NCBI RefSeq assembly: GCF_905475395.1
Contig: NC_058339.1
Location: 79,264,520 to 79,328,519, forward strand
Length of the DNA: 64,000 nucleotides
Source: Chrysoperla carnea
Lineage: Eukaryota; Arthropoda; Insecta; Neuroptera; Chrysopidae
Reading direction: 5' to 3'
Positions 1-64,000 of this stretch are shown here, piece after piece. Within the stretch, counting starts at the first letter, position 1; every line of letters begins with the position of its first letter. The notes under the pieces were generated by a model. It was not told the DNA's origin, searched no databases, and saw nothing but the letters and a program-made list of their open reading frames with translations. The position numbers and the translations under genes were made by a program.

Positions 1-2330
1 TTCTCAAAGTTTTTAACGTTATTTCCAAATACTTTTTCAAAAAAGTTTTCGTAATTAATAAAAATAAAGAAAATTTGCAAAACACGAACTTTTTCTAAGC
101 TTGCTTGTTAGTTCAGAAAGGTGAGGCTTTACATGGAGAGGTAATCGAACTTGTGGCTCTGCAAGACAGATATATACAAACGAAATCGTTCCGAAGATCT
201 TATCTCGCTCCAAAAGACCACACAATTTGGTCTACCAGTGCATCGCGATTACTTCAGGAGCTGTCACAGTGTCACTTCTATGTCAGTGTCTAGCTCATTG
301 CCTTGGGAAACTAGACTTGTTTGAGCAAATTATTTGTACATTTGTATACAAATATAATTACTATTATACTAATAAATAATAAGACGTATAAATAGATAGA
401 TTTTTTTATACAAAATACAAAAAAATAAATTATAAAAACTTTTAAAAGGCGTTAGCGCACCCTGCTGAGTGTATATCTTACAAAAGAGTTGTATAGTTTG
501 TTCTTTTTCAATTTCTTTAAAAATATTATTTATTTGTAATGGTGATATCGTATTAAAATAACACCTTATTATGAAGTTATGATTTATGTCTAATTTGTAA
601 TAAAAAGAACTGTCATCTTTATTATAAAAATAATAAAATAAAAAATAATAATACTATAATTAATTAGGAATATTAATATTTAATAAGTATTGTTGAAAAA
701 AATTTGTTGTTATTTAAATATAGCCTAATTTAAATGACAATAGTAGGAGTAATAATTATAATAATAAGGCCTCATCGATAAAAATCTAGTTTTATATTGT
801 AATGATATTTGTGTTCGATTCCTGTCTAGGATAGGAGTTTTTTCCCATCAATTTTCATTTTATTTCATACAGGATGGCTTTTTTTAAGTTGACATATACT
901 TGAAACTCGATAAATTAATTTAATCGAGGAAAATGCTTCAAACGAAAAATGTTTTTATTCTGGCACCGAATTTGATCTAAGTTTCACTAATATTAAAACA
1001 GTTTCACGTATTCCAAACTGATAAACATTGAAAATGAACGCTTTAAATTAGAAAGTTATTAATAATCAAACATTTTTTGTTTGAAACATTGTTTTGTAAG
1101 CCGAATAGTTTAGACAGTAATTGATGATAGCAAAAATGTTGCTTTTTGTATGTTTGTTCATTCAATTTGAGCAAAATTGGTCGTTATTGAAAAACAGACC
1201 ACTTTTATTGGATTTATTGCAAATTTTTTTTAGATGAGTGCCTAGATTCCACAGAAACAATTATTCGAAATAGCAATTTTGGTACGAAAAAACTATTTTT
1301 AGTAAAACTTCAGTCCGTCTTTTGCTTAAGCTGTACGGTTTATGAAAAATGTTACTTTTCTATCAAATTTACCAGTTATGGAGTAGAGTGAGCTTTCCAT
1401 TTCGCATACACATCCAACATTTTTCGCTAGAAGCATTTGTATCGATAAAATAATTTTTAGAGTTTAAAGCATGTGTCTACTTGTAAAAGCAACATTGTAT
1501 ATAGGTGCTGGACGATGGTGACAATATTAAAGATATAAACAGCTTCTGCAGCTAGTTAAAGCTCAATAGTTAAGTGGGAGGAAATGTGTTTTCTTGATGT
1601 CAGAAAAAGGATAGGAAGCAGAAATCCTTTCAGCAATTATTGGAGCAATCACTAATGAGATTAAGAAGTTAATAGCAGGCCTAAATCTTTAAAAAAGCAG
1701 TGGTCTATGAAATGACTGGGTTGGATTATGTTTTAGTTGTCAGTTTATATGTTTTAAAAGTTTTGTTATAAATTACTATGGTTTCTCAAAATCTATTTAT
1801 ATTCAACGCCAGCTAAAACCCAATTAGCCTGTTATTGTAGGTCAACTTTAAACAACTGGTTGTCGTATTGCAAAATAATTTTCCCAAGAGAAATATAATT
1901 CAGTTTTCAGAAACCGAACAAAATAAATCGAAATTTGCTTTTATGTATAATTTTATTTTAACTCCAAATTTCAACTTTAAAAATAGTTGGTCGGTGATTA
2001 TATAAGAATGAATCACGTCACACCATCTCAAGACTAAAATATATAAATTTTATTGCAAATTAAAAACTGGTGAATTGCTTCGGATAAGTTATTTTATGTA
2101 TTATACGTATAGTTAATGTTGTTGTCTTAAAAAGGAGGCCTGGTTTCACCATATTTAGAGAATCGGAGATAGATAAAATATTTTAATGTGCAGAGGTGGG
2201 CTTGTTTTGTTCATATTTGAAATCACATACGTGTATATTACACACACCATATATCTCATAAAAATTGCATTTATATTGGACATTGAGTACACATAATTAC
2301 AAAAGTTTAGATTTTTACTTTCATTTTTAC
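1..2330. other. AT-rich intergenic sequence, no gene recognised
   Basis: No supported gene. Positions 105-293 hold a short open frame in a slightly more GC-rich patch, but its product matches nothing I recognise and it lacks convincing splice or promoter context. Positions 1500-1790 resemble loosely the 55.5 kb and 56.4 kb repeats, sharing the stretch around TTATAAATTACTATGGTTTC. Confidence 0.5.
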
Positions 2331-2334
2331 TCCG

Positions 2335-2837
2335 TTTCTTATAGCTCGGAGACAGCCAGACAGGCAACCGGAAATGGATTAATTAGATGATTTTATGAAC
2401 ACCTATACCAAAATTTTGTTCATAGTATCAATATTAAGCGTTACAAACTTGAACTAAACTTAGTAAAAAATTGGAATTTTAATATGTTGTGATTAGCAAA
2501 TGTTGAATGAAACTATATATTTTCGATAATGTTGCTCCAAAATTAAAAAGTAAAGAATTCAAATTTTTTTTTATATTAAGAAAAAAGTTTGATAAAGAGT
2601 TTGTAAATATCTTAGTTAAAAAGATAAAAAAAACCACCAAGCTTTTCGTATGCTAAGACGGGCAAAGCCGAATATCATTTTCAGTGATTAAATTATTACA
2701 TAAATTCGATTACTAGTATAAATATTAACAAAAATAATAAATGGGAACTCGAAATAAATTTCGATGTATTTTGACTATCAAGTACTTGGGACTAAACTCA
2801 ATATACTATGATATATTACATATATAAATGGTATACA
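2335..2837 (-). repeat. Fragments of the TATACCATG dispersed repeat
   Basis: Two minus-strand pieces (about 2335-2465 and 2786-2837) match the repeat seen complete at 4971-5733: the GACAGCC...GGAAATGGA stretch, 'AACACCTATACCAAAATTTTG', the 'GCGTTACAAACTTG' box and the terminal ATATAAATGGTATA. Unrelated AT-rich sequence separates them, suggesting an old insertion or decay. Confidence 0.7.
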
Positions 2838-3889
2838 AAGATCGTCTTTCAAGTGGATTCTTTTTTTTTTTTAATTTGCTTGTAAAATAATTTTGCGTCA
2901 AAGAACTCAATAATACATGGAAATCAATAAAATAAATATGTTTAAGCATTAATTTACAAAATTAAGCAGTAATCTAAAAAACTCCATTACAAATATATAT
3001 TTTAAGTCTTGTAATTATTATGAAGAGGCGTAACAGAAATTATAGACTACATGATGTTTTTTGTCATAACTCCACATAAATAAGCGGTGATGAGTATGAT
3101 CACTAAATGCTAGACCAACAATTCTTAACCAAGCCCTATCATGTGTACCAATCAAAAAAAGGAAATCAGCCGAAAATTATTCCCTTTCAGTGAGCTTTAA
3201 TAAATGCTCGCGAGAAGATCATAAGTGGCAGTAGAAATTTTCCAGTTTTTTTCTTATATCGAAATGAAAAACGTATCTAATTCACATAGACATAACCAGA
3301 AAAATCATTTTGAAAATCATGTAAAAACGTATTGATTCGTATACTGTTAAATTTGTTCTTGCCTAATTTGCCCGAATGAAAACTGACTAAAGGAGAAAGA
3401 TCGAACCTCAGAAGTTGCTAAGTCAGTTATATTATTTACTATCAAAATACATCAATTATTCACGGTTAGAAGTGCTTGGGATCCATTGCAATGCTGGTAT
3501 GGTATATTAACGCAGGATCTATAGCTGTGGCGTTATTTACAATACGGTATCCAGCTATGGATGTTGCGGCAATATTAAATATCAAATAACATACAAATGC
3601 AGACCGAATTCTTTCACATTTTGATTTAAGAATGTACGAGCAATAGATCAATTTTGAATAAAAGAGTTGATTTTTTTTTAAATTCTACTTTTGAAGTCAT
3701 TTACTTAAATAAATAATTGACTACTTCAAAAGTAGGTATTTTTAACATTGATATCATGGGAAAACGGTAGATGGATGATATGTTTTCATAGATTTCTCCA
3801 AAACTAGTCGGTGGAAATTAGAAAAAAACTATTTAAATAAAAGTAAAACGTTAACAAAGTATTGAAAACAAAAATAAGCCGTGGTACCC

Positions 3890-4225
3890 GACTAATTGAG
3901 GATGTATGAGCACGGTATTGTGGGCATAAATTAAAACAATATATATTTATTCAATTTTGATGATGCGTTATGCTATAACTTGGCAATATAAAACGAAAAG
4001 TAAGAATACAATTTTTCGATATCTGAAGTTATTTTCCAAATATCGAAAATTGAAAATATTGTTTTATTAATTAAGTAAGGTTAAACCAAGGCAAAATTTA
4101 AAAAATTTCCTCTTATTTTTCGTCTACATTCAGGAAGTTAAAACCAAATTCACCATCAAAGTTAAAAATAAGGTACAAATAATTTTAACCACAAGTCTAA
4201 ACTTGCCTTGGCGGTCGTAGTACCA
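3890..4225 (-). repeat. Dispersed repeat with GGATGTATGAGC end, copy 1
   Basis: Similar sequence recurs at 17485-17740 and 61590-61925. Shared landmarks are GGATGTATGAGC at one edge, a TTTTGATGATG...TATAACTT segment, paired TTTTCGATAT/ATATCGAAAA tracts that form an internal inverted repeat, and a TTCACCATCAAAGTT box near the other end. No coding capacity; probably a non-autonomous DNA element. Confidence 0.6.
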
Positions 4226-4970
4226 TACGAATATTCAAATAGTAAAAATCATTGTCAATATTATTAAAATATAATCCGAAAAAAAGACAAAAGCCTGCAA
4301 ACTTAGATATCATGAAATCATTGCTTTTAATTTTCGCTATGAAAACAAAAACTTTGTAACAAGAGAGTTAATAAATAAAAATATTCAACGCCGTTAATAA
4401 AATCACTATATGTGGTATTACTAAATACTGCACGGACACGGACAGTATCTATCCATTTTGTATTCTAATATGACTAATAAATTTAACGGGACTTTATTTC
4501 TAAAATAAAAATATAATTATTTATTAATATTTTGTATCAATTTAGATTTTAAAGTTTGTTTTGTTACGTAATGTTTGTTAGTTGGTTTTTTTTAAATATT
4601 TGTTTTGATTAATTAAATTTAAATTGATTAATGAATTTTATTTCATTTTTTTTTAATCTGAGTAAATATATTTTATTTTTAACCAATCGATGAATAAATC
4701 AAATCTATTAATATCTATGCATAGATATTTTAATTTTTTAATCACATTATTAAAATATCTAAAAATATTTTGATTCATGCACTAATTTAATGAATCTCAT
4801 GTGGCGTGATGAATGTACTGATTTAATATTTAAAAGAAAAATACCGCTGCTTAGTCAGGTTCAAATAAATTCAACCCTCAGTTCCGAAGAAAAAATATAG
4901 TGTAAGAAGTGCTCTAAGATTCTGTCAAAATATGGGAACGATTCTTATACACAGCTCTAATTTTCTTTTT

Positions 4971-5733
4971 TATACCATGTATATATGAAATATACTTAGT
5001 ATATTAAGTTTAGTCCCAAGTTTGTAACGCTTAAAAACAATGATGCTAGGAAAAAAATTTTGTCATAGGTGTTCATAAAATCACCTAATTAGTCCATTTC
5101 CGGTTGTCCGTCCGTCCGTCCGTCCGTCTGTGGACACGATAACTCATAAACGAAAAAAGATATTGAGCTGAAATTTTTACAGCGTACTCAGGACGTAAAA
5201 AGTGAGGTTAAGTTCGTAAATGAGCATCATAGGTCAATTGGGTCTTGAGTCCGTAGGACCCATCTTGTAAACGGTTAGAGATAGAACAAAAGTTTAAATG
5301 TAAAAAATGTTCCTTATCAAAAATTAGCGCTCCCGTGGGTAAATAGTGATGTTTACAAAAAAATTTTTCAAATAAAAGTTGTTTATTTTTTTATAAGGAA
5401 CATTTTTACCTTTTAAACTTTTGTTCTATCTCTAACGGTTTACAAAATGGGTCCTACGGACCAAAAAAGCCAATTGACCTACATTGCTCATTTACGAACT
5501 CGACCTCAATTTTTACGTCCTGAGTACGCTATAAAATTAAATCTTCATATCTCTTTTCGATTTTGAGTTATCGTGTTGACAGACAGACGGACAGACAACC
5601 AGAAATGGACTAAATAGGTAATTCTATGAACACCTACACCAAAACCACCTTTTTTCGTAGCATCAATATTGCGTTACAAACTTGGGACTAAACTTAATAT
5701 ACCTTGATATATATTACATATATACATGGTATA
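4971..5733. mobile_element. Foldback copy of the TATACCATG repeat (two head-to-head arms)
   Basis: A plus-strand arm beginning TATACCATGTATATATG (4971) runs to about 5350 and is followed by its reverse complement ending ...ATACATGGTATA (5733). Each arm holds the same landmarks: 'TTTAGTCCCAAGTTTGTAAC', a (TCCG)n run at 5104, 'CGATAACTCA', 'CAGGACGTAAAAAGTGAGGT', 'GTCCGTAGGACC' and 'CATCACTGTTTAC'-like sequence near the centre. It looks like a long-terminal-inverted-repeat element, of which the copies elsewhere in the window are single arms or fragments. No open frame. Confidence 0.8.
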
Positions 5734-5739
5734 ATAATA

Positions 5740-8630
5740 GTATCAATCTATGAAGCTTCATAAAAAAGTAATTTTATTGTTAATGGTGAATGAAGGCTTT
5801 ATAAAATCGGCAAAAAGTTTGAAGGTTTAGCTTATGGTTAATAACCCATAATAAACCCCACAACATGAAACATCAAATTTCAAGCTAAAAAAATTTTATA
5901 AAAGTCCATCATTAAAAATTTTCAAATGTCATTCTCTATTGAATTTTTATTTTGACATAAAGTGTCTCTGAAAAAATTCCTCTAAATATTTTTAAATAAT
6001 TTAACGAACACTATTTTCATAAATTTTGGGACATTTTCACAATATTACCAGAAATGGCATAGTTATTCGATTGAATTAGAAATACCTAAAAGCTTTTCAA
6101 TTTCCTCAAAGTCAAAAAGTAAGAATTTTCACTGGCTTTAAAAGAAAATGATTTTAATTTGGTAATGATGTTTGGACGAATGGTTTCTGAGACACGACAC
6201 AAAGGTTAAATTAGTTGGCCAATAACTTTACTTAAAGCCTAATAATTTGAAGCAAAATTTCCGACACTTTCATCATTTAGAAAAGTTTATCCTAAAATTT
6301 CACAGGGATGATTTTCAAATTCTCAACATCAGAACATAATAAGCAGAGAAAAACAAGTATCTACTATTGCAAAACAAATTTCTCGAAAACCGTGTCAATT
6401 TGGATAACTTTTTATTTCGGATTCGGGTGACTTTTCTAAACCACTTAATATATTATGAAAATTGAATTACAGTAAGTCACCACATAAACAAAAATTATTA
6501 TTAAATAATAATAAAATAATATTTTTATTTATTATCTGATAGAAAATCATTAAATTTATTTATTTATTAAATAATAATAACAAAAACAACTTTATAATTT
6601 ATAGCAAATATGATTTAACAAACCCACCTACGGAGTCGAAAGAGAACAACGAACGAAATAAATAAATAAAAATGTTTAAGAAATTTACTTTATCACCACC
6701 CTCAAATCTTGACAAGAAAAATTTTTTTGCTGTAGTATAACATGCTCTATTGCCCTTGAACTTATCAAAATTAATTTATAATATCTATTGTTGTCATTAT
6801 TATTTGGCTTTTATGATTGAAAAGATTTATCAATTTTGAAAAAGATTTAATTGCCTTTAAAAACATAAAACCCACCATCACCCACATTCTGTCTACAAAA
6901 GGGATAAAAACCAGCAGTTTTCTTTTGCAAGTGATATCTTGGCTTTATCGTTCGCTCCCGAAATTATTGTGAATCTTGAAGTATTGATAATTCCTTCACT
7001 TATTAGAAAAATCATTTTGTCATGCGACAACAAGTTGCTTGAAATAGAATTCTACGAAAACAGGCTTAAACTGTATTGTAGTAGGCGTTTGTTAAATAGA
7101 TGAATATTAAGAAGGCATAGTAATTTACAACAATACTGTTCAAATGAATAAATGAACTTCAAAAAAAGTCCAAAAGATTTAAACCGGTTTATGACTACAA
7201 TATTGACCATTTGACGTGATTAATGATTTTTCGAAATTCGTGCTAGAGAACACTTTATTAAGTAAATAAAAGTAGTAAACGATATTTGGCTAATCTTGTT
7301 TTTAGGTTGATAAATGGTATTCCTCAATCGACTTGTCGAAATGGAGCCCAGTAATAGAAAATCTATTATCTAGAGTTTCAAGGACAGTAGAAAATACGTT
7401 GAAAATACGAGATGATATTCAAATCTCTCTCTAAATTCCACAAGAAAAAAGTTTCTTGGAAACTATTTTCCCAAAACGGCGAGTTTTCTGATATTCCACA
7501 ATCACCCTATGTTTTCTCAAAGCAAAACTTCAGTTTTCATACTGTTAATAGTATATTTTTTCCAATCACATGTAGCTCATCTGTTAAGTTAAAAATTTTC
7601 CTTTAAATTTAAAATAAACTTTTCAAAAACACTGATTAAAATCATCAGATTCAAATTGATGACAACGATTGACAATAAATTTTTACCAAATGACAATAGA
7701 TTTTTGTCCAATCTTCAATAATTGATTAATTCTATTCGACAAAATCGATCACCTTGAGATATTGTTTAATTCAATTCTAATGATGTAAATATATATCATT
7801 TAATTTGAAACATTGTCAATACAAAACTTTTTATTATAGGCTTATAACTCAAAATAAGTAGAATAAAAAAATTCCAATTATTTTTTGGCCAGTGACAATA
7901 AATAAAAATTTTGACATAATCTTCCCCAAAATCAATAAATAAATATATCAGGTTTATGGGTTATTGTAACTAGTCTTTTTTTTCATAATTTTATAGCCAC
8001 TTAAAAATTTAAAAGTGAGATCATACCATAAAAAGAATACTCAATTGAAATCGAAATTATTAATGGAATAAATTTACAATCACCCAATTTAGGACCTCAA
8101 ATTTGCATACCTTATTTTGTCAAAGGTATGATAAATGATTTTCTATTTATTATTACTATTATATTTATACAAACATTATCAGTAAAATAATCTGCATAAT
8201 TTGTAAATAATCCTCTTTTACAATAACATATTCTAAATAAAGAATTTTAGTACATTTAATTGTTTAAATACTATACGACATGAATATTGAGTTTATTTCA
8301 CTGAATTTAAATAAAATGATTCAGGTAAAAATTATTTATTTTTTAGAAATTGCACAGTCTTTGTATTTTTTAAATTTTCGTATCATTCTTCAATGCAAAA
8401 GACTATGGATCGATTTTGCTCGCCAAGAAAGTAGACAAACATACCATCGAATATAATGTGAAGGTCTTCTAAGGTCATTCATTCCTTGAAGAACTATAGG
8501 GAACAAGGAATAAAATAAACTCGAAGCTAGACAATATCGTTTTACAAATTTTCTAATAGTGTAAATTATCTTTATTATTTTGCTGTTTGTAGTGCCCATG
8601 ATCATAAAATCAATGTTTTAAAGTTTTTCC
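5740..8630. other. AT-rich intergenic sequence, nothing recognised
   Basis: Low-complexity AT-rich sequence with stop codons throughout. Short open frames (for example 7412-7606) show no family signature or splice context. Confidence 0.5.
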
Positions 8631-8636
8631 AGATTT

Positions 8637-9034
8637 TTATACTATGTATATATGAAATATACATAGTATATTAAGTTTAGTCCCAAGTTTGTAACGCTTA
8701 AAAATATTGATGCTACGAAAAAATTTTGGTATAGGTGTTCATACAATCACCTAATTAGTCCATTTTGGGTTGTCCGTCCGTCTGTGAACACGATAACTCA
8801 AAAACAGAAAAAGATATCAAGCTTGAAACAGCGCACTCAGGACGTAAAAAGTGAGGTCGAGTTCATAAATGAGCAACATAGGTCAATTGAGTCTTAGGTC
8901 CGTAGGACCCATCTTGTAAACCTTTAGAGATAGAACAAAAGTTTTAATGTAAAAAATGTTCCTTATATAAAAAAAACAACTTTTGTTTGAAACATTTCTT
9001 TGTAAACATCACTGTTTACTCACGAGGGCACACA
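8637..9034 (+). repeat. TATACCATG repeat, single arm
   Basis: Same order of landmarks as the arm at 4971: ATATATGAAATATAC, 'TTTAGTCCCAAGTTTGTAAC', 'GGACGTAAAAAGTGAGGT', 'GTCCGTAGGACCCATCTTGT', ending near 'CATCACTGTTTAC'. Confidence 0.8.
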
Positions 9035-9039
9035 TTAGA

Positions 9040-10105
9040 TGCAAATTTTATAGTATGTATTAATATGAGATTATCAGTTATGTATGTCTTACATGTATAG
9101 GTGTATATGTGTAATGTGATAGAGTACTCAACACTGTCTATAAATCTATACTCAATCAATTGTTTGTTTTCACTTGTTTTATTACTGAAACTAGTCTTTG
9201 AGACTTTTGAAAATGGCCCTAAGCACTAAACCCATTTAAGAAATGAAAAAAATTTCTGAATTTTAGAATTAAAAACTTTTTCCTAATTGATTTCGCATTC
9301 GGACAGACACTAAATTCACAGAATGGTCCTTACATCGAAAGTGGATTTAAAATAGTCTGAATTTATTTTAGATGAGACCCTATTTCTCTATTAGCAGTCA
9401 TCAAATCGATATATATCATGAGCACAATTACGAAATAAATTTTTTTATAAGATAATTTTTGTTTACAATATTTTAATTAAAATTTCTGAAACATGCAATT
9501 AAAAATTTGTATGCATTTTTGTTTTCTTTCAAACTAAATTATGAGAAATATTTTTCCTGAATATTAAAAAAATGCAAATTCATGGCCTTTGTCGCGTCTG
9601 GTTTTAACACGTAATTATTTTACAAAGAATATTTTTAACCAATTTAGAAATTATTATATAAGAATAAAAAATTTATTTGTAGGTGTTAATTTACTACGAG
9701 AAAATTATTAATTAAAACGTATATAATTAGTTGCCAATAAAGTATTTAATTATTATTCTTTTAATTCTTTTATTTATGGACAACGAAATTTTTATCCCAC
9801 ATGGTTACCAAACAAGTTTGATTGGATGAATAATTTTAAAACAATTTATACGTGTTTGCAAAGTCATTTTTTGGTAATTATTAAATCCTTGGAAGATATT
9901 TGGTTTAAACAAGAGAGAATGTGAGTGCTTGTAGAGAAACTATAATATGAGATGTTGTAAATGGATCTTATAGATTGCTCTCTTGTTATTTTTTTCCAGA
10001 ATCTTATATCTGAAAAGTTTGAAAAAAGACTGAGAATAAACATATAGCTTTGGGAGTTTGTAAATCGTTCCGTTGTCTTAGTAATAAGAAAGTCATTTAC
10101 ACTCA
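9040..10105. other. AT-rich intergenic sequence, nothing recognised
   Basis: No supported gene or clear repeat. The open frame at 9864-10106 (minus) has no recognisable domain. Confidence 0.5.
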
Positions 10106-10110
10106 TTTTT

Positions 10111-10310
10111 AACCCCCGAACAAAAAAAACGGGGTTTTATAAGTTTGACCGCTATGTGCCTGTCTGCCTGTCTGTAGCATCGTAGCGGCTAAACGGACGA
10201 ACCGATTTTGATTTTTTGTTTCGTTTGAAAGATAATTTAATGACGAGTGTTCTTAGCTACGTTATAAGTGCGAGTTTAGGGCTCCGTACCCGAAAAATTT
10301 GTCGGAGGTT
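10111..10310 (+). repeat. AACCCCCGA-ended element
   Basis: Begins AACCCCCGAACAAAAAAAAC and ends near GTCGGAGGTT, so the termini are imperfect inverted repeats. The interior has 'TTTGACCGCTATGTGCCTGT' and 'AAACGGACGAACCGATTTTG'. Relatives lie at 16984-17310 and 47522-47787. This type of short, non-coding, inverted-ended repeat is widespread in insect genomes. Confidence 0.75.
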
Positions 10311-11230
10311 TTTTAAATTTCTATAAATTTCACTTGTAATGCAATGTTTTCTGCGGTAATTTTAATTATTATTCGTTTAGAAGCTGCTCATATACCACTC
10401 ATTCTGGGTTAAAATTTTTTCTGGTATAGTTTCGGAGTTTTAATTATGATTCTCATGCATGTTATTTGACAATGCAAACAATTCTCAGAATCATTTTTTG
10501 ATGCAACAATTTTATCCTCGCATCTCAACTTTGCAGTAAAATGTTTTTGCAGTAATTTTATAATTTTTTTTGAAAATATTTATATTTAAATAATATAAAT
10601 ATATATAAAATTAAATATAATTATGAATAAATAATTAACCTTGGTATATGCTTGTAACTGTTTTATGTATAAAAAAAATAAAGATTCTGTTCTTCGTTTT
10701 CTCGCAATGAACAATTAGAATACAAAAAGATAACAAAAACAAAACAATAAAAATTATGTATTTAAAATTTATTCATCATATCATCATTTTATTACAGCAG
10801 AACCGAGATCTTCTCTCTGAAATGAATAATCAAAGTGGAAGGCCATTTTTATTGTCTATTTTTTAATGTATTTTATGGAAAAAAATAAGATTTATTTATA
10901 TACTTTTAAAAGCATCTTCATCATGCATTGAATTGTTTTTTGCTTTTATTATATGAACAGAAATTATTACTTACATTTATTGATTTTTTTTATCAGAATT
11001 GATTATACATTGCACTGACTGATGATGCATCTCGGAATTGTTGAATATATGAGGCCAAGACATAAATTTTTGAAAGGAAAACGTGATAGGTATCACGATT
11101 TTCATTGGATTATGGAACTAAGTGTTTCGATTACCTATATTTATTTTTTTTTAAACAGAAAGTCGCTGTGATAAAAACCGTTAGGAAACAATCAACATGT
11201 TAAGGTATTAAAGATAAGGTATATAGAGCA

Positions 11231-11685
11231 TTGGATTTAACCGTAGCACCGCCCCTGGGAAAAGTGAAAAAATCCGCTCCATTACAGACATTTTACATAA
11301 AATGATGAAAGTTTCGATATTCATCTTTAAAAAAAATAAAATTGCTCATTCATTCCAGAAAATTTGTTATAAATACATAAATTATTAAATTTGTTATGCA
11401 ATAAAGACTCGAGATCTTAGAAATAAACATTAATTAAACGTCTTGAATTTCGTTTCCGAATTTCTTTATGAGCCAAATTGCCAAATTCAATTATCATTTT
11501 TTGGTAAATATTATAATTTTTATTTTGAAGATGTTTTCAACACGGTTACATTTTTCAAAGCATTTTCGATAAAGCGGAGAAAATATTTTTTCTCCCCCTC
11601 CGAGATTTTATGCCCCTAAAAATTTGCCACCCTAGGCCCCAGCCTCTGGCTCCGTAACCCTTATATAAATCCAGCGCTGATAGAG
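11231..11685. repeat. Possible non-autonomous element with GC-rich ends
   Basis: The edges (GGATTTAACCGTAGCACCGC and the reverse complement of GGCCCCAGCCTCTGG...ATAAATCCAGCGC) are markedly more GC-rich than the surroundings and roughly mirror each other (GCTGGATTTA vs TTGGATTTAA). The interior is AT-rich and non-coding. A single copy in this window, so the boundaries are tentative. Confidence 0.35.
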
Positions 11686-11689
11686 CATC

Positions 11690-14600
11690 TACGACGGGCC
11701 GTCCTGGAATTATCATTCCAAAAATTGCCCTAGAAATATTCTCGTAACTCCAGATAAAAATGACGAACTTTTTTCTACCTAAATATGTTGATCATCTGTC
11801 AAGTATTAAAAATTTTGGACAAAGTCATTAACGGCAAATAAAATTGATCAAACAGATCAAAAATTCACAATTATTTATGGATTTATTTTTCCGTCTATAT
11901 CTTTCACGTGTGGTCGTGTGACCTCTAACGCAACTTATTAGCCTTCAATTTATTTTTAAAGAAATTTTTTATTCAATATGTTTCAGAGTCTAGAATTAAA
12001 AACCAAAAGAGAAATAAAAAATAGTATCGTTTTGACAATAAAATTTATTATTCTATAATCTAAATTACAGATATATATTTTATTTCAAATGTCATTTACA
12101 TAAGTGTGGCGCCTATAAATACTTTCAATCGGTTTTTTCTTTTGTATTCGAAACAGGAATAGAATATGTAACATTAAAGTGAATCATTATTACAAAACAT
12201 ACCAAATTAATTTGTATTGTGTACTATAATTTCAATGCATATTTTTTACTCCAATTTACCTATTAGTATGATAGTGTAATAATAGGTTATCATTAATTTG
12301 TAGACACTTGTAAGAATACCGTATTTTTAGTAAATATTAGAAACTATTCAAGTTCTAGTCTTTCAAATTTAGGTAAAAGCCAAAATCTCCGGCATGTATC
12401 TAAGATTTTACGGCAGTCATTTTCAAATTTAAATAATACAAATTTATTGCCAATGTCATGTCCGGGTAACTAGTTTAGTACTATAAACTTATCGTTAAAT
12501 ATAAACCACTTTGTTTCAGAAATTACACCTAGACAATTATTAAATAGTTAGAGGAATGCAAGAGCTTTGGAGAAAAATGGCAAAAATAAAACTTGTTTAG
12601 TTCAAACAAAAACACCTGATGTTGTTAATCTTGAGTTTGGCAATGGCTTTAAGGGTCATGTAAAAAAATCGAAACATTAAAATTCAATTACATAATACAA
12701 TTCGAATTGTTACACTTAGTCCAAATCAATGGTCTAACTTCTATAATACACAATGACTTGATTTTATGACTTGAAACTAATATTATTACATCACGGTAAA
12801 AAAAGGAAATTTAAGTAGGCGATCATCTTTTACAGCTCTAGCAAAGCAGTAGGCGATCTAAAATAAAAAAACCTATGATCATTCGAATATTATACAACAA
12901 ATAAATGACCTTGATCATGTGAGTAAGTATATTAATAATAATTAATAATTAATTATTTCATTTAATTTATTTATAATTTTCAAACAAATTAATACAATAT
13001 TAGCAGTTATAATATAATATCCATATGTACTTATAGGGTGGTCTATATTTAACAGGCAATTAATACACTTATAACCGAGGATCTAGATGGTATATTGAAA
13101 TTTTGGAAGAAGAAAAGATATTTTTGTGAAAATTGCATAAATGCCAGTTTAGAAAATTGGAAATTTAACACAATGAGTTACAAATTCTTCTTGACGATAT
13201 ATTACGAAAATCAGCAGCAGAGATTTGCAAATCACACCATTTCGAAAACAAATATCTAGCACCACTGATTTAATTGCAAATACAATAACGTTATATAATA
13301 ACCCACGCTTGAGGCATTGTGTCCCAGGTAAAATGACGCATTCCTGGCTATTGTGTATTGGGAAACGATCATTTAACGTTATCTATCATTTGATGAAATC
13401 CTGCCGTTACAACTTTGACCACCTTGTATACAAAAATATAAATGGTTTTAATCTAGGTAAGTTTAATTAAAAATCTATTCAATATTATTGAAAAGAATCA
13501 TTTTTCAATTATACAATAAATTAATTTTGATTTTTTTTTTAAATTATTACCTTAATATTGTTCAAAACACTCGAATTGAATGAAGCGGAATTTTTAAGTT
13601 TTACCAAGTTTTAAGTCCGAAATAAACAAAAAAAATTTAATCTCGAAAATAATTTTTATTTTTGATGGTAGATAAGATAGCTTTTACCTAGAAACTACAA
13701 AAACTGTATTAATTTGACGATTGAATGACAATCTTCTCAGATGATTCTAAAATTGGATAAGAGAAGCCATTCTTGGATCGACTTAAAGCAATACCTTAGA
13801 AAATACTTCAAAAATCGTAAAACGAACGAGATTTTCGAGTGTTTTTTAAAATTTTGTAAATTTTACTTCTTTCTTAGAAAATTAAAAAAATTGGAGCAAT
13901 TTCGATAAGATTTAATAGGTAAGTATTTAAGTGCCTAGAATTTGAAGACTTATTCAGCTATTTTTCTTCAAATTCCTAGTCCAAAAAACAAAAGTGCCTA
14001 ATCGCAAATGTCAAGAGTAGGAAGTTAAATAAAACGAAGGTCTGAGACAAATATCATTTGAATGACTCAAAGGTAAAATTTCAGATCTATGACCTTTTTT
14101 AATTTTTTTTAAAATCTATCAAAATAGTTTTCCCTTGACAAAAACCTACACTTGTGACACCTCTCTAATTCCAAATATTTTAAACTTGACAAATTCAATC
14201 AAATTTATTTTTATTTACCTTTTACGTCAATCCCGATAAGCTTGGTAGTTAATTTATTACCAACAATTCTTAAGGATATTCACATTTGAACTCATTGATG
14301 AAAATTTATTTTTCAATAAATTAAAATGTAATAATTGTTAAGAATTTTTACATTAAATTTTGTAGGCGATTCTCGTGTTTTATATTTTTCTAAGTAATGG
14401 GTATATCATTGATATTGTTATATTTTTTTAATGAAACATAAGTACTACAAAATATGTGGGATTCGAACTCCCACACAATATACTTCTATATTTGTGAGTA
14501 ACGTCTTCAATAAAAGTATGTAAAAAAAAGTGTTATCGACTAGATTTGAATAAAAAAAAGTAAATTTCATATTGTCTTTCATTTAAAACCCCCTACACGA

Positions 14601-14930
14601 CAGTTAACCTACGATTTTTGGGCTTGGAAAATTATTCTTTTGATCATGTACCGACATCAGTTTGGGTAAAAAAACTAGAGGAATATTTTAACTCATTTTA
14701 TTTTCTTGTAAAAAACAAGCCACACAATTTAGAAATTTTTGTAAACTATTCTCAAATCATCAGAAATTAGCGCAGGAGCTGCGTTAGATAGCAAAGCGAA
14801 TTCTCTCTTAAGAGATAGAAAAAATAACACATTTTTCTTAAAAATAATAATTTTTCTTTCGAAAATTTTGTGTCTCAAAAAAAAATCATAATAGTACTTT
14901 CTTGAAAAAATTCAAAATTTTGTACTTTCC
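11690..14930. other. AT-rich intergenic sequence
   Basis: No gene supported. Positions about 13222-13330 share a roughly 100-bp block with 54712-54815 (both contain a CACC..TTTCGA start, 'GCCACTGATT'-like core and 'GAGG(C/T)A(T/C)TGT' end), so it is a low-copy dispersed repeat, not a gene. The rest is AT-rich with no recognisable feature. Confidence 0.45.
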
Positions 14931-14934
14931 CCTT

Positions 14935-15095
14935 AAAATCACCTAATTAGATCATTTCCTTTTGTCTGAGCGTCTTCTGTCTGTCCATCAACATGATTAC
15001 TCAAAAACGAAAAGACTCATCAAGCTGAAACTTTTATAGGGTGTTCTTAAAAAGTTAGTAAAAAGTGAGTTTAAGTTCGTAAATGAGCAGCATTG
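14935..15095 (+). repeat. Degenerate fragment of the TATACCATG repeat
   Basis: Retains 'AAAATCACCTAATTAGATC', 'TACTCAAAAACGAAAAGA', 'AAGTTCGTAAATGAGCA' and the 'CAATTGGACCTTGAG' block, in the family's order. Confidence 0.7.
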
Positions 15096-15270
15096 ATCAA
15101 TTGGACCTTGAGAATCCTCCCATTGAGAATCTGTCCACATAAATTTTGCACTAACAATATAGTCTTGTAAATGCACCCATTTATGAGACGCATTTCTACT
15201 GACGAATCAAATATCCATACATATTTTGAGCTCGGTACATTCTTCGACTAATATTATTATTATTATTAGA

Positions 15271-15890
15271 CTTTGTCTTTGAGTCGAGTACTTCAAACAG
15301 AAAATCTGGATCTTGGCGAGGCTATCAAACTAACTGATGCTGCAAAACATATTTTGCTTGAAAGAAGAGGAAAAGTATGAGAAGAGTTCAGGGAAAATTT
15401 CAAAACCATGTGCGATATCTGCGATGAATATGACATACAATTGCGGAAGCCAATATTCGCGTCATAACAGACTCAACGCTCGAATATACAGACTGATTCA
15501 GTTGAAGATTATTGATTGAATTTTGAATCATAGCAATATTTTATCAAATTTAGCTTATCTCTTTCTCAATAAAATGAAAAATTTTTGATCGAACTTTGCT
15601 TGATTTTTTGAACTAGAATATTCAATTTTGCACGATGATTCCCGTGACCTCTGGGTGGACGCAAGTTTACCTTCAACGAAAACGTATTGTCGGACGGGTT
15701 TCTGAATGTCTACTAAGTGCTTTCCGTTCTGGCAGTTTTGTTCGTATAACAGCGACGAATGAACGCTTCTTTTCAACCTTGCATCGTCTCAAACATACCT
15801 TAGCTCGACGATGTCTGAAAATCGGCTAAACGCTAGTCCTCGTTCAATATACATCGCGTTGTAGAGGTTGATTCACTCAGAGTTTGGAAA
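15271..15890 (+). pseudogene. hAT-family transposase relic (ZMYM1-like C-terminal part)
   Basis: Frame-broken coding remains of a domesticated-looking or decayed hAT transposase. From 15271 one frame reads a helical segment with LSRVLQTENLDL and LTDAAKHILLERR, then, after an in-frame stop, EEFRENFKTMCDICDEYDIQ and a QTQRSN motif. This is the layout that precedes the dimerisation region in ZMYM1-like hAT proteins. From about 15735 another frame reads TATNERFFSTLHRLKHTL, the hAT C-terminal dimerisation motif, which continues as TMSENRLN only after a frameshift. Several stops and at least two frameshifts make it non-functional. No terminal repeats were found around it. Identification rests on motif recognition by eye. 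Confidence 0.7.
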
Positions 15891-16983
15891 AGTTTTTTTC
15901 TGTACCTCGCAGAATTCACTTATTAAAAACAAAAGACTGAATTTTACTTTGACCTTATTAAGTGTTCTCTTCCTCGAAAAAAGAATTTCTTGTTTTTATT
16001 GACTTTATAATCTTACATGGCGAAGAAAAGTTTGAATCCCTCCCTTGGATAATTCCTGCGCACGGGCCTGATTTTACCTAATCTTGTTGGAGATTGAACA
16101 AAACGACTATTGTTATTGCCAAATATTCTCGGAAAGTGAAGAAATTTTCTAAGAAATTACGAAAATTTGCGAAATCTAGAACAAGTGACGACCGAAAAGC
16201 CGCCACAATTGTGTTGGTTTTTAAATATTTCTAATTTATTAAAGATAACGCAAGCATTGGCATTTTACACTTTCTATATAGGGCATTTCAACAATTAATT
16301 CAGTCTTTTATTTTTCACTTGTTCTGATTTAAAAATTACTCTTATATGATCACCTTTTATTTCTTTATTAGAGTCATTATTCAGTTAAATCAAAGTGTCC
16401 TAGAATTCGTCGAATATTCTCATATATATATATATTTTTTAAATCCTTTAAATTCATTTACCATATTTGCAATAAACATGCCATATTTAGCATATAATTA
16501 ACAAGCTTAGTTAACTAATTAAGAATTTCATGTTTATATACATATAGTTGAATAGGTACTTATGGATAAATGAATTCACTTATGTTGTCAGAGTGAGGGA
16601 TAATTAAAAAGTTGAATATTGTCAATGTAATAACGTGTAATGTGAATGAATCCTTCTACCACCTACGATAAAAATAATTGAATTGTGTAAAAATAAATAA
16701 TAATTATGTTTGTTTATTCATTCAATCAAAATGATTTTCGTAATAAGTACATGTTTTTCTCATAAAAATATACATATATAATAATATTATTTACCTGACT
16801 CTGTTGAATGTATTTATGAAATCATTGACATAATTTGTGTATTTATACATCGAAATGTGCAAAATTATTACCTCTATACTCATAATTATTATGCAAAATT
16901 TAATTAACAAGTTTCATGCTGATCTTTGGAAATTTCAAAGTTATAAAATAATTCGTTAACAAGTGAAATTTACAAAATTTATA
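15890..16983. other. AT-rich intergenic sequence, nothing recognised
   Basis: No gene. Contains a short (TA)n tract near 16425 and AT-rich sequence without landmarks. Confidence 0.5.
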
Positions 16984-17310
16984 AACCTCCGACAAATTTT
17001 TTGGGTACAGAATTCTGAACTTGCATTGGAAACATATCTAAGAATACTCCCCATTAAAATACCTTTCTCCTTAGAGCCTTCTCCAAACTGAACCAATTTT
17101 TTGGAACATCGTCAATTTTTTAGACAATATACGACCCTTAATTCGTACATTGAAATATAGCTGAGAACACTCCCTGTTAAATTAACTTTCAAACGAAACA
17201 AAAAAATAAAAATCGGTTCATCCATGCTACGATGCCACAGACAGACAGACAGGCAGACAGACACACATAGCGGTCAAACTTATAAGATTCCATTTTTTGG
17301 TTCGGTGGTT
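16984..17310 (-). repeat. AACCCCCGA-ended element, reverse orientation
   Basis: Starts AACCTCCGACAAATTTTTTG and ends TTGGTTCGGTGGTT; interior holds 'AAAATCGGTTCATCC', a CAGACAGACAGGCAGACAGA run and 'CATAGCGGTCAAACTTATAA'. Reverse-complement relative of 10111-10310, with an extra repeated internal segment. The open frame across its 3' part is a by-product of the repeat. Confidence 0.75.
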
Positions 17311-17484
17311 AAAAATCGTTCAAAACCAAACATTATTTTGAGGTATATTACGAACTATATAGTCTTGCCGCCTGCGAGAAAAGTTTTCCGAAATATTAAT
17401 CGGTAATATAGGTTAAAATAAATGTTTATATATTTGTTTATATGCGTGTGTAAAAAAAAAGTTTCACCGTCCAAATAAGGGATT

Positions 17485-17740
17485 TACGAGCAGGGTAGAT
17501 TTAGGGTTTAAATTAATTTTATCTTATTTTTAACTTTGATGATGAATTTACTTATAGCCTCATGTATCTTAAAGGAAATTAAAAAAAAAATAATTCTTGC
17601 ATTTCAAAATGTAGAAAACTGATTATTTAGACAATATTTCCAATTTTCCATATTTTAAAAATTACGCCAGTTGTTGAAAAATTTTAATATTACTTTTCGT
17701 CTAATATTGTCAAGGTACAACATAGTTATCTATCAAAATT
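17485..17740 (+). repeat. Dispersed repeat with GGATGTATGAGC end, copy 2 (degenerate)
   Basis: Shares 'TTATTTTTAACTTTGATGATGA', 'CATGTAT', the 'ATTTTAAAAATTACGCCAG' block and 'TTCGTCTAATATTGTCAAGGT' with the copies at 61590 and 3890, but the ends are eroded. Confidence 0.5.
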
Positions 17741-20400
17741 GAAAACATATTTCTTTTAAATTTGTGACTTTTACTGAAAGAGAAAAACTCATAAAATTTC
17801 TTTCTGAATATGAAATATCAACATTGACAATCTCAATAATAAATAGCTCGAAAAATATTAACTCATTGAAAAAAGTTTATAATCATTTATCTTAATGGTA
17901 TCATGATTACTTTCTATCTACCACCTAAAAGGATCAACCAATTTTATCCGAAATAATTCGAAGTGAACATCTTTCTAAAGGGCTGAACTACTATTTAATG
18001 TTTCAATTTTTTTAAACAATTTATTAGATATAACTTGTGGGTATGAGCTATATACTCACTCAAAAAAAAAAAATATTATCCTCCACAAAGTTGGGGATCT
18101 TGCATATACAGCATACAGTCGGATATTATTGGGATCCTATTACCTAGAGAAACTATCTATTCATCTGGACAAGGACACGATTAATTGCACTGCAATCCGG
18201 TCCGTTAACTTACCATTTTCTATGTTTTAAAAGCATTTTAAAAGATTCTGCAAATTGGAATTCTGTCAGATCCACAGAAAAATTTATAAAGGTCTGTTAA
18301 TGACCAAGCAACATGTGCAAAGTGCCTAGAAATGCAAAACGAATTTTTCTAATTGTTATTCACTCGAAACATTATTTTGGTAATCATTGAATTACTTTGT
18401 CCTGTCCTTAAATAGAATATTTTACTATGTGCACAGAGGTACCATGTAATATTTCCTACAAAATTTTTTAAATTATAAATATGACTTTATTAACATTAGA
18501 AGAACAATGAATAATAATTGTTTTTATTAAATATTGTTTTATTATTTTTCTAAATGTAATAATTAGAAAAATACAAACATTATGTAAAAAATATATTCTG
18601 AAGTCATTCACCAAAAATAAACTTGATTCGAACATTAGTAAACAGTATTCGTTCATAATATTCATAAAGAAAATACAACTTTCCCCATTAAAACTGAACC
18701 AAGTTTTTCTGATTGAGTCAAAATAAAAATTATATTCATGTTTTCAAAATTATTTTTACATATTATATTTAACAATAAAGTTTTTAAACATTTGTTTTCT
18801 CAAATGCCACATTTTCTCCATAAAACGAAACATTAAAATAAATAAATAATAAAATAAATAATGATACAGTTATGATTTCTCACGTAACATTAAAATTATA
18901 AATAATTTGTATTAAAAAAATTTTTTTTATATTTATTTAAATACCGTATAAAATCATATCAATGTTACAAAAAAAATTATAAAATGTTAAAAGGTTTTCC
19001 ATTAAAAGTGACCAAAGCTTATAGTTACATAATTTGTGTGAGAAATATCATTGAAATTTTCTTTATATTTTATCTTTTATTTACGATTATTCCATACTGA
19101 ATTGTGAGGTATATAACAGGTACTAGCCAAACGAAACCTGCAGTGCGCTGGACATCTTAGGTCTATACGAAAAATACAATTCTTCGGTGACTAGACCACT
19201 CGGATCGGACTTGATTAGGCTTGGCGTTTGAGGACTCATGATCAGGCTTGGTGTATCCACAATTTTTTTTTTTAATTTTTACCAAACGATGATGAATCGA
19301 CTTACATTGGCGATATGGACCCATAAAAATCACGTAGAACACAGTAAGTAGCTCAAACAGAACAATCAGTCCCCAATAACGACTTGAAGGGAAAATTTTG
19401 GAGATATATCAACTCAATTCAACTTCATTTATGTAAAATAGTCAAAGAAAATTTAAACTACGTTTTTCTATGGTCGTCTCTTTTTGTGTTTATTATGTTT
19501 CCGCAAAGAATTATTCCTGATGGCTGTTTTGTAATTTAAGGATTTGAGAAATTCTGAGGATATTTGTGTGAGGTTTCCACTAAATGGTATTGTTACGAGT
19601 TAGTTTCTTTATCGACAGTATTTAGCTAGATATAATTAATGGCTTGTTTAGACAATAACAGATACAGGTTTAGACAAAAACAATGTTAGTTATATTTCCA
19701 TGAAATTGAAGAATTAGGCATTAATAGCATATGCTAAGAACACCTGACTGTCACTCATAGAGGTACAAGCAAGCAGCAGTCTTGGTTATAGAGGCCCACG
19801 AGGTAAAAGAAGCAAAAACGACTTTCTCTTACAGAGGTTCTTACTTACAAAGGTTTTAGAGGGTTAAAATCACTGGACCGTGTCGTCACTCCCGTCTTGT
19901 AGAGTTTCTCGCTTATCCAGGTCTCAGTCACCCAGGTTTGAATTTCTCACCATATATAATATGTAAAGTTTCGTACATTCTTAATAGAAAACCTTATATT
20001 TTTCTCTAATTCGCTATGTTACATAATTCGCTAAAATGTGTAATGTCAAATATTAGTCACGATTATGAATTATTTATAAATTTTTGTATAAAATGCAAAT
20101 TATATTTATTATAATATGAATTGAGAATTTTATTTTTGGTCAAATCCTACACACTACACCGTAATTAAGTGACATTGATTGTCTTGTATAGTTTAAAAAC
20201 TATTATTAAAATTGTTCTGGAAATAATTATAATTAAAATAAAATTATGGGTGAATTAGTAATATTGTGTATCGATATTTTTAATATAATCCGTTATAGTT
20301 TCAATGATATCATATACATCCTATTCAATATGTAAAACAAATTTACATATTTATATCGATTGGGAGTTTATTGATTTTGAATTTTTATATAGTTATGGTT
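17741..20400. other. Intergenic sequence, no gene recognised
   Basis: Mostly AT-rich. A less AT-rich stretch (19120-19290 and 19740-19950) contains several 'AGAGGT' and 'TCTTGG/CCCAGGT'-type short motifs, but I could find no open frame or repeat match within the window for it. Confidence 0.4.
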
Positions 20401-20404
20401 TTTG

Positions 20405-20652
20405 TTGCGTATATTGCGTTGCCTTACTTTTTATGTTCTGAGCACGCTGTAAAAATTTCCGTTTGATATTATTTTTCGTTTTTGAGTTATCGAGTTGACA
20501 GACGGGCGGACGGACAGCCGGAAATAGACTAATTAGATGATTCTATGAACAAATATACCAAAATTTTTTTCGTAGCATCAATATTTTTAAGCGTTACAAA
20601 CTTCAGACTAAACTTAATATACTATGCATATTTCATATATACATGGTATAAA
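20405..20652 (-). repeat. TATACCATG repeat, partial arm
   Basis: Reverse-strand landmarks: 'GAGTTATCGAGTTGACAGAC', 'GGAAATAGACTAATTAGATG', 'GCGTTACAAACTTCAGACTA', ending ATATATACATGGTATAAA. Confidence 0.8.
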
Positions 20653-21852
20653 ACGTGACTCCTAACACTCGTTTTGATTACACTTTTATTTGTTTTTCGG
20701 GAAAAAAATGTATCTTTATTACTCATCGGAAAAGTTTTAATTTTTATTATTGAATATTTCAGACATTATTATATCTTTTGATTTCAATACGTAGAAAACT
20801 AAGAGGAAAAAAATGAATTCATATTTTGAATGTATCCAAACAGGAAAATTAATATCTAAATAGGAAAGTAAAAATTTGTTCATTTTGCCTATATATTTTA
20901 AAATTGTTTTAATCAAAATTAATTTTATTTTCGATGACGAAATTGAATAATTGTTTTTTATTTATTAACATTATGAGAAAAAATATTATTTTATAAAAAA
21001 AATTTTCATTTTACTTTTTTATTAACAGCTTTGAAAATATCTATGGTTGTTAGTAAAATTTCAGTAAATAAAAAAATTGTTGATTATTTTTTTCATATTC
21101 AGGTAAATTTGACAGTTCTGAACAGCATTTATTTTAAATTATACTTGAAGCATATATATTTATTTTAATTTTTAGTTAAAGAAAAACTGGGTTTAAAATC
21201 ATCAAAATTTGGTATAATATTATGAGTCGAACATAAATTTATGACATTATATAACAGTAATAATTGTGTACTTTGAAATAATTTTTTCCATCTATATTTT
21301 TATGACTGTTTAATGAGTAAAATTTTGTGGTTTACTTTACAATTTACAAAAAATATTTTTATGTTCGTTTCTATTATATCCCTTTTTATAATATACACAA
21401 ACAGAAAACCTTAAACTTTTTAATTGAAAATTGTAATATTTTTATATTATAAGATGATTATTATTTAATTATATTTACAAGGGCTATTAATTTTCATGGG
21501 CAACCATGTCATTAAAACAGAGTAAAAAAAATACGGGTAAGTGTATGATTCATACACAATTTGGTCAAGAATTTTACCTCTTCAAACTTAAAAATCTGAT
21601 TTTTATTTTTGAAAATTTGATAAATAATATTTAAAAAAGTTCCAAGCAATTAAAAAAAACTAAAAAATTTACTTGAAACGACCAACTACGGGGCCAGTCT
21701 TTGTCCATAATTATAAGTCTCCTACGAAAATTGTAGTTTTTTGTAGACAAATTTTTTCGAGTAGTAAATTCTCAGATTTAAATTGATACTTATTACACTG
21801 ACTGTTTTGGAGGATTTATTAAGTCTCAGTTGAAGCTCGATTGTTTTTAAAG
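20653..21852. other. AT-rich intergenic sequence with a fragment of the 24.8/52.7 kb repeat
   Basis: Nothing coding. Around 21020-21240 is a degenerate match to the repeat at 24840-25190 (shared TTTTTCATATTCAGGTAAAT, TTCTGA.CAG and GAAAAACTG landmarks). Confidence 0.5.
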
Positions 21853-22130
21853 CATGCATATATGTAATATGCATATATGTAAGTTTAGTCCCAAGTTTGT
21901 AACGCTTAAAAATATTGATGCTATGAACAAAATTTTGGTATAGGTGTTCATAGAATCACCTAATTAGTCCATTTCCGTCTGTCTGCCAACACGATAACTA
22001 AAAAACGAAAAAATTTTATGGAGTACTCAGGACGTAAAAAATGAGGTCGAGTTCGTAAATGTGCAACACAGGTCAATTGGGTCTTGGGTCCGTAGGACCC
22101 ATCTTTTAAGCCGTTAGAGATAGAAAAAAA
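21853..22130 (+). repeat. TATACCATG repeat, partial arm
   Basis: Begins GCATGCATATATGTAATATG and carries 'TTTAGTCCCAAGTTTGTAAC', 'CAGGACGTAAAAAATGAGGT' and 'GTCCGTAGGACCCATCTTTT'; the (TCCG)n segment is shortened. Confidence 0.8.
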
Positions 22131-24600
22131 TTCACTGGTTTTACAGCACTGCGAAACGAATACTATACTTCAGTATTAATATCTATACATAAATATTAAT
22201 GATTCGCCACAATCCATCACCTTTTTTTTACGATATTTTTTAATTATTGATAATGAATAATTAATTATTGAAAACGAATTTGTCTCTTCACCGAGACTCT
22301 AAAATTCGTATGGACACCACCTAGTATTAGAAATAATTTGATAACTCTTGGTGTCCACTATAAATCTTTAATCGAATATAATTATTAACCAGAGTTTAAA
22401 ACAAAATAGTATTAAAGTAAAGTTTTTATTAAAGTTATTAATAAACCTTAAATAATTATTTCCTGTACTCATAAAATACTGTTTTTATAAAATTTCCCTA
22501 TCATTTTGTGTGTAAAATGAATCATTATATTGTAATAGTTAATTATGATTATTATTAAACTTGATAATATGTCTGTCTGTAGAGTAACGTGTTGTACCTT
22601 GATCATAGTGTATCGCTTCAGTTTCTTGAAAGATACTTACTATCTTGAAAAACAATCAATCTTGACAAATACTTACTATCTATGAAATAGCAGCTATATG
22701 ACAACATGCATTACTTATCAAAAGGCAAGCAACCGAAAGAATGAATGTCCATGTGATTTTATTTTCAGGTAGAAAACTTTTACGTTATTTATTTCCAAGG
22801 AGACTTATATGTGTTTTAAATTACATTTAACCGATATAACTGTAAATTAATAGTGTATTTGTTATGCTATATGTTAGTTTTAAACTTAGGTAACCTAAAC
22901 TGTTGAGAAGGTAAAGTTTGGAAAGTACGCAACAACACATACCTTGGATCAAAACAACGTCCTATGCGACGTTGTTATAGGTCAACAATGCGCGTACCTT
23001 AAATCTATGAAATAATTTTGTTGAGATTATTACGCAAAACCCAAAGAAGAAGACGCCTACAAGAGAAACTTGTAAGGTTTTTAATTACGTTTTTCCCATC
23101 ATGCCATTTTCAAGATTGAACTGTAAAGATTGTATTTCAGACAACAGTATCGATTGTACAACTAATTGTATCATAATGTAGAATCGGTGGTGTTGACTCA
23201 AAGTCCATTACAGGAAGTTGTGCGCGATTCAATGGTATTGTATCATGAATCGCATATTAATAAAATATTCTAAAAGATATAGTTGTTATTGATAGCAGTT
23301 TAAATTCTCAAAAAAAAAAAATTGTGCAAATAATGATTCTATAAGAAGGCACTATTTTCATTGCCATATTTCACAAAAGATTTAAATGTAAATTGTGATT
23401 CAAGGTACAATGGTCGCCCGTATAAACTTATTGTAAACTGACTCTTCTTGTGTTCAAGTTTGATGAAGAAGATTCAAGAAGCGCGTCTATAATTTTAAGA
23501 TTTTTAAATATTTATGGTTAATTTATAATATATAAAACCACAAAAACTTGTACATATAGTGTTATTTTTACGAATATTTGTTTAATGTAAGTATTTACAC
23601 AAAGGTAAATTGTAAATTTATTATACTTAAACATTTCAAAATACATCCAATAACTTCAATGGACCGAACGATTCTAACCGAAAAAATGGAACGGCAGAAA
23701 CAATGTCTTTTAAATACTCAAAATAAAGATACTTTTTAAGACAGGAAGGTAAATACAGAGGACTAGAAATTGAGTCATATTCGTTATTAAATAATAAAAA
23801 ACAACTTTTGTTGACTATTTTTAATTAAATTAATTTTAATCAATTTTTTCCATGAATTTTTTTTTTTTTTTGCATTCAAGCCTATAATATCATTTTCGAA
23901 ATTCAATTATGTTTCTTCTGATACCAATTTCGATTGGTTAACAGATCGGCTTAGCTACCTATATTGATTTACCTGTTCATATGATATGAACAGATCGACA
24001 CCAATCTGATAACCAATTGAAATTGTTTAAAATAGATAATTTATCTAATAGATAAGCTTATCTGCAAAAAACCGTTCTTGAACAAAATTAATTAAAATTA
24101 ATTTAATTTAATAAAACTAGCCATCAACACTTTTCTACGGAAAAACTAAGATTGGTTTATTTATAAAACAAAAATTTCATAAAAAATATGTCTCATTACG
24201 TTATCAGATGAATATGAAGTTCATCTTTATACTGTAACTTGTACTATTCGTTTTATGGATAAAAAGCGTTGATTTTTTCAATTTCAAACAAATGAAATTA
24301 TAATGATTTTTTTAGTGTCATCTTAAAATCTGACTACAATCATTCTTGTTGGTTAGATCCATGGAAGTTAAAATTCAAATTTTTTTGTTAATGTTTCTCA
24401 TTAGCATACCTAAAAATTTAAGTTATTAAAAAAAATTTAACAATTTTTAACGTTATGTTATTGTGGTTACTTGGTTAAGGTTAATACATACATTATAAAT
24501 TCAATGCATTTTTGAGAATTTCTTGCATTATATCAGTAACAAAAATTGTTAATAATTTATACATAATGTTTTCCAAATAATGTGAGATGATACCTCTTCG
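22131..24600. other. AT-rich intergenic sequence, nothing recognised
   Basis: No gene found. 22900-23270 is a little richer in GC and contains a short inverted pair (ACAACGTC...GACGTTGT near 22950), but there is no open frame of note. Confidence 0.45.
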
Positions 24601-24639
24601 ATGTTGATCGGAGGACCCAACTTGAGGAGGAGAAATAGT

Positions 24640-25190
24640 TTGTTGATTTTTTCCCGGCTGATGATATCAACATAAATTCTTCAGATTTCAGTAAATCAAG
24701 AAGATTTTTGTTTCATATTCAAGTAAATTCGCTAATTCTGAGCTGTATTAAATTATTTAAATAATATTTATTTCAATTTTTAATTATCGAAAAACTGCAG
24801 TGTTTTAGACATCAAAAATAATGTGCTATGATTTGTTGATATAAATAATTAGGGGTGACGCCGTCTATACGGATTTGATCGGAAGACTCCAGAAATCGTG
24901 TTATTTCTACCGATTAGAATTATCAACATATATTCTCCTCAGTTCAGCAAATAACATTTTTGATTATTTTTTTCATATTCAGGTAAATTTAACCGGTCTG
25001 AGTAGCTTTTATTTTAAATTATTTAAAGGATATTTACTCAAATTAAGGCTATTTATTATAGAAAAACTGAGTGTAAAAACATCAAAACCACCATGATTCG
25101 GTGATATAATAAGATAATTATTTTCATTATCTCCCGGATTTCTCGTATACCTCCCGACTTCATGGAATTTTGAGGTGGTAATTCTATAAA
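24640..25190 (+). repeat. Dispersed non-coding repeat related to 52700-52998
   Basis: 24840-25190 and 52700-52998 share in order: 'CTATACGGATTTGATCGG', 'CCAGAAATCGT', 'ATTCAGGTAAATTTAACCGG', 'GAAAAACTG', 'CATCAAAA', 'ATTCGGTGATATAAT', 'TTTCATTATC' and 'TACCTCCCG...TGAGGTGG'. A second partial copy sits at about 24640-24820. The short open frames here are not conserved between copies. Confidence 0.6.
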
Positions 25191-25830
25191 TAACGAACCC
25201 CAATCAAAACCATTACATTCCTCACATCCTTGTGTCTATCTAACTCGAATAATAAATCAAAATTTCCGAATCAATATAAATATCTTCTTACTTTTTCGAA
25301 TATAAATATCTTTTTCTGATGAAATTTTTCGAAATATTCCTCTTATTAATATTTTAAATTATTAATAATTTTAGATTGGGTATTTAATTAACGAGTTATA
25401 TTTTTTCAAATCAAAATCCAACACAGGTAGTGTATTATAGATTGGAATTTCCCAAGTTATTTCTAAAAATTAACACATGCTTCTAAAGATTTTAGCAGGA
25501 AATCAAATTTAAAAAAAAAAATCAAATTAAAGCAAATCATATTTGTAACTTAAAAGTAATAATCATTCTTTGAAGCATCATTCTATAAAGTAAATTACGT
25601 CATTATACAGCAAATATTGCAAAATAATATAAAAATAAAAGTTTATATCATTTATTATTTTTCCCTTTTAAGTTTACCCAATATTAGACATAGAGGAAAT
25701 TATGTCAGTTTATTCAATAATTTAAAATTATCTTTTCCTGATGAATGATTTACGTTTGCTTAAATTCTTGATGAGAAATTGAATAAAAAAATTAGCACAA
25801 AAACATATTCTTAAGTCTTCAATAATTAAA

Positions 25831-25836
25831 TTTATT
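25831..25836 (-). terminator. Candidate poly(A) signal AATAAA for gene A
   Basis: AATAAA on the minus strand just beyond the decayed extra terminal exon at 25858-26048. Its local context (TTTATTTAAA on the plus strand) matches the signal that follows the most distal terminal exon of gene B. No AATAAA was found between gene A's functional stop codon (26691) and this point. Confidence 0.5.
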
Positions 25837-25857
25837 TAAATTAAAAAGTATTCTTAA

Positions 25858-26048
25858 GCCATGTAAATTTTCCAAATCGAAAATTAGTATTTAGAAAGAA
25901 TTCATTATTTTTATAGCACAGTTGAAAAAATTTTATTTGGAGATAACAAAAATCCACATTAATCCATTATCAGATAATTCATACGTAAATGTTAATTTAC
26001 ATTCTATTTTTCCATTAATCCAATCTATAAATGCTCCCGAAACTGCAC
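25858..26048 (-). pseudogene. Decayed second copy of the carboxypeptidase terminal exon downstream of gene A
   Basis: Clear homology to the 191-nt terminal exon, closest by eye to gene B's distal copy (32029-32219): a TTAG acceptor, then a frame reading AVSGAFIDW, KLTFTYEL, followed by a one-base insertion after DNG and a premature stop. The first base is G instead of A, so splicing from gene A exon 7 would make Cys rather than Tyr at position 248, and the ELRD motif has become ELSD. Homology continues past the frameshift to the exon end. It therefore cannot encode a working C terminus and is best read as a fossil of a multi-exon array once present in gene A. Confidence 0.85.
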
Positions 26049-26111
26049 CTAATATAAAAATTCAGTATTAACAATTCTTTCATCTTTAAATTTGTTGCTG
26101 ATAAAATAGTG

Positions 26112-26659
26112 CACGGGACAGTACCCTTTTTGTTAAGTGATTAGTACACACTTCGTGAGTGGCTTTCTTTTGGCCAGTCTATCAAACTTTCTCACTACGA
26201 CTTTTTTTGAAGTGCTGCGTTTTCAAATGAGCATGATAACCTCATATTTAAGCTATTGGTCTGAACAAACACAATAGGGAATTTAGGGCACACTATAACA
26301 ATTTGAAAACATTAATAATAATTAAATATTAAAATATTTTGTCCGATAAAAATACAGAACTGATGTGCTTGTCACCTCGAAAATGCCTTACTTAATTTTT
26401 GTTTTTCGATATATGCAACAGTTCACTTTTGCTGCATTTAAAAATTATTAATGTTATCAAGTGGTCATAATGTCCGGCAAATTCCCAGCTGCATTTTTTC
26501 ATGATGATAGCTTAAGTATGACATTATCATGCTCATTTGAAAACGTAGCATTTTCGGAAAAATTCCTAGGGAGAAATTTTGCTAGACTCACCAAATGGAA
26601 GCCAGTCACAAAGTTTCAAGTTTGTATTGATCATTTAACAAAAAAAATGCTGTCCCGTG
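26112..26659. mobile_element. 548-bp inverted-repeat (MITE-like) element between gene A's last exon and its fossil exon
   Basis: Ends are CACGGGACAG (26112) and CTGTCCCGTG (26659). The inverted arms stay alignable for roughly 190 bp on each side, including GTTAAGTGAT/GTTAAATGAT, GGCTTTCTTTTGG/GGCTTCCATTTGG and a shared GTTTTCAAATGAGCATGATAA. The unmatched centre is about 150 bp and non-coding. It inserted 31 bp after gene A's stop codon, inside the inferred 3' UTR. I could not define a target-site duplication with confidence. The open frame 26461-26676 lies within the element and is not a gene. Confidence 0.85.
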
Positions 26660-26690
26660 GACTCAAATGTACATGAAAAAGTAATTACAA

Positions 26691-29679
26691 TTAATACCCC
26701 AATTTTTCCGCTTGTGAAATCAATGCTTCAAAAGAATCAACAATTTCTTTTCCACATGGAGTTATTTGGTTTGATGGTAAAAGAAATCCGAATCGACCTT
26801 TATCCCGTAACTCATACGTAAATGATAATGGTGTCTTTACTACACCTAATACCCAATCCATAGAACTTCCTGATGCTCCATCTAAATTTTTTAGATGTTT
26901 AATCTTTTCAAAAATTTGTCCAAAGAATTTTACTTACAAATTGTTTCGTAAACTGATCCAACAACGTACGATGTATTAAAACGAGTAAATAATGCCATGG
27001 AAGCTGCATTTCCAATTGATTGCTGTAAATAATCGGCAAAACATTGGCAGTTTTCAAATAAATAAAAAAATACTGAATTTTGAAAACCAAAATGAACATT
27101 TACTATACAACAGCTATTCTAATCTAAATTCCTTACCAAATCGTCATTATTCTCAGCATGCTCCGATGTATATCCATAAGGGAAAAGTAATAATTGCGAA
27201 TACGAATGGAATGCAACATACATCCATAAATTATCTTTTTGCGATTTAATAAAATCAGACAATGCTCTTGTTTCAGGTTCAGAAAAAGCAGAAGGTCCAC
27301 CATATGTTTCGGAACATGGGTCACTACTGACTCCAATCTCTAAAATTACAAGTACCGTTAATAATTACTGCCCAAAAACAAATGGACGTAAAAAATTAAC
27401 GAGGCTTGGGAATTTCAACTTTATGTTTGCCACAGTGATTTCTGTTTAGCTTTTTGTATGTAAGTATGTTCTTCCCAAAAGCGGCCATTACTTTACGGGC
27501 ACCTTCTATAAAATTTATTTTAACAGTCAAACTCTCGAAAAAATAGTCTCAAATTTTAAACATTATGTAATCACGTAGAAACTTTAAAACATTCACTTTA
27601 AAACGGATACTTCTTTTACAGCAAATATACAAACCCCTCCAATGAAAATCAAAATTACGATTTCCATCAGTACCAAAACATCGGCTTCCATTATTAGGCT
27701 GTCGAGTTTTACGCCATAAGCGATCCTAAAAATACAATAGAAGTTATAGTTTGTTTCCTTCCATGTTTTTGCCAACCGCACTAACCGTGGTATGTGTATA
27801 TTCATAGCCATCTGGATTCACAACTGGAAATATATACCAATTAAATTCATCAAAGAGATTTTGTTGGTTGAGATTCGAATTATTCAAAACTCGTGATAGA
27901 ATGAACATAGTTGTGGCTGGAGCAATCCATTCTCGAGCATGTATTCCACCTTCAATTATTATAGTACGAGTGTTTTGTTTACGGGAAATATGAAGTCCTT
28001 TGATTTTACGACCTTCATAACTTTTACCAATTGTAACGACTTTCGCTATATCTGGATATTGTGCTTCCAATTTATACAAATGTCTGTATATCTACAAATA
28101 ATAATTTGATGAAATTTTTTTCGGGGAAGAGAAAGTGTTTAAATGTTGTTGAAACTGTCATCATTCGGGAATCTAATTTCCACGACCAATACCATAGTTA
28201 TCTTGGTCTCGGAGTTGAGTCTCAGTCTCGGTCTTGCAAAATTAATATCAATCTTGGTCTTGCTCAATCAAGTCTTATTTTTGATCTTGCTTCAACAATT
28301 ATTTGAAATTTAAAGTTTTGATTGAGTCTTGTTGTATTATTTTATAATTTTTGAGTCTTACTTTTAATAATCATCCAAGAGACTTGGCATTGTTGTGATC
28401 GAAGTGGTACTATGGCCTTGGTCTTGGAAAGTTTGTAAGACCAAGACCAACAGAGGGAGAACGTGATATATTTTAGAAAGCTAAAAGATTGCTGCTTGCC
28501 TAAATAATAGTAATGTGAGTTCAGTAAATCTGGCAGAATTACATCGAACACGAACTACTCTTGTAAGAGTTTACTCTTCCTAATAGTCAGTCTCGCCCCA
28601 AAATATGTAAAAATTCTGACGCCATTTATCAGTTTTGTTTCAGTTTTGCATCTTTTATCGACAAGTTAGATTTAATTTTTGTCAAACTTACAACGTCTAG
28701 TCGATAGTAATACAGAAAATTGAATTCTAAACCAATTCTATGATTTGGTTTGTTCACTTTTACTTCATCATCAATTAACCTAGAAAGTTTTTTTTTTTTA
28801 TGTAAGTAAAAAAAATTTTTTTTTTTTATTTTATTTCAGAACTTACTTTTGTCCATTTTCAATAAAAACTGAGATATCTAAATCATGTTTTTCCACAAAT
28901 TCATGAAACCGTTGCTTTTGTTTTGGTGAAATCATAATATCCACATATGATTGTCTAACTTTAGTCCATAAGTCCACACCCTAAAAATGATTTTACGAAA
29001 CTGATTTAAAAAAAAACCGATTTCCCGATTTCACCTAGAATCAACAGGAACCAGCAGGTTTATAAACGTTAAGCAAAAAATTCAATGAATAGGTATCATT
29101 GTTGAAACTGGAAAAACTCAATTCCGAACTTCACATATTTGGAAGTACGCTTACGTACCAGAACTACCAACACGCCGAAAATGTCTAAGGAAGTGGAAAT
29201 ATTTTGCAACTATAATCACAAGAGCAAAACTAGAAACTCCAAAAATCATTCTCTTGAAATTACCAACAACTTTTGTGCAAAATAATTTCTCGAAAAGCCA
29301 ATGCATTAGGCAAATTTCGATACAATCGAGGAGTTTTGGGCATTATTCCTTGTAACAAAACGCTTGATCTGCTGTACTTTATCCCCCCCCCTTCCAGAAT
29401 TATTGACCATTTATTTTGATACACCTAATATTTGTATTGAATAATATTTGGAAAAATCACCATTTACTTTAGAAGACGACAATAAATTATATTTGTCTAT
29501 ATAAGTTTTTTAAAACTTATTTTTCATACCTCATTCTTTCCTAACTCATCAATTAATTTCATTTGTGCTTCATTTTTTGGTTTAATTCGATACACTGTAT
29601 ATTCATCATATCGTTCACGTTTCGCTTCGATCCAAATCGCACTTGTCGTTAACAATAAAACACATATTATTGACTTCAT
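26691..29679 (-). CDS. Gene A: secreted M14A zinc carboxypeptidase (8 exons, 415 aa)
   Basis: Exons (minus): 29530-29679, 28847-28980, 28692-28779, 27786-28091, 27635-27725, 27137-27339, 26938-27022, 26691-26881; 1248 nt including stop. Predicted to remove C-terminal residues from peptides, probably as a secreted gut enzyme. The start gives a signal peptide ending WIEA, then a propeptide (DEYTVYRI...IENGQKLIDDE). The catalytic domain shows GGIHAREW (zinc ligands His69, Glu72), DRLWRKTR (Arg127), GNRNF (Asn144-Arg145), paired cysteines (SRCF and DPCSE), FHSYSQ (His196, Tyr198), ETIYGAS (Tyr248, its codon split by the last intron) and YELRD (Glu270). Position 255 is Met, predicting A-type preference for hydrophobic residues. 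The exon 5 donor is a weak GTTTGT. Exon lengths equal those of gene B. Splicing was inferred by eye from GT-AG sites and frame. Confidence 0.93.
28092..28691. repeat. Intron 3 of gene A with TCTTGG-rich imperfect repeats
   Basis: The intron contains many imperfect copies of (G/A)TCTTGGTCTTG-like words (about 28200-28290 and 28415-28450), including an inverted pair CCTTGGTCTTGG/CCAAGACCAAC. Simple-repeat-derived sequence with no coding role seen. Confidence 0.5.
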
Positions 29680-29924
29680 TTTTGGTCTAAACTAGGTTGG
29701 GACGTCTAGCGATAATAAATATTTAGTGTGATTTAATTCTGCTTCTACATTAAAATATTTTGTTAAACAATTGTTATTCGAAGTATGTTTGATATCTTTT
29801 AATTATGTATAATTAGTAAACCTATTATTTATTTTATTATGTATAATTATATATATATATATAAATTTTACAAAATATGGTACAAAATGCACAACCAGCT
29901 GATAATTGAAGTACTGATATGACG

Positions 29925-30282
29925 TTAAGGAAGTTCCCTCACCAGTAATAGAAAAAAATAAATTAGTAGAAAATGATCCAAATTTTTAGTATGTTGTAGT
30001 TAACGATACATATTATTAAATCAAAAAAAAATTTGGGTATCTTATCGATCAATTAAGAGAGTAATTAATTAATTAAAAATACACTAAATAACATAGCATG
30101 ATATGAGGATGGTATGTTATTTAGTGTTTTTTTAATTAATAAAAACTCTCTTAATTGATCGATAAGATACCCAAATTTTTTTTTTATTAAATAATATGTA
30201 TCGTTAACTACAACATACTAAAAATTCGGATCCTTATCTACTAATTTATTTTTTTCTATTACTGGCGAGGGAACATCCTTAA
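29925..30282. mobile_element. 358-bp near-perfect palindrome (MITE-like) upstream of gene A
   Basis: Left end TTAAGGAAGTTCCCTCACCA and right end reading TTAAGGATGTTCCCTCGCCA in reverse complement; arms of about 160 bp match almost completely (for example GTTGTAGTTAACGATACATA in both) around a short loop near 30095-30115. Non-coding. It sits 246 bp upstream of gene A's start codon, so it could lie in or near the promoter. Confidence 0.88.
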
Positions 30283-30344
30283 TAGCGTAAATAAATAAAT
30301 GATTGGGTACATAGACATATAATATTAAAGAAAAAGAATCAATG

Positions 30345-30550
30345 AAAAATTTAGGATATATCGAACTAAATTTCGATTTTGCCCCAAATTTTCTAGATCA
30401 TTTTGTACTATATAAATATATATTTCAATTACCATGTGGCCATCATCAATTTGAGCTAATCATAATTACTCTTATTTGATGATGAATGCATGGTAGTCGA
30501 AATATGTATTTATATAATACAATAAGTGATCTAGGAAATTGGGAAAAAAC
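30345..30550. repeat. Inverted-repeat element with 'TTTCGA.TACCATG' arms
   Basis: The arm 'TTTCTAGATCATTTTGTACTA...TTTCAATTACCATG' is mirrored by 'CATGGTAGTCGAAATATGTA...AGTGATCTAGGAAATT'. Half copies or fragments occur at 40835-40945 and 2700-2780. Non-coding. Confidence 0.7.
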
Positions 30551-31317
30551 TACATTTGCCCAGCTAAAAGTGTATTTTATAATAATTGTAGGAAGTTATG
30601 GATCGGTAATTGTGATTTAAAAAATGATTTTTAATTAATTAAATAAAACACATTGATTTCAATTTAAATATAACGCATATCTTAATTTAAAAAGGATTGT
30701 ATTCGAGAGTAACGTCTTTACTTTAGTATACACACTTATCTAATATCTTTCAACTTAGAATATCGACTAACCAATATAGACTCACAAATATCAACTCACT
30801 TATTTTACCTAAAAGGCTGAAGTTTTTATTCACATTTTTAAGTAATAAAATTGACCCTTTTCGTAAGGACATATGCTATATGCAAGTACAGACGTATTTC
30901 CCAAAAATATATACATTCAAACAACACAACTAGTAGCCACTTGTTTGACAAACATTCAGTTTCCCAAACTATAACGCATAAGGTGACCCACATGTTTGTT
31001 ATTTCCAAAATATAATGTATCCAAAAAGACAAGATTCACTATTGCTTATTGATAAATTCAACAATAATAATAAATTTTTCGACTGGTATTGTCTCAATAT
31101 AATGAGCTTAATCTTGCATAATTTGCAGTATAAGAACTAGAAACATCGCGAGAAAGTTAATTTCAAGTCGACTGGATTTTGAATATTTCTTTTTTTGTTG
31201 AAATTAAGTAGAATTGAAATACCCCTGGCTAATGAGATTGGTTGCGTTTACTGAAATTTACCCTTTGTTTTTTCTGGGCATATAAAAATTTGTATTATGC
31301 TGGTAAAAAGCTAAAAA
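30551..31317. other. Intergenic sequence between genes A and B, nothing recognised
   Basis: AT-rich. The open frame at 30838-31032 (minus) has no recognisable features. Confidence 0.45.
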
Positions 31318-31617
31318 TAGGGAATATTCATGAAATTTAAATTTGGTTCAAATATTTTTCTTCCGTAACTTTAATGACTGGACATTTCAACTAAACCATT
31401 ATTTTAGTAATTAATATCTTTTTAATTACTTAAAATTAATTAATAAAAGTACAAATTCAGTGAGGGCATTTAAGAATTTCTAAAACGGAAATTCAAATTT
31501 TTATACGGACGTGGCATCATAGTACTGGCTTGTCAAATTTGTTGACATACTATATGATATTAATTACTTACATTTTATATGGTATTTCATTAAATTATAC
31601 TATTCTACGGCTTTTTA
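31318..31617 (+). mobile_element. Truncated copy of the TAGGGAATATTCATG element
   Basis: About 300 bp nearly identical to 60461-60761, starting with the same terminal sequence TAGGGAATATTCATG and stopping at CTACGGCTTTTTAT, where a TATACCATG-family fragment begins. The right half and right terminal repeat are missing here; the full element is at 60461-61020. Confidence 0.85.
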
Positions 31618-31745
31618 TACCATGCATATATGTAATATGCAAGGTATACTAAGTTTTGTCTCAAGTTTGTAACGCTTAAAAATATTGATGCTACAAACAA
31701 AATTTTGGTATAGGTGTTCATAAAATCACCTAATTAGACCTTGAT
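31618..31745 (+). repeat. TATACCATG repeat, 5' fragment
   Basis: Begins TATACCATGCATATATG and includes 'GTCTCAAGTTTGTAACGCTT' and 'GGTATAGGTGTTCATAAAAT', then stops. It directly abuts, and appears to interrupt, the preceding element. Confidence 0.8.
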
Positions 31746-31995
31746 GGGAATATAATATAAAATATATTCAATTACTCTCGAAAAGGAATTACCCTTGAAA
31801 ATATTGTATGCCCTCGTACCATATATGATATCGTACCATCAGATATCATTCGGAATAAACGTCAAATAAAACGTGCTTAAATTTGTATACTAAATCAAAT
31901 GGATCATGGAAATGAGAAAAAATATCTAACATGATGGTTAAAATTTCGAATTTTCGGTACTTAAGAAAAATATTTTTGTATTATTTAATAAATAC

Positions 31996-32001
31996 TTTAT
32001 T
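31996..32001 (-). terminator. Poly(A) signal AATAAA after gene B distal terminal exon
   Basis: AATAAA on the minus strand 28 nt beyond the TGA of the distal terminal exon (32029-32219); good position for a cleavage signal. Confidence 0.65.
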
Positions 32002-32028
32002 TAAAATAATGTTACATTATTGTTATAA

Positions 32029-32219
32029 TCAGTAACCCAAATTTTCAGATTCTAGAATTAATCTTTGGAATGAATCCATTGTTTCTGAACCAGTTGAAAA
32101 AATTTGATTGGGTGGTAACAAAAATCCATAATATCCTTTATCACGTAACTCATAGGTAAATGACAATTTACATCCTATTTCTGCATACACCCAATCCATT
32201 GAGGCTCCCGAACATGAAT
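32029..32219 (-). CDS. Gene B alternative terminal exon 8d (most distal)
   Basis: Open 191-nt exon homologous to the last exon of the M14 carboxypeptidases here: CATTTAG acceptor, then AT to complete Tyr248 (T|AT) from exon 7, 62 residues and TGA. It keeps CSGASMDW (Cys250, Ala253, Met255), FTYELRD with Glu270 intact, and GFLLP. It differs from its sisters in the tail ([11 protein letters not shown] instead of IIPCGEE-VDS), losing the cysteine shared by the other copies. It is followed by the only AATAAA close behind any of the four copies. Open frame, acceptor and phase suggest it is used, either by splicing exon 7 directly to it or in a longer transcript; not proven from sequence. Confidence 0.75.
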
Positions 32220-32839
32220 CTAAATGAAAAAAATTAGATATATAAATTTTTGAAACTCTTAAAATGCGTTATATTGTTTTTAATTCACGATATAAGTATA
32301 AATCTTGAAAAATTTCATAAATAAAAAGTGGAAATTCGTGTTCAACTGCCAATATTTTTTTAGCTTTTATGATCAAATTCCTTCCCTTTGTGGGAAAACT
32401 TTGTATTCAACAATCCAATTAATCTTTGATTAATCACCTTATTACCCGACTGCCATGTATTTGTTTTGTTTTTCGCGCGTATCTTGTATGTATGTGTATA
32501 TATTTGTTTGAAATTTTTTTATCTCCTCGTATCTTCCAAATGGTTTGATGGATTTCCACAATTAAGCTATCGTTATATTCGTCTTAAAAACCCAAGTTTT
32601 CTTTGGGTAGGTATTTGATAGTAAATAGTAATACTATACGTTAATAAAAAGTATCAAATATATCGAATAGGGTAGCAAATTATAAAGAAATTAAAAAGGG
32701 ATTACAAAAATATTTATGTTATATGTTTAAATTTAATTAGGAATAATAAATTGTTTTCAAAATTCTAATATAGTATAATAAGAGGGTTATAGTGACGGTA
32801 CACTAAAAAGTCTAAAATAAAATAAATAATTTAAAAAAA

Positions 32840-33007
32840 CAAAAACCCGTCAAAACAAGTCCAGTAGTTTACATAGAGACTTCAACAGTCGGGAAAATTA
32901 AAATCTAGACCGGTCCAAATCTTACAAAAAATGAGCCCCGACTGTTAAAGACGCTACTGGACTTGTTTCTTTCTTTTCAGATTTTATTAAAGACAGTCGG
33001 GTTTTTT
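32840..33007. mobile_element. MITE-like element 'CCGACTG/AAGTCCAG', copy 1
   Basis: About 168 bp with nested inverted repeats: outer AAAAACCCG.../...CGGGTTTTTT and inner AAGTCCAGTAGTTTACATAG against ...CTACTGGACTTG, plus ACAGTCGGG/CCCGACTGT. Related copies lie at 36517-36679 and 40209-40356. This copy lies between gene B terminal exons 8d and 8c. Confidence 0.8.
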
Positions 33008-33287
33008 ATTTTTTATTTTTTATTTTATGTTATAATTTAACAATTTTTTACCAAAAACAAACCAAACTATTAAATTTTACAAAAATTACTCTACAAAATA
33101 TGGCCTTATATCGCGAGAGTCTGTTTTAAAGACATCGAGAGAGTCGAGCTTAATTTTGCCGAGCGGCTTACAAAGGTCAGCTTTAAAGTAAACCAAGTAC
33201 GACTTAATTCCTAGCCGAATATATGTGCAAAGGATTTCCATAGCCTTGTAATTAGGTTAACGAAAAAAAAAAAATACATTTTGTGGA

Positions 33288-33293
33288 TTTATT
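33288..33293 (-). terminator. Candidate poly(A) signal AATAAA after exon 8c
   Basis: AATAAA on the minus strand 121 nt beyond the TAA of exon 8c. Only variant TATAAA hexamers were seen within about 75 nt after exons 8a (34549-34554) and 8b (34028-34033). Confidence 0.4.
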
Positions 33294-33413
33294 AAATATT
33301 TTTTTGAAAAAAAATAACTAAAATTTAGAAATAAAAAAAAACATTAAAAAAAATTTGTAACAATTAACAAAAATTTTGAAAAAAAATTAAAAATAATTTT
33401 CCCAAATTGTAAA

Positions 33414-33604
33414 TTAATATCCCCGTTTTTCAGATTCTGATATCAATACTTCAACAGAATCAACTATTTCCTCTCCACACGGAATAATTTGATCTGCTGG
33501 TAAAAGGAATCCGTGACGACCTTTATCACGTAGCTCATACTCAAATGTTAATTTACAATCAGTTGCACCATGCACCCAATCAATAGTTGCTCCCGCAGCT
33601 GGAT
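33414..33604 (-). CDS. Gene B alternative terminal exon 8c
   Basis: Open 191-nt terminal exon in the same phase (acceptor GGTTTAG, then AT completing Tyr248). It encodes AAGATIDW (Ala250, Ala253, Ile255), TFEYELRD (Glu270 kept), [15 protein letters not shown] and ends GY-stop. The notable change is Glu at position 268, usually Thr in CPA and in the sister exons; 268 lines the S1' pocket, so an acidic side chain there could favour basic C-terminal residues. A 49-bp stretch (33457-33505) is identical to exon 8a (34664-34712), which points to recent gene conversion. Function as an alternative exon is inferred. Confidence 0.75.
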
Positions 33605-34104
33605 CTAAACCGGTAGTAAAGTAAATAATTAAAAGTTTTCAAAACTTTAAATCAACTTTTAAAGTTTTAATTTTTTTTAAATTTTTTCTTTAATGAAAAA
33701 GTTTAATCACAAATCCACAAGTATTGGAATTTAGTCGTTGCGATTTCACAATTTTTAAATTCGGAAATTAAATCAATTTTTTTTTTTATTTTTTATAATA
33801 AGTCCTTAATTTGTTAAATCACCCTTTTTGCGGCTGATGTAATTAAACTTGGCAACAATTATCTAGCCGACTTCTTTAAACAACGACATTATCAGTATCT
33901 GATAATTTCCAAAGACAGATGAGAAAATAATTGAAAATTATTTGGTTTTTTTGCTAGTTTACTTCTCAAAAATTGCAAATCGTTAGGTAAACAAAAAAAA
34001 AGAATCACGTTTTACTTATTAAAATTTTTTATAAAAATATATAAAAAAAATTTAGAAAACTTGCTAAAAAATTTATCCCAAAATTGTTACAAAAAAAATT
34101 ATCA

Positions 34105-34295
34105 TTAATATCCTAATTTTTCAGCTTCCGAAGTCAATGCTACAAGAGAATCTACTACTTCTTCTCCACACGGAATAATTTGTTTTCGTGGTAAAAAAAA
34201 TCCCCGGCGCCCTTTGTCTCGTAGCTTATAAGCAAAAGCTAGGGGTATCTTATGAACCCCAAGTACGTAATCCATAGAAGATCCAGATGCTCCAT
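34105..34295 (-). CDS. Gene B alternative terminal exon 8b, catalytic Glu270 replaced by Lys
   Basis: Open 191-nt exon in the same phase as the other terminal exons, preceded by TTTTTAACTTTAG. It encodes [16 protein letters not shown] and [18 protein letters not shown], ending GY-stop. The general base Glu270 of the ELRD motif is Lys (codon AAG), Trp257 is Tyr and Thr268 is Ala. A protein ending with this exon should bind but not cleave, or be inactive. The frame is otherwise intact with no stop, so this is either a recent loss of function or a deliberate non-catalytic isoform. Of all terminal exons it most resembles gene A exon 8 (both [12 protein letters not shown]). Confidence 0.75.
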
Positions 34296-34620
34296 CTAAA
34301 GTTAAAAACAAAATAATCTCAACTTCAAATTCAAGAGAGAAATTTCGAGAGTTGATTGTGGTTAGCTGAATTTTTTTTCTAATAAAGCCAAAAGTTAGAT
34401 TTAACAATTAGAAGCCTGTTAGTTTAAAGTTAGAAATACTCAAGTGAGTTATCCCAGAAATTAGCCATGTGCAAAAATTATATTGAAAAAACAGAAAAAT
34501 TTTTGGGTTAACAATAAAAGAACAAGCGTGGATTAATTACCAAAAAATTTTATATACAAATATTACAACAAAAATTTAGAAAAATAAAAACATTGTCAAA
34601 ATTTTGAAAAAAAGTTACAA

Positions 34621-37600
34621 TTAATATCCCAATTTTTCAGCTTGAGAAATCAATGCTTGAACCGAATCAACTATTTCCTCTCCACACGGAATAATTTGAT
34701 CTGCTGGTAAAACAAATCCGTGACGCCCTGTATCCCGAAGTTCATAAGTAAATGTTAATGGTGTTCCTAAAACACCTCTAACCCAATCCATTGTTATTCC
34801 TGTTGTAGCATCTATAATTTGGATTTATAGATAATTTAGAAGTAATACACAAAAACGTTTTTGCAAAATGTTTTCAAAAATGTTTGTACTTACAAATTGT
34901 TTCGTAAACAGGTCCAACAGTGTAAGTTGTATTAAAACGGACAAGTAAGGCTGTAGCGGCTGCATTTCCAATTGTTTGCTGTAAATTAAAAATTTTATTG
35001 AAAGGCTTTGTAACAAAATTAACAAGATTACACACATATTATTAACTCTTATAGTGAAAATTCCTTACCAAATCGTCGTTATTCTCTACATGCTCTGGTG
35101 TATGACCATATGGGAATAGTAGTAATTGAGAATATGAATGGAATCCGATATACATCCATAAAGTATCTTTTTGCGTTTTAATAAAATCAGACAATGCTCT
35201 TGTTTCAGGTTCGGAAAAAGCAGAAGCTCCACCATATGATTCGGAACATGGATTGCTACTGGCTCCAATCTCTAAAATGAAAAATATATATTCTAGATAA
35301 CGATCTATAATCATAAACTGGATATTTTGAATGGTATTTCCTATAGGTGGGCATATGGTGTATCCTTTATGTTTCCTTATGTTTCCTTAATGACTTTCTT
35401 TTTGAAAATGATCATATTTTTCAATTCTCTTTAATTAAGATTACTCGGCAAGTTATTTGCCTTTATAGTTTACGCCACTGTATCATAAATAAGCATCAAT
35501 TATATAACCGAAAGGCTTTGACATTTAAAATTGTATGCAAGCTTGTGAACAAATAATAAATAAAATGAGATAATGTGGCAAAGAAATAAAAATAAAAATT
35601 CGATCAGTTGAAAAAATTGCTTGTCTCCAGCTCAAATAACCGAACACTTGGATAAGGAGCTTGGCATGAATCCAAAGGGTCCTGATTCGATTCCTGATGC
35701 GAGTTTATTCTTTTGCAAGTCTCTTGAATTAAGTCGGATATAACTTTCAAAATACCCTGGTTTGAAAATATGAAAAATACATACCCATCCAATGGAAATC
35801 AAAATTACGATTTGCATCAGTACCAACACACCGGCTTCCATTATTTGGTTGTCGTGTTTTACGCCACAAGCGACTCTAGAAATTCAAAATTCATAGTTTA
35901 AATTTTTTTTAAATATCGATTTAAATATCCTTTCCCAATTTAATATCTACCTACTAACCGTGGTATGTGTATATTCATAGCCATCTGGATTTACAACTGG
36001 AAATATATACCAATCAAATTGTTCGGAGAGATATTGTTGCAGAAGATTCGAACTGTTCAAGAGTCGTGACAGAATAAACATAGAAGTGGCTGGTGCAATC
36101 CATTCACGAGCATGTATGCCACCTTCGATAATTATTGTACGATTATTTTGCTTACGGGAAATATGAAGTCCTGTGATGTTACGACCTTCATAACTTTTAC
36201 CAATTGTAACAACTTTTGCTACACCTGGATATTGTGCTTCCAATTTATACAAATGATCGTAAATCTATAAAAAAATTTTAATATAATATCTTAATTTTTT
36301 GTTTAACTTATAGAAATTGATTTCTATTTTTTAGTTCAGCTAGTTACAAACGCGTGTTTTTTTAACTATTATTTATTTTCTACTTTTTAGTTCAGCTAGT
36401 TTTCAGATATGGAAAAAATCGTTTATCCTGAAGATGATGGATAAACCTATTAAATTATTGTATTTTCATCGGCCCTTGAAAATCAAGCTAATATAAAATA
36501 AAGAATTAAAAGAATCAAAAACCCGACTGTGATAAATAAAATCTGAAAAGAATTAAACTAGTCCAGCAGTTTACATAGCAACTTTAACATTCAGAGCTCC
36601 ATCTATTAAAGTCGGTATGTAAACTACAGGACTAATTGTTTCTTTCGTTTCAGAATTTATTTGAGGCAGTCAGCTTTTTGATTTTTTTTAATTATATATT
36701 TTATCTTAATATTTTAAGTGTCCCGGCCTCCAAAAATATTTTTATGTACTTTTTGCTTACATATCTAAATATACTGAAGTTTTTGTAACTTACAACATCA
36801 AGTCTATGATAATCCACAAAATTGAACTCTGAGTCATCTTCTTGATTTCGTTTGCTCATTTGTACTTCCTCATCAATTAACCTAGAAAATTACGAATATC
36901 GATTAACAAAAATATATGAATATTAATATTAAGGTAGTTTTCTTGCTACAATGTTGTCAAAAAATTTTGGATTATATGCGCGGTGAGAGTAGATGGATTG
37001 TAGTGAAATTAGGTATCATTTTAGTCTTATACTGTACCAATGGAGACTTTATACATGTATAGTTGTCTTTCTGTTACATAACTCAATACTCTAGTATAGA
37101 TGTTTCTGTTCAACTTTTCAGCTTGTACATTTTTCCATAAATTAATTACTTTTGCGTTATTATATATCTCAATAATGAAAAGGTCAATAAAAATGTTTTC
37201 TTTTTTCTCTCTCCGTGTTAATTATTCGAATAATGTTAGACTTTTAGAGTTAAAAACGGTCAATCGACTTCAAATTTTGATGGTAATTGTGTTAAAATAT
37301 CTTTAATAAGTATACAAAACTATGCCTATAACAAGGCAACTACCTGAATTTCCAGAACTCACTTTTGAACATTCTCAATGAAAATTGAGGTATCCAAATT
37401 ATATTTGTCGACAAATTCATGAAACCGTTGCTTTTGTTTTGGTGAAATCATAATATCCACGTATGGTTGTCTTACTTTAGTCCATAAATCTAAACCCTAA
37501 AAATTTTTTTTTGATTTCAATTAAAAAAGTAAAAAAAAAATAAACTAAAATAAATAGAAGTGTTTGATAAAAGCTTGAAGCCGAAGACTTTAAATATGTC

Positions 37601-38273
37601 ATAAAACAGATGCGCTAAAGATATGAATTATGAGTAATTGAAATGAGTGAAATTTTAAAAAGTATATCAAATATTTGAATGAGGCTCAATTACTAATATA
37701 TGTGGGCAACAGATATAAAAGATGTAGGTAAGAGATATCCAAATTCTAAGACGAAATGTCCTTTAAATTTTTTTTTCGACGTACTGTTAATGATTCAGAT
37801 TTAATTATATTTTTAATATTTAAATATTTCTCAAAGAGAACGTAAATTTTTTTAGGAAGTTGTAGGAAATACTCAATATTTTTTCTCGAACAACAATTTT
37901 TTGCAATATTCTGTCGTTCTGAATGTATTTTGACCCTCGTGTTGACTTTGACTTCGGTATAAAAGACACTTCGTGAGAGTATGTGGAGGGTTTTGGATTT
38001 AAGTAAGGAATTCATGGTTTAAGTTTGAATCGATGATTTATAAAAACGCTGCATAAATATCAAAGAAGTATTGACTTTTAAAAACTTTAAGAGCTTTAAT
38101 TTTGTATAGTATATTTTTCTTACCTCATTCTTTTCTAATTCATCAATTAATTTCATTTGTGCTTCATTTTTTGGTTTAATTCGATACACTGTATATTCAT
38201 CATATCGTTCACGTTTCGCTTCGATCCAAATCACACAGGTCGTTAACAATAAAACACATATTATTGACTTCAT
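34621..38273 (-). CDS. Gene B: secreted M14A zinc carboxypeptidase (8 exons, 415 aa with proximal terminal exon 8a)
   Basis: Exons (minus): 38124-38273, 37363-37496, 36794-36881, 35959-36264, 35785-35875, 35069-35271, 34894-34978, 34621-34811; every exon has the same length as in gene A. The protein starts with a signal peptide ending WIEA and a DEYTVYRI propeptide. The catalytic domain has GGIHAREW (zinc), SRLWRKTR (Arg127), DANRNF (Asn144-Arg145), SRCV and NPCSE cysteines, FHSYSQ (His196, Tyr198) and, in exon 8a, TTGITMDW (Thr250, Ile253, Met255) and YELRD (Glu270). All catalytic residues are present, so the 8a form should be an active A-type enzyme. Three more open copies of exon 8 follow downstream. 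A TATA box lies about 70 bp upstream. Very similar to gene A, its sister in tandem. Confidence 0.93.
35634..35712 (+). repeat. tRNA-like (SINE-type) fragment in gene B intron 5
   Basis: Contains a B-box-like GATTCGATTCC and a pattern 'CTTGGCATGAATCCAAAGGG' that matches 44775-44870 ('CTTGACATGAATGCAAGAGA', then GGGCTCGACTCC). No cloverleaf closes properly, so it is a tRNA-derived repeat relic rather than a tRNA gene. Confidence 0.4.
36517..36679. mobile_element. MITE-like element 'CCGACTG/AAGTCCAG', copy 2, in gene B intron 3
   Basis: Shares AAAAACCCGACTG, AGTCCAGCAGTTTACATAGC, the GTAAACTACAGGACTA counterpart and TTTCTTTCGTTTCAGA with copy 1. It lies entirely within the intron between exons 3 and 4. 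Confidence 0.8.
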
Positions 38274-38340
38274 TTTTGAGTGCTTAAACTAGGTTGAGTT
38301 ACCAAAAACCTAGTGATAATATTTTGTAATTCAAGTATGC

Positions 38341-38348
38341 TTTTTATA
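38341..38348 (-). promoter_or_regulatory. TATA box of gene B (TATAAAAA)
   Basis: TATAAAAAGC on the minus strand about 70 bp upstream of the ATG. A CAACCTAGTTTA block just upstream of the ATG is shared with gene A, whose own TATA element is less clear. Confidence 0.6.
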
Positions 38349-38667
38349 TTAAGTAGTTCTTAACAAAAAAAATGTTATTTCAAGTATTTTTGATAACTCT
38401 TCATTATCCTGAAATAAAAACTTCATTAGTGTGTCAGGTGGACAAACTTATCAATTTTTCAATTCATCAAGATATTGTCTGACGATTTCCTTATCTATCT
38501 ATTTAAAATAGTATTGTCAATTCATAAAATGAACCACTTGAAATTGTTGTAAATAATCCTTTGTTCTTCATTTTAAAAATAGAATAGATTTTGACATTCT
38601 TATAAATAATACACAGAAAAAAAAGGTTTTTGTGGCTCAAGAATATTAAAATTATTTCATTAAAAAT

Positions 38668-38960
38668 ATCAACAACAAAAAAACCGACACAAAGCAGGTC
38701 GATTCGATTTGTCTGTGGAAGTGTAGCTCCTAAGCGAATGTGCCGATTTTAATTTTTTTTTTATTAAAGGTAATTTGATCGTCAGTGTTCTAAGCTTATT
38801 TCAAAAAATTTTAATGAGAGCCGTTTGAAGATACGGTACGGAACTTTCGAACAAACAAAAAATCAAAATCGGTTCATCGATTTTGATACTAAAATACCAA
38901 AGAGAGACACAGAAATACATTGACACACAGACATGTTAAACTTATTACACTCCACTTTGT
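38668..38960. repeat. Repeat related to the AACCCCCGA / CCGAC-ended insect elements
   Basis: Begins AAAACCGACACAAAGCAGGT and includes 'GAATGTGCCGATTTTAATTT', 'GGTACGGAACTTTCGAAC', 'AAAATCGGTTCATCG' and 'CATGTTAAACTTATTACACT', the building blocks of the 10111 and 16984 elements in altered form. Non-coding. Confidence 0.5.
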
Positions 38961-39567
38961 TAGTCGTGGATTTAAAAAAAGATTTTTTTGGCTTAAGAAT
39001 TAAAAGGAAATCGATTATTTTCTTCTCGCTGCAAGTACTTCTGCTTATTTATTTGAAAAAATGGTCAAACAACATCTACTTCCTAGTACAAATTAAAATA
39101 TTTATTTATTACAATCGTGGAAAAATTCGATGATAAAAGGTCCATTTGAATCATTCCTGAATCTATATTTAAAAGAAATTATACAGCATATAAAATTTTA
39201 GAATCAAACAAAATTTTTTCTGAGGACAAAAACAACTGCAAGTATACAACGGGGTGCGTAATTCAGTGCGCCTGTTAAGTTGGATTTCTTGGACAAAAGG
39301 AGCTAGTGTTTATTTACTTTGACATTAAAGTTGTCATCATATTAATTTACTAACATACTTCGTATGATTTAATAATATTATATTAAAAAATTTTCAGTAT
39401 GTTATCATTATGGTAAAAAAAATTTTTATGTTTTCCATTTATAAAATTATAGTGATAAGAAAATAATAACCTTTTGATAATTATTTACTTCACGAGTTTT
39501 GTATTTATTTATAAAAATATAAAAAATAGTGCGTTTATTTAAGAAAGGAAAGTTTATTTTTACCCGA

Positions 39568-39795
39568 CTGAGCAACGCAAAGTAGTGGAAATGTGTTTAT
39601 CAGCTATATATATGTATGTTCCTATAGATTTGTTTTAACCTTGGGAGAGATAATGAATGGCATTCATGAAAATTGATGAATTTCCTGAGCAACGCAAAGT
39701 AGTGGAAATGTGTTTATCAGCTATATATATGTGTGTTCCTATAGATTTGTTTTAACCTTGGGAGAGATAATGAATGGGATTCATGAATTTCCGCC
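39568..39795 (+). repeat. 117-bp tandem duplication
   Basis: The unit starting CTGAGCAACGCAAAGTAGTG is at 39568 and again at 39685, with only a few differences (for example ATATGTATG vs ATATGTGTG). It abuts the repeat arm at 39796. Non-coding. Confidence 0.85.
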
Positions 39796-40204
39796 TAATT
39801 GGCGCCCTCATGGGTAAACAGTGATGTTTACGAAAAAATGTTTCAAACAAAAGTTGTTTAATTTTTGATAAAGAACATTTTTTACAATTAAACTTTTATT
39901 CTATCTCTAACGGTTTACAAGATGGGTCCTACGGACCCAAGACCCAATTGACCTATGATGCTCATTTACGAACTTGACCTCACTTTTTACGTCCTGAGTA
40001 CGTTCAGCTCGATATCTTTTTTTGTTTTTGAGTTATCGTGTCCACAGACGAACGGACGGACGGACGGACAACCGGAAATGGACTAATTAGGTGATTTTAT
40101 GAACACCTATGACAAAATTTGTTTCCTAGCATCATTATTTTTAAGCGTTACAAACTTGGGACTAAACTTAATATACTATGTCTATTTCATATATACATGG
40201 TATA
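39796..40204 (-). repeat. TATACCATG repeat, single complete arm
   Basis: Reverse-strand arm from 'GGCGCCCTCATGGGTAAACA' to ATATATACATGGTATAAAA, with all family landmarks including the (GGAC)n run at about 40050. Confidence 0.85.
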
Positions 40205-40208
40205 AAAA

Positions 40209-40356
40209 TACAAGTCCAGCAGTTTACATAGCGACTTTAACAGTCGGGACCCATTAAAATCTAGACCGCCACAAATATTCCCAATAATGAGTCCCGATGT
40301 AAACTGCTGGACTTGTTTTTTTTTTTCATTTTATATTTAACTCAGTCGGCTTTTTT
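40209..40356. mobile_element. MITE-like element 'CCGACTG/AAGTCCAG', copy 3
   Basis: CAAGTCCAGCAGTTTACATA mirrored by TGTAAACTGCTGGACTTG, followed by CAGTCGGCTTTTTTGATTTT. The left outer end (AAAAACCCGACTG) is missing where the TATACCATG arm ends at 40204. Confidence 0.8.
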
Positions 40357-40507
40357 GATTTTTTAAATAATTTTTTTTTATTTATGGATACAAATACTTT
40401 TGGACATGAAAAAACGACGCTCAAAGTAAGTAATGTTTTTTTGGTGTGTTACATTGTATATGTACAATATTCGCAGGCATTGGACTTTCCGCTACCTTTA
40501 CATCCCC

Positions 40508-40562
40508 GTACGGGTGATATAAACAATAAATGCAAGACGGTGATATAAACAATAAATGCAAC
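40508..40562 (+). repeat. Short tandem repeat (two copies of about 26 bp)
   Basis: GGTGATATAAACAATAAATG appears twice in succession, separated by CAAGAC. Confidence 0.8.
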
Positions 40563-41129
40563 CTAATATACGACATGTGTTATAAACATACGTATATTCA
40601 TTGTGTACATATCACTCTTCTATCTTCTCTATCTAATTTCATCTTGTGAAATATATTCTGAATTATATATGAAGTTCTTTATCGAGACAAAACATAATGT
40701 GAAATCAATTTTTGTATAACATTACAAACTACGAAAATATGAAGCATTTAAATATACAAATAAAAAGAGGCAAAAATATCACTTGGTGATGTCATAACTT
40801 GCGACTGCCGTTAAGATTAAGTATTATCAAAGATAATAAATGCGAACTCTTGGATTTTTCGAAATAAATTTCGATTTTCGCCGTGATTTCCTAGACCAAA
40901 TGTTGTATTATATAAATACGTATTTCGACTGCCAAGTAGAAATCATTAGTATGAATTAAATCTGTGCACAAAATTTTAACGAAAGATACATAGATATGGA
41001 CATCAGAACACTAGCCTATTGATTTTAAACAAAAATTCCGTTTATATAACAAATATATTTTTCAAGTTTTTGTAATATGTTACATTTTTTTTTATATAAA
41101 ATTATTTCAAAATGATTCATTAGAAATTA

Positions 41130-43815
41130 TTATCGTTTGTAGCCAATATTTTCAGCTTCTTTAAATAAAGCTAATAATGAATCCAAAGTTTCTTCTCCAG
41201 TTGGAATAATTTGTTCTGGAGGTAAAACAAATCCATGTCGACCAGTATCACGTAATTCATAGGTATATGTGATTGGTACCTTGTGTTTCGCTTTAGCCCA
41301 ATCAATACTGCCGCCAGAAACAGCATCTACAATTTACCATTAATAATTAAATCGTTGAAAAATTTATAGCCAGGAGGATTTCTAGCGCTCTAAAAATGAA
41401 ACTTACACATAATTTCACTGGTACACCCAACTTCGTATTTTGTACCATATCTTTGACCTATTGCTTCTACAGCCTTTTCACCAATTTGAAGCTAGAAATA
41501 AAAATTTATTTAATGAATTATGACTTGAATATGTTTAAATAATTCTCATCTCTTGAGGAAAAAGTTCTTACCAAATCATCAAAGTTATCTAAATGTTGCG
41601 TAGTATGGCCATAAGGAATTAGCATTACTTGGGAGTATGAATGGAAAGATATGTAAGCATGAAGATCCTTAGAAATTTTATCTACGTATTCAGATAATGT
41701 TTTGGCTTCAATTTCTGAGAATGCTTTGCTTCCAGCGTATGTTTCATCACATTCGTAGTCCGATGCTCCCTCTTCTGCAAATGAAAGAGGTAATTTTTGT
41801 TTAGATATTTTATATAATATTAAAAGCTTCCATTCTGAAACACAATAGCGAAAATTGAGCAAAACATTGATCTCATCAATATTTTAAATCTTTTGGGTAA
41901 TTGGAAAATAAATACTTGTGATCTCCAAAGACCCTAAAAAATATTTATAAAAAGCATTACCTCCCCAATGAGTATCAAAATTACGATTTGCATCAGCTCC
42001 AACACAAATTTTGCCTGGTTGTCTAGTTTTACGCCACATACGATCCTAAATCAGAAATAAAGTATTTAATCGCCAATTTAAAAGAAATTGATTGATGATA
42101 TCCTTACGCTAGTGTGAGTATATTCGTAGCCATCAGGATTAACAGATGGGAAAATATGCCAGTCATAATCTTCAGCAAGATGGCGAACATTTTTATCTTT
42201 ACTAGTCAATAATTGCGTTAAAAGATATAAAGCTGTAGCTGGTCCAATCCATTCTCTAGCATGGATACCTGCAAAATTGATTTTATAGAAATTTAAACAT
42301 AACTGCAAAAAACATTTTTAGAGAAAATACTTTACCAAAGTACAGTAATTGGTTTTTTTTTCCACAAGTCTAATTCTTGTGAGGGCTTTAATAATTATAA
42401 AACAATAATACTAACCTCCTTCAATTAAAATAATTGGGTTTCCTTTTTTATAAGAGACTTTGACTCCTGTAATATTACGTCCTTCATATGATCTACCACC
42501 AATTACTACTTCAACTTGGGAATTATTTGCGGCTAAAGCACCCAAATATTCGTTAATCTACAGGAAAAATAATTTAAGAAAATTTCGAAAGCATATACAA
42601 TATATAATTGTATTTGTTTATTTCTTTTTTTTAATGTATTAATAAACATGATGAATATACTTCCTGCTAAATAGTGATAGTCAGTATCACTTTGAGCAGA
42701 ATTATAGATAAATTATATTAACTTACCACGCTGAGCCTATGGTAATTTTCAAAATTAAACCCTGAATTTGAGCGTAAAGATTTCTCATTATCGATAAGCC
42801 TGCAAAAAGTATGATAAGTTTATTCATTTCAAATATCTTCATATAAATACAAAGTGGGCCATTTTAATCTATAATGGCTAATAGCTCGTTTTATAGTTAA
42901 CTAATCAAAAAATATCTTTAAAAAAGTTGCAGAGCTTAATGCGGTCCATCATGTTCTGTCATCAGATTGGACCTAGTTCTTCGAATTTCTTTAATTGCAA
43001 ATTTACCACTTTTTCGAAAATTGTCAGCTTTCGTAGGATATGTGACTTAAAAATATGGCATTATTGCATTTAGAAAGAAAACACACTAACTGCGAAAAAA
43101 TGCTTTTGCTAAATGTTATCAAAAGCAATAGATGAAACTCGCCTGCGTCCATAACTTTGACCAACAATTATCGATCAACTTTAAGCGTATTTTCTTTCGA
43201 TTAAATGCAATAATGACATGTTTTTAAGTCGCATTTCCTCCGAAAGCAAACATTTTTTGAAAAAATGTTTTAACAAAAATTATTAGTTTTTTATGGGGAT
43301 CAACTTTCTATTTTAAAGTGTTAAAATCTAAATTGACTATTAAAAAACTGAAAGAACTAAGTTCAATCTGATGTCCCCCATCAAACTCTGCAACTTTTGT
43401 TTCAGTAATTTTTTCATTGGCTTATAACTAACTTTTACTACAATACTAACTTTTGAACATTTTCAATATAAAGCTCGAATGAAATTCCATTTCTAGACAG
43501 AATTTCAACAAATTCATTTTGTTGGTGAGGTGCTACCATAATATGCACGCCTTTGGATAGCCCCTTGAAATCTGTCCAAAAATCATACTACAAGAATACA
43601 AAAAACTTTTAGATTTTTCCATAAAAAATATAATTTGTTTGTTAATAATAAAACATTACCTGTGATTTTTTAAAGAAATTCAAAATTTCCAAATCTTTCT
43701 CATGATGTGGAATAACACTGAACACTTTATAATTATCAAACCGTACTGGTTCTGAATACACTAAAGTTACCGCTACGGCCAAGAATACGAGGCCAATAAT
43801 ATTGGAGAAATTCAT
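41130..43815 (-). CDS. Gene C: secreted M14A zinc carboxypeptidase (9 exons, 412 aa)
   Basis: Exons (minus): 43660-43815, 43451-43587, 42727-42799, 42416-42557, 42108-42268, 41961-42045, 41572-41774, 41407-41491, 41130-41326; 1239 nt. The product has a signal peptide (hydrophobic core [12 protein letters not shown]) and a FDNYKVFSV propeptide. The catalytic domain has GGIHAREW (zinc), DRMWRKTR (Arg127), DANRNF, cysteines in KICVG and YECDE, FHSYSQ (His196), [13 protein letters not shown] (Tyr248, Ile255) and YELRD (Glu270), so it should be an active A-type carboxypeptidase. Unlike genes A and B an extra phase-1 intron interrupts GG|IHAREW. The C terminus ends YKR, three residues different from A/B. 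Intron 2 hosts a MITE. Single terminal exon only; no duplicate found downstream. Confidence 0.93.
42857..43440. mobile_element. Palindromic MITE-like element in gene C intron 2
   Basis: Outer arms pair 'AAAAAGTTGCAGAGCTTAAT' with the reverse complement of 'CAAACTCTGCAACTTTTG', with ATCAGATTGGAC/CAATCTGATGTCC and TTTCGAAAATTGTCAGCTTTC-like inner matches; internal 'TTTCTTTCGATTAAATGCAAT' is also mirrored. A second copy in opposite orientation is at 60085-60425. The family also shares a flanking 'CCATTTTAATCTAT...AGCTCGTTTT' segment. Non-coding. Confidence 0.8.
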
Positions 43816-43856
43816 TGTTTGTTAATTGAATTAAATTTTCACGATAGAAAATCTGG

Positions 43857-43864
43857 TATTTATA
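43857..43864 (-). promoter_or_regulatory. TATA box of gene C (TATAAATA)
   Basis: TATAAATACC on the minus strand, 42 bp from the box edge to the start codon edge, implying a very short 5' leader. Gene D has the same motif at the same distance. Confidence 0.65.
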
Positions 43865-43869
43865 TTGTT

Positions 43870-44770
43870 TTTCAGAATTATCTAACTTTTTGAAATCCTA
43901 ATCTTATAAGTGATAAGTGATGTTATAGAATTGTAATAAATTCGTCATGTTTTTTTTTTTTTCGATCTAAAAATATTCGCAATTTACGTCATTCAAAACA
44001 AAAAAGTATTATTAACAAAAAAATTTACAAAAATCATTCGATTATAAGCATCAGTTTCCAAAAATATTTATGTCAAGTATTGATAATCTAGGGGAATACG
44101 AACCAAACTTCAAAGGTTGTTCGCAATTCGCAAACAAATGAGAGATGTCGTGAGACACCCGGTAGGAACTATGTTCCTTCCTCTATATATTTTGTATTTT
44201 TAATTTTAAAAAAATTGATATTTTTTTTAAATGAAGAAGTTTTTTTTAATGTATTGATGTGGATAAGTATTAGTCTGGCGATCTACCCCATAAAAGCGGG
44301 CACTAAAAGCATATTAAGATCAGTTCCAGGCGTAGTAGTTGTCAGTCACTACAGAATGGTGGTGAATTTGAAAAGCAATTGTGGCCTGGAAAAATTGCTA
44401 AATAATTATGTTCGACAACCACAAATCATGGTGTCTATCGTCCGACAGCTTGATAATTACAATTTATAAAATGTCGAAAAGCGGAAATTTCGTTCTTTCA
44501 AGTGTTGTACAAATATCACTGAAGTTTGGACACAAAACATTGAGCCCAGTCAATAATTAGATAGAGGGACTGCTTGAGCCCTCCCCCCTCAATAAAGAGA
44601 CAGTTTTAAGCTGTACAAATTTTTTTTGAGTAAATACTTAACCTTGCTTGACAGCACACTTTCAAATTTTCAGCCGTTTTGAAATGACTGTATAATAATA
44701 CTTCTGACCGCAGGCTTATGAGTTTCATTTTTAATTCTCTTTAAGTATAAGATTAACTGTTGAGTTGAAA
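43870..44770. other. Intergenic sequence between genes C and D
   Basis: No gene. About 44560-44730 (CCCTCCCCCCTC, then CAGTTTTAAG and 'GAAATGACTGTATAATAATA') loosely resembles 49605-49840 and 61060-61150, suggesting another degenerate repeat. Confidence 0.35.
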
Positions 44771-44774
44771 AAAG

Positions 44775-44870
44775 TTACACATAGCGCCTAGAGTACATAT
44801 GGCTCCCATGATTAAAGCACTTGACATGAATGCAAGAGACCCGGGCTCGACTCCTGGTATGTGTGATTTT
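44775..44870 (+). repeat. tRNA-like (SINE-type) fragment
   Basis: TGGCTCCCATGATTAAAGCA...GACCCGGGCTCGACTCC carries A-box and B-box-like blocks (GGGCTCGACTCC) but lacks complementary acceptor arms. Similar to 35634-35712. Confidence 0.4.
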
Positions 44871-44974
44871 TTTCAATTAATCGGAAGACTTTGGCGATTA
44901 AATTTGTATACAAAATTATGGGTTTCTTTTTATATGGGTATAGAAATAAAATTTCAGGTTTATAAAAATAATTC

Positions 44975-44980
44975 TTTATT
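44975..44980 (-). terminator. Poly(A) signal AATAAA of gene D
   Basis: AATAAA on the minus strand about 30 nt after the stop codon of gene D. Confidence 0.7.
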
Positions 44981-45008
44981 TTGCTATATTTAATACATTT
45001 TTATATTA

Positions 45009-47223
45009 TCATCGTTTATAACCAATATTTTCAGCTTCCTCGAATAAAGCCACTAACGAATCCAAGATTTCTTCTCCAGTTGGAATTATCTGTTCTGGAG
45101 GTAAAACAAATCCATGTCGACCAGTATCACGTAATTCGTAGGTGTATGTAATTGGTACCTTGAATGCAGCTTTAACCCAATCCATACTGCCACCAGAAGC
45201 GGGATCTAGAAAATAAAACCCAAGAGAAATTGAATGAGTATTTCAATAGATATTAAATAAACGTCATCAAATTATACAATTCTAAAAATTATGCTTACAC
45301 ATTATTTCAGTGATACTTCCAACATCATATTTTGTACCATATCTTTGAGAAACCGCTTTTACAGCTTTTTTACCAATTTGAAGCTAAGAAAAAAAATCAT
45401 TTTTTAAACTTTGACTTAAAAGTAAACTATTTATGAAAATCATTGTCACTTGAGAAGCAAGTCCTTACCAAGTCATCGTAGTTATCTAAATGTTCAATTG
45501 TATGACCATAAGGTATAAGCAAGACTTGCGAATATGAATGAAAAGCTATGTAACCATGAAGATCTTTAGAAATTTTTTCTATGTATTCCGATAAAGTTTT
45601 GGTTTCAATTTCTGAAAATGCTTTGCTACCAGCGTACGTTTCTGAACATTCGCTGCTAGATGCACCGGCTTCTGCAAATGAAACAAAACCAAATTTAGAT
45701 CAGTAAAAATCTCAGCTTTTAAATTTCGTCGGGATTTTGACTTTCCTATTTGATTTTGCCAAAGCTTGAAAATTTTCCCCAGTAATTGAAATATGAAAAA
45801 TATTTTTTCTAACCTGCCCAATGTGCATCCCAATTACGATTTGCATCAGCTCCAACACAAAGTTTGCCTGGTTGTCTAGTTTTTCTCCACAAACGATTCT
45901 AAATTAAAAAACCAAAAAATTTATCGCCAATGCGTTATACATAAAAAAGAATTTCCTTTTTACCTTAGTATGGGTGTATTCGTATCCATCAGGATTAACA
46001 GATGGGAAAATGTGCCAGTCATAATCTTCAGCCAAATGACGAACCTTTTTATCCGTACTAGTCAATAATTGTGTTAAAAGATACAAAACTGTTGATGGGG
46101 CAATCCATTCTCGAGCATGGATACCTGAAACAAAATTCATATTTATCTTAAAAACCACCTTTGAAAATTAATAAGAGTACGAAGACTATTATATACTAAC
46201 CTCCTTCAATAACAATAATCGGGTTTCCCTTTTTATAAGAGACTTTGACTCCTGTAATATTACGTCCTTCATATGATCTACCACCAATTACTACTTCAAC
46301 TTGGGAATACTTTGCGGCCAAGGCACCCAGATATTCGTTAATCTAAATATAAAAATTCAGGAAAAATTAATTCATGAGATTTTCGGAATTATAAATTTTT
46401 GATTAGTAATTTTTAATTGCTTTACTGAGAAAGATGAATAAGCAAATAAGTAATATAGTCATATTTAGCATCACTTTGGATAGAATTATGGGATAATATA
46501 GTCACTTACCACGCTGATCCTGTGATAATTTTTAAAATCGAACTCTGAACTTGCACGTGTAAGTTTTTCATTATCAATAAGCCTGTAAATAAAATCATAA
46601 TCTATAATTTAAGACTCAGTGCATTCTTTTAAAAATAGCAGATATCGAACTTAATTTTAGTAAGTGTAAAACTTTTAGAAATCTTGTACTCAAATTTTCG
46701 GGACAAAACGTCTAGTACAATCACATTTAAACTCTCTAGGTAAGTTTTAGACACTCAATAGAAAAATTGATATTAACGATACATCCTCTGAGAGCGTGTA
46801 TTAGGTTTTCTGGATTGGATTACATACAAAAAAATTATTTCGCAGTAGGCACTTACCTTTGAATATTTTCAATATACAACTCGAAAGAAATTCCGTTTCT
46901 AGACAAAATTTCAACAAATTCATTTTCTTGATGAGGTGCTACCATAATATGCACACCTTTGGATAGTCCTTTGAAATCAGTCCAAAAATCATACTACAAG
47001 AATACAAAAAATTGAATTTTAGTTTTTTCCACAAAATATAATTTTTTTGTTAATAATAAAACATTACCTGTGATTTTTTAAAGAAATTCAAAATTTCCAA
47101 ATCTTTCTGTTTATGTGGAATAACACTGAACACTTTATAGTTATCAAACCGTACTGGGTCTGAATACACTAAAGTTACCGCTATGGCCAAGAATACGAGG
47201 CCAATAATGTTACAGAAATTCAT
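45009..47223 (-). CDS. Gene D: secreted M14A zinc carboxypeptidase (9 exons, 412 aa)
   Basis: Exons (minus): 47068-47223, 46857-46993, 46510-46582, 46201-46342, 45964-46124, 45814-45898, 45469-45671, 45299-45383, 45009-45205, each equal in length to gene C's. Signal peptide (GLVFLAIAVTLVYS), FDNYKVFSV propeptide. The catalytic domain has GGIHAREW (zinc), NRLWRKTR (Arg127), DANRNW, cysteines in KLCVG and SECSE, FHSYSQ (His196), EIMYPASGGSMDW (Tyr248, Met255) and YELRD (Glu270). Predicted active A-type enzyme. It differs from gene C mainly in the region after DANRN and at 255 (Met vs Ile). A 79-bp run in exon 4 (46230-46308) is identical to gene C (42445-42523), suggesting gene conversion. TATA box and AATAAA present, so it is probably expressed. 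Confidence 0.94.
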
Positions 47224-47264
47224 TGTTTTTTAATTGAATTAAACATTCATAATAATAAATCGAA

Positions 47265-47272
47265 TATTTATA
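47265..47272 (-). promoter_or_regulatory. TATA box of gene D (TATAAATA)
   Basis: TATAAATATTCG on the minus strand at the same distance from the ATG as in gene C; the leader sequence TTTAATTCAATTAA...AACAATG is shared as well. Confidence 0.65.
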
Positions 47273-47521
47273 GCATTTTCAAAGTTATCTAATTTATTAT
47301 TACGCTTTGATAATAATCTTTTAAGTGGCAAACAGCCCGCGTCATTTTACAAAATTTCAAATTGTTGTACCAATTTTTCGAGTTATGTTGCTAGTTATTA
47401 TAATTATAGTTTATTATAGAAAAAATTTTAAATGCAAGGTTGGGTAAAATATTGTTTGCCAAATTCTTTTGACCAAAATACTAAGTTGGAAAAGGAGTAT
47501 AATTGTTGGAAAAGGAGTAAA

Positions 47522-47787
47522 AACCCCCGACAAATTGTTCGGGTACGAAACTCTAAACACGCACTTGAACACTCTGCATTAAATTACCTTTTTCCTTAAA
47601 GCGTTGTCCAAACTGAGCCGATTTTGAAGATCATCGTCAATTTACCTCTCCATTAAATTACCTTTAAAACGAAACAAAAAAAGCAAAAACGGTTCACCCT
47701 CTTAGGCGCCACGATGACGGACAGACAGGCAGACACACACACATAGCCGTCAAACTTATAACACCCCTTTTTTTAGTTCGGGGGTTA
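47522..47787 (-). repeat. AACCCCCGA-ended element, reverse orientation
   Basis: AACCCCCGACAAATTGTTCG at the left and TAGTTCGGGGGTT at the right form inverted ends; interior has CAGACAGGCAGACACACACA and 'CATAGCCGTCAAACTTATAA'. Same family as 10111-10310 and 16984-17310. Confidence 0.85.
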
Positions 47788-47789
47788 AA

Positions 47790-50280
47790 AATGATGGTTC
47801 TTGTAATTGACAAGAGATATGCGGTATCTAAAGCGTATTTAATCCGATAAGAATTAAATTATAATTTTTTGAACTTTTAAGCAAACTCACGATATTTTTT
47901 TAAATCAAAAATAGTATAAATTTCCTTATAAAATAATACTGAAAAAAATCAATGAATTAGTAATAATTTTATCGTATTACAATTGTATTGATTTTTGATC
48001 TTAAAGAAAAAATAGTATATTGATTAGATTTTAAATACAATACATAATTGTTTTAAATAACAATATAAAAATAATTTATATTATTTGATAAAATCAATGT
48101 TATTATTTATATTTTTAATAAGGTACTATAAGTAATTAAGTACAGATATCTTAGTTTATTGTCATTTTTATTTGAATATCTGAAAACGATATTTATTATC
48201 TATATTCTAAAAGAATTTATATATTTAATAACAATTAAACAAAAACTTGATATAAGGTTCAAATTTTCGTGAATTTTTTATCTTATTAATAAAAATAATA
48301 GTGGGGTTTAACCTCCGTTTCTCTGACATTTACCCCTATAACAGAAGCCAACCACATCATTATTTGTTAATCTTTATTTATTAAACTACATTCATATATA
48401 CAAATACATTTATGATGTGGGTGGATTCGGTTACTTCGTTCTTAACCAAGCGACGACAATGTGATCAATTCTACTGCCTCATTAATTATAATTGCTTACT
48501 CTGCCGCTGTCTAGATTTGAACCCGCAACCTAAGTCTAAGTAGATAAACGGTTAAAGGTTCTTATATTTTTAATAGATATTTATTCGTCAATTTTTTTAC
48601 CTTTTTAATCGAAGCCCAACAAGATGGGAGAGGATGGAGAAACCCTTCCCCTATATTACCTATAGAATAAAAAGTTTCATATGTGCAGAAAAAAGGATGA
48701 TTTCGAAAAAATCATCGATTTTCCACTTTTGTCCTCAATTTTTTGCATAATTTACGAAGAAAAATTTTAGGGGAAAAAAATCGGGCGTAAAATATCCGAT
48801 CGATTTGTATGTATAAACTTATTTTTATGTTTTATATTTTCTATAATCTTAGTTTTTGATGGTTTTTCAAGCAAAACTTTGGTTGACCCCAAAACTTCTT
48901 TAAATCATATGAAATTTCACCTGATCGAACAATTTATACGTTGTTTTACTTTATGAATGCAATATTAGCTCTCTCTTTCAGCACGGTTTTCCGTACATTA
49001 AGTGAATCTTCGACACAAAGTTGGTTATCAAATATTTGTCACAAGGAAATCAGTACAAAAAGAAAGAAATGATCATATATGGGCAAAGATAAATTGGGAT
49101 AAAAACTGTAAGCAACACATTAATTCTAATTAAAGACGAAATCTATTTTTAAAAATTATTTTTATAAATGCAAATCTTGAAATATAAGTTACATTTGAAA
49201 TAACAGGCCTACAGAAACGATAGACAGATTCAAAACATTGTATTGAATTAATTAGAAACCAAAGCAAACAAACAATGTTTAGCATTTTTAATTAAACAGA
49301 ATGATTTTAATGTTTGTTGTACCTCAAGATATTTGTTCAAAAAAGGTTTTATAAAAATTATACAAGATTTGGGGCAAGGAAAAACTGGAAAATTGTCCAA
49401 ATCCGTTTATTATGGTACGTTTCGGATAGCATCAAAAATTTATTATATAGTGTGACTAATTAAGTTGGCTTCATTAGAACATCCTCTGGATGAAGTTGAG
49501 TGTGCAAAATATGAGTACCGCATTTTGTCAATTGATTCTTGATCAGAAAAGATTAGATTAATATTGTGAATCTTTCCACAAACCCTATTGGTCCAATTTT
49601 TGTATGCCCCCCCCCCTCCAAAGGAACAGTTAAATGATATTTTTTTGAATCAAGTAAAAGTTACTCTCTTGATTCTATGGGTTATTTAACGTCAACAGGC
49701 TCTTTGTGAATTTTTCGTAAACTTCTTCGTTTTCGAGATATTAACAGTTTAATGTTTGGAAAAACTCCATAAACTCCATAAAATTTTCAACTTTTCTGAA
49801 ATGACAGTCAAATACAACTCCAGACCCCAGACTTATATGGTATTGAATAAATATACAACATCCAAGATCCAAGAGATCCAATAAACTATTTATAGATGTT
49901 TTATTACTGATTCGTTAAACATTATTATACTTACACTTGGAAGATAAAGGTGTACTTAGATAGTGTTTGACCTTGTGTAGGGCAGTGCCTTCAATTATTA
50001 TGTATTTTATATCCATAGATAATCTAAAAATAGTTCGATTTTTTTTAAACAAACGGTAGAACGTAAATTCATCGAACTTTATCTACAATAAAGGGTCCCA
50101 TAATATTAACAGCAAAATTTGGTTTTTGAATGAAAAATATTATAATCGCGAAAAAATTTGATGTTTAAATTTCCACAGATGTGAGTAACCAGAATTATTT
50201 TCAATGGAAGTTTGAAATTTTGGATTTGTTGTGACTTCCGCAAATGCTTTGTTTGTATGTATGGTTCCATATCCCTTTAA
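47790..50280. other. AT-rich intergenic sequence
   Basis: No gene supported. 48420-48560 contains a plausible reversed tRNA-like B box (GGGTTCAAATC in reverse complement) without a full cloverleaf. A C-rich run lies at 49608. Confidence 0.4.
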
Positions 50281-50283
50281 GGG

Positions 50284-50882
50284 ATGTTAGAGACTACTTT
50301 AGTCCATGTTTTTCGCTTTTCCGAGGCTCTGCATATTTCTTCTAATGTCATTCCAGCCCAAGCTTTTAGATTATCCATCCAGCTAATTTTTTTCCTTCCA
50401 ACTGGTCGTTTAGCTGGAATTTTACCAAATAAATCCACCTTGATCATATTATATTTGTTCTATCTGATAATATGCCCAAAGTAGCTTATTTGTCTTTTTT
50501 TGACGGTCTTGCTCAGTTGTGCTGAAAGTCCAATAATTTTAAGCACTTTACTATTTGTTGTGTATGTGCTCCATGAAATTTTTAGGATCTTTCTATAGTA
50601 CCACATTTCAAATGAATTTATTGTTTTTATTATATTTGTCGACAAGGTCCACGATTCACAAGCGTAAAGAAAAACTGACCAAACGTAACATTTTAGAAAC
50701 CCCACACGTATACTTTTGTTTATTTTTTTATCCGTTAAGAACTTTTTTAGCTTCAAAAATGCACTCTTTACTTGCCCTATCCTTGATTTTATTTCAACAG
50801 ATGAGTTAGTGAACCTGAATTGACCATTTTCATTGTGACATCTATATATACTGCAGTAATCATTTATATATTTCCCAACCAT
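50284..50882 (-). pseudogene. 5'-truncated non-LTR retrotransposon (reverse transcriptase C-terminal part)
   Basis: The minus strand encodes the C-terminal part of a LINE-type ORF2. Recognisable blocks are EIKSRIGQVKSAF, RVGFLKCYVWSVFLYACE, WTL, EMWYYRKILKISW and KRQISYFGHIIR. An in-frame TAG follows at 50461-50463, and the frame then resumes with GKIPAKRPVGRKKISWMDN and a terminal KTWTKVVSNIP before its own stop near 50284. The polymerase palm with its catalytic aspartates and the endonuclease are absent. The order of blocks is that of arthropod non-LTR elements; the clade is not assigned. Dead copy. Confidence 0.85.
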
Positions 50883-51960
50883 CGGCGTGGCGACAGGGGG
50901 GAGGACAGCGCAACTGCCTTTTTGGACGTTGACTTACCTCAGATTTTATCGGCTAAGCATATGTTTATGCTAAAATAGGAAATTAATGAAATAGTTTGTC
51001 CAAAATGTATTCAGATTTCGACTTCTATAGGCCAAAAATTTCGGTTTTGTCCAAAAATTGAATTAGCCCATGCTGTCAGAACAATCAAAAATTATTAGCC
51101 TTGGAATTTTGAAATTTTGAATTTTGGGCTTATGCTACATCTAATTGTTTGAGTCGTTTGTACCTATTTTTCGATTTTAAAGAATCAATAAATAATATTT
51201 TTCTACCCCCTACCACTTTTTATATTTTACCACAAAGCTTAGACCGCCTTAATTTCTCAAGCACCATGTCAATCTCCAAATCTTACAAAAAACTAAATAA
51301 TTCATTTCAGTTATTGTTTCCTCAGTCAACCAATTAGGGTTATTGGCATTGCGGTATTGTTTAGATAAAAAATAATAATCTAGTTTTTTATAAAATTTGT
51401 CGAACTTAGTGTTGAATGGTATTGATGCTTGAGAAATCATAGCGGTAATTTATATTAAATCTCGTACATTGCGTTAAAATTTAAAAAAAAAAAGTAGTCT
51501 GACTACCACTTGATTTTATGATGGCCTTATAAAAATGAATAAATTTACCCTACGACCAAGAAGCCAATTAAATATAATTTGTATGCAATACCTTTTATAT
51601 AAAAACATGGATATTACGTTAATTTATTAACAATTTATACCTAAATTATATCAAAGAAAAATTTCTTATAAAAGATGTTAAAAGGTTGCATAATGATTCT
51701 TTATAACACTTGTAAAAAATGCAGCTAAATTTATTAAATCACGAAGATTATTTAAAATAGGGATATTCGAAATAACTACTAATTTGAACAAATTTATTCA
51801 AAGTGTAATATAATTTATTATTCAATAATTGATTTTAATTTAAGGACAACTGATTTAAGCACATTAAGAATTTTAATTTAAGGAGAAGTGATTTTTTTGC
51901 AATATTTAATGGATTCTCTAATATATCGCTTGAAGTCAATCCAATCGCTTTGTGTTTTTG

Positions 51961-52036
51961 GGGTCAAAATTACTATGTATTCTGGCTTTTATCGCAATGG
52001 GTCAAAATTACTATGTATTCTGGCTTTTATCGCAAT
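51961..52036 (+). repeat. 38-bp tandem duplication
   Basis: GGGTCAAAATTACTATGTAT plus TCTGGCTTTTATCGCAAT occurs twice without a difference (51961-51998 and 51999-52036). Confidence 0.9.
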
Positions 52037-52699
52037 TGGAAAAAAAATTAGTTATTAAAGTTATTTTTCTTTAAATATTTAAAGAAAAATTATAAGTCAT
52101 CCCAATTTCTATGCGTCTCTTTGCCCAATCTTAATCAACAAAAAATGCGAACGAACGAATGCACACATATCTAACACATATATAAAATCTAAAAGTGGTG
52201 TTACTACATTGTCCCGATTATGAAACGTTAAAGATTCTACAAGAACTTTCCTGTGAGACTATGGGAAGTTAAAGATTGACATCAGGTAAAAATGGAAGAT
52301 TCCAAAGCCATAAAACAATAAAAACACACTTTTTATATATATAAATAATATATTTTATTAAATTTATTTTTTTTTAAATATTATTCAATATTTTTAATGT
52401 AGGTACAAAATATATTCATTTTCAATTTTAGATTCTGATGTCATCTTCTTCAGCGTCTGTAAAAAGAATTTTTATAAAATGAATCATTTTTTTCAAACAA
52501 CATTTGTACCCAGTACAGAATCCAGGTATAGATTACAGCATCATCCTACATCGTATCACGATTTTATAAATAATCTCCGTGCAAATAAAAGGTTGATATT
52601 CTACCCGTCTATTCTATACTCACAGTACCATATAAAATCGGTAGTTATTTTAAGAATATCGATGTTAAAAATTATCCATTTCCAAAAACTCCCTCCAAA

Positions 52700-52998
52700 A
52701 TAAGGTTGCCATCTATACAGATTTGATTGGGGGATTCCAGAAATCGTATAGTTTTTGAGTAAATCTAGGAATATTTTGGTAATATGACTCAAATTCAGGT
52801 AAAATGAACAGTTCTGAGCAGCTTTTATTTCAATAAATTTTTTAATTTTTTAATTATGGAAAAACTGTGTATACAAAACATCATAAATATCTTAGAGCAT
52901 TATGATTCGCCCTTCGGTGATATAATTTGATTAATTTCATTATCCACGAACTTTGCGATTTATCTACTTACCTCCCGGAACTTTGGGGTGGCAGCCCT
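52700..52998 (+). repeat. Dispersed repeat related to 24840-25190, with GGTTGCCA/TGGCAGCC ends
   Basis: Begins AAGGTTGCCATCTATACAGA and ends GGGGTGGCAGCCCTATACTA, imperfect inverted ends. The interior matches the 24.8 kb copy in order (CCAGAAATCGTATAG, ATTCAGGTAAAATGAACAG, GAAAAACTGTGT, TTCGGTGATATAAT, CCTCCCGGAACTTTGGGGTG). Confidence 0.65.
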
Positions 52999-53640
52999 AT
53001 ACTATACGTTGATTTTTGTTACAAAATTAATTTTCGGAAGAAAAACTAAATAATTTTTTATAAAATTATTTTTGTAGTTAAGACTTGAGAAAAACTGAAA
53101 ATAACTCTATCTTCGATTTAAAATTGACGAATTTACCAGATTGTCAAAATTCCAGTAGATATATCGTTGGGAAAACCATGAAAAAAAAGAAGTCATTTTA
53201 GTCAAGTAGGTACTTACAAAATTTATTTAAAAAAATAAATAATTAAAAATATCAGTGAGTAACAATTACACTTTACAGGTTGTTCCACGTAGCCAACGTC
53301 CTCAGGTAATCCCAATACCAAAACATGGGAAGAGTATGTTACTCGTCGTTAATTAGGTGATTGTTTCACTGACGAGTAACATCTCTCAGGAAAATAATTC
53401 CGGCTAGTTATAATGACTAAATTGTAGCCGAAATATGTACCAATTTACAATTTAAAAACATTGATCTATACATTAGAGGGGAATTTCAAATAGCTAGAGC
53501 TCTCATAAATTATCTTTGATAATTTTTAAGCCGTCAGCACTAGCTAATTAAAAATAGTTTGATTGCGTGATTATTGAATGATGTTTGAAAGTATAAATAT
53601 TAGAGCAAAGAAATAATCTAAATAAATTAATTCATTTTAA

Positions 53641-54000
53641 CTAATTTCTGCTTTGAAGTGGATGGAGCGTCAGCCCGAGTGTGACCACTTGCAACTGCTC
53701 ACCGTCAAGCGAATGCGTGACCTGGCTGCCCGAAAACGGATGAAGACCGCAAAACAGCTTACATTGACGAAGATGTTTAAAAAACAATGATTTTTATTTC
53801 TAAACTTGTACATAAGTACATTTTATTTATATTTAAAACATGTGAAAATATCGTGTTTCTTTCATTTAATTCAATAAAAAAAATAGTGCAATATCAAAAC
53901 GTAGCTTTTTTTCTCTCCAATGGCCATTTTTTTAAAAAAACTCCGATTATCCGAATGGGTCCCGGTCCCCATTAATTCAGATAATTGGAGTTCTACTGTA
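53641..54000 (+). pseudogene. Tigger/pogo transposon relic: transposase C terminus plus 3' terminal repeat
   Basis: A strikingly GC-richer segment (53654-53790) encodes ALKWMERQPECDHLQLL, then VKRMRDLAARKRMKTAK and a short tail ending KKQ-stop at 53788-53790. WxxxQPEC...LLxxKRxRDLAAxKR is the C-terminal signature of Tigger/jerky-type (pogo superfamily) transposases. About 150 bp further is CTCCGATTATCCGAATGGGT...CAGATAATTGGAGTTCTACTG followed by TA. CAGTAGAACTCCAATTATCT in reverse complement is the typical Tigger terminal repeat next to its TA target. The upstream catalytic DDE domain and 5' terminus are missing, so it is a deletion derivative. Confidence 0.88.
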
Positions 54001-55550
54001 ATATTATCATTTATGTTTTAAATCGAGCGTGAGTATAATGGAAAATTATTTATGCCTAAACAATTAATTTTAATTTTTCTGTAGAGTAACCTTTATAAAT
54101 ATTTTTCAATGCCATTTGATTGAGTGTATATCACAGTTTATTGACTGACATCAATACTAAAAATAAAGATCCTACTAAATAAAGGTAAATATTTATATAC
54201 TTACCTGTACATCAAATAACAATTAAAAAAACTAATTATTACATACGCGAATCATCGTCATTGCTTCGGTGAAGGAATAATAAGTAATTTTCTTTGATTA
54301 TCCATCAAAATAGTATGTGTTTTTTTTTTTACTTAAAAATGTTTATTAAAGTAAAAATTTCTTAGAACTATTTCGCACATCATAGAATTAATACTTTATT
54401 TGTCATTCAAGTGGAATTTCATATATTTAATTATTTTTTATTATTAATTGTAAGTATGATGTACATTACGTTGGAACTCATTGCAATAAACTACTTTTCA
54501 GCAAATAAAACAAATTATTGTATGCATGGGCACTTATATTCGGGAAAGCGCCCTTTTCTAACTAAAAAGTGTTGAAATTTTGGAAGACACAATATATTTT
54601 TATGAATTGTTCCAAAATGTTTGCTTAGATAATTAGACATTTGCCAGTATGAGCTACGGATCCTTCATGATTTTGGCTTGGTGATAAATTATGAAAACAA
54701 GCAGTAGAAATATGGTTTTGCCATCACCCCGTTTCGAGAAAAACTCAAACGCCACTGATTGTATTGCAAAGACAAAAACGTTATGCAATGCCCCGTGCGT
54801 GAGGTACTGTTTACCTAATTTTTCTATTTCTCTGAGCAGCATTTTTGGTAATATTCACAATAATATCCTTTTTCTACCAAGAGTAAGGCTTAATTACAGA
54901 AATAAATTTTGCATTTTCATTTGGATATATAGTTTCTTATTTAATTAAACCTCAATCCGTATTTTAACTTTTTATCGTTTAAAGTTTTATTTATTATTAA
55001 AGTTTAATAACCTTATATAATCAGCGGGAACAAAAAAAAATCGGAAATTGTACTAATTGAAAATTGGAGTTACATTTTATCAAATTTTTTCATGGTTGAG
55101 AAGTTAAAGGAAATTACTCATACTATTTAAAAGGATAATAGTCATAAAATTATTTTAACAAAAATAAAATGTAAGTGAAAAAAAAAATTAAAATCCATTA
55201 ACAAACGCCAACAGTAAAAAAAATGTCATGGCCACAATGTTAATGCAAAATTAGAAGCAAAAAAAAAAATTCAAATTATTCTTTAAAATCAATCACAAAG
55301 TGCATTTATATAATAATTGCAAATGGCTTTTTAGCGAAGGCGCTGAATGGTGATTAATTGACAAACTTCGTGTATGTTGCTATTTCTATAATAAGCTACT
55401 TAAAGAACTTATCAAACTGTGAGTTTTGTCAAAAAGAAGAAATTTCAGATTCGTCCCAATTTATAAATTAAATTCTCCTCATGATATTACTAACAATCCA
55501 TCCTGAATTATGGTTTTATAGACATCAAGGTAATAATGACGACGCCGACG
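54001..55550. other. AT-rich intergenic sequence
   Basis: No gene. 54712-54815 matches 13222-13330 (low-copy repeat). The overlapping open frames at 54654-54948 arise from this repeat. Confidence 0.45.
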
Positions 55551-55554
55551 GAGG

Positions 55555-56527
55555 GGGAGGTTCCATATATTGAGAAAATCACTAATGACGTCATGCAGTC
55601 AATATAGCATTCATAAGAAGGCTTAAATCTTATAAAAAACATCACTGATCTATGAAATAGACAGACCAATGAAAGAGTGGGCTATTTTTTATTAGACAGT
55701 TTTTCCTATATTTAGACAGAATAGTTGTAAATTACTATGGTTTCCAAAGGGGTATTCTGGTCTAAAAGTCTGAATTGTAGGCAATTTTCAAACTAACAAT
55801 ACTATAATAAGAAATGCAAACCATTTTTGTAGCTATTTTTTCATCTGATGATTTCATATGATCTGAATCAAAAAAATTTGAAAATTCAAAATTAGTATAG
55901 ATGTCGCCATCATCTGGACCTAAGCCAAAAGAAATTCACAAAATGGTCTTTTCGAATATTTTAAAAGTACTCAAGATTGAAATTTTAAATACAAGAGAGT
56001 TCCCGCCAAATTTCAAAAGAATCGGTCGAATAGAATTCTTGAGATATCATGTCAACTACCTCAAAATATGTAATTTTAAAAAACGCGTTTTTATTTTGAG
56101 AGACAATTTCGGGAAAGTAACTCGGATAATAATATTACTCATTTTGGATTAATAAGCGATCCCAGATCTACATATTGGGCATTCTTCTACTTCATATGCA
56201 ATGTCTTGCAAAGTTATTTCTGCTAACCGAATTGTTTTGCCTTCTTTTGAAGCAGCAGAAGATCGGAAGTTTAGATCGATAAATTCGAACCTCGCTCCCA
56301 GAAAATCCGCTGTATCGTCGAAAATAATTCGAATTCTGAAAAATCTCTTTAAGGACAAATTCTATCTAATTCTAAAAATATGTAAAAAAATTTTTTTATT
56401 TGATTTTCAAATTTCTAGACCAGTTTACTGCCTTATCTTATAAAAAACATCAACCAATAAAAGAGTGGGCTATTTTTTATTTTCCAGTTCTTCCATAAAT
56501 GTAGACAGTATAGTTGTAAATTACTAT
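55555..56527. repeat. Region bracketed by two copies of a GAGTGGGCTATTTTTTATT repeat
   Basis: 55610-55742 and 56427-56527 share 'CTTATAAAAAACATCA', 'ATGAAAGAGTGGGCTATTTT' and 'TAGTTGTAAATTACTAT'. The direct copies bracket about 700 bp that includes a more GC-rich minus-strand open frame (56149-56358) whose product (for example EFIDLNFRSSAASKEGKTI) matches nothing I recognise. Confidence 0.5.
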
Positions 56528-57107
56528 ATTTTTTTTTTTTTAACGAAACACAGGTAAGCCCGTTCTTGTAGTTCAAAATAAAGATTTTTCGCTTGACAAA
56601 ATGACTTTTCCAATAACGTCTTATCTATTTATTAACATATTTCATTAATATTATTTTTTATCTATTAAATATTAAAAAATTAATTTTATATTTTGCAAAC
56701 AAAAAATGTCCTTCTCTTTTCCTGTTACCATAAATTTAAAAATAAAAAGAATAATATTTTTTACACATCCGGTCAATGGAGTAATAAAAATTAGTTAGAT
56801 GATGTGCATATTACCAAAGATATTTATTTTAATTTAATTTTTTGTTTAGATCACACAAAATTGATTATTAGTTATAAACATGGTTTTATATAATCAAAAT
56901 TTTTAGTGAATAAATAATATTTAATTTAATTACTGTAATTTTTATTCAGATATTATTAATTTTCAAGTTTTTTGCTAAATTTTTTTTTTATTGAAGTAAC
57001 TTTTAGAAAATAATTAAGTGTTGCAGAGTTGTAATTATTATACCGGTATTCAATAATGCAGTTCCTGCAATATTGGGTATTCAATAAAAAAAACTTTTAA
57101 CAAAAAG

Positions 57108-57388
57108 AAAACCGACTTTAAAAGAAAAACTTTTCCAAAACAAATTAATATGCACTAAAAAGTGAAAAAATAACGATAGTATAATGTAGTTAAAATTGTT
57201 GTTATTTTGGGAGTGGGTGTCAGCCAAGGAAACAACTTACTATGACAGAACAGTTTGCTACATTAGCATGGCTGGCACCGACTCCAAAAATAACAATAAT
57301 TTTAACTAATTTATATCATCGTTATTTTTTCACTTTTTAGTGCATATTAATTTGTTTTGGAAAATTTTTTCTTTTGTAGTCGGTTTTC
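57108..57388. mobile_element. 281-bp palindromic MITE-like element (AAAACCGACT ends)
   Basis: AAAACCGACTTTAAAAGAAA at the left is mirrored by AGTCGGTTTT at the right; arms of about 120 bp match almost perfectly (TTTTCCAAAACAAATTAATA, GCACTAAAAAGTGAAAAAAT, GTCAGCC and GGCTGGCACC nearer the centre). The following 340 bp (to about 57728) end with GAAGTCGGTTAAA and contain 'GAATCATCGAAATCGGTTGA' twice in related form, so a larger CCGACTT-ended element may have accreted here. Confidence 0.82.
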
Positions 57389-57729
57389 TTTTAGTTTTTT
57401 TTATTTTGTGATTTTTAGTGAATCTGAAGTACACTAACTAATTTGCCACTTAAAAAAGAATCATCGAAATCGGTTGAAGTGATATTGAGTTATTCGTCCT
57501 CTTGTCGTGCACATTGAATACAAATTTAAGACTTTTATGGTTTTCTCATGGATACCGATGTCAGAACTGGACCAAAATGAAATAAGACCACACGGGAGTA
57601 CCAGTTTTCAAATAAAAGAAAGAATCATCAAAATCGGTTCACTCAGTCAAAAGTTATGAGGTAACACACATAAAAAAAAACCTACAGTTGAATTGATAAC
57701 CTCCTCCTTTTTTGTTTGAAGTCGGTTAA

Positions 57730-59000
57730 AAAGTGAAAAGGTTTTATAAGCATCGCTTTTTCACCTGTCCGAAAGTCCGAAAACTGTGTGGTCAAAAATT
57801 TTCATGTGTGGCCAATCAATTTATGTAGTTTAAACTTTCTATGTTACTGTTTTACTAAAAGCTGCTACTCAGAAATTCTAAATTTTTTCTATTCCGTTCT
57901 CAACAATCCAATTTGGTTTGATTTTCGATACTCAAATTTACGCGCCAAAATTTTAGAAAACTGAAAATAATTCCCCCTAATTAATTGGTTTCAAACAAAA
58001 TTCCAACAAGATCGGATCAAATTTGCGTGTGTTATCAAAAAAATCGAATTTTTAACTTTATGACGTCATCAGAATCCAAAAAAATTAATTTTGCTCTATC
58101 ACATCCAAATCTTATCCTATTTTGATAAACCAGGTATGTAATCTTATTAAATTTGGGTCATACTTTTCAAATTTGTGATCAAAATAGCTCCTATAAGTTT
58201 CAAGAATGTGGAGTCCTGGTACTAGAATTAAGCACATAAGTGATAGTTAACAAAAAACTGACATCACAGCTGAAAAAAGACATCACAGCTTTTCTGTCCA
58301 AAGTAATAGTCTAATTAAAATGGCGCCATTTGATGTTCATAAACAATATTTTTGGGAAATTTTCTATTATAAAACATATAAAAAAGTAAAAAAAGAAGAT
58401 TCGTTCATTTTTTTCGGTTTCACCTTGGAATTTGTATCAATTTATTTATAAATTATAAAATGATATTAAATAAATCAAGATGAAATATAATTATTTATAG
58501 AAATCAATTACAAATTATATTTTTTTTACTTTTCAACAACAAAATAACTTATTGTTTTCGTAAGCGGATGAGCTGATGAGTTTAATAAAAAAAATCATTG
58601 AAATTGACTAAATAAATGATTCATTTACCGCATTAGAAGATATAAATATGTAAAGGTAATCGACGAATATAGGTATTTTAAAAAATTTTATAGTTTAAAA
58701 TAATTTTCACGTAGGTACAGGATATTAAATACAGAGCAATTCATTTAAATCAATAAAGCTTTTGCACATATATTTAATGCTACCTAAGGGGATCTTTTTT
58801 CCTATCAAAGAAATTAGATTTAGATAGTTCTTTGATAGTTCTTTGATACTGGCAAAAAACTTGCTACCAAAATTACGATAGTATAAAAGCCCAAATTTGA
58901 CACATTGATATAGTTGAATGAAATCGTAATTGCAGCTAAAACAACAATTTCAAAAACATAAATCCATTCTCATGTTATGCATATTGATAAACTAATTATT
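57730..59000. other. AT-rich intergenic sequence, nothing recognised
   Basis: No open frame of note; contains a short tandem repeat TTTGATAGTTC (58821-58850). Confidence 0.45.
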
Positions 59001-59005
59001 TATTA

Positions 59006-59385
59006 TACCATGCATATATGTAATATGCAAGGTATACTCAGTTTAGTCCCAAGTTTGTAACGCTTAAAAATATTGATGCTACGCACAATTAGTCCAATTA
59101 GTCCATTTTCGGGTGTCTGTCCGTCCGTCTGTCAACACGATAACTCAAAAACGAAAAAAGATATCAAGCAGAAATTCTTACAGAGTACTCAGGACGTTAA
59201 AAGTGAGGTCGAGTTCGTAAATGAGGAATATAGGTCAATTTGGTCTTGGATCCGTAGGACCCACCTTGTAAACCGTTAGAATAGAGATAGAACAAATGTA
59301 AAAAATGTTCCTTATAAAAAACAAAACAATTTTTGTTTGATACATTTTTTTGTAAACATCACTGTTTACACTTCAAGGTGCAAAG
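59006..59385 (+). repeat. TATACCATG repeat, single arm
   Basis: TATACCATGCATATATGTAA to CATCACTGTTTACAC with all landmarks. A 25-bp internal deletion has removed the 'AATTTTGGTATAGGTGTTCA' segment (59083). The open frame at 59073-59279 is incidental. Confidence 0.85.
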
Positions 59386-60084
59386 TAAATTGTATCGTAA
59401 TACATTAAATGTGAATATCAGTTATATTAGTTATGTCTGTGTGACATGTATGTATGTGTAATGTGATAGAGTAATCAACACTGTCTATACATGGTATTTC
59501 AACAATTAACTGTCAATTGTTTGTTTTCACTTGTTTTTTCATTATTTTTTAGCGAATTGTTATTATTTGCGACTACACTATTAAATGTACGTGTCAGAAA
59601 CTGATTAGTAAGAACCATTTTTTCTTTAACAATAGACGCATCTCGTAGCTTGAATAATCCTGTAATAACATTCACCCGCTGTGTATACACGTACCTACAA
59701 ATAACGTAATTCTTGCACAATGGAAATCTGTATATTTTATTCTCGTAAATATCTATTTCGATGAAAGATTATATCATGATTTTATTTTTTTCAATTATTT
59801 TAAGTAATAAATAATTAAGATTTATACATTTTGTACAAAAAAAAAATATCATTTTGTTAATTGATAAATTAATATACTTACAAAAACAAATCTAGAACCA
59901 TACGTAATATTTGACAGACCTTTCAGCACGACTGTAAAGTAAGACTGTTGTAAAAACCTGCCCTAACAACTACATCCCCTATAGAAAATTTTATCAGCCG
60001 GCACTTTTCTATCTGGGCAAGTTTCAAATGCAAGGTAAGCTAAAGTTGATGAATATTCATCAATCAAAAGTTCTTGACAACTTT

Positions 60085-60425
60085 TCGCTAAAGCATTTTT
60101 CTGTCGCTAGCATCTTTTCTTTCGGTTAAATGCAATACTGGCAATTTTTAAGTCACATTTCCTCCGAAAGCTAATGATTTTCGAGAAAATGTTTTAATTA
60201 AAAAATATTTGAATATGAGGGTCAACTTTCTAATTTAAAGTGTTATTTTATCCCTTAACGTTTAAGATCTAAATTGAGTATTACATAAACCCGAAGAAAT
60301 GGGTCCAATCTGATGTTAGAGCATGATGTCCCCTATATCATACCCTGCAACTTTTGTTTATTAATTATTTTTTGATTAAATAACTACAAAACGAGCTATA
60401 CTAGGCATAATAGATTAAAATGGTC
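60085..60425. mobile_element. Second copy of the gene C intron 2 MITE, opposite orientation
   Basis: Shares 'TTTCTTTCGGTTAAATGCAA', 'TTTTTAAGTCACATTTCCTC', 'GAGGGTCAACTTTCTAATTT', 'TCCAATCTGATG', 'CCCTGCAACTTTTGTTTA' and the outer 'CAAAACGAGCTATACTAGGC...AATAGATTAAAATGGTCC'. The left outer arm is eroded. Confidence 0.75.
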
Positions 60426-60460
60426 CAGTTAGTATACTAAATTTTAAGCTTGCCACAAAA

Positions 60461-61020
60461 TAGGGAATATTCATGAAATTTAAATTTGGTTCAAATATTT
60501 TTCTTCCGTAACTTTAATGACTGGGCATTTCAAATAAACCATTATTTTAGTAATTAATATCTTTTTAATTACTTGAAATTAATTAATAAAAGTACAAATT
60601 TAAAAATTTTTATTTAAAAATTTCTAAAACGGAAATTCAAATTTTTATACGGACGTGACATCATAGTACTGGCTTGTCAAATTTGTTGACATACTGTATG
60701 ATATTAATTACTTACACTTTATATGGTATTTCATTAAATTATACTATTCTACGGCTTTTTATTAGAAATTTATATTTTATTAAAGTGTAAATTACACATT
60801 GAACTGTCAAAAGTATAATTTATTGACAGATCACGTACTTATACGTCATCAACAGGGAGCGCCAAAAAACTGCCGTTAAATATCTCAAAATTATAATGTA
60901 TTTTAAATATTTGTTTACACGTAAATACAGTATTTTTAAGCAGTATTTATATTTTTTACTTTGTTATAACGGTGTAAGCAATGAATTAAAAATATATAAA
61001 AAATACATGAATATTCCCTA
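60461..61020. mobile_element. 560-bp element with TAGGGAATATTCATG terminal inverted repeats
   Basis: Ends are TAGGGAATATTCATG (60461) and CATGAATATTCCCTA (61020), 15-bp perfect inverted repeats. The left 300 bp are nearly identical to 31318-31617. No transposase; the open frame at 60896-61156 runs off its right end and is not supported. Confidence 0.85.
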
Positions 61021-61589
61021 TTACAAATTTGTTTTTTCAGGACAAGAAATATTCGTCTTTAAAACTGTTTCTAGAGGGAAAAATTGTGATGTATGCTCTT
61101 GCAACAGCCTATCAAATTCCAGCCGTTCCAAAATTACAGTCAAATACTGCGTCTGATTCTAGACCAAATACATTTGTATAAATAATTGCAACAAATTTAT
61201 ACTTTAAAATATAAAAAAACGGAAATATTGAAATATATATATTTTTTACTTATTTTTGTTAATGTAAATTTTCACACTTAATTAGTGTATAATTTCAAAA
61301 AAAAAAATTAGAATATTAGAAGGTCGTTCTAGGCCGTCGTTTTTGCATCAGGATTTTTGTAATAATCATTATCACTCTCTCAAAATAAATAAATATACTT
61401 AATTATACTTTTAAGGTAATTTATTACTCACTTTTTCTTAAAAATTTAACGAAAAATTGTTTAATCTTAAGTTCAAATAATTTTACGGTATTATCAATTT
61501 TTACAGAGATCAAGAGGAAATAAGTTTTGAATACAGAGTTATTCATTAGTATGTTTCCACATATATTATACTATCTTTATATATCCTTT

Positions 61590-61925
61590 AAGGTAGTACG
61601 AGCTCCAAGACAATTTTAGATTTTGGGTTGAAAGTATTTGTACCTTATTTTCAACTTTAATGATAAATTTTGTTATAACTTCATGCATTTAGACGAAGAA
61701 TAAGAAATCCATATTTCGATATCTGCCTTGGCTTTCGAAATATCGAAAGCTAAATAATTAAACAAAATTTTCTATTTTCGATATTTTGAAAATTACTCCA
61801 GAAATCAAAAAAAATTTTCTTACATTGCGTCTTATATTGTCAAGTTATAATGAATTCACCATCAAAATTGAAAATATATATATTTAATAAATTCGTGTCC
61901 CCACAACCGTGCGCTCATACATCCT
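61590..61925 (+). repeat. Dispersed repeat with GGATGTATGAGC end, copy 3
   Basis: Plus-strand copy from 'AGGTAGTACGAGCTCCAAGA' to GTGCGCTCATACATCCTTAA; see 3890-4225 and 17485-17740. Paired TTTCGATATCTG/CTTTCGAAATATCGAAAG tracts form an internal hairpin. Confidence 0.65.
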
Positions 61926-62258
61926 TAATTATTTTGGGTTGTTTTTCTGTTTTCAATAATTTATTGAGATTTAAGTTGAATTTAAATAGTTTATTAAGTT
62001 ATTTACTGTAGCTGGAAAACTCTTCCAATATGGCTGTACTTTAACTGTTTAACACACGCTTAATCTTTGCAAGTGCTTTTTTGAAATAATTTACTATAAT
62101 AGTAATAATTCATAATAATACATAATTATTTTTTTCAAATACTTCTGCCATAAAATGTGTGAAGTATTCAATTAAAGAAATTTATACAACATAATAAACG
62201 TATATGAAACGTTTATGTACAGAGTACTCAAAAATATTTAACATTATATGATAATTTT

Positions 62259-62675
62259 ATACCATGTTTACATATATGAAATATATCAAGGTATATTAAG
62301 TTTTGTCCCAAGTTTGTAACGCTTAAAAATGTTGATCCTACAAACCAAATTTTGCTACAGTTGTTTATAAAATCACTTAATTACTCCATTTTCGGTTGTC
62401 TGTCTGTCTCAAATTGAAATTTCTATAGCATGATAAGGACATAAAAGTGAGGTCGAGTTCGTAGATAAGCAACATAGGTGAATAAGTCCATTTCCGTTTG
62501 TCTTTCCATCTATCCGTCTAAATAAAAAGAGATATCAATCTGAAATTTTTATAGCGTACTCAGGACGTAAAAAGTGAGTTTGTCTTCGTAAATGAGCAAC
62601 ATAGGTCAATTGGATAGAACAAAAGATTAAGAAACAGTTTTTTGATTTCTTATAAACGTCACTGTTTATTCGTGT
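62259..62675 (+). repeat. TATACCATG repeat, arm with internal duplication
   Basis: Starts TATACCATGTTTACATATAT; 'GTGAGGTCGAGTTCGTAGAT' and a second 'GTCCATTTCCGTTTGTCTTT' show that the middle part of the arm is present twice before the end at about 'GTCACTGTTTATTCG'. Confidence 0.75.
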
Positions 62676-62679
62676 GTCC

Positions 62680-64000
62680 GCAAATTTGGACAAAACTTTA
62701 GTGTCCATTTTCTCTAAAACTATAAAAGATAGGGAAGTGAAAATTTACAGGTAGCTTCAACTATTAATCTTGTGAAACATTCTCGAAAAACTAAAAAAAA
62801 TTTTAGAATATACTTTCCAAAATTATAGAAATTTTTGAAAGCCAAATATGTGTTGGTTTACTGAAGTTTTAAACTCTTCTAAAATTTATAAAAAATAATG
62901 CAAGCACTGACATACAGAGATTACATACTTTGTTTTTCTAAGTTTAGATGGGCTATCAATAACTTTGTTTTTTAATAAATTTTAATTTCACTTTCAAATT
63001 TTGTCATGGTATCAAGTCTAGTTTTACATTGTTATGGGTAATATGACCAATTCGACATCAGGATTATCCCCTATTGCCAGTTCTATGTGAAATGACAAGA
63101 AAAAACGAATACCCCATAGTTGTGTTTACGTATAAACAATTTTGTATTATTTATGATGTGTGTATGTACTTTTTTTAAAATAAAAATATGGAAAAATGGA
63201 TTTTAAAACAAGATATTTGTGTATATGCATGTTATTATTATTAATATTTATTATATTTCATTCAGACAAAATCAGATATCTCAAGCTAAAAAGATAGCTT
63301 TATTTTTTACGTGAGAAAATTTAATAATTATGATTATAAAATTGATGTAGTTAAAACCTTAAAATATATATATGTATTATTAATATGGATGCACTTTTAG
63401 TATTCCGTACCAATTAAAACAACTACTCAGACCCGTGCGCACGGGAGGGGTTTTGGGGGTCAAAGTCCTTTCCATTGAGAATCTCTGCACTTTTTGAACA
63501 TTATAGTCCAGTAAATGAAACATGGATCTAAGTATGGATCTAGTAAGTCTCTATCTCATCGGGAAGTTAGTTTACAATCAATTACAAAATTTCACGCGGA
63601 CAAACATACAAGATAGTGGGTTAATACTAACATGGTAATAATAAACCCGATTTTTTAGTTTTTTGGGTCAAAATTACCCAATATACCAAGTTATATCAAA
63701 TTCCGAAACAAAAAGATAGGTATATAAGGTAACATTGACCTAAAATGTAAAAAATCGGATTCGTTTAACGATAGAATTCGTATTTTTTAAGATATAAACG
63801 ATGTGAATGGATCGATTTCAGTCGATATTTTAGAAACGATTTGGTTATTCGTAAAATAAATCCAACTTTTATATTTTTTAAGGAAAAAATATCCTATTTA
63901 GGCCCTTTTGCTAATTTTATTACATTTTCAAAGGAATTCGTTAATAAATTCCAAAAATGGAGAACAGAGACTTATTTTTTTTATTTTATTGAAAATGAAT
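62680..64000. other. AT-rich intergenic sequence, nothing recognised
   Basis: No gene or clear repeat to the window end. Confidence 0.45.

Follow-up and report, generated by a model that had tools for sequence, protein, structure and literature searches.

Peptidase specificity is usually thought to have been diversified by whole-gene duplication. Alternative 3' exons occur also in an Anopheles glutathione transferase, and carboxypeptidase D, the product of silver, belongs to another M14 subfamily than the peptidase gene treated here (gene B). Judged by analogy, the closest known architecture is that of the insect serpin-1 genes, a clade with rapid exon gain and loss and with C-terminal alternatives in 192 of 731 insect genes, Manduca sexta serpin-1 being cited as another such gene (PMC10513286). 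Like gene B, PpSerpin-1 of Pteromalus puparum combines a constitutive body with tandem homologous alternative 3' exons for the specificity-setting part; however, serpins are inhibitors whereas gene B encodes a peptidase, and the swapped exon of gene B also bears a catalytic residue (PMC10513286). Moreover, PpSerpin-1 isoforms were seen in transcripts, and several of them as proteins, while the gene B endings are predicted from DNA (PMC10513286). A single alternatively spliced gene gives rise to several serpin isoforms in the venom of Chrysoperla carnea and has been related to PpSerpin-1 by the authors who described it; this is the same species but an unrelated protein, and neither carboxypeptidase nor M14 occurs in the main text of that paper (PMC12758981).

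Drosophila silver resembles gene B as an M14 gene with homologous alternative exons (PMC3228551), and it combines active carboxypeptidase domains with an inactive third one, comparable to copy 2 of the gene B ending (PMC4980332, PMC11266112). However, in silver it is the first exon that varies, a pattern treated as multiple promoters, and its product is a three-domain membrane protein (PMC3228551). The statement in a first-pass annotation of this DNA that no such case was known in M14 peptidases needs to be narrowed accordingly: no M14A last-exon case was present among the literature matches listed, but silver does have homologous alternative first exons (PMC3228551). Copy 2 also has a counterpart in Ecm14, a fungal A/B-type M14 pseudopeptidase in which Lys270 replaces the general base Glu and for which standard assays detected no activity; unlike gene B, Ecm14 carries His145 instead of Arg145, and it is encoded by a separate gene instead of forming an optional ending (PMC11266112). 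In Drosophila GSTO2, somewhat as proposed for gene B, a common first exon is joined to one or the other 3' portion, each with a 3' UTR of its own, but GSTO2 differs in fold and chemistry, has two alternatives and was curated from annotation (PMC4195677).

The window, a stretch of 64,000 nucleotides from chromosome 3 of the green lacewing C. carnea, contains gene B as an intact M14A procarboxypeptidase gene on the minus strand (Table 1). Its product is best explained as a secreted M14A procarboxypeptidase: exon 1 likely encodes a signal peptide, recognized by eye, and isoform 1, whose alignment with procarboxypeptidases A1, A2, A4, and B starts at residue 19-29 (best E value, 4.5e-81), has a procarboxypeptidase-type propeptide. 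Of the residues expected of M14A (PF00246), the zinc ligands His69, Glu72, and His196 lie in the common body and so in 4/4 isoforms, and Arg127, Asn144, Arg145, and Tyr248 were likewise found in 4/4.

Table 1. Positions of gene B, its terminal exons, and related features in the window
Feature	Position	Strand	Remarks
Gene B exon 1	38124..38273	-	ATG; donor GTAAGA; assembled frame open; propeptide begins here
Gene B exon 2, propeptide	37363..37496	-	Acceptor TAG, donor GTGAGT
Gene B exon 3	36794..36881	-	Acceptor TAG, donor GTAAGT
Gene B exon 4	35959..36264	-	Zinc ligands His69 and Glu72
Gene B exon 5	35785..35875	-	Arg127, Asn144, Arg145
Gene B exon 6	35069..35271	-	Zinc ligand His196; Tyr198
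Gene B exon 7	34894..34978	-	Common donor GTAAGTACA (GTAAGT); last base is the T of the split Tyr248 codon
Terminal exon copy 1	34621..34811	-	Thr250, Ile253, Met255, Thr268, Glu270; Pfam E 2.2e-9
Terminal exon copy 2	34105..34295	-	Ala250, Ser253, Met255, Tyr257, Ala268, Lys270; predicted catalytically dead; Pfam E 3.3e-9
Degraded exon 7 relic	~33680..33783	-	Upstream of copy 3; includes ~20 nt of preceding intron; limits approximate
Terminal exon copy 3	33414..33604	-	Ala250, Ala253, Ile255, Glu268, Glu270; Pfam E 8.8e-11
Terminal exon copy 4	32029..32219	-	Cys250, Ala253, Met255, Thr268, Glu270; Pfam E 3.1e-12
Gene C exons 1-7	26938..29679	-	Gene B paralog, exon lengths identical
Gene C terminal exon, intact	26691..26881	-	Glu270 present; branch dN/dS 0.08, p 0.007 and 0.005
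Gene C second terminal exon, degenerate	~25850..26048	-	Tyr248 to Cys, frameshift, in-frame stops

Four 191-nt minus-strand exons lie exactly where the first-pass annotation had put them, each preceded by TAG, starting with AT, in the phase of exon 7, and open to one stop. Gene B has the architecture of an alternative terminal exon array, with tandem homologous last exons in one phase behind a common donor. Each copy alone matched PF00246 above the Pfam cutoff, which excludes a chance origin of four open exons. Pairwise identity among the copies was 58-76%, far beyond allelic difference, and the assembly was built from PacBio, 10X, and Hi-C data (PMC10116181), which makes an assembly artifact or collapsed haplotypes extremely improbable; nothing positive speaks for such an origin of the array, and the most that could be ascribed to polymorphism or consensus error is the Lys270 codon of copy 2 (AAG at 34227-34225), which is one base from a Glu codon.

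That gene B makes alternative use of its last exons, with exon 7 joined to one of four endings, is in our judgment probable, and it is favored by the four same-phase open exons with acceptors, any of which gives a complete 415-aa protein. In this view, the 3' end of gene B was duplicated in tandem over several rounds, and splicing would join exon 7 to any one of the four copies, which have separate stops and separate 3' sequences. One transcription unit would thereby yield isoforms with a common propeptide, zinc site, and Arg127/Arg145 that differ in their last 62 residues, a segment that includes positions 268 and 270 and some of the S1' wall. At each copy, splicing may compete with continued transcription, and the outcome would set the ending. 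If so, a serpin-like route of exon swapping would operate on an enzyme, exchanging part of the S1' wall together with the catalytic glutamate. As every terminal exon has its own stop, the choice would be exclusive, and the earlier wording "mutually exclusive" holds to that extent, but clusters of this kind fall into the class of multiple poly(A) sites (PMC3228551). True mutually exclusive clusters are neighboring homologous exons surrounded by further exons (PMC3228551), and the gene B array, with its own stops and no further exon found downstream, lies outside this definition. No further gene B exon was found by tblastn downstream of the array, where an untranslated common exon is possible; for isoforms 1 and 4, only tblastn matches above 22 bits were considered, and in one further sequence-match comparison only those of at least 24 bits.

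The acceptor tracts of copies 2 and 4 are T-rich (13/20) and in this respect favor alternative endings. On the other side, no weak proximal acceptor was found, the tract of copy 1 (8/20 T) falling inside the 6-12 range of the six internal acceptors of gene B, and AATAAA occurred within 300 nt downstream of copies 3 (+121) and 4 (+28) only, at a chance expectation here of 0.65-0.87 per 300 nt. As the sequence is AT-rich and the counts are near chance, these hexamers are uninformative on poly(A) signals.

The claim that no copies of other exons lie between the terminal exons had to be given up, as the region upstream of copy 3 holds a degraded exon 7. Its score of 24 against exon 7 with flanks was reached by 0/5000 shuffles (7/5000 without flanks), and it ranked first of 913 minus-strand bins when six covering the genuine exon 7 in gene B or gene C were set aside. 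Anchored alignment gave a z value of 3.7 (0/1000 shuffles) with the gene B query and a borderline result (53/1000) with the gene C query, and an nhmmer search with an exon 7 profile built from four genes did not recover the relic. With the gene B query, no exon 7 relics were found upstream of copy 2, copy 4, or the degenerate gene C ending, where 322, 66, and 382 of 1000 shuffles, respectively, reached the score. The possibility that copies 2-4 are separate genes was rejected, tblastn with gene B giving no other exon in the spacers, in which this relic is the only further piece identified. In the copy 3 unit, exon 8 remained open though exon 7 decayed, which favors alternative endings. The relic equally shows that duplicated pieces do decay at this locus, as would be expected if copy 1, the nearest to the donor, were used alone and copies 2-4 were 3'-end duplication relics heading for decay. 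We regard this explanation as unlikely, though it is the strongest of the competing ones; were copy 1 alone expressed, the locus would be a modest example of a duplicated and decaying 3' end.

The ratio dN/dS, proposed earlier as a check on the downstream copies, gave a divided answer. Measured over 63 codons, with synonymous sites close to saturation and a degree of recombination, it was clearly below 1 on the copy 2 branch (0.13; p 0.001 against 1), indicating purifying selection, with weaker support for the same on the copy 1 branch (0.13; p 0.025 or 0.084 against 1 under two topologies). Copies 3 and 4 were indistinguishable from neutral on their own branches: dN/dS was not estimable for copy 3 (p 0.05 and 0.04 in tests for a value above background) and was 0.89 or 0.74 for copy 4. 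The endings of genes A1 and A2, which extend past the others, were trimmed to 63 codons for comparison. Constraint on copy 2 and, in one of the two topologies, on copy 1 favors alternative endings, and the copy 2 value speaks against the sole use of copy 1; the compatibility of copies 3 and 4 with neutrality, together with the absence of Glu270 and Trp257 from copy 2, points the other way. Frame, acceptor, Tyr248, and stop are kept in 3/3 downstream copies, which is improbable under neutrality at the estimated divergences. In simulations of neutral evolution without indels, the open frame of copies 2-4 survived at frequencies of 0.16-0.32 for a divergence of 0.1 substitutions per site, 0.13-0.19 for 0.15, 0.07-0.11 for 0.2, and 0.04-0.07 for 0.3, and each value was ~4 to 50 times lower once an indel rate was assumed. 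Half of the pairwise dS to copy 1 was ~0.26-0.35 for copies 2 and 3, and half of the gene-body B/C dS, 0.16-0.19, is the bound for copy 4 since the B/C split. This low survival again favors alternative endings. Positive selection on the pocket segment was unsupported: pN/pS was 0.54-0.81 over the six pairings within gene B, and against the gene C ending, the four pairs ranged from 0.47 to 1.10, the highest value being that of copy 3.

We take the S1' residues 250, 253, 255, and 268 and catalytic Glu270 (bovine CPA numbering) to lie in the terminal exon, and the four S1' residues of each copy (Table 1) were just as the first-pass annotation had read them. Its placement of Glu270 in this exon held for copies 1, 3, and 4, but copy 2 encodes Lys270 and also has Tyr257 in place of Trp257. 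By sequence, endings 1, 3, and 4 are peptidase-competent, and copy 2 is predicted to give a peptidase without a general base. Isoform 2 has the Lys270 of Ecm14-like pseudopeptidases and retains Arg145 instead of their His145. Asp255 is the mark of carboxypeptidase B type specificity, and it is absent from all four copies. The idea of one body joined to alternative endings fits the anatomy best, but to call these endings specificity cassettes covers only part of the matter, as copy 2 encodes no general base and the pocket gives no support for positive selection. A bolder version, which we think unlikely, is that gene B, as a digestive-type carboxypeptidase gene, would provide active peptidases with differing S1' pockets (one acidic, through Glu268) plus a catalytically dead isoform, kept by selection, that has its propeptide and zinc site in common with them and is possibly a carboxypeptidase-inhibitor decoy or a regulator of its active sisters. 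Given exon swapping of this kind, it could be tested directly whether an active enzyme can retain a pseudo-peptidase among its optional endings.

Because of an identical stretch of 49 nt in copies 1 and 3 (expected number at their overall identity, 7.4e-5), the copies are not independent lineages. Synonymous divergence among copies 1-3 was lower in the 3' parts (pS, 0.29-0.37) than in the 5' parts (0.54-0.70), and copy 3 is close to copy 1 in its 3' part and nearer copy 4 in its 5' part. Copies 1 and 3 thus appear to have recombined. These patterns would also be expected if the downstream copies were rarely expressed and were kept chiefly for recombination with copy 1, but conversion alone does not explain the low dN/dS of copy 2 or the upkeep of copy 4, which has no such long identical run, and we consider this account very improbable.

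The adjoining paralog, gene C, differs from gene B over exons 1-7 by a dS of 0.32 (dN/dS, 0.28) and has one living and one dead ending. The dead ending aligns with gene B copy 4, flanks included, and on account of these common flanks it is, judging from the alignment, the ortholog of copy 4, the only orthology that we claim between B and C endings. With 3/63 codons masked as stops and inserted bases dropped via alignment to the copy 4 columns, its dN/dS was ~1.3 (p 0.003 versus background), so that it looks neutral and exemplifies an unused copy, in favor of alternative endings in gene B. The death of this distal copy is also what the sole use of copy 1 would lead one to expect, and the gene C body is intact despite the loss, which counts against alternative endings. 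An intact ending beside a degenerate, copy 4-orthologous one places multiple endings before the B/C duplication and shows them to be subject to loss; with four endings in gene B next door, the two genes offer a small natural history of array gain and loss. One-to-one orthology of the B and C copies from trees was rejected for low supports over three trees (B2+C1, 56-66%; B3+B4, 42-71%). Between B2 and C1, dS was higher (0.72) than between the gene bodies (0.37, exons 2-7), so that these two endings are perhaps not simple orthologs.

Gene B, the M14A procarboxypeptidase gene on the minus strand, comprised seven exons bounded by consensus splice sites, their joined frame staying open over 1057 nt, and any of its four terminal exons (copies 1 to 4) completed a protein of 415 residues. 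Isoform 1, the protein ending in copy 1, aligned with vertebrate procarboxypeptidases across the propeptide and the enzyme domain (best E value, 4.5e-81). The window holds four tandem M14 genes, with four endings in gene B, one intact and one dead ending in its neighboring paralog gene C, and one ending found in each of A1 and A2. A genome-wide search with copy 4, in which scores cover the best candidates only, returned at least 16 matches; among the matches listed, 8 fell on the endings of the four tandem genes and another 8 lay elsewhere. Multiple endings in one gene were not found outside the cluster in sixteen 10-kb stretches over other M14 matches in the genome (at least 24 bits). Where genes outside the cluster matched in the parts corresponding to exon 6 and to exon 8, the gap fits the exon 7 part only; thus, among the genes compared, this cluster alone seems to have the intron within the Tyr248 codon, and it is this intron that renders the ending exchangeable.

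Positions of the features (window coordinates unless stated), residues of the gene B endings, and branch dN/dS with P values on two topologies; the dN/dS values are guides, because synonymous sites approach saturation and recombination breaks the assumption of a single tree
Feature	Position	CPA 250/253/255/257/268/270	Branch dN/dS
Gene B exons 1 to 7	38273-34894		
Gene B exon 1	38124-38273		
Copy 1	34621-34811	Thr/Ile/Met/Trp/Thr/Glu	0.13 (P = 0.025, 0.084 against 1)
Copy 2	34105-34295	Ala/Ser/Met/Tyr/Ala/Lys	0.13 (P = 0.001, 0.001 against 1)
Exon 7 relic	~33680-33783		
Copy 3	33414-33604	Ala/Ala/Ile/Trp/Glu/Glu	Upper bound, branch near zero (P = 0.53, 0.51 against 1; P = 0.05, 0.04 for exceeding background)
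Copy 4	32029-32219	Cys/Ala/Met/Trp/Thr/Glu	0.89, 0.74 (P = 0.97, 0.91 against 1; P = 0.18, 0.19 against background)
Gene C exon 1	29530-29679		
Gene C exon 5	27635-27725		
Gene C intact ending	26691-26881		0.08 (P = 0.007, 0.005 against 1)
Gene C relic (dead ending)	~25850-26048		1.3 (P = 0.003 against background)
Tandem repeat	39568-39787		
19-nt motif	32852-32969, 36554-36572, 40207-40319		
140-aa open frame, minus strand	50460-50882		
Second M14 cluster	chromosome 3 62304001-62384000		

The four copies showed 58 to 76% nucleotide identity. At positions 250, 253, 255, and 268, which we take to line the S1' pocket, the CPA-numbered comparison returned the same residues as the first-pass annotation, and it added two differences absent from that annotation, Lys270 and Tyr257 of copy 2. 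B-type carboxypeptidases typically carry Asp255; position 255 was hydrophobic throughout, so none of the copies has this residue. Copy 2 shares Lys270 with the fungal pseudopeptidase Ecm14, for which activity was not detected (PMC11266112), and because of this shared state isoform 2 is predicted to be inactive, unless the Lys270 codon is a polymorphism or an error of this one assembly. The earlier proposal of specificity cassettes joined by last-exon choice is plausible for three endings; copy 2 reads instead as a predicted dead ending.

A TAG acceptor preceded each copy, with 8, 13, 10, and 13 T residues of 20 in the tracts of copies 1 to 4 and 6 to 12 at the six internal acceptors of gene B. 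The tracts of copies 2 and 4 are good and that of copy 1 is ordinary; its count lies inside the internal range, so a weak proximal acceptor at copy 1 is not supported. No poly(A) pattern above chance was found at copies 1 to 4. Alternative last-exon use in gene B is likely though unproven: we infer both that transcripts would pass copy 1 and that they would then splice in the downstream terminal exons.

In a codon model of the seven endings and the gene C relic (63 codons), the overall dN/dS was 0.14. The dN/dS check proposed for the terminal exons had a mixed outcome, being low in copy 2 on both topologies and not different from 1 in copies 3 and 4; copy 4 did not differ from the background either. 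We also simulated neutral survival of the open frame from the present copies 2 to 4 (400 runs each, indel rate assumed). At 0.1, 0.15, 0.2, and 0.3 substitutions per site, survival was 0.16 to 0.32, 0.13 to 0.19, 0.07 to 0.11, and 0.04 to 0.07 before indels and 0.04 to 0.09, 0.02 to 0.03, 0.006 to 0.009, and 0.001 to 0.002 with the assumed indels. The choice of divergence is uncertain: halving the pairwise dS to copy 1 gives ~0.35 (copy 2) and ~0.26 (copy 3), and halving the gene-body B/C dS gives 0.16 to 0.19, a bound for copy 4 since its split from the gene C relic. In the pocket segment, pN/pS was 0.54 to 0.81 among the gene B copies and 1.10 between copy 3 and the gene C ending; these values indicate relaxed or mild constraint and do not establish positive selection. 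Its variability is not special to the array, since in the A1/A2 pair, too, amino acid changes cluster in it: its 20 codons, out of 63, hold 8 of the 11 nonsynonymous differences.

The array is real and its history can be traced. When it was compared with itself by BLASTN, copies 1, 2, and 3 formed common units running from the preceding intron into the 3' sequence, with an intron part of ~8 nt between copies 1 and 2 and a longer one for copy 3, and copies 3 and 4 aligned over 331 nt including flanks. The similarity of copy 3 to copy 1 extended back across a degraded exon 7. Against this stretch, exon 7 alone scored 17 (reached by 7 of 5000 shuffles) and exon 7 plus flanks 24 (0 of 5000). The latter was the highest score among the 913 minus-strand window bins once the six bins holding the true exon 7 of B and C were set aside; with a reversed exon 7 query, none of the 913 bins reached the score of the stretch. 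An nhmmer profile search did not detect this relic upstream of copy 3, and an anchored test with gene C as the query was borderline (53 of 1000). Because copy 4 and the dead gene C ending align with their flanks (309 nt, 71%, E = 1.7e-42), a proximal and a distal ending most likely predate the duplication that gave B and C. A run of 49 identical nt was common to copies 1 and 3 (expected number, 7.4e-5), and among copies 1 to 3 the 5' part had diverged more at synonymous sites than the 3' part, a contrast pointing to conversion of the 3' part.

Between B and C, exons 1 to 7 had a dS of 0.32 (0.37 without exon 1) and a dN/dS of 0.28. Exon 1 was near-identical (dS, 0.07, versus 0.33 to 0.46 for exons 2 to 7), so that either gene conversion or constraint may have acted on it. 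Exon 5 of gene C had an unusual donor, GTTTGT, and Phe after Cys (GSRCFGTDG) versus Val in gene B (GSRCVGTDA); exons 1 to 7 of gene C were otherwise open. A second large M14 cluster on chromosome 3 had a different intron layout, with the ELRD-like motif of the endings altered in several (ELPGGG and similar).

The nearest architecture is that of the C-terminal exon arrays of insect serpins (PMC10513286). C. carnea venom contains an alternatively spliced serpin (PMC12758981), and the main text of that paper makes no mention of carboxypeptidase. No M14A gene with alternative last exons was found in the literature searched, mostly at title level and with subscription journals largely outside coverage; the words splice, isoform, and alternative splicing are absent from a Bombyx mori carboxypeptidase survey (PMC5000601).

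Among other elements, a tandem repeat (117-nt unit, 1.9 copies, 98% matches) lay ~1.3 kb upstream of the gene B start codon. A 19-nt motif occurred five times with at most 3 mismatches (0.1 expected); four occurrences formed two inverted pairs spanning 113 to 118 nt, one of which separates copy 3 from copy 4, and the paired motif resembles a short inverted-repeat (MITE-like) element. The 140-aa open frame reads by eye like the C-terminal part of a putative LINE-type reverse transcriptase.
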